Shown: positions 1 to 64,000 of the stretch, piece by piece
Layout of the letters: each line of letters begins with the position of its first letter
Position numbering within the stretch: the stretch's first letter is position 1
Assembly (NCBI RefSeq): GCF_000613285.1
Contig: NZ_BAIN01000010.1
Location: 1-64,000, forward strand
Direction: 5' to 3'
Length of the DNA: 64,000 nucleotides
Source: Acetobacter papayae JCM 25143
GTDB lineage: Bacteria > Pseudomonadota > Alphaproteobacteria > Acetobacterales > Acetobacteraceae
The notes under the pieces: model-generated
Database searches by the model: none
Seen by the model: only the letters and a program-made list of their open reading frames with translations
Told to the model about the DNA's origin: nothing
Program-made: the position numbers and the translations under genes

Positions 1-1
1 G

Positions 2-745
2 GCCGCCAATCTGGTGCCCGGTCGCCGTCGCACCCGCCACACCCGCGTGCGGCGTGATGAGACGGAGCAGCAGCCTGCTGCCCAGACCATCGCCATAGAG
101 GAAGGGGCGGCACCACAGCCGCGCCGTCCGGTCTGGAATGGCCCGACTCCGGCCAATCCGTTTGGTGGGGAGCCTGATATTTTCGAACTGCTCGAAAATA
201 GCGTGCAGCGGCACAATACTGCACCGCGTCAGGCCCAGCCCGAGCGCAAGGTGGAAGCCCCGGCCCAGCCCGTGGCACCGGAACAGGAAAAGGTTGCAGC
301 CCCCGTGGTAGCTGAGGTGGAAACCCCGGCACCCGTTGCCGAGGAAGCTGAAGCCAAGCCTGCCCGCCGCCCCCGCCGTCGTGCTGCTGCAAAAACCGGC
401 ACGGATGAAACCGTGCAGGCACAAACTGCAGCTCCGGCTGAGGACGAAGCTGCGGAGGCCAAGCCAACCCGCCGCCGCACCACCCGCAAAAGTGCTGCCA
501 AGGCTGAACCCGAAGCCACGGTGGAAGCCGTTGTGGAAGAAAGCGCGGAGGCCCCGGCCCCCAAGCCGACCCGCCGCCGCACCCGCAAGAGTGCTGCTGC
601 AACGCAGGCCACAGAGGCTGAAACGGTAGCAGAAGCCCCGGCGGTTGATGCGGATGCAGCCAAGGCCGAACCGCTAGTGCAGCCGATCACGATTGAGGAC
701 AGCCCCCCCGCCGCGCGTCGCCGCACGGGGTGGTGGAAGCGCTAA
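2..745 (+). CDS. rne: Ribonuclease E, C-terminal tail (5' end outside window)
   Basis: The reading frame is open from the window edge, so the catalytic part lies upstream. What is visible is about 247 residues of low-complexity, disordered-looking sequence rich in Ala, Pro, Glu and Arg. It has repeated basic clusters (RRPRRRAAAK, TRRRTTRKSAAK, TRRRTRKSAA) separated by acidic stretches, and ends in RRRTGWWKR. Alphaproteobacterial RNase E proteins typically carry such an Arg-rich RNA-binding and degradosome scaffold and finish in a basic GWW tail; the assignment relies on that ending and composition because no catalytic domain is visible. The short segment DIFELLENSV could be a partner-docking helix. 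A strong intrinsic terminator follows. Another Arg-rich nucleic-acid-binding protein cannot be excluded. Confidence 0.68.
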   Translation, partial: AANLVPGRRRTRHTRVRRDETEQQPAAQTIAIEEGAAPQPRRPVWNGPTPANPFGGEPDIFELLENSVQRHNTAPRQAQPERKVEAPAQPVAPEQEKVAAPVVAEVETPAPVAEEAEAKPARRPRRRAAAKTGTDETVQAQTAAPAEDEAAEAKPTRRRTTRKSAAKAEPEATVEAVVEESAEAPAPKPTRRRTRKSAAATQATEAETVAEAPAVDADAAKAEPLVQPITIEDSPPAARRRTGWWKR

Positions 746-803
746 CACTGTCGGCCCCTAACCCGCGCAACACCAGTGCGGGCAGGAACCGATGCAGTAC
801 GAA

Positions 804-837
804 CGGGTCAGAGCCGATGCTCTGGCCCGTTTTTTTA
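804..837 (+). terminator. Intrinsic terminator after rne
   Basis: An 11-bp stem (CGGGTCAGAGC with GCTCTGGCCCG, one G-T pair) closes a CGAT loop and is followed by seven T residues. It lies about 60 bases past the rne stop and about 170 bases before hisG, so it ends the rne transcript. Confidence 0.9.
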
Positions 838-1004
838 TCCGCACCACACACTGTCTGGCCTGCTCTGCGGGGAGGGTTGCACCTGCCCCGGTTTTTCTTC
901 CGGCGCGCCCTGTGCTACAGAGCACCCCTTGCGTTCAGACACCCTCGTTCAGACGCCCCTGACCATGGACCGCAGCGTCCGCTACCGTGCCCGCCGGAGT
1001 TTTC

Positions 1005-1693
1005 ATGACCAAGCCTTTCGCAACCCGCCCAACCGAAGATCTGGCCGATACGGCGCAGCACGGAACCGGGCGTGACGAGCGGCTGGTGCTGGCCCTGCCC
1101 AAGGGCCGTATCCTCAAGGCCGTGGCACCACTTATCAGCCATACCGGCATGGCCCCCGCGCGCGACTGCCTTGAAGGCGATAGCCGCAAGCTGCGTTTTC
1201 CTACACAGGACCCCATGGTGGATGTGGTGCGCGTGCGCTCGTTCGACGTAGCGACCTTCGTGGCCTCTGGTGGTGCACAGGTCGGTATCTGCGGAGCGGA
1301 TGTTCTGGCGGAATTCGACTACCCGGAAATTTATGCGCCTCTGGACCTCGGTATTGGTGCATGCCGCATTTCCGTTGCCCAGCCTGCCGACCTGCCTCAT
1401 GACCCGCAGGAATGGGCGCGCTGGTCGGATGTACGGGTCGCGACGAAATACCCGGCCATTACGCGCCGCTTCTTTGCCGCGCGCGGGATCAATGCTTCTA
1501 TCGTGCATCTGCACGGGGCCATGGAGCTGGCGCCCATGCTGGGCCTGTCCCGCCTGATTGTCGATCTGGTGGATACCGGCTCAACCCTGCGCGCCAACGG
1601 CTGAAAGAGGTCGAAACCATTTCGCAGGTCACCAGCCGGCTGATCGTCAACCGGACGGCCCTTAAAACCCGTCCCGAACAGATCGCTCCGTGA
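1005..1693 (+). CDS. hisG: ATP phosphoribosyltransferase, short form (one frame break)
   Basis: First step of histidine biosynthesis: joins ATP and PRPP to give phosphoribosyl-ATP in the cytosol. The repaired protein is about 229 residues, the length of the short HisG form that needs the HisZ regulatory subunit. Visible motifs are LALPKGRI near the N-terminus, the GADVLAE segment, and the PRPP-binding loop DLVDTGSTLRANG. At about 1601 the frame breaks: AACGGCTGAAAG would read on as GLKEVETISQVTSRLIVN if one C were restored to GGCCTG. The remaining C-terminal residues continue in the second frame and stop at 1693. ATG 1005 is chosen because GGAG lies five bases upstream; GTG 987 is an in-frame alternative. 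hisD follows 68 bases downstream. Confidence 0.93.
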
Positions 1694-1761
1694 TCGCACG
1701 TTTCCGCGCGGCCCTGGCCATGGCCCCCGCCGCAGACACCGTATAAGACAGGGCACAGAGC

Positions 1762-3072
1762 ATGAAACGGCTTGATACGCGTGACGCTGATTTTGAACCC
1801 GCCTTTGCCAGCCTGCTGAGCGGGCGCGAGGAAGGCCAGCAGGAAGTTACAGGCCCTGTTGCCGATATTCTCGCGCATGTGCGCCGCGAGGGGGATGCCG
1901 CCCTGTGCACCCTGACCGAGCGTTTTGACCGACTGGCCGTAACGCCGGAAAAGCTGGCCTTCACTCCTGAAGAAATTGAGGCGGCCCGTGCACAGGTCGC
2001 CCCGGCCCTGCTCGATGCGCTGGAACTGGCCGCAGCCCGGATTGAAGCCTTCCACCGCGCCCAGATGCCGCAAGACCTGCGCTATACCGATGATGCAGGC
2101 ATGACGCTGGGCCTGCGCTGGATTCCGCTCGATGCGGCAGGGCTGTATGTGCCCGGCGGCAAAGCTGCCTATCCGTCATCGGTGCTGATGAACGCCATTC
2201 CCGCACGGGTGGCCGGGGTCAAGCGGCTGGCCATGTGCGTGCCTACCCCCGATGGCACTATCAACGCTGGTGCTGGCCGCAGCCCATAGCGCTGGCGTAA
2301 CCGAAATCTACCGCGTGGGCGGTGCGCAGGCCGTAGCCGCCATGGCCTATGGCACCGATACCATCCGTCCGGTGGACCGGATTGTCGGCCCCGGCAACGC
2401 CTATGTGGCCGAAGCCAAGCGGCAGGTGTTTGGCCATGTAGGGATCGACAGCATTGCGGGCCCCTCCGATGTGGTGGTGATTGCCGATTCGGGCTCTGAT
2501 CCGCGCGTGATCGCGCTTGATCTGCTCGCACAGGCCGAGCATGACGAACTGGCACAGGCAACGCTCATCACCCCCGATACCGCTTTTGCCGATGCCGTAA
2601 CTCAGGCCGTGGAAGCCGAATTGCAGGTGCTGACACGCCGGGCTATCGCAGGGGCAAGCTGGCGCAATAACGGAGCCGTGCTGATCGCCCGCGACCTGCA
2701 CGAAGCCGTGGAACTGGCCAACCGTTTAGCCCCGGAACATCTGGAACTGATGGTAGACGACCCCGAGGCCCTGCTGCCGCTGGTACGCCATGCGGGCGCG
2801 GTTTTCCTTGGGCGTTTCTGCCCAGAAGCCGTAGGCGACTATGTAGCGGGCCCAACCATGTGCTGCCCACCTCGCGCACGGCGCGCTTTGCTTCGGGTCT
2901 GGCGGTGTTCGACTTCATGAAGCGCACCACCTTCCTGTCCGGCGGGCCGGATGCCCTCCGCCGCATTGGCCCCGCCGCCGTAGCGCTGGCCGATGCCGAA
3001 GGCCTGCAGGCCCATGCGCTGAGCGTGTCCGCCCGACTGGATGCACTGGCCCACGACACGCCCAACACCTGA
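1762..3072 (+). CDS. hisD: Histidinol dehydrogenase (two frame breaks)
   Basis: Zn-dependent, NAD-linked four-electron oxidation of L-histidinol to histidine, the last step of the pathway. The repaired protein is about 437 residues, normal for HisD. Family segments are GLYVPGGKAAYPSSVLM, EIYRVGGAQAVAAMAYGT, DRIVGPGNAYVAEAKRQVFG, GPSDVVVIAD, LLAQAEHDE and LAPEHLELM. Two breaks interrupt it. At about 2265 a CC pair is missing (AACCCGCTGGTG expected, giving INPLVLAAA). At 2851-2853 a CCCC run reads CCC, after which GPNHVLPTSRTARFASGL resumes in the original frame and runs to the stop at 3072. Both changes shorten C runs in an essential biosynthetic gene that is otherwise perfectly conserved, so they look like sequencing errors. 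It probably shares a transcript with hisG. Confidence 0.93.
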
Positions 3073-3173
3073 CATTACGGCAGCGGCAACACAGCTAATG
3101 CTTGACCCCGCTGCCCCCCTCCACCATACCTGCTCACCAAACCTCACTCAGTCCCGAACAAACGAAGGATGCA

Positions 3174-3392
3174 ATGTCTAAAGAAGACATGATCGAATTC
3201 AGCGGCACAGTCACCGAACTGCTGCCTAACGCCATGTTCCGCGTCAAACTCGACAACGAACATGTCATTCTGGCCCATACCAGCGGCAAAATGCGCAAGA
3301 ACCGTATTCGCGTTCTGGCAGGGGACAGGGTGAATGTTGAAATGACCCCCTACGACCTGACCAAAGGCCGTATCACCTTCCGCTTCAAGTAA
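3174..3392 (+). CDS. infA: Translation initiation factor IF-1
   Basis: A 72-residue single S1/OB-fold protein that occupies the A site of the 30S subunit during initiation. It begins [20 protein letters not shown] and ends GRITFRFK, the standard length and the standard ends for alphaproteobacterial IF-1. The start ATG at 3174 has GAAGGA four bases upstream. An upstream in-frame start exists at 3102 but would add 24 unrelated residues. The gene lies between hisD and maf, an order common in alphaproteobacteria. Confidence 0.97.
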
Positions 3393-3441
3393 CATCGTGC
3401 CAGCCTCCAGCCCGGACACCGCCGCGGCCGCCTCCGCCTGT

Positions 3442-4052
3442 ATGGACAAGACGGGGCAGCGCCCCCTGCTGGTTCTGGCCTCTGCCTCTCCCCGTCGGTC
3501 GAACTGCTGAGCCAGATCGGACTGACGCCGGATCGCATCTGCCCGGCGGATATTGACGAAACACCCCACCGCGCAGAACTGCCCCGCCAGTACGCCCGAC
3601 GCATGGCGGATGAAAAAGCCCGTGCTGTTGCCGGGCAGATAGACGAACCCGCCCTGATTCTGGCCGCGGATACCGTTGTAACGCTGGGCAGGCGTATTCT
3701 CCCCAAAGCCGAAAGCCGGGATATTGCGCGCTCCTGTCTGGATCTGCTGTCCGGTAGGCGGCACATGGTGCTGACAGCCGTCAGCCTCATGCCCAGTGCG
3801 GCATGGACACAGGGCCACCACGCAGAACGGCTGGTCGAAACCGCCGTTATTTTCTCGCGCCTGAGCACAGCCCAGCGTGATGCGCTGCTAGATAATGGTG
3901 ACTGGCAGGGCAAGGCGGGCGGTTATGCCCTGCAAGGGGCGGCGGCAAGCCTGATCCGCTTTGTTTCGGGCAGCCCCTCCGGTGTTATCGGTTTACCTCT
4001 GTTCGAAACGGCCCAGCTCCTGCGCGGGCAGGCCGGGGGCTGGCTGGCGTGA
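3442..4052 (+). CDS. maf: Maf-family nucleotide pyrophosphatase (one frame break)
   Basis: Maf proteins hydrolyse non-canonical or dTTP/UTP-type nucleoside triphosphates to monophosphates. The N-terminal motif LVLASASPRR is followed by a break at 3497-3498, where CGGTCGAA should read CGGGTCGAA to give VELLSQIGLTPD. The rest (DIDETPHR, ILAADTVV, DWQGKAGGYALQGAAA, GLPLFET) is in the second frame to 4052. ATG 3442 is chosen; GTG 3397, right after infA, is an in-frame alternative adding 15 residues. The repaired length is about 203 residues, as expected. The last four bases overlap the next gene, indicating translational coupling. Confidence 0.9.
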
Positions 4053-5153
4053 GCCTTGTGCTGCATGTCGTCCATTATCCGGGCGAGATGCATCTTGCCG
4101 TGGCCGAACAGGGCGAGCTGGTGGACTTTGCCCTATGGCGACCCGGTGCACCCGATCATGTGGGCGATTATTTTCAGGCCCGGATTGAGGCGCTGGTACC
4201 CGGCATGGGCGGCGCTTTTGTCGATCTGGGGCTGGATACGGCGGGTTTCCTGCCTTTACCCAAAGACGCACCACCCCTGACACAGGGACAAGCCATAACC
4301 GTTGCCGTTACCCGTGCTGCACTGGGCGGCAAGGGTGTGCGTGTCAAGCTGCCCCCCCCGAGTGCGCCATCCCCCCTGCCGACAGCGCCCGTCAGCTCAT
4401 CCCGCCTGATCGCAACTGGCCCGACACCACTTGAGCGGCTTGCCGCCCTGTGGCCACATGCCAGTATTGTCGTAGACAGCCCAGCCGCGGCAGCCTTGTG
4501 CCTCCCGCCCTACGTGACAGAAAGCAGCAGGGCTTTCATGCCCTGCCGGAAGACATTGCCGCTGCCTGCTCTGAGCTGGAAGAGACGGATGTGGACTTGC
4601 CCGGTGGCCTGTCCGCAACAATCACCCCCACACCGGCTCTGATCGCCATTGATATGGACGCCCCTCCCACACAGGGAGTGCTGCCTAAACAAACCGCACA
4701 ATACGCCGCCAACAAGGCCGCTCTGCCAGCGCTCATGCGCCAGATCAGGCTGCGCAACCTTTCCGGCGCCCTTGTTATTGACCCTGCGGGACTGGCCATT
4801 CGCAAACGTCAGGCCCTGCTCCCCCCCGTGCAGGAAGCGCTTCAGGCTGATCCGCTGCGTCCGCGCTGCCTTGGCGTGACGGCCCTCGGCTGATTGAAAT
4901 CCTGCGCCCCAGAGTTCTGCCCTCGCTGCCAGAACTGCTCAACAGCCCCCATGGCCGTGCCCTTGCAGCCCTGCGCCATATTGTTACCCACGCCCCCGGC
5001 ACAACATCCCTGCTGGTGGGCAGCCGTATCCTACATGCACTGGAACAGGACCCGCAGGCGGTGGCAGACTGTACACGCACCATCGGCCATGGGCTGAACG
5101 TGGTGCTCACCCCCTCCCTGCCTGATCTGCACTGGAGTCTTGCACAGCCATGA
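4049..5153 (+). CDS. Ribonuclease E/G-family protein, short form (two frame breaks)
   Basis: This belongs to the RNase E/G family in the maf-yacG position typical of alphaproteobacteria. The N-terminal part carries an S1-like segment (VGDYFQARIEALVPGMGGAF, then VDLGLDTAGFLPL). A later segment ALIAIDMDAP matches the acidic catalytic-site region of the family. The repaired length is about 368 residues, shorter than classical RNase G, and the C-terminal Zn-link region of RNase E is not evident. Breaks lie at 4489-4490 (GCGGCAGC for GCGGGCAGC) and 4890 (GGCTGATT for GGCCTGATT); after the second, LIEILRPRVLPSLPELL runs to the TGA at 5151. Stop and start of yacG overlap (ATGA). The RNase E/G assignment is fairly safe; its RNA targets cannot be inferred. 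Confidence 0.82.
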
Positions 5154-5353
5154 CGGACAGCCCCAGCCCTGCAAAACAGCCCGCCTGCCCTATCTGCGGC
5201 CAGCCTGCGGCCCAGGCTACCCGGCCTTTCTGCTCGCGCCGCTGCGCCGATGTGGATCTGGGCCGGTGGTTTTCAGGCGCATACCGCATACCCGGCCAAC
5301 CCGGCACGGAAGACGAAAAAGACGATGACCCTGAAATAAATCAGGAAAGATGA
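5150..5353 (+). CDS. yacG: DNA gyrase inhibitor YacG, zinc-finger protein
   Basis: A 67-residue protein with the YacG zinc ribbon: CPICG near residue 13 and FCSRRCADVDLGRW near residue 28, giving four Cys ligands, followed by an acidic tail. Family members bind GyrB and block DNA binding. The ATG overlaps the stop of the RNase G-like gene. A C-terminal GRWFSGAYRIPG segment is typical of the family. It ends about 55 bases before tRNA-Phe. Confidence 0.93.
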   Translation: MTDSPSPAKQPACPICGQPAAQATRPFCSRRCADVDLGRWFSGAYRIPGQPGTEDEKDDDPEINQER

Positions 5354-5408
5354 CTTGATCTCCCCCCCATGCTGGGATAAATGCTCTCTCACGCCGCAAG
5401 GCTGCGGT

Positions 5409-5484
5409 GCCCAAGTAGCTCAGTTGGTAGAGCATGCGACTGAAAATCGCAGTGTCACTGGTTCGATCCCGGTCTTGGGCACCA
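5409..5484 (+). tRNA. tRNA-Phe (anticodon GAA), CCA encoded
   Basis: A 76-nt cloverleaf. The acceptor stem GCCCAAG pairs with CTTGGGC, the D arm is AGCTCAGTTGGTAGAGC, the anticodon stem TGCGA pairs with TCGCA around loop CTGAAAA (GAA at 5442-5444), the T arm contains GGTTCGATCC, and CCA is encoded. A T-rich stretch follows directly. Confidence 0.97.
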
Positions 5485-5737
5485 TTTTTTCTCCCTAAAA
5501 AATTAAAGCCTGAACACATACTAACGCTGCTCCACAAGCGCGTTTTCAACCCTGTGCCATCGCCCGATGCGTGGTGTTGGCAACATTCTCCCCAGAAGGT
5601 TAACAACCACGGCTTTTTTGTGGCGCGCGCCTCTCCCAACGCGCCGCCAGCTCAGCTAAAATAGTCTCTACGGCTGCCCGCACGCCCCGTTGTAGCGGCC
5701 TGTTTTGATTTGATACGGTCGCTGGGAAAACATATTC

Positions 5738-7936
5738 ATGAAATTTGGGGCTTCACTCGGCATAAGAACACGCCTGTTCCTGGCAATTGGCGTCATGTGC
5801 CTGTTTTCCACCTCGGTGGTCATGCTGATCGGCGTGAAGGAAATGTCCTCCTCGGAACTGGAGGGGTCGCGCCAGCTTTTTGTTGAAACCCTTGCCTCCA
5901 ACGCGGATACGATCGCCCAGTCCATAGGCGGCGTGACACAGGAAACAGGCATGCTGGCGGCATCTGTTTCCGGGCTGATCTCCACCCATACGATTGACCG
6001 CGATGCTCTGGGTGACATGGTAGCCCATGCGCTTGAAATGAAACGCGCCAATGTGATGGGTCATACGCTTGCGTTCGAACCCAATGCGCTGGATGGACAC
6101 GACGCCAGTTTTGTTTCGCACAAATATTCCGATTCCACCGGGCGTTTCGTCCCCTATTTCTTTTTCAAGCCCGATGGCTCCACCGGTGTAGACAAGCTGA
6201 TCATGACGCCGGAAGCCGGAACCGGCTCATGGTACGATGAGCCCCTGCATGAAAACAAAACCGTCGTAACCGCACCGTATCTCTACCCAGTCAACGGCGT
6301 GAATGTTCTGATGACCACCATCAGCGTGCCGGTGCGCCGTGCGGGCAAGGCTATTGGCATGGTCACGACCGACCTGCAGCTCACCGCACTCAACTCTGCC
6401 ATTGCCAGCCTCAAGCCTCTTGGCACGGGTAATGTCGGGCTGATCGGCACTGGCAATATCTGGGTGGCCAACAGCAACGCAGCCCTTGTAGGCAAACCGA
6501 TCGATGCGGAAACAGCCGCTTTTGTCGCAGGTAAGGAAAGCAGCGGACGCTTTATCTCCGGGGCGAACGGAGCCGAATGGTTTGAAGCCGCCCGCTTCAT
6601 TTCCATTCCCGACACGGATGCAAAATGGGTCGTGATCGGCATGGTGCCACGCGCAACGCTGGTGCAGAAAGCGGCTGTAACCCGCAACCGCATGATGCTG
6701 GGGGCCATTCTGTCCTTCGCGCTGACCATGGCGTGCATCTGGTTCCAAGCCCACAGCCTGAGCAAGCCTATCCGCCAGATGACCCGGCGCATGCGTGGGC
6801 TGGCCGATGGCGATACCCAGTCCCCCGTTGAAGGCCTCGACCGTGGTGACGAAATCGGGGATATGGCAAAGGCCGTGGAAGTGTTCCGCGATAACGCACA
6901 GGAACGCCTGCGCCTTGAGGCTGATATCAAGGCATCGCAGGCCCAGCAGGAGCAGGAACGTCTCACCCGTGAGCGCAAAGCTGCCAAGGACGCCGCGGAT
7001 ATCAAATTCGCCGTGGACAGTCTGGCCTCGGCTCTCGCCCGGCTGGCCGATGGCGATGTGTCCTACCAGATACACGATACTTTCGTGAGCGGTCTGGACG
7101 ATGTCCGCAACGACTTCAACAACTCCACGGAGCAGTTGCAGGCCACACTGCGCGAGGTCGCAACCAATGCACGCAGCATTGCCGTGGGGAGTGATGAAAT
7201 CAAGGCCGCGGTAGACGATCTGGCCCGCCGGACCGAGCAGCAAGCTGCCAATACGGAAGAAACGGCCGCAGCTCTGGAGCAGATCACCACTACGGTCAAA
7301 AACTCCACCAACCGCGCGCTGGAAGCCGGGGAGCGGATCAGGCTGGCCCATTCCAGTGCCGAAAAATCCCGCCAGAACATGATCCGCACCGTGGATGCCA
7401 TGCGCGAGATCGAGAAATCCTCAACAGAAATCTCGAATATCATCACGGTCATCAACGAAATCGCGTTCCAGACCAACATCCTTGCCCTCAATGCCGGGAT
7501 TGAGGCGGCACGCGCGGGCGATGCAGGGCTGGGCTTTGCCGTGGTGGCACAGGAAGTGCGTGATCTCGCACAGCGCTCGGCAGATGCCGCCAAGGGTATC
7601 CGCACGATTATCAGCACCTCCATCCAGCAGATCGGCAACGGGGTGCAGCTTGTCGGCAGTTCCAATCAGGAACTCGACAGCATTGTTGCCGACGTGCAGG
7701 AAATCAACCAGCACATGGCCTCCATTGTTCAGGCTTCGGAAGAACAGTCCACCAGCCTGCAGCAGATCAACATCGCCATGGGGCAGGTTGATCAGGACAC
7801 CCAGAAAAACGTGGCCATGGCGGAAGAAATTACCGCTACCACGCACACTCTGGCCTCTGGCGGGGCGGCACTCATCCGCATGCTGGAACGTTTCACGCTC
7901 GATAACGACACCAGCGCATACCGCGCGCTGCGCTAA
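5738..7936 (+). CDS. Methyl-accepting chemotaxis protein with dCache-type sensor
   Basis: A 732-residue inner-membrane chemoreceptor. A transmembrane helix at residues 9-30 is followed by a periplasmic region of about 280 residues that looks like a double-Cache ligand domain (PYFFFKPDGS, GSWYDEPL and KTVVTAPYLYPVNG are typical of the fold). A second transmembrane helix lies near residues 318-340. A HAMP domain (SKPIRQMTRRMRGLADGD) and a long cytoplasmic coiled coil follow. The signalling tip is AFQTNILALNAGIEAARAGD with AVVAQEVRDLAQRSADAAKG next. No C-terminal CheR/CheB docking pentapeptide is present. The ligand is unknown. It is unbroken, stands alone upstream of mntH, and is followed by a hairpin terminator. 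It should feed the CheA/CheW system at the other end of the window. Confidence 0.93.
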   Translation: MKFGASLGIRTRLFLAIGVMCLFSTSVVMLIGVKEMSSSELEGSRQLFVETLASNADTIAQSIGGVTQETGMLAASVSGLISTHTIDRDALGDMVAHALEMKRANVMGHTLAFEPNALDGHDASFVSHKYSDSTGRFVPYFFFKPDGSTGVDKLIMTPEAGTGSWYDEPLHENKTVVTAPYLYPVNGVNVLMTTISVPVRRAGKAIGMVTTDLQLTALNSAIASLKPLGTGNVGLIGTGNIWVANSNAALVGKPIDAETAAFVAGKESSGRFISGANGAEWFEAARFISIPDTDAKWVVIGMVPRATLVQKAAVTRNRMMLGAILSFALTMACIWFQAHSLSKPIRQMTRRMRGLADGDTQSPVEGLDRGDEIGDMAKAVEVFRDNAQERLRLEADIKASQAQQEQERLTRERKAAKDAADIKFAVDSLASALARLADGDVSYQIHDTFVSGLDDVRNDFNNSTEQLQATLREVATNARSIAVGSDEIKAAVDDLARRTEQQAANTEETAAALEQITTTVKNSTNRALEAGERIRLAHSSAEKSRQNMIRTVDAMREIEKSSTEISNIITVINEIAFQTNILALNAGIEAARAGDAGLGFAVVAQEVRDLAQRSADAAKGIRTIISTSIQQIGNGVQLVGSSNQELDSIVADVQEINQHMASIVQASEEQSTSLQQINIAMGQVDQDTQKNVAMAEEITATTHTLASGGAALIRMLERFTLDNDTSAYRALR

Positions 7937-7944
7937 ACGCCTCT

Positions 7945-7975
7945 CCCTGCCAGTCTGCTCAAAGGACTGGCAGGG
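7945..7975 (+). terminator. Hairpin after the chemoreceptor gene
   Basis: A perfect 11-bp inverted repeat (CCCTGCCAGTC and GACTGGCAGGG) with a nine-base loop starts nine bases after the stop codon. Only ATAAAAT follows, with no T tract, so it may be a weak terminator or an RNA-stabilising 3' end. Confidence 0.7.
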
Positions 7976-8029
7976 ATAAAATACAGGGACGTGCAGGGAC
8001 ACGCCCCAGCCCAAGGAGAGCTTTCGCCC

Positions 8030-9389
8030 ATGCCGGAGCAACAGTCTTCTCCACTCCCTGAGCAGATACCGGACAGCCTGATGGACTCAGCACACACACC
8101 CGCCCGCAGCCTGTCCGGGGTGTTTGCCAGTGTCAGCGTTCCCGGCAATGACGTGCACTGGCTCAGGCGTTTTCTGGCCTATTCCGGGCCGGGCTACATG
8201 GTGTCGGTTGGTTATATGGACCCCGGCAACTGGGCTACCGACCTGCAGGGAGGCGCGCAGTTCGGCTATACGCTGCTTTCCGTTATCGTCCTGTCCAGTC
8301 TGATGGCCGTTGTATTGCAGGTTCTGGCAGCCCGGCTTGGCATAGCCACGGGGCTGGATCTGGCGCAGGCATGCCGGGCTTTTCTGCCCCCCGCACTAAC
8401 ATTCCCGCTCTGGGCGGCCTGCGAACTGGCCATTATCGCCTGCGATCTGGCTGAGGTAATCGGCACTGCCATTGCCCTGCAACTTCTGTTCGGCCTGCCG
8501 CTGATTCTCGGCAGCATCCTGTCCGTGCTGGATGCCCTGCTGGTGCTCCTGCTCATGAACCGGGGCTTTCGCTATCTGGAAGCATTCATCATGGCGCTGC
8601 TGAGTACTATTGCGCTCTGTTTTGTCGTGCAGGTTATTGCCGCGGCACCGCCTGCCGCGGCCCTGCTGCGCGGATTGGCCCCATCGCCCCAGATCATCCG
8701 CGATCCGGCCATGCTGTATGTGGCCATCAGCATTATCGGGGCTACGGTCATGCCTCATAATCTCTACCTTCACTCCTCTATTGTGCAGACACGCGCCTAT
8801 GAGCGCACCACCGCCGGGCGGCGGGAAGCCATGCGCTGGGCTTCATGGGATAGCGGGGTCGCGCTGACACTGGCCTTTTTTGTTAACGCGGCCATTCTGG
8901 TTGTTGCAGCGGCCTTTCACACCACCGGCCACCAGCAGGTGGCAGAGATAGATGAAGCCTATCGCCTTATCTCACCCGTATTAGCTGGGAGTTGCCTCAA
9001 CCCTGTTCGGTCTGGCGCTACTTGCTGCGGGGGTGAACTCCACCGTAACCGGCACGCTGGCGGGGCAGATCATCATGGAAGGGTTTCTAAGCCTGCGCCT
9101 GCCCGCATGGGGCCGCCGCCTGCTCACGCGCGGTCTGGCTATTATTCCTGTGCTCATCATCGCGTGGCTGTATGGCGCGCAGGGGGTTAACCGGCTGCTG
9201 CTGGCCAGTCAGGTCATTTTGTCGCTGCAACTGCCCTTTGCCATTATTCCTCTGGTTTTGTTTGTTTCAAGCCACACGGTCATGAAGAAGTTTGTCATCT
9301 CCCGGCCCATGGCTATTCTGGCATGGCTGATTACGGCTGTGATTGTCGTGCTGAATATCCGCCTGCTGGTGGATACATTCATGAGCTGA
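8030..9389 (+). CDS. mntH: Nramp-family divalent metal transporter, MntH-like (one frame break)
   Basis: Proton-coupled uptake of Mn2+ (and Fe2+) across the inner membrane. The protein is almost entirely hydrophobic and carries Nramp signatures: the DPGNWATDL metal-binding loop (the family's DPGN) and [13 protein letters not shown] (the MPH motif). The repaired length is about 452 residues. The frame breaks at about 8983-8985 (a two-base loss or one-base gain): upstream ends [10 protein letters not shown], and [21 protein letters not shown] continues in another frame to 9389. ATG 8030 is preceded by AAGGAG; GTG 7991 is in frame but has no ribosome site. No Fur or MntR box was recognised upstream. 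Confidence 0.92.
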
Positions 9390-9564
9390 AACGGCCATAG
9401 CGAACAGCCTTAGCCGGCGGGGTATATGGGCCTGCCCTGCGGCTACAAAGCGGTTGCGTTTGCCAAATAAAACTGTTAGCCGCGCGCAGGTGTCAATTTA
9501 TTACACAGATCATAACGTCTGAGCTCATAACAAGCACACACTAGATTTGACAAAGGGAACAGCC

Positions 9565-10928
9565 GTGTTTTTCGACAGTCATTTCAATATGTTACCTGTT
9601 GAAAAACAATGGGAATACATTATCGCCCGAACACCGGCCTTCATTCGTTCTGGCCTGCGCGATATTGTACAAGAACATGGCCGTTCATGCGTACAGAGCT
9701 TTTATGCTGCCCTGATTGAACACCCTGATGCGGCAGTATTTCTTGAAAAGGACATGATTGAAAAACGCCTGAGCGGCAGCCTTCAGGCATGGCTGGAACG
9801 CCTTTTTCCCGCGCAGGAAGACGATGTACCGGAACTGATCGCCCTGCAGCAGCGGGTGGGAGAAATTCATGCCCGGCTTGAAATATCACCGGGGCTGGTT
9901 TCCTACGCGTTCTTTTTTATCAAGGTCAGCCTTGATTCCTTTATCGAGAAAAAATTCGACACTGAAAAAAACCAGATACAAGCGATCCTGTACTGTCAGT
10001 ACATGATTGATTTCGCCATGAAATACATGAACATGGCCTATAATTCCGATTTCAGGAAAAAAATAGAACAGGATCAGTCGTTCAGAATGCTCTCTCTGGG
10101 GCAGGATCTCAATTTCGAGAAAGAAACCCAGAAAACGACTTTCTTTGACTGGAGCACACAAGCTCTCTTCTGCCTGTGCGAGCAGCGCCCGGAAAATCTC
10201 CAGACCATTGGAGAATCCCAGTTCGGTTTATGGATGAGCCATAAGGGACATGGCCTGTTCAAGGGTATGGAAGACTACAACCTGCTCCAGTCCATGATCG
10301 AAAAAATAGACCAGCGTATTGATGACATTCGTAAAAACCGCGAAATACCACCCGGCTTCGCGCTTGTTCTCAAAAACAACATTTACGACCTGACCCTGCT
10401 GACAAACCGTCTGTTTCAGGGCGTGGAAGCCCTGCAAAGCGGGCTGGACCCCCTGACAAAGGCCCTGACCCGGCGTTTCCTCGATGTCGTGCTGCAAAAT
10501 GAAATCACCTTTTCGCTGACCAACGACAAGGAATTCAGCCTGATCCTGCTCGATATCGACCATTTCAAGCAGATCAACGATGAACACGGCCACCTGATCG
10601 GCGATGAAACCCTGCGGTTTATTGCTGAAATGCTGATCAACACCATCCGTAGCAACGATTTTGTTTTCCGTTATGGGGGCGAGGAATTCCTGATTGTTCT
10701 GACCGAGCGAGGCCGGAACGACGCCATGGCCTGTGCCGAGCGTATCCGCACCAATCTGGAACAATCGGTCATTACCACCTCAACAGGCAGTAAACTCCGC
10801 CTGACGGTTTCTGGGGGTGTGACAACCTTCAAGGGTGAAACCAAAATCAACACACTTGTCACGCAGGCTGACCGGGCGCTGTACGAAGCAAGGTGGCCGG
10901 GCGCAACCGTATCGTGGCTTTTGCGTAA
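9565..10928 (+). CDS. Globin-coupled sensor diguanylate cyclase (3' frame break)
   Basis: This predicted haem-based oxygen sensor makes c-di-GMP from two GTP. Residues 1 to about 160 form a sensor globin: VGEIHARLEISPG contains the expected proximal His (residue 102 from GTG 9565). A helical middle linker (about 165-290) leads to a C-terminal GGDEF domain with LILLDIDHFKQINDEHGH and the active-site motif GGEEF. RSND lies five residues upstream of GGEEF and is an RxxD inhibitory I-site, so product feedback is expected. At 10890-10892 an AAA run reads AA; restoring it gives the family ending ALYEAKVAGRNRIVAFA and a stop at 10928, whereas the uncorrected frame runs to 10947. GTG 9565 follows AAAGGGA; TTG 9547 and ATG 9589 are alternatives. 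The domain layout is that of DosC/YddV-type enzymes. Confidence 0.9.
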
Positions 10929-10998
10929 CCCGAACACTCTCGTATAACGCCCCACTGCGACATATTGTTGACATTCCACTGCTGAAACTTATCTTCCT

Positions 10999-11180
10999 GC
11001 CCGTCTGGTTCCTTGGAAGAAAACCTGTTTTCTCCCAAGGCTAAGAGGGAAGCCGGTGCAAATCCGGTGCTGTCCCCGCAACTGTAAGCGTAGAGCAGAG
11101 GCCATGAACCACTGAAGCCGCAAGCTTCGGGAAGGGGCCTTGATGCGATGACACGCAAGCCAGGAGACCTGCCAGGCAAG
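10999..11180 (+). promoter_or_regulatory. Cobalamin (B12) riboswitch aptamer
   Basis: The conserved core is present in order: GGTTCCTTGG, AGAGGGAAGCCGGTGCAAAT, CCGGTGCTGTCCCCGCAACT, GTAAGC, CACTGAAG, GGGAAGG, and the B12 box GCCAGGAGACCTGCC at 11159-11173. It lies in the 5' leader of the TonB-dependent receptor gene and should switch that gene off when adenosylcobalamin is abundant. Exact ends are approximate. Confidence 0.95.
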
Positions 11181-11200
11181 ACAGCAACCACCGGCGGGGT

Positions 11201-11240
11201 GACCGGGAAGGAGCGCATGGCGCCTGCCCGGTCTTGTCTT
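11201..11240 (+). promoter_or_regulatory. Leader hairpin downstream of the B12 aptamer
   Basis: GACCGGG pairs with CCCGGTC and the stem extends inward through AGGAGCGC and GCGCCT around ATG. TTGTCTT follows. It could be a terminator, or an alternative element of the riboswitch expression platform. Confidence 0.5.
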
Positions 11241-11283
11241 CTGCCCCTGCCGGGCATGTGCAGGCGTACCTGCCCTTTTTACC

Positions 11284-11309
11284 CCTGCCTTATTTCAGGC
11301 AGGTTTTTT
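11284..11309 (+). terminator. Terminator / Shine-Dalgarno sequestering hairpin next to the receptor ATG
   Basis: A perfect 7-bp stem, CCTGCCT and AGGCAGG, with loop TATTTC is followed by six T and then C-ATG of the receptor gene. The 3' arm holds the only purine-rich ribosome-binding candidate, so the same hairpin could stop transcription or mask translation. It is the most likely output of the riboswitch. Confidence 0.75.
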
Positions 11310-11310
11310 C

Positions 11311-13487
11311 ATGTGTTCAACATTCAGGCTTTTCTTGCCTGCGCCGCATCGCCCCGCGCGTTCGGTTCTTTACGGTCTGGCGGCCCTTGGGCTGTTCAGC
11401 GAGGTCACGCAGGCCGCAACCGCACCCAGCTCGCAGGACACGACAACACCCCACCCCAAGGCTGAGCAGCCCCCCAAAACAGAACGGATCATAGTAACCG
11501 CATCGCGCCGCAACCTCACTGGGCGTGCCGCAACCGCAAGCGAAGGCTCCATTACCGGCACGGAACTACGGCTGCGCCCTGCCTACCGCATAGGCCAGAT
11601 TCTTGAAGCTGTGCCGGGCCTTGTCGTGACATCTCATTCCGGCGAGGGCAAAGCCAACCAGTTTCTGCTGCGCGGCTTCAACCTCGATCACGGCACCGAT
11701 CTGGCCAGTTTTGTGGATGACATGCCCATAAACGGGGTCAGCAACGCACATGGTCAGGGCTATACGGACCTGAATTTTCTCATTCCCGAAACACTCAGCG
11801 GCGTCGATTATACCAAAGGACCTTTCCACGCGAATATTGGCGATTTCGGGGTCGCGGGGTCAGACCATATGAAGCTGGCCTCCGAGATCCCGCGTGAAAT
11901 CACGCTCAGTGCCGGCACTCTGGGCGACTACCGGGCCTATGCAGGTGGCACGGTGCATATGGCCAATGGCGACAGATGGGTAAATGCAGGCAATATCTCC
12001 CACGCCGATGGCCCATGGCGTTACCCTGATAATGCCCGCGCCATCCGCGCCATGAGCCGCTACACCCATGGTTCAGACCGCAAGGGCTTTGATATTACGG
12101 GCATGTTTTACCGTGGCCAGTGGCGCGCCACCAACGATCAGCCTCTCGAAGCCATACAGAACGGCATGATAGACCGCTTTGGCTCGCTCGACCCGACCGA
12201 TGGCGGTTTTTCAGAACGCTACAGCCTGTCCGCACACCAGCATATGAGCGGAGAAAACTGGAACTGGGTCAACAGCGCCTTTGTCGTTCATGATCGCCTG
12301 ACCCTGTGGAACAACTTTACCCACTACCTTGATGACCCCGTGCATGGCGACCAGCAGGCGCAGGACGAAACCCGCACCACCCTTGGCGGCAGCAGCGCCT
12401 ATACCCGCCATGACAGGCTGGCGCAGTTTCTGAGCGACACCACCGTGGGCGTACAAGGCCGTTACGATTTCCTGTATGTTGACCGCCGCCATACCGAACA
12501 GCGCCGGACCCTGCCTGACTGCTCTTCAAGCGTGGGGCATTATGTGTGCAATGCGGACAATATTTCCCTTGGGGCTGTGGGCCTGTACATCCAAAACACC
12601 CTGCACTGGACTTCATGGTTCCGCACCGTTATCGGCCTACGGGAAGATTATCAGGGTGGTGTGGACAATAATCTGGTCGATGGCAGCGCAACCCATGCAA
12701 GCCAGTGGCTGTTCCAGCCCAAAGGCAGCCTGATCTTTGGGCCTTGGAAAAAATCGGAACTCTATCTGAGCGCGGGCAAGGGGTATCATTCAAACGACTT
12801 CCGCTCGGTTTCCGGTTCTTACTCAGTCGATAAATTCGCCGCCGGTTCCGTTTCCGTGCCGCTGATGACAGAAGCTATCAGCGGAGAAGTCGGGATCAGA
12901 AGCACGCCCCTATCTCACCTGAACGTGCAGGTAGCGGCCTTTATCATCGATTTCGCCTCTGAACTCAGTTACGATGGCGATGCAGGGGTAACCTCTCCCG
13001 GCCCGGCCAGCCGGCGGCAGGGTGTCGAATTTTCCGCCCAGTACAATCCCCTGCCCTGGATCGAACTCAACACGGACCTGTCCTTCGCCAAGGCCCGCTA
13101 CCGCACAAACGACCCGCAGGCTTACGGTATTGACGGCGTGTATGTCAGCAACGCGCCGGACTTTGTCTGGTCGTTTGGCCTGCTCGTGGATACGCATAAA
13201 CACTGGTATGGCGGGTTGCAGGTGCGCTGGCTGGAGGATACGCCCTTATCGAGGATAACTCCCTGCGTTCACCCGGCTACAAGGAAGTCAACATCAATGC
13301 CGGGTACCGCTTCACACCCCGCCTGAAGCTGGAACTCAGTATTTTCAACCTGACCAACAGCCACGCTTTTGCAGCCCAATATGCGTATGACTACCGCCTG
13401 ACCCCGACCTCCGCCGTCTCGACGGGGGCCACCGGCCATGCGCTTGAACCCACATCGGCAAGGCTTGCGATTACCGCGGGCTTCTGA
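11311..13487 (+). CDS. TonB-dependent outer-membrane receptor under B12 riboswitch control (one frame break)
   Basis: A predicted outer-membrane, TonB-energised importer of about 725 residues. A signal peptide (residues 1 to about 35) precedes a TonB-box-like stretch ERIIVTASRR. The plug domain includes ILEAVPGLVV and NQFLLRGFNLDHGTD. Alternating hydrophobic strands typical of a 22-strand barrel follow. At 13233-13234 a GGG run reads GG; after repair the frame continues GYALIEDNSLRSPGYKEVNI and ends LAITAGF at 13487, with the C-terminal Phe usual for outer-membrane barrels. The riboswitch implies a cobalamin, cobinamide or cobalt-chelate substrate, but the plug is not an obvious BtuB match and no btuC/D/F genes are nearby. 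Substrate is therefore inferred from regulation only. Confidence 0.88.
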
Positions 13488-13525
13488 AAAGAAAAACGCC
13501 CTGCCCGGTTTTTCCGGACAGAGCG
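13487..13525 (-). terminator. Intrinsic terminator of the flgF-flgK-flgL operon
   Basis: Read on the minus strand, CGCTCTGTCCGG pairs with CCGGGCAGGGCG (two G-U pairs) around a short A-rich loop, then TTTTTCTTTT. On the plus strand the wobble positions become C-A mismatches, so it works best for flgL transcripts. Confidence 0.8.
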
Positions 13526-13581
13526 TATAGTCCTGCGCACACCGCACGCCAGCAAAGTGGCCGTGCGGGTAGAAAACAGTC

Positions 13582-14663
13582 TTAGAGGTAGCTTGCCAGC
13601 GACATGTTCTTCATGTCCGCCACAAGGGTAAAGGAAGCCTCAAGCTGGGTTTTCAGCGTGGTCGTAGCCGTAATGGCCGAAGCAGCATCCGCGTCACGCG
13701 CATCGGAAAGCTGTGTCTTCAGCATCGTGGTGACGCTGGTCAGCATGGTTGAGCGTGTTGTCAGCGCGCTTTGCTGCACGCCCACCTGCGCTTCCATATC
13801 GGTCAACTGCCCGACAGTCGTGTTCAGCGACGTGTTAAGCTTCGTCACCAGATCGGTATAGCCGGGGGTTTCAGACGACATCCCACCCATAGAGGCCACA
13901 ACCATAAGATCGCTCATCAGATCGCGGATGGGAGAACCCGTAGAGGTTGAGGAGGCTGAAGAGGTGGTGGAGCTTTGCGTTGCCACCAGCCCGACCTTGG
14001 AACTGGTCGTGCTCATGACCACCGATGCCTGAAGAGACGCCGCCGTGGTGGCGGAAACCGACAGGTTGGACGAGAAAACCGAGGTCCCGGCCGTGTTGCT
14101 GCTGGCAGCCGTTGTAGCCGCAGCCAGCACCGAATCAACATTGGAATCAGTCAGACCGCTCACAGCCGAGGCAATTGAGGTTGCCATGGTGCTGCTACCG
14201 ATATTGCTAGCGTCTGTCACCGGGGCTTCCGTCCCGTCCTGCCCGGCAAAGATGTAGGTAGAGCCGCTCTGCGTGTTCAGCGCGGTCCCCAGTTCCGACA
14301 GCAGGCCTTTGGCCTGTTCCACCACGGTTGCAACGGCGGTAGCGGAACTTGTGCCCGTAACGCTTGTCAGACTGGTGGAGAGTGTCTGCGCCAGACTGAC
14401 GATCTGCTTCATCGTGGTGTCGGTAATGGACAGGTTTGTCTGCGTATTGGTGATGTTGGTCTGCCAGGACGCAACCTGCGTAATCTTGGGGTTCAGGCTG
14501 ATGGCCGTCTGCGGGAATCGCCCACGCCCGCATAGGTTTCAGCCAGCGTGCCAGCAGAGGTCTGCCAGCTATTCTGCTGCTGCTGCAGAGTGATGTTGTC
14601 GATGGCCGCATTGAGAATGATGGATGCGCCGTCACCACCGTACTGACCGATTGTCGTGCTCAT
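13582..14663 (-). CDS. flgL: Flagellar hook-filament junction protein FlgL (one frame break)
   Basis: Hook-associated protein 3 joins the hook and filament outside the cell. The N-terminus (MSTTIGQYGGDGASIILNAA) and ITNTQTNLSITDTTM resemble the flagellin-like N-terminal helices. The C-terminal helices contain a Leu/Thr heptad pattern ending MKNMSLASYL. The middle is Ser/Thr/Ala-rich. At about 14511 a CC pair reads C on the coding strand; restoring it joins GVGDSR to QTAISLNPKITQVASW. The repaired length is about 360 residues. The start ATG at 14661-14663 follows AGGAG. It is 21 bases after flgK, so the two are co-transcribed. Assignment rests on order and architecture as much as motifs. Confidence 0.85.
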
Positions 14664-14684
14664 GCTCTTCTCTCCTGCCCGGCC

Positions 14685-16265
14685 TTAGCTGATCGCACTC
14701 ATCAGCGCTTCAAACATCGTCTGAACCGTGCTGATGATTTTTGCATTGGCGGTGAAGGAATTCTGCAAGGTCACCACCTTGGCCATTTCATTATTCACAT
14801 TCACCCCGGACACATTGGCGACCTGTGCGGAAAGGGTTGTCTGCACATAAGTAGCGGAGGTGAGGTTGCTGCTCGCATCCGAAATGGTCGCGCCCTGATT
14901 GGAGGTCAGGGTTGTTGCAAGGGCAACGAGCCCCTGCGAGCCGGTATAACCGGTGGACTGGCTGCCATCCGGGCCAAGGCCGCTGGTCGGCGCGGCAAGG
15001 GAGCCCGAAACATAGGTCGAAGACGTGCCAAAGGCATCGCTCAGCACCGTGGTGGCCAGCGTGGTGTCACCATCCGTCGCCAGCGAGGACGGATCATCCG
15101 TGTAGGTGCTGCTGACGCTAAGCTGTGAAGACAGACCAACCAGCCCGGTCGGGGCATCCTTGGTGGCCTGTGTCGGGTCGGTGGTGGTGACCGTGCCAGA
15201 GGCATTGGTGGTGGAGGCTGCCGTGCCGTTCGTAAACAGTGCCATGCCCGCGCTGGAGAAGCGGTTCATCAGCGTATAGGAGAACGAATCGAGCTGCGCC
15301 TGCATCTGCGGGTAGGTCTGATCACGCAGGGTGATGTTGGCCCCCAGCGTGCCCCCGGTCAGATGCGAGGTAATATCCTTGCCGTTGAGCGTAATGGCGG
15401 GCACGCCACCAGAGGTGGTGATACCATCCGCCGTAACCCCGGTTGCGGAATAATACATGGACGAGGTCAGCGTGGTGTCTTCAGTCGTCAGCGGCCATGT
15501 GCTGCTGGGCAGGGTTACCGAGCTGTCATCAAGCCCGGTCTGATCGGGGCGGGTCGGGAGCTGCGTGCCATCATCCGTGGTCACGATCATGTCGCCATTC
15601 GACTTCTCGGTGTAGGAGACCGACACCTCGGAGGACAGGCTGGACATGATGCCAAGACGCTGGTTTTCGAGGGCGGAGGTATCGCCACCAACGATCTTCA
15701 GCTTGACGATCTGCTGTGAAATTTCACCGATCTGGGTCAGGTCGGTGTTGATGGTGGAAACCGAGGCGCTGATATTGTCCTGCGTGGCCTGACGCTGCTG
15801 CGTGTAGGTGGAGGCCAGCGTGTGGATTGTATCGACCAGCGAGTTGGCATCCGAAATCACGGTGGACTGCGCTGCACTCGACTGCGGGGTGGAAGTGAGT
15901 GAGGTCAGCGCGGTCTGAACATTGCCAAGCTCATCGGCCAGCGTGGCAGTGCTGCCAGAATCGGCAGAGGTAGACCCCTGCACGGACGAGACAGCAGCCA
16001 GCGAGTTGCTCGTAGCCGTATAGGCGGCCACCTTGGCATTCTGGGTATACAGCGAGGATTGCAGGGCCGTGTTGATATTTAGCTGCGTGTTGCCCACACG
16101 CACACCGTTACCTTGCCCGGACACAACACTGGAATACAGCGTGGCGGTTTCGCTCACGTAACCCGATGTGCTGGAATTGGCGACGTTGTTGGACGTTATG
16201 GCGTATTCGCTCGAAATCGCGTTCAGACCACTGGTGGCGATTGATAACGACGATATCAGATCCAT
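14685..16265 (-). CDS. flgK: Flagellar hook-associated protein FlgK
   Basis: Hook-associated protein 1, the first layer of the hook-filament junction. From ATG 16265 the protein is 526 residues. It starts MDLISSLSIATSGLNAISSE and NNVANSSTSGYVSE, the rod/hook N-terminal motif, and ends with a helical segment (NEMAKVVTLQNSFTANAKII) that matches the axial-protein C-terminus. The middle is Ser/Thr-rich. A longer open frame reaches 16403, but GGGGAA just upstream and the family N-terminus support 16265. Intact, unlike flgL downstream. Confidence 0.92.
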   Translation of the reverse strand: MDLISSLSIATSGLNAISSEYAITSNNVANSSTSGYVSETATLYSSVVSGQGNGVRVGNTQLNINTALQSSLYTQNAKVAAYTATSNSLAAVSSVQGSTSADSGSTATLADELGNVQTALTSLTSTPQSSAAQSTVISDANSLVDTIHTLASTYTQQRQATQDNISASVSTINTDLTQIGEISQQIVKLKIVGGDTSALENQRLGIMSSLSSEVSVSYTEKSNGDMIVTTDDGTQLPTRPDQTGLDDSSVTLPSSTWPLTTEDTTLTSSMYYSATGVTADGITTSGGVPAITLNGKDITSHLTGGTLGANITLRDQTYPQMQAQLDSFSYTLMNRFSSAGMALFTNGTAASTTNASGTVTTTDPTQATKDAPTGLVGLSSQLSVSSTYTDDPSSLATDGDTTLATTVLSDAFGTSSTYVSGSLAAPTSGLGPDGSQSTGYTGSQGLVALATTLTSNQGATISDASSNLTSATYVQTTLSAQVANVSGVNVNNEMAKVVTLQNSFTANAKIISTVQTMFEALMSAIS

Positions 16266-16424
16266 ACGCTCATTCCCCGCGTGTATGCCGTTTGCCTGCC
16301 GAACCTGCCTGCCACACACATGAGCGGCTGATATCATCAGACGTTTGTATGAAAATCGGTAGTCGGAAATAGTTTCAAAAAGGTTACCCGAGCAGGCTTT
16401 CACCCGCCTCAGCCCATGACAACA

Positions 16425-17174
16425 TCAGGACGAAGAGGAAGGATCAGCAGTAATCTTATCTATGGCGGTCTGCTGCCGGGTGGATTCGGTCTGGATCAAC
16501 TGAAAGGTCAGGTCGTAATCGCGCTGGATTTCCACCATGCGGGTTGTTTCACCCACGGCGTTGACATTGCTGCTTTCCAGCATGCCCTGACGGATTTCCT
16601 TGCGTGCGACTTCATGCGTCTGGGTCGTGGGTTTGAGCAGATAGGCCCCTTCAGGCGTCAGGGTATTGACGTTATCCACCGTTACCAGACCGATGGTGCC
16701 GATTGCGCCATTCTGGGTGGAAATGGTCCCATCCGAGGAAACAGAGAGAATATCATCCTCCAGCCGGATAACCAGATTCTGGTTCTGCCTATCCAGCACG
16801 GGGTTACCTGAACCATCCACAATGGTGCCGTCCATACGACGGCTGAACTGGCCGTTGCGCGTCAGACGAATACCCTGCGTGGTGCGAACGGCAAAATACC
16901 CTTCACCATTAATGGCGAAATCGGTCTGGTTGCCCGTGGTCCGCATCTGCCCCTGAAGGTGATCCTGATACGTTGCCTGATCCTGCGTGTAGGCTTCTTC
17001 CTTGCCACCCGCGACGGTATTGGCCTCTTTCTGCTTCACCACATATTGCGAAAAAAGCTCACGGCTGGCCTTGAAGCCATCCGTGCTGGCATTGGCTAGG
17101 TTGTTGGCCGTCACATCCAGCGCGCGTGTCAGCGTATCGATACGAGACAATGCAATATAGGTTGTGTTGTCCAT
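16425..17174 (-). CDS. flgF: Flagellar proximal rod protein FlgF
   Basis: A 249-residue axial rod component exported by the flagellar type III system. The N-terminus (IALSRIDTLTRALDVTANN, then LANASTDGFKASRE) is the rod signature, the central part has FAINGEGYFAVRT and YTQDQATYQD, and the C-terminus (VNAVGETTRMVEIQRDYDL) is the second axial helix motif. It begins a minus-strand operon with flgK and flgL and is divergent from flgG. A rod gene is thus transcribed together with the junction genes. Confidence 0.92.
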   Translation of the reverse strand: MDNTTYIALSRIDTLTRALDVTANNLANASTDGFKASRELFSQYVVKQKEANTVAGGKEEAYTQDQATYQDHLQGQMRTTGNQTDFAINGEGYFAVRTTQGIRLTRNGQFSRRMDGTIVDGSGNPVLDRQNQNLVIRLEDDILSVSSDGTISTQNGAIGTIGLVTVDNVNTLTPEGAYLLKPTTQTHEVARKEIRQGMLESSNVNAVGETTRMVEIQRDYDLTFQLIQTESTRQQTAIDKITADPSSSS

Positions 17175-17507
17175 GGGAACCCAGCCTCACGCACCAGAAA
17201 TATTATGGAGTAGCGGCCCGCTCTCGCCCGTTCAATGAAGCAGACCTGTTCTGCCTTACATATATCGAATCACGGACACGGGAGCAATATGAACACGCAC
17301 CCCTCGGGTTCGGGTAGACAGCCACATCATTAAACCCTCATGTCAGCCGCAAATAGAGCTTGCCATGGCTGGCCCATAGCCTTACCTGTAGGCTAGAACA
17401 GGATATGACGCAGGATTGATCCCGCGATGTGTCCGTATACCGAAGACCCCATCCGTTAAAATATGGGGTGGCCGCACACCAAGGCACACCCGGAGGACTG
17501 TCATCCC
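17175..17507. other. Divergent flgF / flgG promoter region
   Basis: 333 bases without a supported gene. It must hold promoters for flgF (minus) and flgG (plus). I see TTAAACC at 17330-17336, which is only a partial CtrA-like match, and no convincing sigma-28 or sigma-54 consensus. A strong CGGAGGA ribosome site for flgG lies at 17491-17497. Confidence 0.5.
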
Positions 17508-18296
17508 ATGATGCGTTCCCTTGACATCGCCGGCACGGGCATGCAGGCCCAGACGACGAACGTCGATACCATCGCGAACAACATCGCCAACATGACCACC
17601 ACCGGCTATAAACGTCGGCGTGCGGAATTTCAGGATCTGATCTATCAGGACCTGCGCCGCGCGGGCACCATGAGTTCCGATACGGGCGACCTTGTTCCCG
17701 CTGGTGCGCAGTTGGGCCTTGGTGTCCGTACGGCTGGTATTTACCGCATTAACGAACAGGGCACGCTGGACCAGACAGGCAACTCGCTTGATATGGCCAT
17801 CGAAGGCCGTGGCTACTTCCGTGTCACGCTGCCTTCGGGCGAATATGCCTACACCCGTGACGGCACCTTCTCCCTTTCGCAGGACGGCACCATCGTCAGT
17901 GCGGACGGCTACCCGCTTTCGCCCAATATCTCGCTGCCGAACAACGCCGAGAACATCACGGTGGATCAGAGCGGGCAGGTGCAGTACACGATTTCGGGCC
18001 AGACAACGGCTCAGGTAGCCGGGCAGATTCAGCTCGCCACCTTCCAGAACGAAAACGGTCTGGCCGCCATGGGGCAGAACCTGTTCACGGAAACAACCTC
18101 CTCGGGCACGGCAAACCTCGGCACCCCTCAGAGCGTGGGCTACGGCTCGCTCCGTCAGGGGTTTGTTGAAGAATCGTCGGTCAACGTTGTGACGGAAATC
18201 ACCAACCTGATCAGTGCGCAGCGTGCCTATGAAATGAACAGCAAGGTCATCACAGCGGCTGACCAGATGCTCCAGACGCTGACAGGCCTGAAATAA
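17508..18296 (+). CDS. flgG: Flagellar distal rod protein FlgG
   Basis: A 262-residue distal rod protein, the drive-shaft segment passing the P and L rings. It starts MMRSLDIAGTGMQAQTTNVD and has NNIANMTTTGYKRRRAEFQD, DMAIEGRGYFRVTLPSGEYA and the C-terminal EITNLISAQRAYEMNSKVI, all diagnostic. The first ATG is preceded by CGGAGGA. flgA follows four bases downstream and flgH next, so rod and L-ring assembly genes are co-expressed. Confidence 0.97.
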   Translation: MMRSLDIAGTGMQAQTTNVDTIANNIANMTTTGYKRRRAEFQDLIYQDLRRAGTMSSDTGDLVPAGAQLGLGVRTAGIYRINEQGTLDQTGNSLDMAIEGRGYFRVTLPSGEYAYTRDGTFSLSQDGTIVSADGYPLSPNISLPNNAENITVDQSGQVQYTISGQTTAQVAGQIQLATFQNENGLAAMGQNLFTETTSSGTANLGTPQSVGYGSLRQGFVEESSVNVVTEITNLISAQRAYEMNSKVITAADQMLQTLTGLK

Positions 18297-18300
18297 GGTC

Positions 18301-19299
18301 ATGAATGTGAGGGCGGTCATCGGGCTACTGGTCGCGGCGGGGTGCATGGCGTGTTCCATCCCTGCCGCCAAAGCCGCCACCCTCAAGACCACCTCCATCA
18401 TTACCGCTGGCACCGTCCGCCTTTCAGACCTGTTTGCCGATCTGGAACCGGGGCAGGATCGGGTGCTTGGCCCGGCTCCAGCGCCGGGCTCCAGCATTCA
18501 GGTTGGTGGCGGACAGCTTCTGGCCATTGCCGACCAGTATGGCGTGGACTGGCTGGACCAGTCCGCCAGCGCTCAGGTCACCATCACCCGTGCCGGGCGT
18601 ATGCTGGACAAGGATTATTTCATCAATCTTGTCCGCCAGAACCTGCCTGATACCGGGGGTGGCCCGGTTTCGGTCGATCTGATCGACTTTCACCCTATTG
18701 CTGTCCCGCCGGATGACCCAAAGCCCGTCACCCTGTCGGACCTCAACTGGGACCCCCGGAGCGGGCGCTTTACAGCCACCATCTACCGCACACAGACCAC
18801 CGGTGATTCCACGCAGGATTCCTACCTGCTGGCTGGCACAGTCCATGCCGCCCGCCGCGTTCTGGTCTTTTCCCACGCCCTGCAGCCCGGCAGTGTTGTA
18901 TCCATGGCGGATGTCAGCATGAACGACGCCTATACCGGCCGCGCGCAGGACCGCACCTACACGGATGAAGCCGATATAGACGGTATGACCCTGACCCACG
19001 CTGTCATGGCGGGAGACGCCGTGCAGGAACGCGACCTGCACCGCACGGTCGTTGTCCATAAGGGCGATCCGGTGCTGATTGTTTTTACCGCACCGGGCCT
19101 GCACCTGACCGCCAGCGGCAGGGCAATAGAAGATGGCGGTGTGGGGCAATATGTGCGCGTGCTTAATCTTGCCAGCAACATGATTATCACGGGGCGACCC
19201 AATAATGCTTCTGAAGTCATTGTCGAGGCCGGTTCCAGCGGCATGCCTTCAGACGCCGCGACCCTGCGCCGCCTGACCACTTCATCTCGTGGCGGCTAA
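18301..19299 (+). CDS. flgA: Flagellar P-ring assembly chaperone FlgA
   Basis: A 332-residue periplasmic chaperone for FlgI. The N-terminal signal peptide has a hydrophobic core VIGLLVAAGCMACSI and a cleavage-type AAKAA. The C-terminal SAF-like domain includes ALQPGSVVSMADV, AVMAGDAVQERDL and VRVLNLASNMIITGRP, the standard FlgA tail. Longer than enterobacterial FlgA because of an extended N-terminal region, as in other alphaproteobacteria. It lies between flgG and flgH. Confidence 0.92.
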   Translation: MNVRAVIGLLVAAGCMACSIPAAKAATLKTTSIITAGTVRLSDLFADLEPGQDRVLGPAPAPGSSIQVGGGQLLAIADQYGVDWLDQSASAQVTITRAGRMLDKDYFINLVRQNLPDTGGGPVSVDLIDFHPIAVPPDDPKPVTLSDLNWDPRSGRFTATIYRTQTTGDSTQDSYLLAGTVHAARRVLVFSHALQPGSVVSMADVSMNDAYTGRAQDRTYTDEADIDGMTLTHAVMAGDAVQERDLHRTVVVHKGDPVLIVFTAPGLHLTASGRAIEDGGVGQYVRVLNLASNMIITGRPNNASEVIVEAGSSGMPSDAATLRRLTTSSRGG

Positions 19300-19351
19300 G
19301 GAGCGGATGTTTCTGTCCGGTAACACATCAATGCGCTGGAGTTTTAGTTTG

Positions 19352-20074
19352 ATGAAAAACCGCCTGCCGGGTGCATTCCTCATCGGCCTGATGGGGCTGT
19401 CAGGCTGTTCGGGTCTGGCCGACTTGAGCGAAATGGGCCACCCCCCGCGCATGACCCGGACATCAGACCCGACGCAGGCGCCGGAATACCGCCCCGTTAC
19501 CATGCCCATGCCGCCGCTCCAGCCGCCACCGACAGAGGTAGGCAGCCTGTGGCGCCCCGGTAGCCGCGCCTTTTTCAAAGATCAGCGCGCGTCTCAGGTG
19601 GGCGATCTGATCAAGATCAGCGTTGTGATTGCGGATAATGCCGCCGTTACCAACAACACATCGGCCTCGGGCAGTGGCTCGGAAAACTTCGGTATTCCCA
19701 GCCTGTTCGGCTTCCAAGGCAAGGCGCTGTCCAGCTCTTCCGCTCTGGATACCAGCAGTTCCAGTGCCAATACCGCCACCGGTACCATCAGCCGCAATGA
19801 AACGGTTACCCTGGCACTGGCAGGCACCATTACGCAGGTATTGCCCAACGGCAATTTTGTCGTAGTTGCCCGGCAGGAAGTCCGCGTAAACGGGGAACTG
19901 CGTCAGTTGATGGTCAGTGGTGTTGTGAGGCCGCAGGACATTACCGAAGACAATACCGTTACCCATGACCGGATTGCCGAAGCGCGTATCTCCTACGGTG
20001 GGCGTGGTCAGTTGAGCAAACTGCAGACCCCGCGTTACGGCCAGCAGGTGCTGGACAGCATACTGCCCTTCTGA
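19352..20074 (+). CDS. flgH: Flagellar L-ring lipoprotein FlgH
   Basis: Outer-membrane L-ring lipoprotein forming the bushing around the rod. A short signal ends in lipobox LSGC, the Cys being residue 20 from ATG 19352. Later come GSLWRPGSRAFFKDQRASQV, VGDLIKISVVIADNA, GNFVVVARQEVRVNGELRQL and GVVRPQDI, all typical. Several in-frame starts exist (19289, 19307, 19331); 19352 gives a normal lipoprotein signal and has CTGGAG ten bases upstream. It ends the flgG-flgA-flgH operon, followed by a hairpin. Confidence 0.93.
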   Translation: MKNRLPGAFLIGLMGLSGCSGLADLSEMGHPPRMTRTSDPTQAPEYRPVTMPMPPLQPPPTEVGSLWRPGSRAFFKDQRASQVGDLIKISVVIADNAAVTNNTSASGSGSENFGIPSLFGFQGKALSSSSALDTSSSSANTATGTISRNETVTLALAGTITQVLPNGNFVVVARQEVRVNGELRQLMVSGVVRPQDITEDNTVTHDRIAEARISYGGRGQLSKLQTPRYGQQVLDSILPF

Positions 20075-20087
20075 GCCAGTTCTTCTG

Positions 20088-20122
20088 CCCTCATTCCCTC
20101 CATATAGCGAGGGCAATGAGGG
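20088..20122. terminator. Hairpin between convergent flgH and glycosyltransferase gene
   Basis: CCCTCATT-CCCTC pairs with GAGGG-c-AATGAGGG around an eight-base loop, a 13-bp stem with one bulge. No T tract on either side. Its position between two convergent gene ends fits a shared transcription end. Confidence 0.55.
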
Positions 20123-20148
20123 AGAGTATCTACCGCCTTACAGCCTGA

Positions 20149-21728
20149 TCAGGGGTGAAACTGCGTTGCCTGCCTGAGAGCGGCTGCCACTTCACCAATC
20201 ATCGGTGCGAAAGAGCGCTCCTTCGCACGGAAAAGACGCATGCTCGGATACCATGCCGTTGTCTCTCCGCTATCGAGCCAGCGCCAGCAGGCATCCTGTC
20301 GGCTCATGACCCAGACAGGGCAAGCCAGCCCCGCGGCAAGGTGAGCGGGCGAGGAATCAACGGTAATCAGCAGGTCGAGATTTTTCACAAGGGCTGCTGT
20401 ATCGTCCATCGAGCAAACCTGATCCATGGGGTCAATCAGTGCGTAACCGCACTGGGCAATTTCCTCGCGCTTTTTCCCATATTGCAGGCTGATAAATGTT
20501 GCATCGGGCCGGGCTTCGATAATGGGAGCCATGGCCCGCAGCGTGGTGGAGCGACGGTCATCCATGGCGGTGCCCCGGGCACTCTGACGGCACTCCCCAG
20601 CCCAGACCAGCCCGATACGCGGCCGCCCTGCTGGCAGGCGCACATCCCATGCTGCAACAGCCGCTGCATCCGCCACCAGATACGGCATAACAGGCGACAG
20701 CACACTGGCCTCGCACCGATCAGCCGCAGCACATAAGGCAGATTCATGATCAAATCGGCATAATCAAACCCGCCGCCAAACTGCGCGCGCAGGGCCATGC
20801 TGGCGATATCCACGACCGTAACGGTCTGGAAAGAGCGCGCAATCAAGCGTTGCAGGGTCGCGGGCACGGCAAGCGTAACGCGGGCACCTTTTTCCACCAG
20901 CGCGGTTACAAAACGGACAAACTGCAACGTGTCACCCAGACCGTGATCATGGTACAGCAGCACTGAACGACCCTGCACATCGGTTTGCGGTGTCAGGGAG
21001 GGCAGTTTTTTAAACCATGCCTCCGCATGCAGGCCATCGGGTTTCTGGGCATGCAAGGCCCAGCCCCGACCCAGTTGCCCAGCTTTGAGCAGGGCACAGC
21101 CGTAAGACGCCTGCATGCGCTTGTTACCCGGCGCCATACGCAAGGCGGCCTCATAGTAAGGCAAGGATTCCGTGGAGCGGTTCAGATAGGTTAGCGCACA
21201 GCCCATGTTGCTGAGCAGAGCCGCAGATGTGCAGCGATCCGCAATGGCTCCTGCCAGTACCTGCCGAGCTTCTTCCAGCAGCCCGGCCTGAAGCAGAGCC
21301 GCTGAGAGATGCTCCATCAGCGAAACACGCTGGGCAGGATAACGAGACAGCAACGCTCCGAAACGCTCGCTCCCTTCAGCCAACTGGCCCGCGCAGATCA
21401 GCGTATAAGCGTAGGTTTGCTGGGCTTGCACGTTATCTGGCACATGGCTCAATGCCTCACGCAGGAGCGTGAGCGCCGTATCATACCGCACGGTATGGTG
21501 GGCAATGAGCATGGCGGCGGTAATGGTCAGGGCAATATTGCCCGGCCGCCGAGCAAGCTGGTCGAGAATAAGCCCGACGGCCTCTGCCTCGCGCCCTTCA
21601 AGAAACAGACTTTTGACACGTGCGGGAATAAGCCCCGCAGCCCTGATCAGATCGGTATCGGTAATGGAGGCCGGGCGCGCCTGCCCCCCCATGGAAGAAA
21701 CAGTATCGTTAAGGGGGGCATTACTCAT
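20149..21728 (-). CDS. TPR-glycosyltransferase protein, copy 1 (one frame break)
   Basis: The repaired protein is about 526 residues. The N-terminal half is a TPR-like helical repeat array (LLSNMGCALTYLNRSTESLP, YYEAALRMAPGNKRM, ASYGCALLKAGQLGRGW). The C-terminal half resembles a GT-B glycosyltransferase of the GT9/GT41 type: LLYHDHGLGDTLQFVRF, GRPRIGLVWAGE, DLLITVDSSPAHLAAGLACP and VWVMSRQDACWRW. The frame breaks near 20712, where GGTGCGAGG should read GGTGCGGAGG to join RLIGAE and ASVLSPVMPYL. It is collinear with the gene at 41606-43164. It follows cheW and flgBC on the same strand, so a flagellar target is plausible; TPR-GT proteins such as Caulobacter FlmG modify flagellin. Acceptor and sugar are unknown. 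Confidence 0.8.
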
Positions 21729-21790
21729 TGTTCACTCTGCCTGAAAACAGGCCCATGCTTCAAAAAGGGCGTGCGCCATCTCTGCCCAAC

Positions 21791-22288
21791 CTAGTAGCTG
21801 AGCATATTGGCCGTCACGTTGGGCAGTTCGATACCCGCACCAAATGCGGGCAGATCCAGCAGGCCGATAATATCATCACCGATAATAGCCAGACCACGCA
21901 GCACCTTGCCGCTTTCGCGTCCACCCGCGGCAGGAACAGGCTGGAGTTCCACACCCTGCATGGAAACGATGTCGCACACCCTGTCCACCAGCAACCCAAC
22001 CCGCACCGAACCCAGATCCACCAGAATAATGGATGTCTGGGCGGCTTTTTCCGCCCGCTCGGTTCTGTCCTTGAAAAAAATGCCCATATCGATAACCGAG
22101 AGCGCCGTGCCGCGCACGTTAATCACCCCGGCGATATAATGTGGAGCCGCAGGCAAAGGCCGGATTTCAGACCAGTTGCCTATTTCCACAACCGACAGCA
22201 GACCGATGCCATAAACCTGCCCACCAACCTGAAAGGTCAGGATTTGTGCGGGAGAATCCGTATTGCTCTTGTTTTCCGTAGAGGGCAT
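21791..22288 (-). CDS. CheW-like coupling protein in the flgBC operon
   Basis: A 165-residue single CheW domain with QILTFQVGGQVYGIGLLSVV, AGVINVRGTALSVIDM, VGLLVDRVCDIVSM and IGLLDLPAFGAG. CheW proteins link receptors to CheA. A second CheW lies in the main che operon at 61169-61654, so this is an additional paralog. It sits between flgC and a TPR-glycosyltransferase gene on the same strand with gaps of 124 and 62 bases. Its separate location suggests a specialised coupling or docking role, but no direct evidence for that is visible. Confidence 0.88.
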   Translation of the reverse strand: MPSTENKSNTDSPAQILTFQVGGQVYGIGLLSVVEIGNWSEIRPLPAAPHYIAGVINVRGTALSVIDMGIFFKDRTERAEKAAQTSIILVDLGSVRVGLLVDRVCDIVSMQGVELQPVPAAGGRESGKVLRGLAIIGDDIIGLLDLPAFGAGIELPNVTANMLSY

Positions 22289-22412
22289 GAAATCTGTCCA
22301 TTCCTAAAAAACGGATAAAGCCACGGGCAGCGTCAGATCATACGCCAGAAAACCGGAAAACCACCCACGGGGCACACACCGCAGGCGACACCGCCCACGG
22401 CAGGCCGCCGTG

Positions 22413-22820
22413 TCATTTCATCAGGTTAATGGTGCGTGTCAACATGGAGCGCGTGATCTGCATGGTGTTGAGGTTGGCTTCGTAGGAATGCTGGGCCTCA
22501 TGGGTATCCATGATCTCAACCATGCTGTTCACGTTGGGCATTTTAACATAGCCCTTGGCATCCGCCGCCGGGTGCGAGGGATCGTAGCGCTGCTCGAACG
22601 GGGTCTGGTCCTGCCCGATTTCCTTTACCTTCACGCTTGAAACCCCGGTCTGCCGGTTCAGTTCCTCTTTGAAGGTAATGGTCTTGCGCCGGTAAGGATC
22701 CGAACCATGGGTTGTTCCGGTCGTTTCCTTGTTGGCCAGATTTTCAGCCGCAACACGCAGTCGAGAGGACTGCGCGTTCATGCCGGCGGCGGAAACACCA
22801 ATAGTATCGGAAAAATCCAC
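22413..22820 (-). CDS. flgC: Flagellar proximal rod protein FlgC
   Basis: A 135-residue rod component. N-terminal DTIGVSAAGMNAQSSRLRVA and AENLANKETTG are the rod signature; C-terminal VEIMDTHEAQHSYEANLNTM and TRSMLTRTINLMK complete the axial coiled coil. It lies ten bases after flgB. The normal length and intact frame leave little doubt. Confidence 0.96.
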   Translation of the reverse strand: MDFSDTIGVSAAGMNAQSSRLRVAAENLANKETTGTTHGSDPYRRKTITFKEELNRQTGVSSVKVKEIGQDQTPFEQRYDPSHPAADAKGYVKMPNVNSMVEIMDTHEAQHSYEANLNTMQITRSMLTRTINLMK

Positions 22821-22830
22821 GCTGCAGCCT

Positions 22831-23244
22831 TTACGCGTTTGTGCCCAGAACGGCCGAATACATGGCGATATAGGCCGTGTAGGCGGTTGTCACGAGGCGC
22901 TGCTGGTCGTTGGTGTCGGCCACCTTTTCCAGCTCGTCCTCCAGCCGCACTTCATTGCCATCGCGCGAGGTGCCAACACCGCTGCGGTTGGTGCGTGCGG
23001 TTTCGTTACGCCCTGCCATATGGCCCGGTTCGGTCTGGGCCAATGTCATGGCCATCTGGTTTTCCAGAACACCTACGAAGGGTGAGACATCCTTGGCCAC
23101 ATAACCCGGCGTATTGGCGTTGGCGACATTGCCAGCCAGCACCGATTCGCGGGCCTGAAGCCAGTTCAGCCTGCGCTCGGCCAGACCAAGCACGTCAGTA
23201 CCATGATGGGCCGACATCGCCTGCGATGACATTGCTTCAAGCAT
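22831..23244 (-). CDS. flgB: Flagellar proximal rod protein FlgB
   Basis: A 137-residue rod component nearest FliE and the MS ring. LAERRLNWLQARESVLAGNV followed by ANANTPGYVAKD is the family signature; the C-terminal LVTTAYTAYIAMYSAVLG helix matches. It starts the flgB-flgC-cheW-glycosyltransferase strand unit. A TTAACCAT element lies 49 bases upstream of the start, suggesting CtrA-type control. Confidence 0.95.
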   Translation of the reverse strand: MLEAMSSQAMSAHHGTDVLGLAERRLNWLQARESVLAGNVANANTPGYVAKDVSPFVGVLENQMAMTLAQTEPGHMAGRNETARTNRSGVGTSRDGNEVRLEDELEKVADTNDQQRLVTTAYTAYIAMYSAVLGTNA

Positions 23245-23292
23245 GCGAGGGGCATTTCCTTGCTGTTTGACACCGTATCAGGACATATGGCC

Positions 23293-23300
23293 TTAACCAT
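23293..23300 (+). promoter_or_regulatory. Candidate CtrA half-site (TTAACCAT)
   Basis: TTAACCAT is the non-canonical 8-mer bound by CtrA in alphaproteobacteria. It lies 49 bases upstream of flgB (minus strand) and 130 bases upstream of the peptidase-like gene (plus strand). A single half-site is weak evidence; gene context supports it. Confidence 0.4.
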
Positions 23301-23429
23301 ATCGTGATACCGCTAGTGTCTGAATACCGCGCCCCGTGCTCCAAGGCCACTTTTTTCTCCCTTTTGGGGGAAATTCATCTGCCCTGTGGTACGAGGACAC
23401 AAAGCCGCAAAAGGTAGTCATTCACGATC

Positions 23430-24239
23430 ATGGTTCGCCTCCGCACGCCCAAACCCGATATCAACGATATTCTGCTGTCCATCTCAGTTACGGCCATCAT
23501 TGTGCTGTGGAGCCTGCTTGTCAGGAACGATCAGGCATCGCTCGGCGGGCTGCTTGTGGCGATCTGGTTCCCGCTTTCGATCATAACCTTCCGCTTTCTG
23601 CTTCGCCGCCTGCCCCTTCTTGGCGGCATACGCGCCTACCCGACAGAGAAAACGCTGGCATGGAAGCGGCTTGTCACGGCGGGCAGCCTGCTTGTGGCCT
23701 CGTTCTCCATCATTTTTCTCGCGCGCCTGTCACCTCCCGCTGCTTTGGGCAATATCATCGCCCTCAACTTCGCCTGCCTTGCGGCCCTGCTCGACCGCAC
23801 CGAGCGCTGGCTCCCGCCTGCCCTGCTCGTGCCCATGCTGCTGGCCGGACTGCTGGCAGGCATCCTGCGCGACACGCCAGCGCAAGCCATTCTGGGGGCG
23901 GCCATCGCATGGGGGAGCGTCACCCTTGTTCTCGTTTTTCTTTCTGCGCTGTTCAGGCGCAATGCCCTGTCTGGAGGAGAAGCCATCATGGCGGCAGCCT
24001 GCGGCGCATGGGTAGAACTACGCGGCGTGGAGGTTTTTCTGCTCGCAAGTCTGACACTGCATTGTGCAACATATCTGCTAACGCGCCGCTTCAGCACTTC
24101 AGCGGCCTGGCCACCTTACCTTGACCGACAGATTTCCCTGCGTGGCACCCCCATGGGGCCATCACTCGCGCTGGGGCTAGCGATAACGCTGCTGGCCGAG
24201 GCTATCCTGCCCGGCACCCTGAGAGTGTTCCCTCAGTAA
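23430..24239 (+). CDS. Degenerate A24 prepilin-peptidase-like membrane protein
   Basis: A 269-residue polytopic membrane protein with about seven hydrophobic segments. The segment LLDRTERWLPPALLVPMLLA resembles the first active-site region of A24 (TadV/PilD-type) aspartic peptidases, and TPMGPSLALGLA resembles their C-terminal PFGP motif. The second active site, normally GxGD, reads SGGEAIMAAACGAW, so Glu-Ala replaces the catalytic Asp. Either the enzyme is inactive or the motif has diverged. No pilin-like genes are nearby. It stands alone on the plus strand, divergent from flgB. The family call is an inference from motif order. Confidence 0.6.
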   Translation: MVRLRTPKPDINDILLSISVTAIIVLWSLLVRNDQASLGGLLVAIWFPLSIITFRFLLRRLPLLGGIRAYPTEKTLAWKRLVTAGSLLVASFSIIFLARLSPPAALGNIIALNFACLAALLDRTERWLPPALLVPMLLAGLLAGILRDTPAQAILGAAIAWGSVTLVLVFLSALFRRNALSGGEAIMAAACGAWVELRGVEVFLLASLTLHCATYLLTRRFSTSAAWPPYLDRQISLRGTPMGPSLALGLAITLLAEAILPGTLRVFPQ

Positions 24240-24285
24240 ACCACAAGCAGGGCTGTTTACTGCCCTGCTTCCGTTCCCGCCGTTG

Positions 24286-26859
24286 TCAGGCTGCATCGAC
24301 CGGCTTGGTCAGCAACTGGAACAGGCGCGCATTGTCGCCATCCATCCTGTCACCCACAAGGGCAGCAACCCAGTCGAGCATCGCCCGATCGCCCGCCTGC
24401 GAAGCATCGGACGCTAGGCGCAGCGCTAGCGACTGCATATCGGCATCCAGCGGGCCTTTTTGGGGGATTTCCGTCCCTGCAAGCTGGCGCACATCCTGCA
24501 CCGCTGCCGGCCATTCGCCCCGTCCTTCATGAATACGCGCGCTAATATCGAGCGAAACCGGCGATGTATCGCCATCCAGCAGGGCCAGCGCCTTGTTCTG
24601 GTCGCCCGTTGCCAGCGCAATCCGCGCCATGATCCGCTGCCGCGCCGCCCGTGAGGCATCAGGCAGACCAGCACTGTCGGTTACGGTCAGGGCCTTGAGT
24701 GCATCCTGCGGGCGCTTGCGTTCCAGATTGGCATCGGCCAGCCCTTCGCCTGCCAGTGCCTTCAGATCCGGTGTGGCCAGCATGGGCACGGCAGAAGAGA
24801 AAATATCCGCCGCTTCATCCGGCAGGCCGAGCTTGAGCAGCATTTTGCCATAAGCCACCATCACCTCACCCTTACGCGGGCCATCCGGCAGGATCGGCAG
24901 ATGCGCCTTGATAAGAGCCGCATCATGCAGCAGCGTCGCCTTGTCTGTTGCCCCGCCACTTTCCTGCGCGATCCCTGCCAGAGCCTGCATCAGAATCGAC
25001 GGGATCAGCTTATCCCCCGCATCTCCGGTACCAGCCTGTACGGTGTCGATGGAGTCCAGCGCGTCTGTCCAGTCATGAGCACGCATATAGCATCAGCCTG
25101 CTGCAAGCGCGCCTGCACCTCGCGCCCGGCAAGGCGGGCATCGGGCATAAGGGTATTATACTGCTCAGCCGCGGCATCGGGTGCCGTCTTGCCTGAAGCG
25201 AGGTTCATGGAAATGCGCTGCTCCAGCGCCTTTTCCGCAACAATCGGATCCCTATCATCCGCCAGCTTGGCGAAAAGCCCATAGGCCTGCTCACGCTGCC
25301 CCGAGCGCAGCTTACGGAAAGCATCCACCAGTTGGTAAGACGAACCTGCGGGCAGTTTTTCCAGCGCCTCTACATCGGCCTGCGTACCGTAACGGGCAAT
25401 TTCTTCCGCCACGCCCGGCAGCAGCATGTCACGCAGTGGGGCGGGATAATTCTTCAGCCGCTCCACATCCATGGCGAGCAGGTGCGCCGCTTCGGCCTCA
25501 TGCCCCCCTACAGCCGCCAGATAAAGCCCGCGCCAGAGCTGGACCGCGCGTTTCTGGCCATCCGGCCACGGCCCCTCCAGCAGGGACGCGCCTTCCTTGT
25601 TACCCGCCAGCAGTTCGGATGCCGCCAGCAGAAAACGCACACCGGGGCGTTCCGCCTCTTCGGGATCATCTTCCAGCGCTACGGTCAGGATACCACGGGC
25701 CTCGGTGGCACTCCCTGCGCTGAACGCGGCCTTGGCTTCTTCAAGACGTTTTTCAAAACGCTGGGCCGGGTCAGAATCGGCCGCAGCCAGAAAGGCGTCA
25801 TGCAAACGCTCCCGCAGCTTTTCAGGCGGCAGGCTCTGCAAACCGAGCCATTTCAGATCCACATCGCTGGCATAAACCGCAACGCCTGATCAGGGAAGGC
25901 CTTGCCCTCTATGCTCAGCAGAGGACCATCCGGCGTTGCACGCATGCTGATTTCGGGCGACTGAGCCGCAACCACGACACCTTCCGTGGTGGGCCAGACT
26001 CATAGCCCTTACCCACCCTGAGAGAGAGGATACCGCCATCATCCATGGTGGATGTGCCCACAAACAGGCGCGAACCCGAAGCCGGGTCGGTAATGGACAG
26101 CACGCGGCCCGGCTTGCGCATGGGGTAGAGGATACCCCCATCACCGGGACGCGGGTTAATGACGCGCCGGTCGTCATAATCCGTAACCGGGGGCGGCTGA
26201 TCGCCCAGCACCCAGCCTTCAGCCTGCTGGGACAGATAGAGTTTGCGCGTGTCGGGCAATTGCACCTGAATGAGCGTGGCATCGGCCAGCGTACTAACTG
26301 TCAGGGATGAGAAAATACCATCGCCCCGCAAGGCGCTGGTATCCATTGGCCGCGCATTATCAACCACAATCAGGAAACGGTTGGCGCTCTGGAATGCAGC
26401 AATACCCATATCCGATGGCACCGGAATAAGCACCCGGTTAGTGGACATGGCCGTCTGCCCGGTAGCGCTGCCATTCTGGCCATTAGCAGGTGCAGGGGGC
26501 TTGCCCGCTACAGCTCTCGCAGATTTATTGCCATTCTGGGGAACCTGTTGCGGTGGCGTGGGTTTATCCAGCACCACCGCGCGCCAGGATTCCGGCAACC
26601 CCTTGAGCAGCATGTCTCCAGAAAACGCATCGTTCGACTGGGAGTCACCACCCGCCGCCTGCCCGGCGGCAGGCTGTGCCGGGGGAGTAGGTGGGGGTGT
26701 CGGGGCTGGAGGTGCCTTGGGGAGCACATGCCGTGCCCCATGGCGCACAACATGCTGGGGCGCAGCACTACCCGGCGGGGTTATGGATGAACAGGAAAGA
26801 AGCGCTGTAATAAAAACTGCGACTGAACGCCTTGCGCCTGGGGATATGCTGAAATGCAC
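24286..26859 (-). CDS. Large exported helical-repeat protein in flagellar locus (three frame breaks)
   Basis: The repaired protein is about 858 residues. It has a signal peptide (residues 1 to about 32, VAVFITALLSCSS), then a Pro/Ala-rich linker (PPAPTPPPTPPAQP). A beta-rich module includes MGIAAFQSANRFLIVVDNAR and VQLPDTRKLYLSQQAEGWVL. A long TPR-like alpha-helical region follows to the end (GKMLLKLGLPDEAADIFSSA, RQRIMARIALATGDQNKALA). Breaks lie at 25991-25993 (CCCC to CCC), 25877-25878 (GGG to GG) and 25090 (CC to C) on the coding strand; each repair restores smooth helical sequence, for example ALRVYASDVDLKWLGLQ. I do not recognise a named family. Periplasmic location and surroundings suggest a motility-related scaffold. 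It is not overlapped by any other credible gene. Confidence 0.72.
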
Positions 26860-27035
26860 GTGTCTCTAATCCTGAAAGGGCGGTACCCCCACTGCCTGTT
26901 CAGCACGACCCCGCCCACTATATCCTAGCTCGGAACCATACGCCAAACGAGACAGGACAACCACCCCGCCACCCGGAATCAAGTAGCCGCCCTCGCCATA
27001 ACCCCATGACACATGATGCACCATGGAGTGTAAAT

Positions 27036-27284
27036 TCAGGCGAACAGGTCAACCGCGCTGGACATGGCGCTGTCTTTTTTCTGCGTGTCGGAAGAAGGAA
27101 TGATCTGCCCGGTCGAATCGAACTGGATGGAGGAAGTAGAACCATCCGCTCCGTGAGAGGCAATCTTTACGCCGATGCCACCAGTATGGCCGGGACGCGC
27201 GCTCTGATACGCGGCGCGGGATGCAGCCGTTGTCATTTCACGCAGGCTTGAAGCCAAAGCCGAGGCAGCAGTCGTGTCGCTCAT
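27036..27284 (-). CDS. Small Ser/Ala-rich protein of unknown function
   Basis: An 82-residue protein with an alpha-helical Ala/Ser-rich N-terminus (TAASALASSLREMTTAASRA), a Gly-rich centre and the C-terminus SSAVDLFA. No signal peptide or transmembrane segment. It is preceded by CTGAGGGAATGATAAC upstream of the ATG, a reasonable ribosome site. Family not recognised. The position inside the flagellar locus and the VDLF ending, shared with two che-operon proteins, are the only clues. Confidence 0.5.
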   Translation of the reverse strand: MSDTTAASALASSLREMTTAASRAAYQSARPGHTGGIGVKIASHGADGSTSSIQFDSTGQIIPSSDTQKKDSAMSSAVDLFA

Positions 27285-27682
27285 GTTATCATTCCCTCAG
27301 GGTAAAAACCGGTTGATGCCCGCCAGACTGTCCGCCCTTGCCTTACAGGAACACCGTATAAGACTGGCACATAAACTTCCAGTACCACGAAGATTCCTGC
27401 CAGACCAGCCGATATTCCTTGACCATGGGGGCATTATGGCCAAACAATTCTTAACCATTTTATGGAATGACTACCCCTAAGCCAAGGTGTTTTTTCTGCT
27501 TACCGCTCGGGCGCCGCCCTAGCGGAAGGCGCGAAAAGCCATGGCCTGACGACACGACCACCGCCACCTGCCCTATTCCGCGACAATGCCCTTCCTAAGC
27601 AGCTCCTTGGCTGCAAAAACGGGGCTGACTCTGAGTTTTCCGGCTGGCTGGACAAACGCATGACGAGTGATGGAAAGCGGAA
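27285..27682. other. Intergenic region with a candidate CtrA half-site
   Basis: 398 bases without a convincing gene between a minus-strand small gene and the plus-strand CtrA-like regulator. TTAACCAT occurs at 27451-27458 within an AT-richer stretch (CAATTCTTAACCATTTTATG). Short frames here have atypical content and no good start context. It presumably carries both promoters. Confidence 0.45.
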
Positions 27683-28489
27683 ATGCGGATACTTTGCATA
27701 GGTGACACTTCTGTTAAGGACGGGGACCGCCCCTGCAGCGGTCTGGCAAATGCCGCTATTGAAGGCGCTATTTCCATCACCATGTCCGGGCCGGAAGGGG
27801 TGGCGGAAACCCTGCGCCGCTCACATTACGACATTGCGGTTCTGCAACAGGCCCAACCTGATACGCGCCTTATCAAGCATGTTCGCAACAGCCGGGTGCC
27901 CACACCCGTTATTGTCATTGCTCAGGAAACACCGTCCCGCAAAGTTGCGGATGTGCTGTCTGTCGGTGCGGATGACTGCGTACCCGCCAGCATAGACCCC
28001 GTGGAACTTCTGGCCCGCCTGCGCGCCATTGTCCGGCGCATTGGTGGCCATGACAGCATGACCCTGCATATTGGTCGCCTGACTGTCTGCGTGGACCGTC
28101 GTGAGACACATATCGACGACAAGCTGGTGCCGCTCACCCGGCGTGAATACGATGTAGTGGAGCTTCTGGCCCTCAGAAAAGGACAGGTTCTGAGCAAGGA
28201 AACCGTGCTGGATAGCCTGTACGCAGGCGAAAGCGAGCCTCATGGCAAGGTCATTGACGTGATGATCTGCAAAATCCGCAAGAAAATGCGCAAATTCGGC
28301 GTGGATGATCCGTTCACCACCATGTGGGGTATTGGCTACCGCCTGAACGAGAAAGCCTTCGCTCCGCTGGGTACCCGCGCCACCGCCAAAAACAGCAACA
28401 CCGTGCAGAGCGCCAAGGAAACCTGCCTGCCGGTACGCTCGGGTATCAATATCCTCAGCAATGCCAACCCGATGGATATCATCCGTTAA
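27683..28489 (+). CDS. CtrA/FtcR-like response regulator with degenerate receiver
   Basis: A 268-residue DNA-binding regulator. The C-terminal winged helix is close to CtrA: LTRREYDVVELLALRKGQVL, then KVIDVMICKIRKKM and WGIGYRL. The receiver keeps the fold (VSVGADDCVP, ELLARLRAIVRR) but has lost its chemistry. The phospho-acceptor position reads YDIAVLQQAQPD where CtrA has YDLILLDLNLPD. The acidic pair reads IGDT, and the conserved Lys of TKPF is replaced (VPASI). It is therefore likely phosphorylation-independent. A 45-residue tail follows the DNA-binding domain. In rhizobia FtcR, also CtrA-like, controls flagellar genes, so a class-level flagellar activator is the best guess. A bidirectional terminator follows. 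Confidence 0.85.
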   Translation: MRILCIGDTSVKDGDRPCSGLANAAIEGAISITMSGPEGVAETLRRSHYDIAVLQQAQPDTRLIKHVRNSRVPTPVIVIAQETPSRKVADVLSVGADDCVPASIDPVELLARLRAIVRRIGGHDSMTLHIGRLTVCVDRRETHIDDKLVPLTRREYDVVELLALRKGQVLSKETVLDSLYAGESEPHGKVIDVMICKIRKKMRKFGVDDPFTTMWGIGYRLNEKAFAPLGTRATAKNSNTVQSAKETCLPVRSGINILSNANPMDIIR

Positions 28490-28515
28490 GTCGCCAGCAA
28501 GCGTCACGGACAATA

Positions 28516-28545
28516 AAAAACGGCGGGACAAAGTCCCGCCGTTTT
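28516..28545. terminator. Bidirectional terminator between regulator and flgD
   Basis: A near-ideal hairpin: ACGGCGGGAC and GTCCCGCCGT with an AAA loop, flanked by A tracts on the left and T tracts (TTTTTCTTT) on the right. It serves both the plus-strand regulator gene and the convergent flgD operon. Confidence 0.92.
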
Positions 28546-28568
28546 TCTTTCCCCGGTAGCGTCTGATG

Positions 28569-29372
28569 TCAGCTTCCGGTGGTCGAGCTGCTTGTGCCGC
28601 TCGAAGAACTGCTGGTGCTGCTGGACGAGGTGCTCGTCTTGCTGGAGGAAACATTGGTAACGCTCGACATCGGGATCGTGGCGCTGCCGAGCTGAACCTG
28701 CATGTCGGAGCTGCCCTTCTGAATACCCGTAATGGTGCCGGTAACCGAGAAGGCCACATCCGACGTGGTGCCCGCGGAATCCACCGTCTTGACGGACACA
28801 CTGTATGCCCCGTCGGAAAGCTTGTTGCCGCTGTTATCGGTGCCATCCCATGTCCAGGTATTGGTGCCGCTGCTGGCCGTAGCCACCACATCCTTGACGA
28901 TGGTGCCAGAGGAATTGGAAACGGCGATGGCCACTGTCTCGCCCGATGTGCCGGTAAAGCTGAGCGATGCGGAGCTGTTCTGCAACGGCAGCGTTGTGCT
29001 GGTAGCCGTAATGGTATCGCCCACCAGAGCCGTATCCGTGCTGAGCTGGCTGTCCTGATTGAGAGAAATCAGGGAGTCGAGCTTGGTGTTGGTTTCAACC
29101 TGCTGCTGCACACCCGCGAACTGCGCCAGTTCCGAGGTAAAGCTGTCAGAACTCATCGGGCTGCTGGGGTCCTGATTCTTGAGCTGCGTTGTCAGCAGGG
29201 TCAGAAAGGACGTGTAGTTGGTGGCCAGCGAATCCAGCGACGAGGTCGAAGAAGAAGAGCTGGAACTGCTGCTGCTTGACGACGACGAATTCGCACTCGC
29301 CTTGGCCGCAGCTTCTGCCGCCTGGAGCGCCTTGTATTCGTTGGTAACGCTTGTGGACGATGTGGTTGTCAT
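28569..29372 (-). CDS. flgD: Flagellar hook scaffolding (cap) protein FlgD
   Basis: A 267-residue hook cap required for FlgE polymerisation. The core motif is FLTLLTTQLKNQDPSSPMSS followed by FTSELAQFAGVQQQ; the FlgD Ig/tudor-like part includes TNTWTWDGTDNSGNKLSDGA and YSVSVKTVDS. It carries an N-terminal run of about 15 Ser and a Ser/Thr tail, both unusual low-complexity additions. It lies last in the strand unit after fliK, just before the terminator. Confidence 0.93.
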   Translation of the reverse strand: MTTTSSTSVTNEYKALQAAEAAAKASANSSSSSSSSSSSSSSTSSLDSLATNYTSFLTLLTTQLKNQDPSSPMSSDSFTSELAQFAGVQQQVETNTKLDSLISLNQDSQLSTDTALVGDTITATSTTLPLQNSSASLSFTGTSGETVAIAVSNSSGTIVKDVVATASSGTNTWTWDGTDNSGNKLSDGAYSVSVKTVDSAGTTSDVAFSVTGTITGIQKGSSDMQVQLGSATIPMSSVTNVSSSKTSTSSSSTSSSSSGTSSSTTGS

Positions 29373-29404
29373 CGGCTCATTCCTCTTCCTTACCGCCCCG
29401 CCGT

Positions 29405-31234
29405 TCAGGCGGTAATATTAATGCCGCTGCTGCCCTGCATAGCCCCGCGGGCAGTCGTGCTCGTAGCCTGCGTGGTGCTGTCCACCGCGCTGTCAGATTG
29501 CGTGCCGCCCGATGCCACGGTGGCACCGTAAGCCTGCTGCCCGCTCTGCCCGGTACCATTCCCGGACTGGCCACCAGAGAGCGTGCCGCCATAAGAGGCG
29601 TTGCTGCCGCTCCCGTCCTGATTATTCCCGGCATCACCACTGCCATTGCTGGCGCTGACGACATCGATCTTCAGGTTGCTGACATCCACACCCGCCGCAT
29701 TCAGAGCGGCCATAAGCTCATGCTTGTTAGCCGCCAGATGCCGGGCTGTCATTTCATCGGAACTCTGTAGGACAACGCCCGATGTCACGCCATCAGTGCC
29801 CGTCAGACGCACATGCACCGGCGTTGAATCATCGGTCATGACCGTAAGGGAGACAGAGGTGGTTCCATCTTCAGACTGCTGGGCAAGCAGGCTGCTGGCT
29901 CCATCGAGCTTTTCGGCATCCGAGCTTTCGCTCAGTGCACTGGCTGACTGCGCCGTGGTTTCAGCCGTCGTCGTGGGCTCGAGCGAAAATTCTGTAGTCG
30001 TCGCCCCTACCCCTGCGGGCAGATGCACATCCGTTGATATCTGGGAGGCAAGCGCCTGCTCGCCACTACTGTCAGACTGACCATCAGATGTGCCGGAATG
30101 ACCAGATGCGCCGCCATTCATCGCGGCAGCAATCGCTCCCACACCACTGAGGGAAATTGTTGCGCCCCCCGTACCGGTCGCGGAAGAGCCGGTTGCGGAA
30201 GAGGCACCCGTCGCCAGCGCGCTCTGCACATCACGGCTATCGGCAGCCACCAGCGTTGTATCGGTCTGCGCCTGAGTATCCTGACTTTGGGCAGCATCGG
30301 CCGTAGCGCTCAGACTAGCCGAAAGATCGGTGGGAGAAACGGTGCTGCTGGAATCCTGCGTGCCACTCTGCGCGGCCGCTGCTGCCATTTTCTTGGCCAA
30401 CGCCGCATCAGCAGCACTTGCTGCCGTATCAGTCGTCTGCTGGGCTGTCGCCGCACTCTGGCTTGACTGGTCCTGCGAGCCACTGAGAGCCGCCAGCAGA
30501 TCAGCGGCACGCCCATCGGACTGCGTGGTTTGAGCTGCTGTGTCAGTGCCCGCCTGATCAGACTGGGCCTGCAGATCCTTCACGCTAGCCTGCAAAGTGG
30601 CTGCTGTACCCGCCTGAGCGGCAGCTTTGCTATCACCCAACTGGACTGTGGCCGGAGCGGCCTGTTGCGTCAGTTGCGTGGAAACAGCGGCCTGCTGCTG
30701 TAGTGCCAGAGCAGACAGGGCATCCTGCGTTTGGGACGTCGCACTGTCTGTGCTGCTGTCATCCTGCTTCTGGGCCGTTTTAGTCGTACCCTTGGTACCG
30801 CTTCCAGACACCGAGGTGCTTGCGGACTGAGCCGCAGCCTGCGTGCTGCTCTGCGATGTAGCGCTTTTCGTGTCGGATGCTGAGGCTGTCGTTTTGGTGG
30901 AACTATCGTTACGCGACGCACTCTGGGTGTTCTGCGTATTGCTGGCCGTATTACTGGCGCTGTCACTCGAAGAGGAAGAAGACGATGCCGAGGAACTGGT
31001 CTGGCTCGCGTTCTGATCCGTGCTGCTGCTCTGCTGCTGCCCACCCGAATACTGGGAAACCGACTGCAACACGGAACCAAAAGAAGGCTTTTGCGCAACG
31101 GCGGAGGATGCGCCTGCTGTCAACAAGGAAGCAAGGCTGGCCTTGTTGGAGGACAGGGCCGATGTCAGCCCCATCAGTGCATTTTCCTGCGCCTGTTCTG
31201 AAAGACTTGTCGTCTTTGCTGCCGAGATACCCAT
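29405..31234 (-). CDS. fliK: Flagellar hook-length control protein FliK (low-complexity)
   Basis: A 609-residue protein dominated by Ser, Ala, Gln, Thr and Asp with very few hydrophobic residues until the C-terminal third. That region (VSLTVMTDDSTPVHVRLTGT, then GVVLQSSDEMTARHLAANKH and ELMAALNAAGVDVSNLKIDV) has the expected FliK FlhB-binding fold: L-x-P/V strands followed by an R-x-L helix. The long disordered N-terminus fits the molecular ruler role. Position between motA and flgD agrees. Sequence conservation is low, so the call is by architecture and synteny. Confidence 0.8.
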   Translation of the reverse strand: MGISAAKTTSLSEQAQENALMGLTSALSSNKASLASLLTAGASSAVAQKPSFGSVLQSVSQYSGGQQQSSSTDQNASQTSSSASSSSSSSDSASNTASNTQNTQSASRNDSSTKTTASASDTKSATSQSSTQAAAQSASTSVSGSGTKGTTKTAQKQDDSSTDSATSQTQDALSALALQQQAAVSTQLTQQAAPATVQLGDSKAAAQAGTAATLQASVKDLQAQSDQAGTDTAAQTTQSDGRAADLLAALSGSQDQSSQSAATAQQTTDTAASAADAALAKKMAAAAAQSGTQDSSSTVSPTDLSASLSATADAAQSQDTQAQTDTTLVAADSRDVQSALATGASSATGSSATGTGGATISLSGVGAIAAAMNGGASGHSGTSDGQSDSSGEQALASQISTDVHLPAGVGATTTEFSLEPTTTAETTAQSASALSESSDAEKLDGASSLLAQQSEDGTTSVSLTVMTDDSTPVHVRLTGTDGVTSGVVLQSSDEMTARHLAANKHELMAALNAAGVDVSNLKIDVVSASNGSGDAGNNQDGSGSNASYGGTLSGGQSGNGTGQSGQQAYGATVASGGTQSDSAVDSTTQATSTTARGAMQGSSGINITA

Positions 31235-31270
31235 CAGACGCTCCGTTGCTCCAGCCCAGTTATAGCAGCA

Positions 31271-32161
31271 TCAGGCTGCCGCTGCCTGAGCTGCCTGCTG
31301 GCTTGACGATTCAGCCAGCACCGCATCGAGTTCGCTAAACGACGGCATAAACGCATGCGGAATATCCTTTCTGCCGATTTCAGCGCTGACCTGCGGCGGG
31401 CTACCCTGAAGATGCGCCACAAAGACAATACGGATAATGTCTTGGTAACGACCATCCTGCATTATCACATCTTTCATGCGGGCCGCCAGTGGCGCGACCA
31501 CCCCATAGGAAAGAAGCACCCCAAGGAACGTACCCACCAGCGCGCCTGCGATCATTTCACCCAGAATGGCGGGCGGCTTACTGATGGACGCCATGGTTTT
31601 GATAACGCCCAGAACCGCCGCCACAATACCCAGTGCGGGAAGGGCATCGGCAATGCTCTGCAGGCTTTCTGAAATATGCAGTTTTTCGGACAGATTCTTT
31701 TTCAGTTCGCGGGCCATTACCTCGTCCAGCTGGTAAGGCTCTTCCATGTTAAGGCTGACCAGACGCAGGTAATCGCAGATCATGTTGCGCGTTTCCACGT
31801 CGTCACGCACGCGCGGCGCCAGAGCAAAAATGCTGCTTTCGCCGGGATTTTCAACATGCTCTTCCAGCGCCATGTTACCGCGCGCCTGCGCCAGACGCAT
31901 GAAGCGAAACAGCGTCACCAGCAGTTCCAGATACGACTCCTTGTTGTGGCGCGGGCCACCCAGTGTCAGCTTCAGGTCAGACAGAAGCTGCTTGAGCGCA
32001 TCTTTCGAGTTGGACATGACAAAAATGCCAGCCGCGGCGCCAAGGATGGTCAGCAGTTCGAACGGCATGGACGCAATCAGCGGTGCCAGCGCCCCGCCTG
32101 AGGCCACAAACGAACCGAAGACGCAGAGCAGCGAAAAAATAAGCCCCCCGATGAAAAGCAT
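31271..32161 (-). CDS. motA: Flagellar stator protein MotA
   Basis: A 296-residue stator subunit with four transmembrane segments. LFIGGLIFSLLCVFGSFVAS begins the first helix. IADALPALGIVAAVLGVIKT contains the conserved Pro, and ILGEMIAGALVGTFLGVLLS the fourth helix. The cytoplasmic loop has VRDDVETRNMICDYLRLV. ATG 32161 is chosen because GGAG lies eight bases upstream; ATG 32185 would add eight polar residues. The Ala/Gln-rich tail is short. Unusually, motB precedes motA. Confidence 0.93.
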   Translation of the reverse strand: MLFIGGLIFSLLCVFGSFVASGGALAPLIASMPFELLTILGAAAGIFVMSNSKDALKQLLSDLKLTLGGPRHNKESYLELLVTLFRFMRLAQARGNMALEEHVENPGESSIFALAPRVRDDVETRNMICDYLRLVSLNMEEPYQLDEVMARELKKNLSEKLHISESLQSIADALPALGIVAAVLGVIKTMASISKPPAILGEMIAGALVGTFLGVLLSYGVVAPLAARMKDVIMQDGRYQDIIRIVFVAHLQGSPPQVSAEIGRKDIPHAFMPSFSELDAVLAESSSQQAAQAAAA

Positions 32162-32278
32162 TAAGCTGTCTCCACTTCCATCCATTCACGCCGCGCGGCC
32201 CACACGCCAGGGCGGCAATTAAAACCTGTGCTCATATATTCCACGGCGGCCAGAAGAACCGCCATGTTTTTGTTAATC

Positions 32279-33442
32279 TTATTGAAGGCCAACCGGAGCC
32301 GCTGCCTGCCCTGCATCCTGCCCGTCACCCGCCTTCTCTGGCTGTGCCGTTGCCGCAGGCGCTTCAGCAGCCGGAGCCGGGGCTGCCGCACTGTCCGGCG
32401 AGGCTTCGGCTGACGGCTGAGTTGCAGAGGCCGGATCGAAAGCCGGGTCTACATACCGTCTGTGCATGATCAGCACTACTCTTCTGTTCCCTGCGGCAGA
32501 CGGATCGGCCGGCACTGCCAGTTCCCGATCTGCCCGGCCTGAAACATTAACGATATTGCCATCCGGGTAGCCTGCATGCACCAGCACTTCACGCGCATGG
32601 TCGGCCCGCAGTGCTGACAGCGTCCAGTTGGACATGCCCCACTTCTTGCCCGGACGATAAGCCGCCGCATCGGTATAACCCACGATGGACAGTTTTTCCG
32701 GCATGGGGGCAAGCCATGCGGCAATTTCACCCAGCATCTTGCGCCCAAGCGGGTTGGGAGCTGCCGAGCCCGTATCAAACATCGGGCGGTTCTGGGAATC
32801 CTTCAATTCGATACGGATATCATCCCGCCCGACCCGAACCGACATATTGGATACGGAAGCCTGTAGATCAGGCTGCTGCTGCATCGATTTTTCAAGCCCC
32901 TGCACCATATGCTGCAGGTTGGACTGTTCCGCTGCCGCAGCGGCCGTGGGTGAACCACCCCCCACATACCCCACCTGTAACCCCGCACCACTCTGCGGCC
33001 CACCAATGGGTATGATGCTCGGATGCGAGGAATTGAGCTGCGCTCTGATACCGGCGGTAATATCGACAGAACCATCGGCCTGGGGCCCGGTCTGCTGATA
33101 TTCATGCGCTCCGGCCTGCTTGTCCTTTGGCACCTCGGATGTTTCGCCATCCTTGATCCGCTTGACCGCCTCGCCGCCCGTCATGGGAGAGGGGGTCGTA
33201 TCAAGCATTTCGGATGTCGGGGCGACATGGGTATCGCGGTCAGCCATGGGGTTAAAGAACTGGGCAATACCCTTACGCTGTTCATCCGTTGTGGCGTTGA
33301 GCAGCCACATGACAAGGAAGAACGACATCATTGCCGTCATGAAGTCGGCATAGGCGATCTTCCACGCGCCGCCGTGGTGGCCTTCGCCACCGCCGTCATC
33401 GCCGCGCTTGATGATAACCGGGGGTTTGTCGTTTCTTGCCAT
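32279..33442 (-). CDS. motB: Flagellar stator protein MotB
   Basis: A 387-residue stator subunit. The single transmembrane helix AWKIAYADFMTAMMSFFLVM carries the proton-binding Asp (ADF). The OmpA-like peptidoglycan-binding domain is at about residues 200-320: PMFDTGSAAPNPLGRKML, LSIVGYTDAAAY, TLSALRADHAREVL and VSGRADRELAVPADPSAAGN. An Ala/Pro-rich tail of about 55 residues follows. A glycosyltransferase gene ends only 18 bases upstream, so they share a transcript. Confidence 0.95.
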   Translation of the reverse strand: MARNDKPPVIIKRGDDGGGEGHHGGAWKIAYADFMTAMMSFFLVMWLLNATTDEQRKGIAQFFNPMADRDTHVAPTSEMLDTTPSPMTGGEAVKRIKDGETSEVPKDKQAGAHEYQQTGPQADGSVDITAGIRAQLNSSHPSIIPIGGPQSGAGLQVGYVGGGSPTAAAAAEQSNLQHMVQGLEKSMQQQPDLQASVSNMSVRVGRDDIRIELKDSQNRPMFDTGSAAPNPLGRKMLGEIAAWLAPMPEKLSIVGYTDAAAYRPGKKWGMSNWTLSALRADHAREVLVHAGYPDGNIVNVSGRADRELAVPADPSAAGNRRVVLIMHRRYVDPAFDPASATQPSAEASPDSAAAPAPAAEAPAATAQPEKAGDGQDAGQAAAPVGLQ

Positions 33443-33460
33443 GGGGCGCTACCTCGGGCT

Positions 33461-34213
33461 TCAGCCCGCCTTGTGATGGGCCAGACCAACCCGCCGGGAA
33501 GGATCACCCCGGAAGGAAGCCCGCCCCGCATGGGTCAGGGAAATGGACGTATCCAGCCAGACTTCGCCACCAATGGCGCTCCAGCGACGGCAGAACGTAA
33601 AGTCCTCGCTCAGATAAGTGCCGGTTTCGGGGTCGATGCTGCCATCGAACAGGGCGTGGTATTCGGTATCGCCCCCGCTGCCTGCGGCATCAATCCGGCG
33701 GTAGGTGGTTTCAGGGTAGCTCTTGATAAGCATGCCGATAGCCTTGCGGCTGATCATCATGAAACCCGTACCCGCATAACGCGTTTTGAGCAGCGGACCC
33801 TTTTCCCAGGTCTGGTGCATTTCATCGGTTTCACCCACATACCGAAGCGACGCTGTTTCATGCCCTTCGCCACGCAGCACATTTTCCTGGGTATCCTTGT
33901 CCCAGAAACGCTGCTTGATCGGATACATACCCGCGACCACGTCCTTGTCCGCTGCCAGCAGGCGGGCGGGCGCTTCGGCCGGGAAACCGATATCCGCATC
34001 GATGAACAGAATATGCGAGGCATCGGAACGGGTATAGAACTGGTGCAGCAACGTGTTTCTGGCGCGGCTGATCATCGCGTCGTCACCAAGAAGAGACAGC
34101 GTCATCGGCGTCTGCATAATGCTGGTGCAGGCGATAACGGATTCCATGTATTCCTGCGTGACCATTCCCCCGTAACATGGGGTGGCAATAAAAATCTTCG
34201 CGGTCTGTTGCAT
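33461..34213 (-). CDS. GT2-like glycosyltransferase in the mot operon
   Basis: A 250-residue cytoplasmic protein with a GT-A-type start: KIFIATPCYGGMVTQEYMES, then ISRARNTLLHQFYTRSDASH and ILFIDADIGF. DAD is the expected metal and nucleotide-sugar binding motif. GTGFMMISRKAIGMLIKSYP and YLSEDFTFCRRWSAIGGEVW match acceptor-side features of related transferases. No transmembrane helix is evident. It is first in a strand unit with motB, motA, fliK and flgD. The sugar and acceptor are unknown; together with three other glycosyltransferase-like genes here it may modify flagellin, hook or surface polysaccharide. Confidence 0.78.
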   Translation of the reverse strand: MQQTAKIFIATPCYGGMVTQEYMESVIACTSIMQTPMTLSLLGDDAMISRARNTLLHQFYTRSDASHILFIDADIGFPAEAPARLLAADKDVVAGMYPIKQRFWDKDTQENVLRGEGHETASLRYVGETDEMHQTWEKGPLLKTRYAGTGFMMISRKAIGMLIKSYPETTYRRIDAAGSGGDTEYHALFDGSIDPETGTYLSEDFTFCRRWSAIGGEVWLDTSISLTHAGRASFRGDPSRRVGLAHHKAG

Positions 34214-34385
34214 GCGCTTTCCTAATCACTCACGGCCAGTAAAACTGGTGCCCTACCCGATCATATTGCGGTTCGTGTAACCAGCGATAGCCGTGCAGGC
34301 CTACTTTCTCAATAACGAAACATCTTTTCCGCCACCCGTGCGCCCGGTAGCACTGGCGCTCCGGCATACCGGCTCCGCCCCCCCC

Positions 34386-34811
34386 CTATCCGAACACTCC
34401 TCTCGCCCGACGCGACAGGTCATCCACCTCGTTCTGCTCCCTGCGGGCCTCTTTCTCGCGCTCTTCTTCCTGCCATCGGGCCAGCACAGCCTCGGCAGCT
34501 TTCAGGGCGGCGTTGGCCTGTGTCAGCCCTGCACGCGCCTGATCGGTTACGTGCTGTGCCTCCAGAACCAGCCGGTGAGCACGCTCGATAGCCTCTCGCC
34601 CGGCGGGCAACCAGTCGCGGAAATCTCCCAGACTGGTACGCCCTGCACTCACCTCGTGCTGCTCGTTTTCCAGTTGCTGCCTGCTTTGCGCAAGCCGCAA
34701 CTCGGCAGCACGTTCATGAGCCAGCACGCGCCCCAGTTCGGCACGGGCCTGATCCACCTCCGTCTTGCGCAGGCGGATCAGGGACTGGAGCGCGCGGGCC
34801 CGGGGATTCAT
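34386..34811 (-). CDS. fliJ: Flagellar export chaperone FliJ
   Basis: A 141-residue, almost wholly alpha-helical coiled-coil protein starting [20 protein letters not shown] and rich in Arg, Glu, Ala and Leu. FliJ binds the FliI ring and FlhA and helps deliver substrates to the export gate. A longer in-frame start at 34880 adds only residues that come from the overlapping fliI sequence. It follows fliI in the standard order. Sequence conservation is low for this family, so synteny is important. Confidence 0.83.
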
Positions 34812-36266
34812 CCAGCACCTCAGCCACAGACAGCGCACCACGCAAAGCATCAAAACTTTCCGCCAGCGTTGCCTTTTCACCCCGCTGCTGCTTCAGCACG
34901 TTTTCAATCGCGGGCGCGACACGAATGGCCCTGTCCACCTGCGGATCATTGCCGGGGCGATAGGCGCCAAGGCGCACCATGTCCTGCATTTCTTCCCAAG
35001 TCGAAAGATCGCCCCGCGCTTCCTGCACCAGCGTATTTTCTTCCGGCGCGTTGCAGCCCGGCACAGTACGAGAAAGCGAGCGCAGCACGTTAATGGCCGG
35101 ATAACGCCCTGATTCCGCAATCCGGCGTTCCATCACCACATGCCCGTCGAGAATACCGCGCACGGCATCGGCCACAGGCTCGTTATGGTCATCCCCTTCC
35201 ACCAGAACGGAGAACATGGCAGTCATCTGCCGGCCTTACCCTCTGCATCCATCAGTCCGGGGCCTGCGCGTTCGAGCAGTCTGGGCAGTTCTGCGAACAC
35301 GCTGGGTGGATACCCACGGGTAGCCGGCGGCTCCCCTGAGGACAGGCCAATTTCGCGCAGAGCCTGACAGAAGCGGGTTACGCTATCCATCAGCATCAGC
35401 ACGGACTTGCCCTGATCACGGAAATACTCCGCCGCCGCCATAGCCGCATAAGCGGCCTCTCGCCGCATCAGGGGCGAGGTATCGGACGTGGCCACAACAA
35501 CAACGGACTTAGCCAGACCTTCCGGCCCCAGATCGTCCTCGACAAATTCGCGCACTTCGCGCCCGCGTTCACCCACAAGGGCAATAACCGCCACATCGCA
35601 CGCCGTGTTGCGCGCGAGCATGCCCATGAGCGTGGATTTACCAACACCAGAGCCTGCAAACAGGCCCAGACGTTGCCCCTCGCGGCAGGTAGCAAACAGG
35701 TTCAGCGCCCGCACGCCCAGATCGATCCTCGGCCCAAGGCGCGCGCGCATGGCGGCTTCCGGCGGAGGAGCATGGAGTTTCTGCACCACTCCACCGGGGG
35801 TAAGCGGCCCTTTGCCATCCATGGGGCGACCCATGGGATCAATCACGCGGCCTTTCCAGGATTCATTAACCAGCAGGGTGCCCCCTGCCCTCCGCCGCCG
35901 TTCCTCTGGGCCAAACATCTTGAACGAAGCCCGGCACCCCGAGCCAATGCCTTCGAGCGAACCAAACGGCATGGCGATAGCAATATCGCCCTGAAACGCC
36001 ACAATTTCAGCTTCGGTCTCGCGCCCATCCAGCCCAAGCACCCGCACGCGGTCGCCCACGCCGGTAAAATCACGCAGGCCGCTCAGCGAAATGGAAAGCC
36101 CGGAAAGCCCCGTAACACGACCTTCCAGCACCCCGATGGGTACTTCGTCATGCTGTTGCCCCACCGCACGGCGGATGGCTTCAAACACATCGGGCACGGC
36201 GGTTGCCTGAGCGGCTGCATCCTGCTGCGGCTCGGCACCTTCGCCCTTGATTGCGTCAGGCCCCAT
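34714..36266 (-). CDS. fliI: Flagellum-specific export ATPase FliI (frame break)
   Basis: The hexameric ATPase of the flagellar type III export apparatus. The Walker A region reads [40 protein letters not shown] and [20 protein letters not shown] (Walker B) follow, and [20 protein letters not shown] is diagnostic. At 35230-35231 a GGG run reads GG on the coding strand; restoring it joins AEGKAG to [18 protein letters not shown]. The frame then runs to 34714, overlapping fliJ by 98 bases, which is unlikely. One more missing G near 34812 would make a stop overlapping the fliJ ATG (ATGA) and a normal C-terminus. Expected true end is therefore about 34808. Confidence 0.93.
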
Positions 36267-36306
36267 TAAAGCCGCACCGGAACAGATACACCCACTCGCC
36301 TATACA

Positions 36307-38061
36307 TTAGAACAGGGCAGAGTAGAGGCTGCTCGAACCGCTGGACGAACTGCTGACATCAAACAGTGCAGCAATGCCTTCACTGCTGTTGCTACCGCCG
36401 AACAGATCCATCGTGCTCAGCGCATCGTCAGAAGACTGTGGGTTAACCTGCAGCATCGCCAGATACTGCTCGGCATATTTCTTGATCCCATCAGCTGTTT
36501 TAAACTGCGAGAAATCAACCTTGCCGGTCAAAATCTGCACCTGCTGGCTGTAATCAAGTGCACCGATCTGGTCCGGGTCGTAACCCAGAACCGTTTCCAC
36601 AACCTTGGTCAGCGTTGCATCCGACATAAGCTGGGTCAGCGAGGTCACGCCACTGATCTTGCGGGTAAAATACAGCGCATTACCCACACCATCCTTCTGA
36701 TTGGCCTTGCTCTGCTCGTATTGAGTCTGCTCGAAATCATCCACCAGCGTAGACATATCCACACCATCGTAGCTGGTGGTGGTGCTGCTATTGCTGGTGA
36801 GAGTAGATTCCGTGGCTTTCGTCGTCATGGACAGAGTGGGAGAGTCCAGATTGACCGAATAGGTCACGCCACCCATGGTCGCTGTCAGGGCCGGAATCTT
36901 GTCCGTGGACATTCCGTTAACCTGCGACACACTGCCCGTGCTGTTAAAGGAAACCGTATAAACGGATGCGCTGGTAACCGACGTTGAATCATACGGGTTA
37001 ACCAGCGACACGCTCCAGGTGGACGTGCCTGTCTGCGTCCATTTAACCGACATGTAGTTGCGTACAGAAGCCGGAATGCTGTCGCTATCATCCAGTGCCT
37101 GATCAGGATCAAGCGGCGAAGAAAGATAGGACTGGCCCGTACCCTTGGTCGTACCCAGAACAACCGAACTCATGGTGAGCGACGTGCCCGATCCGCTCAG
37201 GCTATCCGCCTGCGACGTGCTGGTTGTCTGCGTATCGCTTGTAGCCATGACCGTACCGCTGTCGGTGCTATTGACCGTGCCCAGAACCAGCTTGATGTTC
37301 TGCGATGTACCGTCGCTATCCGTCAGCGTAACGGGAATGAAGGCGGTAGAGCCGTCATCCGATGACGTGACAATGCTTTCGCCCGAAATCGCGTTGGAAA
37401 CAGATGCAATGGAACCATCGGTATTGAAGGTAACGCTGTAGCTGTTGTTCGCAACCGCGCCATCGCCATCCGCATCATAGGCGCTGACAGTCCATGTCAG
37501 GGGGTCGCTGCTACTGCGGGTCCACTGAAGTGCCACATTCGTGGCATTACCCGATGAATCATACGTGGTCACACCAGCCGTCGTGTAGCTGTCCTGGCTG
37601 CTGGTAGAGGAAGGCAGCGTAGCTGTCAGGGTGAGCTGGGTTGTTTCCGTCGGGGTTGAAGCGACACTGACCTTGCTATCATCCGTTGTGAAAGGCGAAA
37701 CCGTGGAAACGCCATCATGCTCGCTCCACACAGCAAAGGCCTTGGCAAAGGCCTGCCAGCTTGCATTGCTGGATTTGGATGCCAGCGAGGTGGAGGAAGA
37801 CGGGTCCTGCGTGAGCAGATCCTTGATGATTGCTGTCTGGCCCGAGAGCGAACTGAGGCCGTAAGCCCCCAGCACAACCTGCAGAACCGAATAATTTTTC
37901 AGCAGCCCATCGACTGTCGTAATCGACCCCGCATCCTTCTCGAAGGTTGCGACCTCGTTAGCCGTAACGGAATCAGTCTTGGCGTAGTTCTGCGCGGCCG
38001 TGGTCTCGTCCTTCTGGGCGACGAGATAACTCGTAATGGGGGAGACAGTGCTGATGGCCAT
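36307..38061 (-). CDS. DUF1217 flagellar protein with inserted FlgE-type hook modules
   Basis: A 584-residue protein. Residues 1 to about 130 (VATFEKDAGSITTVDGLLKN, VLGAYGLSSLSGQTAIIKDL) and about 430-560 (LVDDFEQTQYEQSKANQKDG, ALYFTRKISGVTSLTQLMSD, TLTKVVETVLGYDPDQIGAL) are the two halves of a DUF1217 domain, found in alphaproteobacterial flagellar loci. Between them lie about 300 residues resembling the middle of FlgE: TTYDSSGNATNVALQWTRSS and WTVSAYDADGDGAVANNSYS, then VKWTQTGTSTWSVSLVNPYD. The FlgE gene here has the same two blocks in the same order. A full CtrA box lies 84 bases upstream. The gene is unbroken and Ser/Thr-rich. The role is unknown; a hook-like or hook-associated component is inferred. 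Confidence 0.8.
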   Translation of the reverse strand: MAISTVSPITSYLVAQKDETTAAQNYAKTDSVTANEVATFEKDAGSITTVDGLLKNYSVLQVVLGAYGLSSLSGQTAIIKDLLTQDPSSSTSLASKSSNASWQAFAKAFAVWSEHDGVSTVSPFTTDDSKVSVASTPTETTQLTLTATLPSSTSSQDSYTTAGVTTYDSSGNATNVALQWTRSSSDPLTWTVSAYDADGDGAVANNSYSVTFNTDGSIASVSNAISGESIVTSSDDGSTAFIPVTLTDSDGTSQNIKLVLGTVNSTDSGTVMATSDTQTTSTSQADSLSGSGTSLTMSSVVLGTTKGTGQSYLSSPLDPDQALDDSDSIPASVRNYMSVKWTQTGTSTWSVSLVNPYDSTSVTSASVYTVSFNSTGSVSQVNGMSTDKIPALTATMGGVTYSVNLDSPTLSMTTKATESTLTSNSSTTTSYDGVDMSTLVDDFEQTQYEQSKANQKDGVGNALYFTRKISGVTSLTQLMSDATLTKVVETVLGYDPDQIGALDYSQQVQILTGKVDFSQFKTADGIKKYAEQYLAMLQVNPQSSDDALSTMDLFGGSNSSEGIAALFDVSSSSSGSSSLYSALF

Positions 38062-38144
38062 CCATCCAATCCTTTATCCCTGACCGCGACCACAGGCTTA
38101 ACGCCCAGAGGCTGCTTACCCTTATGGCGACTAACATAGGCTGG

Positions 38145-38159
38145 TTAACAAGAGGTTAA
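38145..38159 (-). promoter_or_regulatory. Full CtrA-type binding site TTAA-N7-TTAA
   Basis: TTAACAAGAGGTTAA matches the canonical alphaproteobacterial CtrA box (TTAA, seven bases, TTAA). It lies 84 bases upstream of the DUF1217/hook-domain gene, in the gap after flhF. It is the only full match I found in an intergenic region of this window. Confidence 0.6.
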
Positions 38160-38232
38160 GCGGATCGTCTCCACCCCCTGCCTGATCACGGAAAATCACA
38201 TGCTGGAAAAACGAGGCTACCCGAATGGTATT

Positions 38233-39120
38233 CTAGGCGGGCACAACCATGAGCCGGCGCGCCAGCAAGGCGGCATCGCAACGAGTCGCTCCACCCCGCA
38301 CGGAAGATGAATACCCGGCATAAGTCAGCGCCAGACCACAGGCGGCAGCCGTAATAATACTGCCAATGCGCCCAACCTGATCGAGCTTGGTAGCAATCAT
38401 CCGCTCCGCACCCAGTTGCCCGTAAGCGGCGGCTGTATCGGCCGCCTCCTCCGCATCCATGCCGGCAGGCAACACCACAACAGGTGAAGCACCGGTCTGC
38501 CCGAGCACCTCAGCCACAACGGCAAGACCACCGGGGGCGTAAACACCCGCTTCGGGCATATCAAGCAGCACTGGCTGCGAGGCCTCCTTGCGCGCCATGA
38601 CGGCCTGCACCGCTTCGATATTCGCGGCACGGAACACTGGCACACCGTAAGGCTTGAGCCATGCTGTCAACTGCGCAGCGCCCTCCGGTTCGGCATCACA
38701 CGCAATGACAAGCGGGGCGGCATCCACATGGCGTTCGCGCAGAACGTGAGCAACGGCCATTCGGGCCAATGCCAGTGTCTGCCCACCACCTGAAGGGCCA
38801 CAAAAAGCCAGAGGGGTAGTCTTTTCCAGCGCAAGCGGCGCGAAGGCCAGCAACCGCCCAAGCGCGCCCGACAGTTCTCCCTCCGACAAAGCTTCTGCCA
38901 GCGGGACTGGCACAGAATGCCATGCCAGCACATCAGGCAGGGTCATCCCACTAGGGACGGAAGAAGGCTGCCGCGCGCTCACCCAATCCGGCACAGCGGC
39001 AGCGCTATCGGTCTCGCGCCCGGTATCCCTTACACGGGTTTTACGTCGGCCTATGCCCGCCTTGCGGGTGCGCTGACGCCCCTGCACAAGCTCGGCACGC
39101 GGCAAAACCTTATCCATCAT
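38233..39120 (-). CDS. flhF: Degenerate FlhF-like SRP-family GTPase
   Basis: A 295-residue protein directly after flhA, the usual flhF position. The N-terminal basic linker and LAWHSVPVPLAEAL helix match FlhF, and the NG-domain order is kept: LAFCGPSGGGQTLALARMAV (P-loop), CDAEPEGAAQL, LLDMPEAG and ATKLDQVGRIGSI (G4). Key residues differ. The Walker A Lys is Gln (GGGQT instead of GVGKT), G3 DTAG reads DMPE, and the closing GQxVPDD motif is absent. GTP binding and hydrolysis are therefore doubtful. FlhF normally sets flagellar number and polar position. No frame break is seen, so degeneration appears genuine. Confidence 0.75.
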   Translation of the reverse strand: MMDKVLPRAELVQGRQRTRKAGIGRRKTRVRDTGRETDSAAAVPDWVSARQPSSVPSGMTLPDVLAWHSVPVPLAEALSEGELSGALGRLLAFAPLALEKTTPLAFCGPSGGGQTLALARMAVAHVLRERHVDAAPLVIACDAEPEGAAQLTAWLKPYGVPVFRAANIEAVQAVMARKEASQPVLLDMPEAGVYAPGGLAVVAEVLGQTGASPVVVLPAGMDAEEAADTAAAYGQLGAERMIATKLDQVGRIGSIITAAACGLALTYAGYSSSVRGGATRCDAALLARRLMVVPA

Positions 39121-39135
39121 GCGTTACGCGACAGG

Positions 39136-41346
39136 TCATACAATAGTGGCAATCGTCTTGATTTTTGCGCGGGGGTAGATTTCGGTCTGCGCCAGCACCG
39201 ACACAGTCGGGCGCACCCGCTCCACGATCGAACGCATGGATTCACGCATCGGGGCGGACACGACAACCACCGGCACCTCGCCATTGGTCGCCAAAGAGTT
39301 GAAGACCTCTCGTAGGCTGGCGACAAACCGGTTGAGCACGCTGGGGGGCATGGCTAAGCGCCGCTCCTCACCCTGCCCGGTCAGGTGCGTGAGAAACTCG
39401 CTTTCCCAGTCAGGGGAAAGCGTAATCATGGGAATGTAACCGCCCGGCCCCATCAACGCGTTGCAGATCTGCCGCGCCAGACGCACGCGCACATGACTGG
39501 CAATGGCGGGCACGGTACGCATACCAAGGCCACTGGCCTCCTGAATGCTTTCCAGAATAGTCGGCAGATCGCGGATAGAGACACGCTCAGCCAGCAGCGA
39601 CTGCAAAACCCGCTGAATGGTGCTGAGGGTCACCTGCGAAGGCACAAGGTCATTCACCAGCTTCTGCTGTTCGCGCGGCAGGTCATCCAGCAGGGCCTGC
39701 GTGGCTACATAGGTCAGCAGATCAGGTAGGTTCTGCCGCACCAGTTCGCTCAGATGCGTAACCATGACACTGGCCGGGTCCACCACCGTGCATTTCATGG
39801 CGATGGCCGTGTTTTTCATGGCCGTATCAATCCATACGGCAGGCAGGCCAAAAGCGGGTTCGGTCGTTTTATCACCCGGCAAGGGCGGGGCTGTGCCCGC
39901 AGGGCTCATGGCCATAAGACGGCCGGGCTTGACCTCGCCCATGCCAATCTCGATTTCCTTGAGCTTGATCACATACCGCTCGGGCGGCAGCAGGATGTTG
40001 TCCTGAATACGGATAGGCGGCGTAACAAAGCCCATTTCGGTAGCGATTGTCCGGCGCAGGGCCTTGATCTGCTCCGTAAGCTGCGAATTATCACCCGTTG
40101 TCAGCGGCAGCAGACCAAAGCCCAGTTCAAGCCGCAACAGGTCAAGCTTGAGCACATCGGAAATAGGGGCCGTGGTGGGCTGGGCAGCGGCAACCTCCGT
40201 TACATCCCCATCGGCATCCTTGGTGGGGTCGTTGCGGCGCATCCATGCACCAGCACCGGCCACGACAGAAATTGCCAGAAACGGCAGCGCTGGCAGGCCC
40301 GGCAGAAGGGCAAAACACGCGGACAGCACCGCCGCCATAGCCAGAGGCTTGGGGTTACCCGCAAGCTGGCGCACCAGCGTTACGTCAGCCGAGCCATCCG
40401 TGCCACCCTTGGTGACAACGATACCCGCAGCGGTAGACACCAGCAGGGCAGGAATTTGCGAGACGAGACCATCACCTACGGTCAGGGTGGTAAACGTGCT
40501 AGCCGCCTCGCTCAGCGGCATTTCATAGCGCAAGACGCCAATAGCCAGACCGCCGACAATATTAATGGCCGTAATGATAATGCCTGCGATCGCATCGCCG
40601 CGCACGAACTTGGCTGCACCGTCCATGGCGCCGTAGAAAGCGCTTTCCTCTTCCAGTTCCTTACGCTTCTGGCGGGCCGCGCGGTCGTTGATGGCACCGG
40701 ATGAAAGGTCCGCATCAATGGCCATCTGCTTGCCGGGCATGGAGTCCAGAAAGAAGCGTGCCGCAACTTCGGCAATACGGCCCGACCCCTTGGTGATGAC
40801 CATGAAGTTCACCACCAGCAGGATACAGAACACGATCCCGCCGATAACGACATCGCCCCCCATCAGAAAGCCGCCAAACGCCGCCACCACATGCCCGGCA
40901 GCGTAAACACCCTCGCTACCATGACTGAGGATGAGACGGGTTGTGGCGATTTCAAGCGAAAGACGCAGCAGTGTCGTCAACAGCAGCAACGTAGGAAAAG
41001 AGGTGAAGTCCAGTGGCCGCTCAAGGAACAGCGCCACCATGAGAATAAGCACCGAGGCGGTAATGGAAACGGACAGGCCCATATCGAGCACGAAAGTGGG
41101 CAGTGGAATAATCAGGATCGACAGCAGCAGCAGAACGCCTAGCGCCAGCCCCACGTCGGTGCCCGGTATCAGCGTTTTACCAACACTCTTCCACGGCAGG
41201 TCGCGCCAGCCGCCATTGCGCAGCAAACCGGCCGACCGCCCGAATTCGCGCGAGGCGTCCACCAGCTTCTGACGCGCGGCAGTACTCTGCGCCACCAGCT
41301 TGTTACCAGCCGATTTCCGGGCCGGGGTGCCTTCGGCTGTATCCAA
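39136..41346 (-). CDS. flhA: Flagellar export gate protein FlhA
   Basis: A 736-residue export-gate component. Eight transmembrane helices occupy residues of about 60-360, with LVSTAAGIVVTKGG and the conserved FHIPEP-region equivalent KGSGRIAEVAARFFLDSMPG followed by KQMAIDADLSSGAI. The C-terminal cytoplasmic domain includes LGFGLLPLTTGDN, VKPGRLMAMSPAG and LTHLTGQGEERRLAMPPSVL. FlhA docks chaperone-substrate complexes and FliI/FliJ. Unbroken and of normal length. flhF follows 15 bases downstream. Confidence 0.97.
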   Translation of the reverse strand: MDTAEGTPARKSAGNKLVAQSTAARQKLVDASREFGRSAGLLRNGGWRDLPWKSVGKTLIPGTDVGLALGVLLLLSILIIPLPTFVLDMGLSVSITASVLILMVALFLERPLDFTSFPTLLLLTTLLRLSLEIATTRLILSHGSEGVYAAGHVVAAFGGFLMGGDVVIGGIVFCILLVVNFMVITKGSGRIAEVAARFFLDSMPGKQMAIDADLSSGAINDRAARQKRKELEEESAFYGAMDGAAKFVRGDAIAGIIITAINIVGGLAIGVLRYEMPLSEAASTFTTLTVGDGLVSQIPALLVSTAAGIVVTKGGTDGSADVTLVRQLAGNPKPLAMAAVLSACFALLPGLPALPFLAISVVAGAGAWMRRNDPTKDADGDVTEVAAAQPTTAPISDVLKLDLLRLELGFGLLPLTTGDNSQLTEQIKALRRTIATEMGFVTPPIRIQDNILLPPERYVIKLKEIEIGMGEVKPGRLMAMSPAGTAPPLPGDKTTEPAFGLPAVWIDTAMKNTAIAMKCTVVDPASVMVTHLSELVRQNLPDLLTYVATQALLDDLPREQQKLVNDLVPSQVTLSTIQRVLQSLLAERVSIRDLPTILESIQEASGLGMRTVPAIASHVRVRLARQICNALMGPGGYIPMITLSPDWESEFLTHLTGQGEERRLAMPPSVLNRFVASLREVFNSLATNGEVPVVVVSAPMRESMRSIVERVRPTVSVLAQTEIYPRAKIKTIATIV

Positions 41347-41605
41347 GTTTCACGTTTCCCTTAAAATGACCTGTCGTGCCATCATGCGCGCTCCATGCCT
41401 TCCCTGTCGGGGCTGATGGAACCTCCGTGCAGGACACGGACACTCTTTTCCTATCAGAAAGCGCCGCCATCACCAATGCAGAACTACGCTCTGGCGCACA
41501 CGCTTTCCCGCACGGCACCACCATGACAGAACCATGCTCTTCCGGTTATGGTATGGTGCAGCACGAACCTCCCGCCGGTTCGAACAGAGACAGGACACAT
41601 CAAGC

Positions 41606-43164
41606 ATGACGGCTCAACCGGGCGCAGAGACCGCTTCCGTTACCGAAAAAGAAATAGAGGACCTGAAGGCCCACCCGACACCCCACAGCCTGTATGGCGT
41701 TGGTGTTAAACTTTTTCTGGAACAGCGGGGCACGGAAGCCTTTCCGCTCATTCTCGACATTGTCGGCAAGCATCTTGATGACACAACCATGGTCGCTGCC
41801 GCTGCCAGCATGCTGTGGGAATACACCGCCCGGCATGATGTGGTGGTGATTCTCATGCGCCATGTCGTCCAGCGCGAGCCCTACAACCTGCCCGCCAAGC
41901 TGTCTCTGGCCAATTCCCTCATTACCACTGGCGAGGAAGCCGAAGGCTATGGTCTGTTCGCGACACTGATCGAACAGAACCCCACACGCCGGCTGATCTG
42001 TGCGAGAACCTTTCCAAAGCGTTGCTCGATACTGGCCGCTTGATGAGGCCATCAGAATTCTAGAGTTCTGGCACCAGACGGGCGAGGAGACCTTCGCTCT
42101 TGTCAACAACATGGCCTGCGCCTTGCAGAATGTCGGCCGCTCGCGTGAAGCGCTGCCATGGTTCCGCCGTGCTGTGGAACTGGCAAATGACAAGAAGCGC
42201 CCCGCCTTTGGCTACGCCGTCTCGCAAATCAAGGCCGGGGATTTCAAGGAAGGCTGGCACAACTACGCGCAGCGCGACCCGATTGTGGATAACGAGGCGT
42301 GGTGGTTTATCACCCTACCCCGCCTGCGTCAGGGCGATGATGTCGCAGGAAAACGGGTCATCCTGTATCAAGAACAGGGCTTTGGCGACACGCTCCAGTT
42401 CATTCGCTCCGCCGCATGGCTGATCGAGGCCGGGCTGATCTCACCATCACCGTACCCCGTCCGCTGGTGCGCCTGCTCGCCCAGTCCTTCCCCCGAGCCA
42501 CCGTAAAAGAAATCCGCAAATTCGGTGAAAACCGCGAAGAAGGGTACGACTACTCGGCCCCCATTCCCGACCTGCCCTATATTGTGGGCGTTGTGTCAGA
42601 CGAGACCATTCCGGCCAATATTCCCTACCTGCGGGCAGACCCTGCCGATATCGAAAAATTCGCCGCCATGCTCCCGCCCGGTCGCCCGCGTATCGGGCTG
42701 GTCTGGGCAGGTGCGCAGCGCATCAAGGCTGAATTTGTCCTGACCGACCGGCGGCGCTCCAGCAACCTGCAAGATATGGCCGCCGCCCTGACGCCGGTAG
42801 ACGCCACCCTTGTCAATCTCCAGTTCGGCCCCCCGCACCAGCAGATTCTGGCATGGGAAGGTCAGCCCATTGCCGACCCCATGCGCAGTGTGAACGACAT
42901 GGCGGATACGGCTGCCATCATGGAAAATCTGGACCTGATCATTTCGGTGGATACATCGCCCCTGCATCTGGCAGGTGGACTTGGCCGCCCGACATGGCTT
43001 GTCAGCCGCAGGGATGCCTGCTGGCGCTGGCGCGACGAAGGCGATACCACGCCATGGTATCCCGCATGCGGATTTTCCGCGCCAAGGAACTGTCATTTAT
43101 CCCGACATGGAAAGAAGTCGGCGCTGCCCTGCACGAATGGGTAGCCAACTGGAAAGCGCCCTAA
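41606..43164 (+). CDS. TPR-glycosyltransferase protein, copy 2 (four frame breaks)
   Basis: Paralog of the gene at 20149-21728. The repaired protein is about 520 residues. TPR-like helices (FALVNNMACALQNVGRSREA, then PWFRRAVELANDKK) precede a GT-B type half: ILYQEQGFGDTLQFIRSAAW, GRPRIGLVWAGAQ, DLIISVDTSPLHLAGGLGRP and TWLVSRRDACWRW. Breaks at 41991-41992, 42041-42042, 42432-42434 and 43061-43063 each correspond to one base missing from a G or C run; repairs give RRADLCENLSKALLDTGRLD, EAGADLTITVPRP and YPRMRIFRAKELSFIPTW. ATG 41606 has AGGA upstream. It is divergent from flhA. A flagellar glycosylation role is inferred from context and from FlmG-type TPR transferases. Confidence 0.8.
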
Positions 43165-43203
43165 ACTTCCAAAACCGCCCCCTTAAAAACGGGGGCGGGC
43201 TTC

Positions 43204-44073
43204 TCAGTCCGTTGCGAACTTGCGAGGAACAGCGAGCGCAACGGGCGATGCCCGGTAAGAGGCCAGAGAGCGGCCCCGCAGCCCTGCGGTGGCAGGCTTA
43301 CGCGCCACAGGTTCCGAAAAACTCCGCATACCCATAAACGGATGAAAGACCTGTGCAGGAGCGGGACGCTCATCAGAAGCCACCTGCTCGCCCCCCTCAG
43401 AGGGCTTGAGGATCGTGGGCTCACGGCTCGCGGCCGGCAGCACGGGCGAATTAAACAAGGGCGAACCCTTGGCCAGCAGCCCGGCGCCCGTCTTATGCTC
43501 AGCATTGGCTGGCTCGTGGCCATCCTGCGGAACAGCCCAGGCTTCCAGCACCTTCCACTGATACGGCGTGCCGACACCCGGTGTCTGGGAATGATAGGCC
43601 GCAGCGGCACGGGGCCAGCTTCCCGTCTTGTCGTACATCTGCCGCAGGAACAGGCCGGCATACTGTGCGTTGCGCACCGGATCAAACGCTAGCTCGACCG
43701 ATGGAAAAGCATCGGGGTGCTGTTGCAGGTTGATCTGCATACAGCCCACATCCAGAGAGTTTACCCCCTGATCGCGGAACGTCTGCACGGCGGCCACGGC
43801 CTCCTGCTTGCTCTGGTAATAATGCCCCACACCGGCGGCGGTAATGGTCCATGGCCATGGCGCAACCACGCCATCGGCCTCAACACGCCCGCTCTCTACC
43901 TTGCTCATGGCAAACAGAAAGCCTTCGGGTATGCGCTCGGCACGTTCAGCCTGCGCTGCTGCCGTAATGCACGACATAGCCTCGGGCGATCTGGCCTCGG
44001 CACTCTGCCCGATAGCCAGCAGCGCTCCAAGCACCATCAGGCCGAAGCGGGAATAGGGATTGAAGACGGACAT
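43204..44073 (-). CDS. Periplasmic lytic transglycosylase (SLT domain)
   Basis: A 289-residue exported protein. The signal peptide (LMVLGALLAIGQSAEA) is followed by an SLT-type lysozyme-like domain: FLFAMSKVESGRV with the catalytic Glu, NSLDVGCMQINLQQHPDAF and AAAAYHSQTPGVGTPYQ. The enzyme cleaves peptidoglycan glycan strands. It is divergent from flgI-flgJ, and this FlgJ lacks a muramidase domain, so it probably opens the wall for rod passage as SltF does in other alphaproteobacteria. The C-terminal 100 residues are Pro/Ala-rich and unassigned. Confidence 0.88.
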   Translation of the reverse strand: MSVFNPYSRFGLMVLGALLAIGQSAEARSPEAMSCITAAAQAERAERIPEGFLFAMSKVESGRVEADGVVAPWPWTITAAGVGHYYQSKQEAVAAVQTFRDQGVNSLDVGCMQINLQQHPDAFPSVELAFDPVRNAQYAGLFLRQMYDKTGSWPRAAAAYHSQTPGVGTPYQWKVLEAWAVPQDGHEPANAEHKTGAGLLAKGSPLFNSPVLPAASREPTILKPSEGGEQVASDERPAPAQVFHPFMGMRSFSEPVARKPATAGLRGRSLASYRASPVALAVPRKFATD

Positions 44074-44281
44074 GCAGCTTCCTTACAGCATTCAGGCCGC
44101 CAGAGCCAGAAAGACGGCATGCCATAATAATTTCATCATCCCGAGCGCCGTATCCGGCAGAAACCGATCTGGCGCATGGACAACTAGCCATTGAATGTCT
44201 GCGCCATGCCGAGTATCTTAACAAAGCCGTGGCCCTGATGAAAACGGCTGTGGTCAGCAATGCTAAAAGGTGAGCAGTTCT

Positions 44282-45488
44282 ATGAGGAATCGCCTCAAGG
44301 CGAACATTGGCCCCCACAAGCGCGCCTGCTCTCCCACTCAGGGTTTTACTGCATGCCGCTGGCTTCATGTCAGATCAAAACAGGCTTTGTCCGCGCTGGT
44401 AGCGGCACTTTTCCTGACTGCTACACTCCCCCCAGCCCCAGCCCGAGCCGCCATTGTCCGTATCAAGGACATTGTCGATTATGAAGGCGTGCGAGACAAC
44501 CAACTCGTCGGATATGGTCTGGTAGTCGGCCTGAACGGCTCGGGCGATCGTCTGACCAATACGATCTTCACCCGCGAAACGCTTATCGCATGCTCAACCG
44601 TCTGGGCGTTAACATCCGCGACCGGCAGATCCAGTTGCAGACCCATGACGTGGCCGCCGTGATGGTAACGGCGACACTCCCCCCCTTCTCGCATGGGGGT
44701 GGGCATATTGACGTCACCGTCTCCGCCGCGGGCGATGCCCGCGACCTGACGGGCGGCACGCTGCTGGTTACCCCCCTGCAGGCAGCCGATGGTGAAGTCT
44801 ATGCCGTGGCGCAGGGCTCACTTGTCACTAACGCGTTTTCAGCGGCAGGGGCCGGGGCCAGCGTCTCGCAGAACATCCCCACCAGCGGCCATATCGCCAA
44901 TGGTGCGGTGGTGGAACGTGAAGTGCCAGTCTCGCTCGGTTCGGGCGGGCTTATCCATCTCTCGCTCCGCAACCCCAATTTCACAACCGCGACCCGTATT
45001 GTGGAGGCTATCAACCGCTCCATTGCCCGCAACATGGCCCGCGTTGAAGACCCCCGCACCATCGCCATCAACCTGTCCGGTCGTGATCCAGCCCAAACCC
45101 TGTTCCGCATTGGCGATCTGACGGTCGAGCCCGATACCATGGCCAAGGTGATCGTGGATGAAGCCAGCGGCACCATCGTCATGGGTGATAATGTGCGTAT
45201 CAGCACGGTGGCCATCGCCCAGGGCAACCTCACGATCCAGATTACGGAAACGCCGCAGGCTTCCCAGCCGGGGCCGTTCTCCAACGGCACCACCGCCATT
45301 CTGCCGCGCACACAGATCAACGCCAGCACGGGCAGTTCGCAGCGGCTGGGTATCCTGCGTGAAGGGCCTACGCTGGCCAGTCTGGTTTCGGGCATGAACG
45401 CCCTTGGCATGGGCCCGCGCGACATGATCAGCATTCTGCAGGCCATCAAGCTGACGGCGCGCTGCAGGCCGACCTTGAGGTGAGGTAA
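44282..45488 (+). CDS. flgI: Flagellar P-ring protein FlgI (two frame breaks)
   Basis: Periplasmic P-ring subunit. The repaired length is about 402 residues. After a long basic N-region, a signal peptide ([21 protein letters not shown] region) precedes [20 protein letters not shown] and [15 protein letters not shown]. Later come [36 protein letters not shown] and [20 protein letters not shown], all diagnostic. At 44588 GG reads G (true [11 protein letters not shown]), and at 45450 GG reads G (true [15 protein letters not shown], stop at 45486-45488). ATG 44282 is preceded by AAAGGTGAG. It begins a plus-strand unit with flgJ and flgN. Confidence 0.93.
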
Positions 45489-45491
45489 GAC

Positions 45492-45812
45492 ATGAGTTCA
45501 GCCATTCTTTCAGCGCTGTCGAATAATCAGCAAGCGCTCTCATCTCAGTCCAGCCTGACGCCTGCCCAGCTTGAACAGGCACACAAGGCGGCAGTGGATT
45601 TCGAAGGCGTGACAATAGGCGAAATGCTCCAGCCTATGTTCGATACCGTCGATATGTCCGATTCGATGTTTGGCGGCGGCGCAGGCGAAAAGCAGTTCCG
45701 CGACCTTCAGGTGCAGGAAATGGGCAAGCAGATCGCTAATAGCGGCGGTCTGGGCATTGCCAACAACGTGTACCGCCAGTTGCTGGCCATGCAGGAACAG
45801 GCGCAGTCATGA
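45492..45812 (+). CDS. flgJ: Rod-binding protein FlgJ, N-terminal domain only
   Basis: A 106-residue protein with AHKAAVDFEGVTIGEMLQPM, then GGGAGEKQFRDLQVQEMGKQ and IANSGGLGIANNVYRQLL, the FlgJ rod-binding domain. FlgJ of enterobacteria adds a muramidase domain, which is absent here as in most alphaproteobacteria. It caps rod assembly in the periplasm. It starts four bases after the repaired flgI stop and overlaps the next gene by ATGA. Confidence 0.92.
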   Translation: MSSAILSALSNNQQALSSQSSLTPAQLEQAHKAAVDFEGVTIGEMLQPMFDTVDMSDSMFGGGAGEKQFRDLQVQEMGKQIANSGGLGIANNVYRQLLAMQEQAQS

Positions 45813-46237
45813 GCGCCACCCTGAGCAAGCAGGAAAGCCTGATCCTGCGCAGCTTTCAGAAAGTGTGCCGGGTTCTTGAAAAAGAAAACGACTTTCTGGC
45901 CGAACTGAAGTTCCAGAAAATCACCGAACTGCTGCCTGCAAAGCAGAAAGAAATCGCAGCGCTTGAAGGCGCTCTGGTCGAGCGCACGAAAATACTGGCG
46001 CAAACCGGGCAGGAAAACACAGCACTCCCTGCGGATCTGGAAAAAGCGGCTGAAGAATTCAAAAGCCTGATCGCCATCAATCAGCAGAGGCTGCAGCAGG
46101 CTATCGACACACAGAACAGCGTCATTCAGCTTATTCTTGAAGCCGCGCAGGAAAGCATCACCGGCTATGCCGCGTCTGGTCATTACGTGCAGGACCATCG
46201 GGCGCAGGGCGCCATGACCCTGCGCAGCGACGTATAA
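45809..46237 (+). CDS. FlgN-like flagellar chaperone
   Basis: A 142-residue, predominantly alpha-helical protein (FQKVCRVLEKENDFLAELKF, LPAKQKEIAALEGAL, LIAINQQRLQQAIDTQNSVI). This pattern of a long coiled coil after an LL/EN-rich start fits FlgN, the export chaperone for FlgK and FlgL. Its start overlaps the flgJ stop, so the genes are translationally coupled. Primary sequence of FlgN is poorly conserved; the call rests on length, helicity and gene order. Confidence 0.72.
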   Translation: MSATLSKQESLILRSFQKVCRVLEKENDFLAELKFQKITELLPAKQKEIAALEGALVERTKILAQTGQENTALPADLEKAAEEFKSLIAINQQRLQQAIDTQNSVIQLILEAAQESITGYAASGHYVQDHRAQGAMTLRSDV

Positions 46238-46288
46238 AGCTTTTCCTACCCGCTTCTTTTTTACCTACGTGCATTTTCAGGATCATAC

Positions 46289-46998
46289 ATGGACAAGTTT
46301 TTTATCAGCCTCGACAGCGCTCCCGAACGCAGCGAGTCTTTCCAGCGCCTTAACGCCCATGTGCCTGATATCGTGCCGTTCAAGGGGCTGGACGCCACAT
46401 CCGTGGATATTGCCGCCATGAAGCAGGCTGGGCTTGTTGCCGAAAGCTGCCTCTTCTCCCCCGATGCGCTCGCCAGCGCGCTCAATCATGTTTCGCTCTG
46501 GGGCACGGTCATGCGCTCCGGCACCGGCGCTTATGTGTTTAGCGACCGCACAGTGCTGTGCCGTAACTTTGTGGACGCCAGCAAGGAAATCATTGAAAAG
46601 CTACCCGCCAACTGGGACATCGTCTGTTGGGACTGGGCGGGCGACAATGTCATGCAGTATGAGCTGCTGCCCGGCGTTACCCATGCCACGACCATGTATT
46701 TTCAGGATTCCGTGCAAAAGCACGTCAAGGACTTCAACAAGGTCGGCATTGCCTCCCTGCCCTTCCGCCTTGTGCAGATGTTCGGCTTTGGCAGCTATGC
46801 CATTTCGCCTCAGGTGCCGCCAAGCTGATCAAAAGCTGCCTGCCCCTGAATACAGAAGAAGTGCTGCATTACTGCCTTGGCGGCCAGATGCTTGAAGCAA
46901 CTGACCTCAGTATTCTGATGAACCGTTACTACATGGATATCAGTGCGTTTGTCAGCGTGCCCCCACTCAGCCTGTCTGACATGTCTGCACCGGTCTGA
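46289..46998 (+). CDS. GT25-like glycosyltransferase (one frame break)
   Basis: The repaired protein is about 236 residues. The N-terminus FFISLDSAPERSESFQRLNA resembles GT25 (LPS/galactosyltransferase family) proteins, which begin with a similar V-I-x-L-x-x-x-x-R-R motif. SALNHVSLWGTVMRSGTGAY is the usual SH-x-x-x-W motif, and DWDxxx-like WDIVCWDWAGDN is the metal-binding region. At 46813-46814 CAGGTGCC should read CAGGGTGCC, giving SPQGAAKLIKSCLPLN and a stop at 46996-46998. It sits between the flgN-like gene and a lipoprotein gene on the same strand, within the flgI unit. Acceptor unknown. Confidence 0.75.
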
Positions 46999-47016
46999 AA
47001 CCCGGAGGAGCTTCAC

Positions 47017-47526
47017 ATGCGCTTCACCTATTTCCGTGCTGATACGCCTGAACAGCGGCGCTACAGGCCTGTGGGCATGGCGTTTGCCGCCTGCCTGACA
47101 CTGGCCGGATGTGCAGGCTCCCCCGCCACGCCCTATCTCAAAGAAGAGATGAAGCTGTCAGCGGCTGGTTTTGTCGCCCATGCGGCTAATACAACCGCCC
47201 GCTACGCCATGATGAATACACTCCCCCCCGGAGAGCTGACATACCGGACCTCGTCCGTTGGGCCGGTTTATGTCTATGCGGACCCCATCGCCTGCGGTTG
47301 TGTCTATATGGGGTCAGACATTGCTTACCGCACGCTGGTTTCCGCGGCTGAGGCCGAGGCACGGCAGAATAAACAGAACTACAAGCCCGATTACACCCTG
47401 CCCAGCATGCCGCAAATGGCCGATGAAACCCGCCGCGATACAGCGGAATGGGACTGGAGCGCATGGTCTGCCAGCGCTGATCCAGGGCCAAGCCAGCCCC
47501 AGCATGTCATAGGCGCTTACTGGTAA
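47017..47526 (+). CDS. Conserved-looking lipoprotein of unknown function in flgI unit
   Basis: A 169-residue protein with a 24-residue n-region, hydrophobic core MAFAACLTLAGC and lipobox LAGC, so it is probably lipidated and periplasm-facing. Ribosome site GGAGGAG lies six bases before ATG 47017. Notable segments are NTLPPGELTYRTSSVGPVYV and YADPIACGCVYMGSDIAYRT with two Cys close together, then an Ala/Glu-rich helix. Family not recognised. Its place behind flgI, flgJ, flgN and GT25 suggests a flagellar envelope role. Confidence 0.72.
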   Translation: MRFTYFRADTPEQRRYRPVGMAFAACLTLAGCAGSPATPYLKEEMKLSAAGFVAHAANTTARYAMMNTLPPGELTYRTSSVGPVYVYADPIACGCVYMGSDIAYRTLVSAAEAEARQNKQNYKPDYTLPSMPQMADETRRDTAEWDWSAWSASADPGPSQPQHVIGAYW

Positions 47527-47585
47527 ATACGTTTACCTGACAGCAGGAAATAAAAAGCGGGAGCGTGCATCGTAACGCGCGCTCC

Positions 47586-48340
47586 TTACTCTCCCTGCCT
47601 GCCCAGAAAAGTCTGTTCCAGCATCTGCATATACGGGCGTTTGCGCAGCCGTGCATTGCCCGATGCCGCCTTGCCACCAGTAGCAACCGTAGTGGTGCCA
47701 CCAGCATTACCGCCAGCGTTACGCGATGCAGCAGGAGCGGCTTTTTTACCATCCCTGCTGGCCGCATCCGTTTTTTTGGTAACGGTCTCGCCTTATCTTT
47801 CTGCCCAGACGCGGCTTCTTCCACTGCCTTGCCTGCAACGGGCTGTTCCGCATCAGCCGGATCACCGGCCTGCTTTTCCAGCGGTTCTTCGCCCTGCGGT
47901 GCCGATACCTCAGACTGTTCGGCTTCCTGCGCTGCGGTTTTTTCTTCACGCAGTTGCTCAAGACGCAGATCAGCCGCTTTCTCGATCAGGTTTTCGAGCC
48001 TTTTTTCCTGAACCGGCAACTGCGTTACCAGTGCTTCCAGCCTGTCTGCTGCGGCATCCGCCTTATTGACTACACTGTCGAGTTCAACCCCGGCGAGCTT
48101 AGCCTGCTCCACCATGCGGCTGAGCGGACGCCCGCTGACCTCGCCTGCAATACGCAGCTTTTCAACGCCCTGATCAGCACTTTTGACGCTGCTTTCCAGT
48201 TTTTCAACCAGACCCAGCAGGCTTTCGCGGTCACGCTTGAGGTTGGACAGCACCCGGCCAAGATAGAAACTGTAGACTATTCCCAAAAACAGGAAAATCG
48301 ACAGCACGACCTCAATGATCATCTGGATCTGTGTCAGCAT
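47586..48340 (-). CDS. DUF6468-like flagellar-locus membrane protein (one frame break)
   Basis: The repaired protein is about 251 residues. An N-terminal transmembrane helix (IIEVVLSIFLFLGIVYSFYL) is followed by a long coiled coil (LKRDRESLLGLVEKLESSVK, LEALVTQLPVQEKRLENLIE), then an acidic/Ala-rich linker. At 47771-47777 seven A (coding strand) should be eight. Repair turns a frame of unlikely sequence into KKTDAASRDGKKAAPAA and the ending LRKRPYMQMLEQTFLGRQGE with a stop at 47586. This layout matches DUF6468 proteins next to fliM in Rhodospirillales. Function unknown. Confidence 0.7.
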
Positions 48341-48417
48341 CTGTCTGGTGTCCTTCAGTCTGACCGGGTTGACAGGTTACGCATCGGATACAGACATATC
48401 CTTGCGCCGTATAGCAT

Positions 48418-49648
48418 TTAAGCCGTTTTAGCGACGGCCTCGGCCGGGGCTGGCGTTGCAGCCGGGGCATCGGGCCCCGGGGGGTGCGGAAGATGCGGGT
48501 CAGGCGGCAGCAGACGCCGCTCTATCTTGACAGCGGAACTCCCGTGCAACTGCCCAAGACGCCCCTGAAACAACTGCGTCTGCCCGCACTGGAGCCTGAC
48601 ATGAATAGGCGTGCCTGCGCGATGCGGGAAGGTTATCTGCATACCGGGTTTGATACCCAGCACTTCCGCCAGCGGCACGGTTCTTTCTTCCAGCACCGCG
48701 GAAACCTCGACATCCGTTTCCATGATTTCGGATATCAGGTGATTTTCCCAGATTGAATCACGACCGAACCGCTCGCCCATGAACTGCTGGGAAAGCTGGT
48801 CACGCACGGTTCAAGTGTTGCGTAGGGGATAATCAGATCCAGATTGCCGCTACGGTCTTCCATGTCGATATGCAGCTTGGTCATGACCACGGCGTTGGAC
48901 GCACGGGCAATCGCTGCAAACCGGGAACTGACCTCCAAGCGCTCAAACGCCAGATCAATCGCACAGACAGGCTGAACGCCGAGGACAGATCATCCAGCGT
49001 GAGCGTAATCAGTTTTTCGATCAGCGCACGTTCAATGGCTGTATGCGGGCGGTTTTCTGGTCCGGCATGCCCGGTGCCGCGTGGGCCACCCATAAGGATG
49101 TCGATAATGGAATAAGACAGCGAGGAATCAACAACCACAAGCCCGTAATTCTCCCACTGCACCGCCTTGAACACGGCAAAGAGCGAGGAAGAAGGAACGG
49201 TGTTCATGTAATCGCCAAAACACATGGAGCGCATGCTCTCCATCGTGATTTCGACGTTGTCATTGGTAAAGTTACGCAGCGTGGAAGACAGGAGCCGCAC
49301 AAGCCGGTCGAAAACGATTTCGAGCATCGGCAGGCGCTCGTAAGCAACAAACCCTGCCTTGATGATACGCTCTATGCCTGTTTCTTCACGCACAGGGTGC
49401 GCTGAAAACGTATTGCCCAGCAGACTGTCGATTTCGGACTGGTCGAGCACATGCCCGCTCATGGAAGCAGCATCATGCTCCGCATCATCGTGCTCATCCT
49501 GTGCGGAGGCTGCGGCCTCTACATGATCAGACTCTTCGGCATGCGAGGCCTGCATGTCCGCGCCGACATGAGCCTCATCCGTGGTTGCCTCATGCGGCTC
49601 GCCACCAGCCATCGTGTCTTCTGCATCCTGCATGTCGTTTTTCGCCAC
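48418..49648 (-). CDS. fliM: Flagellar motor switch protein FliM (two frame breaks)
   Basis: C-ring switch protein that binds phospho-CheY. The N-terminus is acidic and His-rich for about 60 residues before HVLDQSEIDSLLGN, the CheY-P binding peptide. The middle domain has FVAYERLPMLEIVFDRLVRL, TMESMRSMCFGDYMNTVPSS and LFAVFKAVQWENYGLVVVDS. The C-terminal SpoA part includes VLEERTVPLAEVLGIKPGMQ. Breaks at about 48976 and 48807-48808 each need one base; repair gives AIDLAFERLEVSSRFAAIAR and ATLEPVRDQLSQQFMGERFG. The repaired length is about 410 residues; the N-terminal extension before the CheY-binding motif is unusually long. It follows fliL. Confidence 0.92.
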
Positions 49649-49707
49649 GGTTTTAATAAATTAGCCCAAATGCACCAGAAAACCCCACCCACAAAAAGAC
49701 CACGGGC

Positions 49708-50222
49708 CTACTGGACAAGGAATTCGACAAAATACAGGTTTCTGACTTCCAGCGGCGCTAGTTCCACCCTCAGGCGGCGCATAATGCTTCATGAAGCCGG
49801 TAAATACCGTTGCCACGGATATCCTGCGGGCGGGTTTCGTGCAGGTATGTCTGAAAAATATCCTGAATCTGCGGCACGATATTCTGCAAGGCCGCCTCGT
49901 TCGGGGCTCCGACAACTTCCACCTTGGCAGTCAGTTTGACATAAACCGGCCTACCATCGCCACTATCAAGGTTGGAGACAATGGTGGGGATACCCAGAAT
50001 GATCGGCGGATGCAGAGCATCCTGTGCCATCTTGCTATTGCTGGCCATTGTGCTGCCAACAGATTTGAAGAACCTGTCCTTCGCCCAGAAGCCACCGCCC
50101 ACCAGCAGAAGAAGCACGACCACAACCACGCCGATAATGACCAGCTTCTTTTTCTTGGCCGCACCCGCATGTGCATCCGCGGCATTAGCGGCAGCTGCGC
50201 CGTCGGTTACAGTTTCACTCAT
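49708..50222 (-). CDS. fliL: Flagellar basal-body protein FliL (one frame break)
   Basis: A stator-associated membrane protein. It has a cytoplasmic Ala-rich start, a KKKKL stop-transfer flank, the transmembrane helix VIIGVVVVVLLLLVGGGFWA, and a periplasmic FliL domain (GDGRPVYVKLTAKVEVVGAP, NIVPQIQDIFQTYLHETRPQ). At 49782 an AA pair reads A on the coding strand; repair continues LHEALMRRLRVELAPLEVRN and LYFVEFLVQ to a stop at 49708, the classical FliL ending. The repaired length is about 171 residues. fliM starts 59 bases later. Confidence 0.92.
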
Positions 50223-50473
50223 TTCTGGGCGGCTCCGGTATCATGAGAACACGTATGTAGTACGGTCACTCTAGCGAGAGTTCCATGCGGGCTCAATGGC
50301 TTCGACCTGCCATGAACCGTTAAATCATGAATGAAACGACGGCTCACGGCAGCACAAAGCCCGGAACCGGAAATGTAAAACGGCCTTACACTTCTGCACG
50401 AAGCATAAAGCCGCATTACTCTGTACCAGACACAAAGCGGGAAACCCGAAGCCCCCGCCCGTTCAGGCCCAGC

Positions 50474-52171
50474 TTACTGGATCATTGCGATCGTTGCCTG
50501 AAGCATCGTGTTGGCCGACGTCACCACCTTGGTGTTAGCCGTGTAAGCTTCCTGCGCCACGATCATGGAGGACAGATCTTTCGTCAGATCGGTTGTTGAG
50601 GATTCAACATAACCGACCGAAAGCGTGCCCGTGCCATTTTCGCCAGAAACACCAATATTCGCATTGCCTGAAGACGTTGTGGCCACATAAGCCTGCCCGT
50701 CCACAGCTTCCAGACCGTTCACATTGGCAAAGTTAGCCAGCGCGATCTTGCCAATCAGCTGCGTGCCGGTGCTGAACTGCGCCATGACGGAACCATCGCT
50801 GGTGATTTCCGCACCTTCATAGGTGCCGGTGGAAATGCTGTCGCTGGTAATCGCGGTGGTGTCGGTATAGGGCGAAGAACTACCGAGTTTGACCGAGCTG
50901 GAGGTCAGGTTCATCGTCTGGGTTGTGCCACTGGAATCCGTAAAGGAGATGCTGCCAGTGGTGGAGCCATTGATGGTGTCGATGGAGCCATCGGACTTGA
51001 ACGTCACCTGAGCCGTGGTCGAGTCAGACGTGGAGGTTGAATACGGGTCCACCAGCTTGACGGTCCAGGTCTGTTCGTCGTTCACGGTGGAGGCTGTCGT
51101 CGTATTCTTGGTCCACAGGGCCGAAACTGTGCTGCCGTCAGACAGTGTCAGCGGCGTGGTCATGTAGGTGTCGTCCGTGCCGGTTTCCGCAGCAATATTG
51201 ACCGCACCGCTCGTGGAATCCATGGTCAGGGTATTGCCGGTGCCCGCAACCAGAGTGCTACCCTGCGACGTACTGGCCGTGCCGCTGCTCGAAGTCGCAA
51301 CCACTGTACCGCTGGTGGAACCAATGCTCCCCAGATCAAGCTTGATGGTCTGGGCCACGCCGTTATACGTCGCGGTGATAGGAATTTCAGCCGAGGTGCC
51401 GGTCGTATTGGCCACAACCGAACCGGTTGCATCCGTAACCGACGTCATGGCACCAGTGCTGCTGTCGAAGGTGACGATGTAGGGCGAAGGCGATGCATTG
51501 CTGATCGCGCCGCTACCATCGGCATCATAAGCCTGCACAGTCCATTTGGAGCTATCAGACGTGCTCTGCGTCCATACCAGACCGATCTGATGCGCCGTGC
51601 CCGTGGAATCGTAAACGGTGGTCGGAGCCGTGGTGTAGGTCTGATCCGTGCCCGTTGACGTACCCACCGTGGAGGTTGACGTCAGGGTCGTGGTTTCTGT
51701 CGGCTTGAACGTCACGTTGGAAACGTTGAGCTGCGTCAGCGTTGTGCCAAGCGTGCCGGTGGACTGATCCACCATATAGCCTTCAAGGTAATACCCACTG
51801 GTGTTGACCAGATAACCGGACTTGTCCTCATACACTTCGCCGTTGCGGGTGTAGTAGGTCTGGCCGCTGCTCGTTCCCTTGGAAACGACAAAGAGCCCGT
51901 CGCCCGAAATCGAGGTCGCCAGCGCATCGGTGCTGGTGGAGGACGTCCCCTGGTTATCCACGTGCTGGATGGTCAGGGCAGCGACAGAATCGGAAACATC
52001 GGCCGAGGCGCTGTTACCGCCCGCACCCGCCACAAAGTCCTGAAAGGCCGTTGTGGTCGCCTTGTAGCCAACGGTCTGGCTATTGGCGATGTTATTACTG
52101 AGATTGGTAAATGCGGTCGACTGCGCGTTAATACCGCTTACGGCCGTTGAAAGGGCATTGAAAACCGACAT
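50474..52171 (-). CDS. flgE: Flagellar hook protein FlgE
   Basis: A 565-residue hook subunit. The N-terminus MSVFNALSTAVSGINAQSTA and NLSNNIANSQTVGYKATTTA, and the C-terminus YVESSTTDLTKDLSSMIVAQ and EAYTANTKVVTSANTMLQAT, are the axial motifs. The central part is enlarged and Ser/Thr-rich, with two hook-type modules (TTVYDSTGTAHQIGLVWTQS with WTVQAYDADG; VSALWTKN with WTVKLVDPYS). The same pair of modules occurs in the DUF1217 protein at 36307-38061. A longer frame to 52315 exists, but AGGGACAGCTC before 52171 and the family start support the shorter form. Confidence 0.95.
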   Translation of the reverse strand: MSVFNALSTAVSGINAQSTAFTNLSNNIANSQTVGYKATTTAFQDFVAGAGGNSASADVSDSVAALTIQHVDNQGTSSTSTDALATSISGDGLFVVSKGTSSGQTYYTRNGEVYEDKSGYLVNTSGYYLEGYMVDQSTGTLGTTLTQLNVSNVTFKPTETTTLTSTSTVGTSTGTDQTYTTAPTTVYDSTGTAHQIGLVWTQSTSDSSKWTVQAYDADGSGAISNASPSPYIVTFDSSTGAMTSVTDATGSVVANTTGTSAEIPITATYNGVAQTIKLDLGSIGSTSGTVVATSSSGTASTSQGSTLVAGTGNTLTMDSTSGAVNIAAETGTDDTYMTTPLTLSDGSTVSALWTKNTTTASTVNDEQTWTVKLVDPYSTSTSDSTTAQVTFKSDGSIDTINGSTTGSISFTDSSGTTQTMNLTSSSVKLGSSSPYTDTTAITSDSISTGTYEGAEITSDGSVMAQFSTGTQLIGKIALANFANVNGLEAVDGQAYVATTSSGNANIGVSGENGTGTLSVGYVESSTTDLTKDLSSMIVAQEAYTANTKVVTSANTMLQATIAMIQ

Positions 52172-52335
52172 GAGCTGTCCCTGCCTTGCGCGCGCTGCTG
52201 TCCGTCCCGTCCGCTTTTCAGCAGAATGACCGTTTACCCTGCCCCTACCACCCTGCACGGGGAAAGCAGAAACCGGATTCCCGACCACACGAGCATGGAA
52301 TGGCGGCTGAAACATTCCCAGCGCGACACATACTG

Positions 52336-52381
52336 CCTTGCGTTTGATTAGTGAGTAGCATGCCTGCCATGAAACGCAAGG
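52336..52381. repeat. 10-bp perfect inverted repeat upstream of flgE
   Basis: CCTTGCGTTT at 52336-52345 and AAACGCAAGG at 52372-52381 enclose 26 bases containing GCATGC and CCATG, followed by TTTT on the plus strand. It lies between flgE and flhB, both on the minus strand, so it could be an flhB terminator read the other way, or an operator for flgE. Function unknown. Confidence 0.6.
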
Positions 52382-52430
52382 TTTTCCTAACTATTACCCC
52401 CAGAAAACTGCGCCTTCGGGTCAGGAACGC

Positions 52431-53519
52431 TTAATTCCGCCGCACAACCCGCGATCCGGGGGTTTTGAGCTTCATCACATAGGCAATGATCGCCGCGACA
52501 GGCTGAAAATATTCGGGCGGGATCTCGGAATCCACTGGCAGGGTATACAGGCCACGGGCCAGTGTCGGGTTACGCACCACGGGCACTTTTGCATCTTCCG
52601 CTGTCATACGGATACGCGCCGCCAGATCATCCATACCCTTGGCCACGATCCGGGGGGCTGTATCAGTGCCACTCTGATATTCGAGCGCCACGGCGTAATG
52701 GGTCGGGTTAGTGACCACAACCGTGGCGTTTTTGACTGCCTGAAGCATACGCTGCCGCGCCCGCCTGCGGCGAATCTGCTGCCGCTTGCCTTTGATATGT
52801 GGATCACCCTCGGTCTGCCGGGTTTCTTCCTTGATATCCTGAAAGCTCATCCGCAACCCGGTCATACGGTGATAGCGGGTCCACATGTCATCCAGCAGGG
52901 CAATGCCGCTCTGCACCACCAGAATTGTAAGCGTTGCGTACAAAAACCACGACACCAGTTCCGATGTCAGATGTGTAAAGCTCCAGCGCTCGGCCTCCGG
53001 CGCCACATGAACCGTACCTTTGGCCACCCCATACAGCAGCAGACCAAACACACAGAACTTGATCAGGCTTTTGAGCACTTCCACCAGATTGGTGACACTG
53101 AATACCCGTTTGATCCCTTTCAGGGGGGAAAGGCGCGTGATGTCGAATGCAACAGCTTCCGGCCTAAACAGAAAACCTGTTTGTATAAAACCAAAGACTA
53201 CAACCGTAACCATAATGACCAGCACCAAAGGCCCGGCTAGTCGCGCCCCTTCGATCAGCGCCTGCATGGTTGCGCCATATATGGCAGCATTATCTTGGGG
53301 AATACCGTCAAAATGTTCCATGAGCGCGCGCATACGGTGCACAAACACCCGCGCCGCTTCTGCTGTTTCCATGGTGAAAACCATAAGAAACAGAGCCAGA
53401 ACAACAAACATCTGCAATTCGCGCGACTGGGCAACATTACCCTCCTCGCGCGCGGTTTCAAGCCGTTTGCCTGTCGGGTCTTGTGACCGCTCGCCCCCGC
53501 CGGCTCCTTCTTCCGCCAT
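52431..53519 (-). CDS. flhB: Flagellar export switch protein FlhB
   Basis: A 362-residue export-gate protein controlling hook-to-filament substrate switching. Four transmembrane helices (LFLMVFTMETAEA, LVLVIMVTVVVFGFIQTGFL, LIKFCVFGLLLYGVAKG, TLTILVVQSGIALLDDMW) precede the cytoplasmic domain with the autocleavage motif TNPTHYAVALEYQ. The N-terminus has the usual RSQDPTGKRLETAREEGNVA. It starts 12 bases after fliR, as the last gene of fliE-fliQ-fliR-flhB. Confidence 0.97.
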   Translation of the reverse strand: MAEEGAGGGERSQDPTGKRLETAREEGNVAQSRELQMFVVLALFLMVFTMETAEAARVFVHRMRALMEHFDGIPQDNAAIYGATMQALIEGARLAGPLVLVIMVTVVVFGFIQTGFLFRPEAVAFDITRLSPLKGIKRVFSVTNLVEVLKSLIKFCVFGLLLYGVAKGTVHVAPEAERWSFTHLTSELVSWFLYATLTILVVQSGIALLDDMWTRYHRMTGLRMSFQDIKEETRQTEGDPHIKGKRQQIRRRRARQRMLQAVKNATVVVTNPTHYAVALEYQSGTDTAPRIVAKGMDDLAARIRMTAEDAKVPVVRNPTLARGLYTLPVDSEIPPEYFQPVAAIIAYVMKLKTPGSRVVRRN

Positions 53520-53531
53520 GGCAACCCGCCC

Positions 53532-54350
53532 CTAATGCCGCGTTGGGCCTGCCCCAATACCGGGCAGTCCCAAAAGCAGATCGCCCATTTTTTCCTGCCA
53601 GACCCCGGACATAACCTGCAGCAGCACGGCCAGCAGCAGAACGCCCCCAAGAATCTGGGCAGGCATGGCAATGCCATACACCTGTATCGTGGGCAGCAGA
53701 CGGTTAAGCACACCCAGCATGGCCGGCCACAAAGTGCCAATCAGCACAAAAGGGGCGGCAAGCTGCATGGCCAGAGCAAAACTCTGCGCCGTGGTGCGGA
53801 TTACGCTACTGGCCATATCGTCAATCATGGGCATCTGTCCGGGCGGGAACAGGGTGTAAGACCCCACAACAGCAGCCAACGGCAACACATAAAGCCCGGT
53901 AGACAGGAAAATGACCGGCACCATGGAGGCACCCAGATGGCTGAGCGCTGTACTGCCCGCCCCCAGTTCCGCATCCGGCTGCAAAACGCTAGCTAGGCCG
54001 GTCAGTACTGCGATGATCTGCATGGCGATGTTCATAGCCAGCGCAATCAGCTTGGCCAGCCAGCCGATAAACCCGCCGCACAGCAGTTCACCTGCAATAA
54101 TCGCCACAATCAGGAACGGACGGTGTATGGCCGCCCCCGTTACTAGAGAGAGCTTATCCTGCACGACCGGCAGAATGGCAAAAGTTGTTACGAGCGCCAC
54201 CCCTGCCCGCACCTGCATGGGCGATGTCTGCTCCCCCAGGCCGGGAGATGTCATGACCAGAGCACTCACCCGGCAAAGCACCACCAGAAACATGGCAGCC
54301 AGTTCGGCCACGGAGCCACCGGGGAAAAGGGAGGTTATAGCCATGTCCAC
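53532..54350 (-). CDS. fliR: Flagellar export gate protein FliR
   Basis: A 272-residue membrane protein of the FliPQR core channel with six hydrophobic segments (FLVVLCRVSALVMTSPGLGE, ELLCGGFIGWLAKLIALAMN, LGASMVPVIFLSTGLYVLPL, ILGGVLLLAVLLQVMSGVWQ). ATG 54350 or 54344 are both possible starts. fliQ ends 28 bases upstream and flhB follows at 53519. fliP is not in the window. Confidence 0.94.
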   Translation of the reverse strand: MDMAITSLFPGGSVAELAAMFLVVLCRVSALVMTSPGLGEQTSPMQVRAGVALVTTFAILPVVQDKLSLVTGAAIHRPFLIVAIIAGELLCGGFIGWLAKLIALAMNIAMQIIAVLTGLASVLQPDAELGAGSTALSHLGASMVPVIFLSTGLYVLPLAAVVGSYTLFPPGQMPMIDDMASSVIRTTAQSFALAMQLAAPFVLIGTLWPAMLGVLNRLLPTIQVYGIAMPAQILGGVLLLAVLLQVMSGVWQEKMGDLLLGLPGIGAGPTRH

Positions 54351-54378
54351 ACCAGCCCCTTACGCGCTGGCCACCCCA

Positions 54379-54654
54379 TTACGAACCGCCAACCAGAATC
54401 ATCTGATCGAAAATGGTGTGGGCGTAGGTATTGAGCGTGGAATACATGAAAGACCCCGTCAGAAGCAGGGCCCCAATGGCAGCAATAAATTTCGGCACAA
54501 AGGAAAGTGTTGCTTCGTTGATCTGCGTCATAGCCTGAAACAGCGAGACGAGAACACCAGCACAGAGGGACGCCAGAAGCGACGGCGCCCCCATTTTTAC
54601 GGCAACAACCAGCGTCTGTCGCAATATTTCATGGACATCGACCGTATGGTTCAC
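54379..54654 (-). CDS. fliQ: Flagellar export gate protein FliQ
   Basis: A 91-residue protein with two transmembrane helices: VHEILRQTLVVAVKMGAPSL and LASLCAGVLVSLFQAMTQIN, then ATLSFVPKFIAAIGALLLTG. The QAMTQINEATLSFVPK loop is the FliQ hallmark. It lies between fliE and fliR with short gaps in one minus-strand operon. Confidence 0.96.
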   Translation of the reverse strand: MNHTVDVHEILRQTLVVAVKMGAPSLLASLCAGVLVSLFQAMTQINEATLSFVPKFIAAIGALLLTGSFMYSTLNTYAHTIFDQMILVGGS

Positions 54655-54665
54655 GGAACCATGCC

Positions 54666-55013
54666 TTAGATCGACATTTTCATGACATCCTGATACGCCT
54701 GCACGATCTTGTCGCGCACGGTCGTAACGCTCTGCAGGGTCAGTTTGGCTTCTGCTACCGAGGTAGCGATATCAGTCAGGTTACCCTGCCCGGACACACC
54801 AAGTGCTGTCTGGGCTTCGGATGTTTTCTGGGTCTGGATCGCACTCTGAATGGCCCCGTTCAGCACAGAACCAAAGCTGGAAACAACATCGGAAGAAGAC
54901 CCCGTACTCTCATCACCCGCCAGACCATCGGTGGACGCATTAAGGGTCTGCTGTGTCTGCCCGTAAGCATTAAGCGCATCAACACTGCGCGTCGCGAGGT
55001 CGCTCGTTATCAT
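54666..55013 (-). CDS. fliE: Flagellar MS ring-rod junction protein FliE
   Basis: A 115-residue protein with an extended Ser/Asp-rich N-terminus and the conserved C-terminal helices LTDIATSVAEAKLTLQSVTT and VRDKIVQAYQDVMKMSI. FliE connects the MS ring to the FlgB rod. It heads the fliE-fliQ-fliR-flhB operon, whereas flgB and flgC are about 32 kb away, which is a split of the usual flgBC-fliE unit. Confidence 0.94.
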   Translation of the reverse strand: MITSDLATRSVDALNAYGQTQQTLNASTDGLAGDESTGSSSDVVSSFGSVLNGAIQSAIQTQKTSEAQTALGVSGQGNLTDIATSVAEAKLTLQSVTTVRDKIVQAYQDVMKMSI

Positions 55014-55373
55014 TTCAGGCCCTGTGTCTGATCCGCCAAAATCGCCACCGGCAGGGCAAAACCCCGCCTGATACGTACCGCGTGTAAACTAGCCATTAAG
55101 ACATCACAAGACCAGAGTCTTTTCACCACCACGCCACACTGTCACACTCTTTTCCCGCCCTGTGTGATAGCGACGAAACAGCAGACAAAGACCACATCCA
55201 CCGGCAAGGCAGGCAAATCCCTCGGCCCTTTAGCTGCATAGTCATGGCAAGATTTTGCAGGATACGGTACTCTGCCGCCCAAGACAGACATGCTCCACTC
55301 CGATCAGGGCGCGACAGCCAGCCCGGCAGACCACGGGCCAGCAAGGCCATTCGAAAGCAGGAATTTTAAACGC
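55014..55373. other. Divergent region upstream of fliE and an exported-protein gene
   Basis: 360 bases with no supported gene. It must contain the fliE promoter (minus) and the promoter of the exported protein at 55374 (plus). I saw CATTAAGACATCACAAG around 55095 but no confident sigma-factor or CtrA motif. AGGA at 55361 serves the downstream start. Confidence 0.45.
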
Positions 55374-56048
55374 ATGAGGCATTCACTCCCGCTCGCAGGC
55401 ATCGTGGCACAGTATAAAGCCATACGCACGGCATCCCTGCTTGGCGGCATGGTCACTCTGGGCCTGCTCGCATCGCAGGCCCATGCAACTGGCAAAGCTG
55501 CACAGGACATGTCAGCAGACATGGCAGGCCACCACTCCGATATGCCCAATGTTGGTGATGATGGACTGCGCTGCCCCGCCGGAGCCGTACATATTGCGGA
55601 AGTGCGCGGCATACTCCGCCAAGGGGGCGATTCCGGGCAGGATCAGCTTCTTGGCGCTGCCTCTGTCGAAGTCTGCGCCAATGATGCCACCAAGTTTTCC
55701 GATATCGTCATCCGCGGGGCTTCCACGGCTGATACGGGCAACACATCAGCAGGCGAAAAAACCGGCGTGGATGGCACAATCCAGATTCGTGGCCGCACCG
55801 CGCAGATGGACTCCAACATCTATGCCCCTATCAGCGCTGCGGATCTGGCGCAGTGCGCCCAGCAGCAGGACTCCGCGCCCCCGGCCCAGGATGGAGCCGC
55901 CGTCTGCAAACCCCACCCCTTTGTGGCCAGTTTTTCCGGCACATGGGTTTTCGGTATCGGAAAATGGACAAATTTTCACGTGGGAACGGACACCGCCGGG
56001 AACCCCATAACGCTGATGGTCCGCATTTCCAACGGACCGCTCGAATAA
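55374..56048 (+). CDS. Exported protein of unknown function between fliE and fliC
   Basis: A 224-residue protein with a signal peptide: basic start, hydrophobic core TASLLGGMVTLGLLASQAHA and a likely cleavage after AHA. The mature part has four Cys (LRCPAGAVHI, VEVCANDATK, DLAQCAQQQD, AAVCKPHPF), enough for two disulphides, and ends FASFSGTWVFGIG-type beta sequence (WTNFHVGTDTAGNPITLMVR). ATG 55374 is chosen with AGGA upstream; an upstream frame start at 55290 would hide the signal peptide. Family not recognised. Its position just before fliC suggests, but does not prove, a motility or envelope role. Confidence 0.68.
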   Translation: MRHSLPLAGIVAQYKAIRTASLLGGMVTLGLLASQAHATGKAAQDMSADMAGHHSDMPNVGDDGLRCPAGAVHIAEVRGILRQGGDSGQDQLLGAASVEVCANDATKFSDIVIRGASTADTGNTSAGEKTGVDGTIQIRGRTAQMDSNIYAPISAADLAQCAQQQDSAPPAQDGAAVCKPHPFVASFSGTWVFGIGKWTNFHVGTDTAGNPITLMVRISNGPLE

Positions 56049-56172
56049 GAAAATCCATTCATTTCAGTGTGTTATAAAAAATATCGGGCTTTTTTGTTTT
56101 TTTCGTCCTGACAGAATGAAAGTCAAAATCTGGTAACTTTCTCTTAGCCATTTCGGGCTTTACTGACCAAGA

Positions 56173-56188
56173 ACTGGCGAGGGCCAGT
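56173..56188 (+). promoter_or_regulatory. Hairpin in the flagellin mRNA leader
   Basis: ACTGGC and GCCAGT form a perfect 6-bp stem with a GAGG tetraloop, ending 23 bases before the fliC GTG and 12 bases before its GGAG ribosome site. In Caulobacter the flagellin leader is bound by FlbT; this stem-loop is a plausible counterpart. No flbT is in the window. Confidence 0.5.
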
Positions 56189-56211
56189 CCGATTTGGCAT
56201 GGAGAATACTC

Positions 56212-57198
56212 GTGACTCTTTCAATTAACACCAACGCCTCCGCACTGGTCGCCATCGAAACCCTGGACGCAACCCAGACCTCGCTGAGCAACACCGAAAA
56301 CGTCGTTTCGACCGGCAAGAAGGTCAACAACGCTTCTGACAACGCCGCTGCTTACTCCATCTCCCAGCAGCTGAGCGGTCAGAACTCCGGCCTGAGCGCC
56401 GTGAACTCCGGCCTGACCTTCGCCGCCCAGGTTGTTAACACCACGACGACCGCCGTCAGCAGCATCCTGACCGACCTGAAGTCCATCCAGGGCCTGGTCA
56501 ATACGCTGACCAACAACCAGACCAGCAGCAGCAGCATCAGCGACACCAGCGACTCCATCACGCAGACGCTGAACGCCATCAACGTTATCGCTCGTAACGC
56601 CACGCTGAACGGTGTTAACCTGCTGGTGAACAGCGCCACCGATGGCGTTGGCATCCAGGGCACCAGCCTCACCTACCTGACCAGCCTTGGTGGTGACACG
56701 AACGTCATCAGCGGCCTGCACACGGAAATCTCCGGCGCCATGACCTCCGGCGCTCTGGGCACCTCCTTCACCTACGCTGCTGGCTCCGGCTCCAGCCTGA
56801 CGGACGCCCTGGGCCTGACGAGCGGTCTGGCTTCCAGCGACGCCGCCAGCGCCAACATCTTCGTGACCTCGGGCAACAGCCTGAACACCACGACGTTCGC
56901 CTCCGGCGCAGCTGGCAGCACGGCTCAGCAGATGGTGGCCCTGATCGAACAGGCCATCACCGCGATGACCACGATCGCTTCCAAGCTGGGTTCCAACTCC
57001 TCCATCATCTCCAGCATGTCCAGCTTCGGCACCACGCTGTCCGACAACATCACTCAGGGCGTTGGCGCTCTGACCGATGCGGACATGTCTGCCGCCAGCG
57101 CTCAGCTGACCTCGCTGCAGACCAAGCAGTCGCTGGCCATCAAGTCGCTGACGATCGCGAACTCCCAGTCCCAGAGCATCCTGTCGCTCTTCCAGTAA
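56212..57198 (+). CDS. fliC: Flagellin (filament protein)
   Basis: A 328-residue flagellin. The N-terminal D0/D1 helices read TLSINTNASALVAIETLDAT and ENVVSTGKKVNNASDNAAAY; the C-terminal pair ends LAIKSLTIANSQSQSILSLF. The central part is short and Ser/Thr-rich, with many possible O-glycosylation sites. GTG 56212 is chosen: GGAG lies seven bases upstream and the N-terminus then matches flagellins; the frame start at 56194 would add MAWRIL. Codon choice is strongly biased (CTG, AAC, ACC, TCC), which fits very high expression. It is monocistronic, with a leader hairpin before it and a strong terminator after it. Confidence 0.96.
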   Translation: MTLSINTNASALVAIETLDATQTSLSNTENVVSTGKKVNNASDNAAAYSISQQLSGQNSGLSAVNSGLTFAAQVVNTTTTAVSSILTDLKSIQGLVNTLTNNQTSSSSISDTSDSITQTLNAINVIARNATLNGVNLLVNSATDGVGIQGTSLTYLTSLGGDTNVISGLHTEISGAMTSGALGTSFTYAAGSGSSLTDALGLTSGLASSDAASANIFVTSGNSLNTTTFASGAAGSTAQQMVALIEQAITAMTTIASKLGSNSSIISSMSSFGTTLSDNITQGVGALTDADMSAASAQLTSLQTKQSLAIKSLTIANSQSQSILSLFQ

Positions 57199-57230
57199 GA
57201 ACGACACTCGCTTTAGGGCGCGTTACGGAG

Positions 57231-57265
57231 CACCCCCGGCCATTTGGCCGGGGGTGTTTCTTTTT
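57231..57265 (+). terminator. Intrinsic terminator of fliC
   Basis: CACCCCCGGCC and GGCCGGGGGTG form a perfect 11-bp GC stem with loop ATTT, followed by TTTCTTTTT. It begins 32 bases after the fliC stop. Confidence 0.95.
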
Positions 57266-57382
57266 GTACTCTCGCGCAAATTTTATATGCCATCTGGTCA
57301 GTATCGCCGGAGTAGGATATTTCTTCTGTAGGCTGGTGCTTTTCTTTAGCTGCCAGCAAAACAGGCTACAGATGGTAACACG

Positions 57383-57778
57383 ATGATCCACCCGGCAATG
57401 AGAGCCTATCAAGCTGTCAGTGAAACCGCCATTAGCGGCAGAGAGGCCGACGCAGCCTGTTTCAGGCTCCTGCTGGTCGAACTGGAAAAAGCCCGCGACA
57501 CCACAGACCCAGTCATACGCAGCGCCGTGCTCGACAAGCATCAGAAGATGTGGGGCATTATCATGAAAGCCAATATCAGCGAGACGGGTGCAGCCACGCC
57601 GCTGGAAGACCGGGAACTGTTCATACGTCTAGCCGATCAGGCGCAGCGTTATGGTATCAAGTTATTGGTCGACCCGTCGCTCAGCTTTGACCCGCTGATC
57701 GATATTGCGCAAAATGTGCTTGAGGGTCTGGAAGCATCGTCCGTTGTCGAAAGCGACATGTCTTACGGCGCTTTATAA
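57383..57778 (+). CDS. flaF: Flagellin biosynthesis regulator FlaF
   Basis: A 131-residue helical protein. YQAVSETAISGREADAACFR and LLLVELEKARDTTDPVIRSA match the FlaF pattern (a start with Y, an S-x-R-E-x-E/D-A-x-x-F motif and a following long helix), and LDKHQKMWGIIMKANIS matches its N-x-x-L-W-x-x-x segment. FlaF promotes flagellin secretion or translation in alphaproteobacteria and usually pairs with FlbT, which is missing next door. ATG 57383 is used; ATG 57398 is an alternative. It lies 117 bases after the fliC terminator on the same strand. Confidence 0.85.
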   Translation: MIHPAMRAYQAVSETAISGREADAACFRLLLVELEKARDTTDPVIRSAVLDKHQKMWGIIMKANISETGAATPLEDRELFIRLADQAQRYGIKLLVDPSLSFDPLIDIAQNVLEGLEASSVVESDMSYGAL

Positions 57779-57839
57779 AACCCTTACTCTCGTAGCTTAT
57801 GCCCAAAACGGAAGTTTACTGGCATAAGCTGCCGGGAAG

Positions 57840-58220
57840 TCAGAACAGATCGACTTCCCCAGCCGGGATCGGCACATGATCGCCCGGCTCCCCCTTCAGA
57901 ATCCTGACAATCTCACTCAGCTTCACACCTGAATACAGGCTAGGCAGAGGCATGTCTGCTGACAGATCAAGTGCGGGATCAGCCAGAATATTTTTTAAAA
58001 TTGATACGACTGCCTCGACAGTCTGGGTCGCAACATCGAGTTGTTGCAGGCTCTGTACTTCCTGATCGCACAGAACCAGTGTCTTGGTGCATTCATCCAC
58101 AGTATTCTGTGCATCGAGAAAAGAGGCGCCGGCTGTTTCGAGCAGTCCCGTCACTTTTTCAAGCGCGTGCTGAACGGAAATCGTTTCAGACGGGAGAGCG
58201 GTGTTCATCACAGACGACAT
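57840..58220 (-). CDS. Small helical protein at the end of the che operon
   Basis: A 126-residue protein from ATG 58220 (a longer frame reaches 58289 inside cheD). It is alpha-helical (VQHALEKVTGLLETAGASFL, DAQNTVDECTKTLVLCDQEV, VATQTVEAVVSILKNILADP) and ends AGEVDLF. The layout of a helical hairpin plus an acidic-hydrophobic tail recalls CheZ-like CheY phosphatases or other CheY-binding adaptors, but length and motifs are insufficient to claim this. CheD upstream ends in the similar DVELF. Probably co-transcribed with cheD. Confidence 0.6.
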   Translation of the reverse strand: MSSVMNTALPSETISVQHALEKVTGLLETAGASFLDAQNTVDECTKTLVLCDQEVQSLQQLDVATQTVEAVVSILKNILADPALDLSADMPLPSLYSGVKLSEIVRILKGEPGDHVPIPAGEVDLF

Positions 58221-58249
58221 TCTCTTTGCATCCTTTTCAGACCCGGCAC

Positions 58250-58808
58250 TCAAAACAGTTCCACATCGGATATTGCTTCTTTTGCCCATTTGCGGCCCGC
58301 TTCCGTTTCGCGCCGGTTATAGGCTTCTTCCTGTCGCCCAATAGCCTGGGTATCCTGCACCAGATGCTGTTGCGCCCGGCCTGTTGTCGGCCAGAATCTG
58401 ACGCGCCTAGCCAGAAAACCACCAAGACTATGCGAAATACACTCTATACCTTCATCAGCAAGGTACTGTTTTACAAAATGGCAGTTCTCATGGCCAACCC
58501 GCCCGAGTGACGGAACAACCGCCGCCCCCCCAAATACCTTGCAAACCAGCGTATTGCGGTTGCCCCCGGCTTTCAGGATGCCATTGATCAGCATTTCCAT
58601 GGAATTCACGCCAAAGCGCAACGCCATGCCATCCTGACCGCCGCCGCCACCAGGCAGGAGGAAATGGTTCATCTCCCACATGAGCGGTCGGGTCAAACAT
58701 ACAGACTGAAATACATGAACCCAGCAGGGTCACAAGCACAGTGGAAGGGTTATCCGAGATAACCACCTCCCCCTGAATAACAGTCGTAGCGCCCTCAATA
58801 TGCCTCAC
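58250..58808 (-). CDS. cheD: Chemoreceptor glutamine deamidase CheD (one frame break)
   Basis: The repaired protein is about 186 residues. VTLLGSCISVCMFDPTAHVG contains the catalytic Cys (GSC) and MNHFLLPGG the catalytic His. NTLVCKVFGGAAVVPS and ARRVRFWPTTGRAQQHL match later CheD segments. Between HVG and MNHF the frame shifts at about 58672-58675 (two bases lost or one gained), where VGGMNHF is expected. The C-terminal DVELF is common in CheD. The start overlaps the cheY stop by four bases. CheD deamidates receptor glutamines so they can be methylated by CheR. Confidence 0.92.
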
Positions 58809-59194
58809 GTGATAGGCCCGAACACTTTTTCCAGAACTTCACGCAGTTTCGCTACCGTATAAGGCTTGGCCAGAAAGTTATTGACGCCCGCCTTCACGGC
58901 TTCCTGCACCAGATCCTTGCTGGCTTCACTGGTCAGAATAATAAAGGCGACCTTCTGGGTCTTGGGGTTGGCACGCACCGCTTTCAGCAACGCCAGCCCA
59001 TCCATAACCGGCATGTTGAAATCGGAAATAACAAGATGTGCCGGGTTCTGATCAAGATACTCGACAGCTTCCTTGCCATCCTTACGCTGGGCAATGTTCG
59101 TAAACCCAAGCTGGGCAAGGCTATTGGCCAAGACCTGCCGAATGGACGACTGGTCATCAACAATAAGAGCCCTGATCTGCGATGCCGCTGGCAT
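58805..59194 (-). CDS. cheY: Chemotaxis response regulator CheY
   Basis: A 129-residue single receiver domain. ALIVDDQSSIRQVL provides the acidic pair, LVISDFNMPVMDGLALLKAV the phospho-acceptor Asp, IILTSEAS the conserved Thr/Ser, and FLAKPYT the conserved Lys. No output domain, so it is the motor-binding CheY type that acts on FliM. It overlaps cheD by four bases; cheB is 82 bases upstream. A second CheY-like gene begins at the right edge. Confidence 0.95.
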   Translation of the reverse strand: MPAASQIRALIVDDQSSIRQVLANSLAQLGFTNIAQRKDGKEAVEYLDQNPAHLVISDFNMPVMDGLALLKAVRANPKTQKVAFIILTSEASKDLVQEAVKAGVNNFLAKPYTVAKLREVLEKVFGPIT

Positions 59195-59276
59195 TGTCTA
59201 ACCCTTTTCCCGTTTTTTATTTACGGCCAACACGCCGTTCCCGCCATCGCAGGCGGTATTCCACCCATATAGTTCT

Positions 59277-60326
59277 TTAATGCGCCCGCATGGCCATGGC
59301 TGCCATCGCAATCTGACTCAGGGGAACGATATGCTCCGCCGCCCCGATTTCAGCCGCGACCCTCGGCATGCCATAGACTACCGAGGACGCCTTGTCCTGA
59401 GCAATCGTCTGCGCTCCTGCACGGCGCATGGCAAGCAGCCCTTCTGCACCATCCTGCCCCATACCGGTCAGGATAACACCAAGAGCTTCCCGCCCTACCG
59501 CCTCCGCCACGGAATCGAACAGCATGTCTACCGAAGGACAATGGCCATTTACTGGCGGCGCGCTCAGCAAGCGCGTCATATAATGACCATCTCGCCGTTC
59601 AACCACCATATGCCGTTCACCGCCAGGTGCAATCCTGACATCCCCATGGTTCAGAACCTCACCGTCCTTGCCCTCAGCAATGGAAAGTGCAGTGATTTTC
59701 TGATTAAGCCGGTTCGAAAAACTAGCTGTAAACAGCGCAGGCATGTGCTGGCAGATCACGATAGGAGGGCTCTGCCGTGGAAAACCCGACAGCACCTGCT
59801 CGAGTGCTTCCACTCCGCCGGTTGAAGAACCAATGGCCACCAGCTCAAACGCCCGGGCCCAGTTCCGTTCAGGGCCATGCGGCACCACACTGGCTGATAC
59901 AGCCTGCGAGGCCCCGGCCCGTGCACCGGGGCAGGAATGCGCCGCCTGAATAACAAGCCGTGCCAACCCCGCAAAGGCATCTGTTCCCATAACCGAAACC
60001 GGTTTGGGAAAGCAGTCAAACGCCCCCATCTGCAACGCGGTAATGGCCGTTTCGGCACCACGCGCGGTCAGCGCTGAAACCATAACAACCGGGATCGGCC
60101 GCAGGCGCATGATTTTTTCAAGAAACTGCAGCCCGTTCATACCGGGCATTTCAACGTCCAGAGTAATGACGTCGGGCTGGTCCTTGATAATCAGATCGCG
60201 CGCTTCAATCGGATTGGCTGCTTCGCCACAGATAACAATCTGGGGGTACTGCTCAAACGAGCGGCGGATAAGCGCGCGTATTGTCCGTGAGTCATCGACC
60301 ACGAGAACCTTTACAGGTTGCTCCAT
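59277..60326 (-). CDS. cheB: Protein-glutamate methylesterase CheB
   Basis: A 349-residue receptor adaptation enzyme. The N-terminal receiver has VLVVDDSRTIRALIRRSF, DVITLDVEMPGMNGLQFLEK and FPKPVS. The C-terminal esterase has the catalytic triad regions AIGSSTGGVEALEQVL (Ser), VICQHMPALFTASFSNRLN (His) and ILTGMGQDGAEGLLAMRRAG (Asp). It removes methyl groups placed by CheR and deamidates Gln. It begins four bases before the cheR stop region, in one operon. Confidence 0.97.
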   Translation of the reverse strand: MEQPVKVLVVDDSRTIRALIRRSFEQYPQIVICGEAANPIEARDLIIKDQPDVITLDVEMPGMNGLQFLEKIMRLRPIPVVMVSALTARGAETAITALQMGAFDCFPKPVSVMGTDAFAGLARLVIQAAHSCPGARAGASQAVSASVVPHGPERNWARAFELVAIGSSTGGVEALEQVLSGFPRQSPPIVICQHMPALFTASFSNRLNQKITALSIAEGKDGEVLNHGDVRIAPGGERHMVVERRDGHYMTRLLSAPPVNGHCPSVDMLFDSVAEAVGREALGVILTGMGQDGAEGLLAMRRAGAQTIAQDKASSVVYGMPRVAAEIGAAEHIVPLSQIAMAAMAMRAH

Positions 60327-60329
60327 GGT

Positions 60330-61172
60330 TTACGAGTCCTTTCTATAAATAGTGGGGGCAACCTGTTCCAGACGGCACTGTGTGGTCGTGGCAACCCGCT
60401 CCGAATGGCCGACATACAGGAACCCGCCCGGCTCCAGACGATCTGCCAGACGACGCCACAATTTCTCGCGCGTTTCATCGTCAAAATAAATGACCACGTT
60501 CCGGCAGAAAATCGCGGAAAATGTGCCCTTGATCGGCCATTCGGCGTTCAGGTTCAGAACCCGAAAAGCAGGCAACTGGCAGATAGGCCCTGTAAAGCGC
60601 AGGTTACCGTCTCCACAGGGTTCCATAAATTTCTTACGGTTTTCCGCCGAGATACCATCCGTCTCAGAAGGCGGGTACGTACCGCTGGCAGCCTGAGCCA
60701 CCACTTCGGAATTGATATCGGTGGCCAGTAGCCGGACATCGTGCGAGGCCGCATCAGGAATGACCGACATGACGGACATGGCCATGCTCCATGGCTCCGG
60801 CCCGGTTGAACAGGCTGCGGACCATAAACGCACGCGCCCACCGCTGCGGGCTGTGCGGGCAAGGCGAGGCAGCACTTCGGCCTCGAGGTGCTCAAAGTGC
60901 TTTTTTTCCCTGAAAAAGCTCGTCACATTCGTGGTCAGGGCGCAGATGAGCTTTTCCATCTCCGGCTTGCCAGCGGGAGTTTTCACAAAGTCCAGATAAC
61001 TCTGGAACGAGCCATAACCCAGCTCCCGCAACCTGCGGGAAAGACGCGAGTAAACAAGCGTTTTTTTGGAATCGGGCAGGCTGATTCCCGCTTCCTCAAA
61101 GGCTATACCGCGCACCCGTTGAAAATCAGCGTCGGTATAATCCGTCTCCGCACCCGGCATCAGGGACTTCAT
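60330..61172 (-). CDS. cheR: Chemotaxis methyltransferase CheR
   Basis: A 280-residue SAM-dependent methyltransferase acting on receptor Glu side chains. The N-terminal helical domain includes SRLSRRLRELGYGSFQSYLD and LTTNVTSFFREKKHFEHLEA. The SAM-binding motif is LWSAACSTGPEPWSMAM, and FCRNVVIYFDDETREKLWRR and GFLYVGHSE complete the fold. In most CheR proteins the SAM loop reads STGEEPYS; here Pro and Trp replace Glu and Tyr. Start overlaps the cheW stop (ATGA). Confidence 0.96.
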   Translation of the reverse strand: MKSLMPGAETDYTDADFQRVRGIAFEEAGISLPDSKKTLVYSRLSRRLRELGYGSFQSYLDFVKTPAGKPEMEKLICALTTNVTSFFREKKHFEHLEAEVLPRLARTARSGGRVRLWSAACSTGPEPWSMAMSVMSVIPDAASHDVRLLATDINSEVVAQAASGTYPPSETDGISAENRKKFMEPCGDGNLRFTGPICQLPAFRVLNLNAEWPIKGTFSAIFCRNVVIYFDDETREKLWRRLADRLEPGGFLYVGHSERVATTTQCRLEQVAPTIYRKDS

Positions 61173-61654
61173 TCGGTGACCATGTCCCCAACGAGTTCAC
61201 CCACAACGGTTTCAAGCTGCAGCACGCCAATCATCCGGTCATTAACCATGACAAGGCCGCTCAGGCTGCTGCTTTCCTCGGACACCGCCTGCACGTCATT
61301 CATGTCGATATCAGCCATGTCGATCACGCGATCAACCAGCAGGCCGCAGACAACGCCGTTTTTAGATTCGACAATAATCGCAACACGGCGCGGGTTATCG
61401 GCCTGCGGCTGGATGTTGAGATAAATGGCCAGATCAATAACTGTCAGAATAATGCCACGCAGGTTGATTGCGCCACACACATAATGAGGGGCAAACGGCA
61501 GGGCCGTGGTTTTTTCAAACCCACGGATTTCGCGCACGCTCAGGATAGGAATACAGTATTCCTGATCCCCGATGGCAAACACGATCATTTTGACAATCTT
61601 GCGTCCACGCCGTCTTCTTTGTTTTTTTCCGTCATCCCCGGCTTCCTTGCTCAA
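61169..61654 (-). CDS. cheW: Chemotaxis coupling protein CheW
   Basis: A 161-residue CheW with a basic N-terminal extension (KKQRRRRGRK). KMIVFAIGDQEYCIPILSVR, CGAINLRGIILTVIDLAIYL, VVCGLLVDRVIDMADIDMND and MIGVLQLETVVGEL are the two beta-barrel halves. It bridges CheA and receptors. cheA ends 27 bases upstream and cheR overlaps by four bases. Confidence 0.96.
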   Translation of the reverse strand: MSKEAGDDGKKQRRRRGRKIVKMIVFAIGDQEYCIPILSVREIRGFEKTTALPFAPHYVCGAINLRGIILTVIDLAIYLNIQPQADNPRRVAIIVESKNGVVCGLLVDRVIDMADIDMNDVQAVSEESSSLSGLVMVNDRMIGVLQLETVVGELVGDMVTE

Positions 61655-61681
61655 ACACAGCGCGCCCCATCAAAAATCCGC

Positions 61682-63895
61682 TCAGGCTGCCAGCCCGGTG
61701 CGGACATTCGATGGCCTGTTATCTATCTTGCGGATCGCTGTACCAATCAGCGCCGGTACATCCAGAATAAGAGATACGCTCCCATCTCCCAGAATGGTGG
61801 CGGCGGACACGCCAGAGATCTGCCGGTAGTTCTTTTCGATACTCTTGATCACCACCTGTGTCTGATCGCGGATTTCATCCACCACCAGTGCAGCCCGACC
61901 ACCGGATTCGTTCTCGACCACCAGAATAACCGCGTTGGCCAGAGCCTCCTGCGTGGGGGCTTTCGACAGCCCCAGTTCCGCCGCAAGCGGGATCAGCGGC
62001 ATGCAAGTTCCACGGATGGAAATGATGTTTCCACCATCGGGCAGCAGATACACATCACGATGGTCGATCATCATGGTTTCCACCACCGACGAAATCGGAA
62101 TCACCATGGTGGACTCACCGGCTTCGATCAACATGCCATCCAGCACGGCCAGCGTCAGCGGCAGGCTGAGGCTGAAGGTCGTGCCCTCACCCGGCACGCT
62201 CTGAATGGTCACGCGGCCGCCAAGGCTGAGAATAGCCTGTTTGACAACATCCATGCCAACACCGCGCCCGGAAAGGTCGGATACGGTAGCCGCCGTTGAA
62301 AAGCCGGGAGCGAAAATAAGGTTATTGATCTCATCATCGCTCAGCACCGCATCCGGTGCCACAATCCCGCGTTTGACGGCAGTTTCCAGCACGCGCTGAC
62401 GGTTGATGCCGCCCCCATCATCCTTGATGGTAATAAGGATACGGCCAGAACGATGCCCCGCTGAAAGCAGGATATGCCCTTCCGCCGGTTTGCCGGCAGC
62501 AAGACGATCTTCCACTTTTTCGATACCGTGGTCCACGGCATTGCGCAGCATGTGCGTCAGCGGGTCGGTCAGTTTTTCGACCAGCGTGCGGTCAACCTCG
62601 GTGTCTTCACCTTCCAGCAGAAGGACAACGTCCTTCTTGGTCATGGAGCAGGCTTCACGCACAACGCGCTGCATACGCTGGAACACACTACGCACCGGCT
62701 GCGCGCGCACCGCCATGACAGCATCCTGAATGTCACGCGTCAGGGACTGCATGCTGTTGATGCTCTGCGTCAGTTCCTGCTGGATGGAACCATCATTCCG
62801 GCGCGACAGGGCTTCAATCGCAGCCTGAGCAATAACCAGTTCGCCCACCAAATCCATCAGATCGTCAATACGGTGCAGATCAACACGGATGGAAGCGACC
62901 TGCTCCGCCTTGCGGGCCGGAGCCTGTTGATTACCCGCAATGGCGTTTGTAACAGCGGCGGGCGCCACATCATGCACAGGGGCTGCGGGAGCCACCACAG
63001 GAACCGGGGCCTGTGCAACCGGGGCAACCGGTTCAGGCGCGACTATCGCTGCCGGTTCTGGTTCAGCGGGGGTTTCTTCAACAGCACCCTCATGGGTAAT
63101 GCTGAAGTCACACACATCGCTAACCCAGTCAAAAACACCATGCACGCTTTCTTCCGACACGGCAGCGGGCAGGACAACCCGCCAGGACAGGCAGGAACGC
63201 GTAGGTGACAACGCATTGAAAGCAGGCAGGCCACTGGTGTCGCAGGTGGCTGTCATAGCCCCGCCTTCCACCGCAACCGCTAGGTCACGCAGGCCGATCA
63301 GAAGGTTGCGGGCATCGTCACCGCGTTCGTACATAGCGTCATGCGGGCGGAAGCTCACCACCAGATCGGGCGCTGCCTCGGGGGCATCAAACCCGAAATC
63401 CATGTCTACGGGAATGGGCTCGAAGTCCATGGGAACCGGGACGAAATCCATCGGCACAGGCACAAAATCCTGCGGCACGACATCTTCCGCCGGCTTGGGC
63501 GCGCCATCGCTGTTGATGATCGCCTCAAGTTCGGACTGGCTTTCCGCCACCCGGACATGATCCACCCCGGCCCCGCCCCGCGCTTCCGATACCAGATCGC
63601 TCAGAACATCCATGGCCTTGAGAAAGGTCTTCATGATGTCATGCGTGGGGACAATCCGCCCCGAGCGCAGGCCATCAAGAGAACTTTCAAACACATGCGC
63701 AAAGCGCACAAGATTTTCGAGACCAAAGGAGGCAGCCCCCCCCTTGATCGAATGAACGGCCCGGAAGACGGCATTAATGGTCTCGTGATCCGAATCCCCG
63801 TCAGACAGGGCACTCAGACCGCGTTCCAGCTCCTGTAGCTGTTCGTCACACTCCTGAAAAAAAACCAGGAGGATATCGTCCATGTCACCACTCAT
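61682..63895 (-). CDS. cheA: Chemotaxis histidine kinase CheA
   Basis: A 737-residue cytoplasmic kinase from ATG 63895. The HPt domain carries AVFRAVHSIKGGAASFGLEN with the phosphorylated His. A Pro-rich linker with DFVPVPM repeats and an Ala/Pro stretch follow. The P3 dimer helices (DLVGELVIAQAAIEALS), the kinase core with LRNAVDHGIEKVEDRLAAGK (N box), DDGGGIN (G1), FAPGFSTAATVSDLSGRGVG and GMDVVKQAILSLGGRV (F/G2), and the CheW-like P5 domain (PISSVVETMMIDHRDVYLLP, SGVSAATILGDGSVSLILDV) complete it. The open frame extends to 63970, but GGAATGAGT context and the HPt start support 63895. It phosphorylates CheY and CheB. Confidence 0.97.
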   Translation of the reverse strand: MSGDMDDILLVFFQECDEQLQELERGLSALSDGDSDHETINAVFRAVHSIKGGAASFGLENLVRFAHVFESSLDGLRSGRIVPTHDIMKTFLKAMDVLSDLVSEARGGAGVDHVRVAESQSELEAIINSDGAPKPAEDVVPQDFVPVPMDFVPVPMDFEPIPVDMDFGFDAPEAAPDLVVSFRPHDAMYERGDDARNLLIGLRDLAVAVEGGAMTATCDTSGLPAFNALSPTRSCLSWRVVLPAAVSEESVHGVFDWVSDVCDFSITHEGAVEETPAEPEPAAIVAPEPVAPVAQAPVPVVAPAAPVHDVAPAAVTNAIAGNQQAPARKAEQVASIRVDLHRIDDLMDLVGELVIAQAAIEALSRRNDGSIQQELTQSINSMQSLTRDIQDAVMAVRAQPVRSVFQRMQRVVREACSMTKKDVVLLLEGEDTEVDRTLVEKLTDPLTHMLRNAVDHGIEKVEDRLAAGKPAEGHILLSAGHRSGRILITIKDDGGGINRQRVLETAVKRGIVAPDAVLSDDEINNLIFAPGFSTAATVSDLSGRGVGMDVVKQAILSLGGRVTIQSVPGEGTTFSLSLPLTLAVLDGMLIEAGESTMVIPISSVVETMMIDHRDVYLLPDGGNIISIRGTCMPLIPLAAELGLSKAPTQEALANAVILVVENESGGRAALVVDEIRDQTQVVIKSIEKNYRQISGVSAATILGDGSVSLILDVPALIGTAIRKIDNRPSNVRTGLAA
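63391..63471 (-). repeat. Short tandem repeat in the CheA linker
   Basis: A 21-base unit encoding DFVPVPM is present twice in tandem and a third time in diverged form (DFEPIPV), then DMDFGFD. It lies between the HPt domain and the P3 region and lengthens the flexible linker. The frame is kept. Confidence 0.7.
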
Positions 63896-63911
63896 TCCGG
63901 CGCCCTTTCCT

Positions 63912-64000
63912 TCAGGCCGTAACCCGGCGGATTGCCGCCAGCAGACTTTCAGTACTGAACGGTTTGACAATCCACCTGTGGCGCCAGCCTCGCGGGCTCG
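63912..64000 (-). CDS. CheY-like receiver, C-terminal end (partial; one frame break)
   Basis: Only the last 29 or so residues are in the window. After restoring one base at 63975-63976 (ACAGGTGG to ACAGGGTGG) the frame reads EAGATGWIVKPFSTESLLAA then IRRVTA and stops 17 bases before cheA. GATGWIVKPF is the conserved Lys region of CheY. It would be the first gene of the che operon, or part of a larger regulator; the 5' part lies outside. Confidence 0.75.
   Translation of the reverse strand, partial: SPRGWRHRWIVKPFSTESLLAAIRRVTA

Follow-up and report, generated by a model that had tools for sequence, protein, structure and literature searches.

Results

Organization of the locus

The window, that is the whole stretch of 64 kb analysed here, carries on its minus strand a gene which joins a DUF1217 protein to the outer part of the hook protein FlgE. 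The gene is followed by fliI, and the flgE gene of the same locus is also found within the window. The following features are of importance.

36307..38061 (-), DUF1217-FlgE_D2 fusion gene, ORF of 584 amino acids (Pfam, AlphaFold2 model)
37678..38061 (-), N-terminal DUF1217 half, residues 1-128, helical (Pfam, alignment, model)
36754..37662 (-), insert derived from the FlgE exterior (D2 and second module), roughly residues 134-436 (Pfam, BLASTP, alignment, tree)
36442..36753 (-), C-terminal DUF1217 half, residues 437-540, helical (Pfam, model)
36310..36441 (-), C-terminal tail (residues 541-584), in which the pattern LFGG...GI.ALF recurs (alignment; pLDDT mostly <62)
38145..38159 (-), CtrA-type motif TTAACCTCTTGTTAA, starting 98 bp 5′ of the fusion ATG
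35223..36266 (-), first part of fliI (export ATPase), beginning 40 bp past the fusion gene, with the remainder (34714-35226) in another frame
50474..52171 (-), the flgE gene of this locus, counted from residue 49 of its listed reading frame (50474-52315)
50801-51640 (-), FlgE residues aligned to the insert (BLASTP)

The fusion reading frame is intact, without a frame break as already stated in the initial annotation, and comprises 584 amino acids when counted from the ATG. Pfam detects DUF1217 (PF06748) in two stretches (E = 5.8e-34, 117.8 bits with a cut-off of 22.9) and between them FlgE_D2 (PF07559; 1.7e-7, 32.3 bits with a cut-off of 22.7). When four proteins that carry the insert are aligned with five that lack it, the N-terminal half of the latter is seen to be directly joined to the C-terminal half. 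The two halves have weak homology to each other (hhalign probability 86.9, p = 4.2e-6, 42 columns) and look like a duplication; the FlgE-type insert would then sit between the repeats. No Sec signal peptide is apparent by eye at the N-terminus.

The insert is homologous to the exterior of FlgE

In BLASTP, residues 158-437 of the fusion are collinear with residues 226-505 of the window FlgE (112 of 292 identities, 38%, E = 2e-30). The Smith-Waterman score of insert and window FlgE is 506, compared with a mean of 134.8 (sd 11.9) and a maximum of 184 for 1000 shuffles of the insert, and with 84-116 for FlgK, FlgL, FlgD, FliK and flagellin, which are all Ser/Thr-rich. The shuffles and the low scores of these other proteins rule out a chance similarity of Ser/Thr-rich sequences, and the insert is thus not generic sequence of this kind. 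With the ends compared by eye, the homology reaches from the junction entering the FlgE D2 domain to the junction leaving it, and the insert includes the second FlgE module which is missing in short FlgEs.

The initial annotation had proposed that the DUF1217 halves flank about 300 residues matching FlgE modules, and Pfam, BLASTP and the structural model agree with this. The motifs which it named as shared by both proteins fall inside the BLASTP alignment. Its view that the whole hook exterior with both modules has come to lie on a DUF1217 scaffold is borne out by a homology that spans D2 from junction to junction.

It also considered the protein as a second hook-like component, and here we disagree. 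The long FlgE homology of the insert would speak for a second hook protein polymerising like FlgE, but those parts of FlgE which form the tube are absent: Pfam finds no Flg_bb_rod, D1 or Flg_bbr_C in the fusion at E <= 1, and the NCBIfam FlgE model marks only residues 132-303 with 51 bits versus a cut-off of 365. Because the polymerisation domains are missing, the fusion is not a second hook protein, and we consider this possibility as extremely unlikely. It is better described as an assembly protein of the DUF1217 family that bears an outer domain of the hook type.

Predicted fold

The AlphaFold2 model of the fusion, calculated from an alignment of 62 rows, has a mean pLDDT of 87.6 and a pTM of 0.68. 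It consists of helices at residues 8-113, strands and one short helix at residues 130-432 and again helices at residues 436-539. With VIA-align the two halves superimpose on 2o8s_A (Z 22.1, 2.9 Å, 220 residues), and the sequence link of the fusion to 2o8s is strong as well (E = 1.8e-35). Residues 137-427 superimpose on the FlgE D2 domain of 6ndt (Z 16.8, 2.0 Å, 145 residues), and the insert matches the FlgEs of Campylobacter, Salmonella, Pseudomonas, Caulobacter and Helicobacter with Z 10.6-13.1. Foldseek with the fusion model likewise leads to 6ndt (E = 2.4e-7). The structure model and Foldseek, both suggested in the initial annotation, hence place the insert on FlgE D2; since 19 of the 62 alignment rows are FlgE segments, the D2 fold of the model cannot be taken as evidence separate from the sequence match. 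A sequence search of solved structures using the insert alone gave no match at E <= 1.

A relative lacking the insert, modelled with a mean pLDDT of 78.4, matches 2o8s with Z 23.1 and, in Foldseek, 4.4e-8. The fold searches with this insert-less core returned no clear second match beyond 2o8s, the next rows being at Z 2.1 and E = 4.1.

Origin of the insert

We compared 15 inserts, that of the window among them, and 30 FlgE exteriors in an unrooted tree (four near-duplicate FlgE rows dropped; the row of Gluconacetobacter takamatsuzukensis is the last part of the insert). All inserts fall into one clade with a support of 100/100, which is present in 99% of 200 bootstrap trees. This clade groups with long two-module FlgEs; the window FlgE and two near relatives are placed elsewhere (83/95). 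Because the inserts form one clade apart from the window FlgE, the window insert is not a copy of it. The tree shows a single origin of the inserts, presumably in one old capture.

Its identity of 38% to the FlgE of the same locus could raise the suspicion that the fusion is a recent copy of the genome's own flgE without a lasting role. Yet the insert clade stands apart from all 30 FlgE rows, which rules out recent copying from the local flgE. Moreover, Gluconacetobacter asukensis, G. tumulicola and G. aggeris have a short FlgE without the second module, but their DUF1217 insert contains it. A copy without a role would also not agree with the dN/dS of the insert, which is 0.141 and 0.126 versus A. 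suratthaniensis and A. peroxydans (0.038-0.085 for the halves). These low values argue that the insert is maintained; the window insert is kept under purifying selection. We therefore give hardly any credence to a recent copy.

The history of the DUF1217 core is less simple. The core tree, from which locus L157 was left out and in which the L128 fragment was replaced by the full protein, requires three changes of the FlgE-type insert, and a single clade of insert-bearing cores is not rejected by the AU test (p = 0.299). One gain followed by losses, repeated gain of the same module and transfer between genera cannot be told apart.

Distribution of the insert and other contents of the linker

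DUF1217 is found in 193 of the 249 sampled Acetobacteraceae genomes, our own included, and is mostly uninterrupted among the matches listed. Close inspection of 32 genomes with split, partial or weak DUF1217 matches revealed the FlgE-type insert in six genomes, five of them by Pfam (our own, G042, G174, G149, G192) and G085 through its similarity to FlgE. Among 49 named Acetobacteraceae loci, 14 have a FlgE-type insert, seven have repeats of the N-terminal half, one has a tandem arrangement and 27 are without insert (one of these, L157, is cut at a contig end). The 14 insert loci belong to Acetobacter suratthaniensis, A. peroxydans, five Asaia and seven Gluconacetobacter. Gluconacetobacter liquefaciens carries the insert, and G. 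johannae has a DUF1217 protein that lacks it. Thus the architecture recurs in other Acetobacteraceae, where the initial annotation had proposed to look for it, and is not a trait of all DUF1217 proteins. Within the genomes searched, the fusion is limited to a part of the acetic acid bacteria. An unusual variant is the 1014-aa DUF1217 protein of G. takamatsuzukensis (G042, L065:892-3936), which has four tandem FlgE_D2 stretches between its halves.

Other DUF1217 proteins carry other sequences at the same place. The proteins with N-half repeats at the linker (L130, L135 and L137-L141; 715-718 aa) are from A. syzygii, A. lambici, A. fabarum, A. lovaniensis, A. okinawensis and an uncultured Acetobacter; each of these seven loci has five copies of the motif LLTQDP, as against a single copy in the two controls. 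For A. fabarum, transposon mutants of flagellar genes have been described (PMC10269862). An insert of about 340 aa belonging to no known family is present in seven genomes of four genera (L075, L076, L077, L078, L079, L080 and L083). ALTTAQ repeats (PF20080) make up eight stretches in the linker of L068:756-2045 and are visible by eye in that of L081:876-2237; a rough regular expression found no such repeats in two FlgE loci. In the class as a whole DUF1217 is present in 35 of 289 genomes. Six DUF1217 proteins which we fetched from outside the family have 801-928 aa, and among the five of these scanned a single protein, L207:2940-5342 (801 aa, genome G429), contains Flagellin_N at residues 474-545 (8.7e-7, 29.5 bits with a cut-off of 26.6). 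G429 has a FliD_N match too. We also considered whether the other insert types are axial modules. This is not supported: the 340-aa insert, found in seven of 13 genomes searched, and a beta-repeat insert, found in five of eight, matched only DUF1217 proteins in those genomes, and scanning five members gave no Pfam family above cut-off. That the beta repeats are flagellin hook-IN motifs was not borne out either. Together, these contents show that the DUF1217 linker is a tolerant site which holds different domains in other genera.

Genomic context

Upstream of the fusion gene lies TTAACCTCTTGTTAA, the only instance in the 64 kb window of TTAA-N7-TTAA, which we take to be the CtrA-type consensus. 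The CtrA-type site ascribed to the gene in the initial annotation is hence real as a motif, and is a predicted site. A. suratthaniensis and A. peroxydans have the identical sequence, with its start likewise 98-99 bp before the gene; the remaining 12 of the 14 insert loci lack it. Over all 49 loci, the consensus occurs within 250 bp upstream of the DUF1217 gene in ten, the two insert loci among them. A sigma-70 promoter scan of positions 36200-38300 found none.

The match to fliI begins 41-270 bp downstream of DUF1217 in 30 of the 49 named loci. In the window, fliI (34714-36266) is split into open frames of 358 and 173 codons, where A. suratthaniensis (L115) has one frame of 492 codons; the split may be an error of the draft assembly. 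Similarly, flgI (44270-45483) is represented by two overlapping reading frames in different frames, possibly also an assembly error. Different surroundings are found elsewhere. The order flagellin-flaF-flbT-DUF1217 is present on plasmids of Cereibacter sphaeroides and Salipiger and, with one extra gene, in Azospirillum, and Sulfitobacter has flaF-flbT-DUF1217. For Brucella, PMC7410920 lists a DUF1217 gene between motA and flgF-fliI. In L163, flagellin is beside the DUF1217 gene, with a weak FliK match in addition. On the other hand, 18 of the 49 loci (L142, L144-L154, L156-L160 and L162) have in the DNA examined no nearby match to 21 window proteins, nearly all of them flagellar or chemotactic. 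Eight of these 18 have the CtrA-type motif upstream of DUF1217, as would be expected if an isolated gene needs its own flagellar-type control.

Amino acid composition

With the insert disregarded, the DUF1217 core of the window protein contains 24.6% Ser+Thr, 0.4% Arg and no Cys. Its arginine content is near that of the window FlgE, FlgK, FlgL, FlgD, FliK and flagellin (0-1.1%); the cytosolic and membrane proteins which we compared have 4.3-9.5%. Low arginine fails, however, as a general mark of export. Two rod proteins of the window that are exported, FlgG and FlgF, contain 4.7% and 6.4% Arg, and the DUF1217 protein of C. sphaeroides, with 7.6%, is nearer to the 11.1% of FlaF and the 11.9% of FlbT of this organism than to the 1.1% of its flagellin.

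Occurrence of FliD and DUF1217

Flg_bbr_C is present in 209 of the 249 Acetobacteraceae genomes, and 192 of these have DUF1217. FliD occurs in none of the 192 but in seven of the 17 Flg_bbr_C genomes without DUF1217 (G053, G068, G140, G179, G187, G221 and G224); the remaining ten, seven of which are less than 90% complete, have neither. The Fisher test gives p = 6.2e-9, with counts that are not independent by descent. The seven FliD genomes come from three genera (the genus code of G221 is shared with DUF1217-positive genomes), and six of them have weaker rod/hook matches, with best E values of 2.0e-11 to 3.3e-15; a few DUF1217 genomes have equally weak ones. The few genera and the weak rod/hook matches make replacement of the whole flagellum a simpler cause of the pattern. 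At the class level the association is weak, since FliD is also present in three of the 35 DUF1217 genomes (p = 0.049), and the control genome of Caulobacter vibrioides matches neither family. The genome of the window has no FliD_N match. As for published genomes, FliD is missing in Phaeobacter according to PMC12363192 and in Rhizobiaceae according to PMC6913195; in Brucella, a genus with a DUF1217 protein, PMC8781033 lists a FliD gene of B. abortus.

A possible link to CP1

In the open-licence literature searched, DUF1217 has no assigned function and appears in tables only, one entry adding "similar to FlgF". The DUF1217-FlgE_D2 fusion was not found described there. PMC12363192 describes CP1 as a conserved protein whose gene belongs to a fliC-flaF-flbT-CP1 cluster; in C. 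sphaeroides this cluster lies on a 124-kb plasmid. On NZ_CP030273.1 (124,316 bp) of this organism, DUF1217 is the fourth gene, after flagellin-flaF-flbT. This same order suggests that CP1 of Rhodobacterales is DUF1217. Speaking against it, the paper reports CP1-4 to be absent outside the fla1 clusters of Rhodobacterales, and Agrobacterium, which is included in that comparison, has a DUF1217 protein, unless the homology is too distant for the comparison made in the paper.

If CP1 is DUF1217, the family gains a published mutant phenotype. According to the same paper, loss of CP1 renders Phaeobacter non-motile, and the defect is relieved by complementation; the mutant exports the majority of its flagellar proteins, FliC among them, no flagella are seen and some cells show an odd polar structure. 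The exoproteome of Phaeobacter contained none of the CPs, and the authors suggest that these are chaperones or prevent premature assembly.

Discussion

The D2 exterior is that face of FlgE which is shown to the outside of the hook. Its presence on a DUF1217 protein suggests the outside of the growing flagellum as the place of work, and a late assembly role of DUF1217 is likely. We lean towards the explanation that DUF1217 is a late-acting exported component of the FliD-less alphaproteobacterial flagellum, with the FlgE module serving as a hook-like surface. The DUF1217 protein would leave the cell via the flagellar export channel and might work at the boundary of hook and filament or at the tip of the growing flagellum. 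The two helical halves would do the conserved job while the linker points outwards. The FlgE-type module would offer a hook-like surface next to or on the hook and thereby aid docking, packing or staying put. We favour export because an outward domain of FlgE would be odd in the cytoplasm and because varied inserts are found at one site. The low arginine content of the core and the Flagellin_N domain on one DUF1217 protein are further features resembling exported proteins. Against this explanation stand the absence of all CPs from the exoproteome in PMC12363192, the arginine-rich DUF1217 of C. sphaeroides and the 18 of 49 loci without flagellar neighbours.

Alternatively, DUF1217 could be a cytoplasmic export or assembly chaperone, with the insert as a mimic of the hook protein, to which the partners of the latter bind in the cytoplasm. 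The missing CPs of the exoproteome would fit to this, as would a gene that adjoins fliI here and flaF-flbT elsewhere, and a protein without apparent Sec signal peptide; the 7.6% arginine in C. sphaeroides speaks either for such a chaperone or for a lineage-specific drift. But the window insert and core are in composition close to exported filament and hook proteins, the insert is just the face of FlgE which is turned to the hook outside, and one DUF1217 protein carries a Flagellin_N domain. A chaperone appears to us somewhat unlikely. A different possibility is that DUF1217 replaces the FliD filament cap and that the FlgE-type module is the outer plate of this cap. Here the CP1 mutant, which according to PMC12363192 exports FliC and shows no flagella, comes into play, along with the missing FliD_N in the genome of the window and the mutual exclusion in the family (FliD in 0 of 192 versus 7 of 17 genomes). 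This exclusion would, however, also result from replacement of the whole flagellum, given three genera of FliD genomes and weaker rod/hook matches in six of the seven. Ten genomes with neither protein, three genomes of the class with both, C. vibrioides with neither and Brucella with DUF1217 and, in PMC8781033, a listed FliD gene do not fit well to a simple exchange, nor does a core fold which clearly matches 2o8s only. A cap is quite unlikely in our view, but as it is a special case of a late-acting exported component, the odds of the two overlap.

Returning to the late-acting exported component, it can be stated more boldly. In alphaproteobacterial flagella without FliD, DUF1217 could fill the vacant place of a cap or tip factor, exported late, needed for polymerisation of flagellin and using its linker as an evolvable outer face. 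We regard this version as rather unlikely. It is this linker that took up hook (FlgE) modules in the acetic acid bacteria and other domains elsewhere. The fusion and, if it holds, the link to CP1 together make the anonymous DUF1217 a tangible candidate for a factor of late assembly.

Among the nearest known proteins is the DUF1217 protein AGR_C_984 of Agrobacterium (2o8s), which both halves of the fusion resemble in fold and profile. Its structure comprises 230 modelled residues out of a chain sequence of 323, whereas the fusion has about 300 FlgE residues between its halves. With CP1 of Phaeobacter inhibens (PGA1_c23640) the connection is through the C. sphaeroides gene in the place of CP1, which is a DUF1217 gene. 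The window fusion gene instead precedes fliI, and DUF1217 is spread far wider than CP1, which is confined to fla1 clusters of Rhodobacterales according to PMC12363192. The FliD cap (PF02465) likewise acts at a late step, and the phenotype of the CP1 mutant is what one would expect for loss of a cap; the fusion, however, has no match to the FliD profiles (FliD_N, FliD_C) in Pfam at E <= 1. FlgE2 of Helicobacter pylori (5npy) has the FlgE exterior in common with the fusion (Z 10.6) but is a hook protein by its PDB title and not a DUF1217 protein. In FlgE itself (PF07559; 6ndt, 1wlg, 5az4) the whole D2 exterior aligns with the insert. D0 and D1 of FlgE are missing from the fusion, and D2 is there on a different scaffold.
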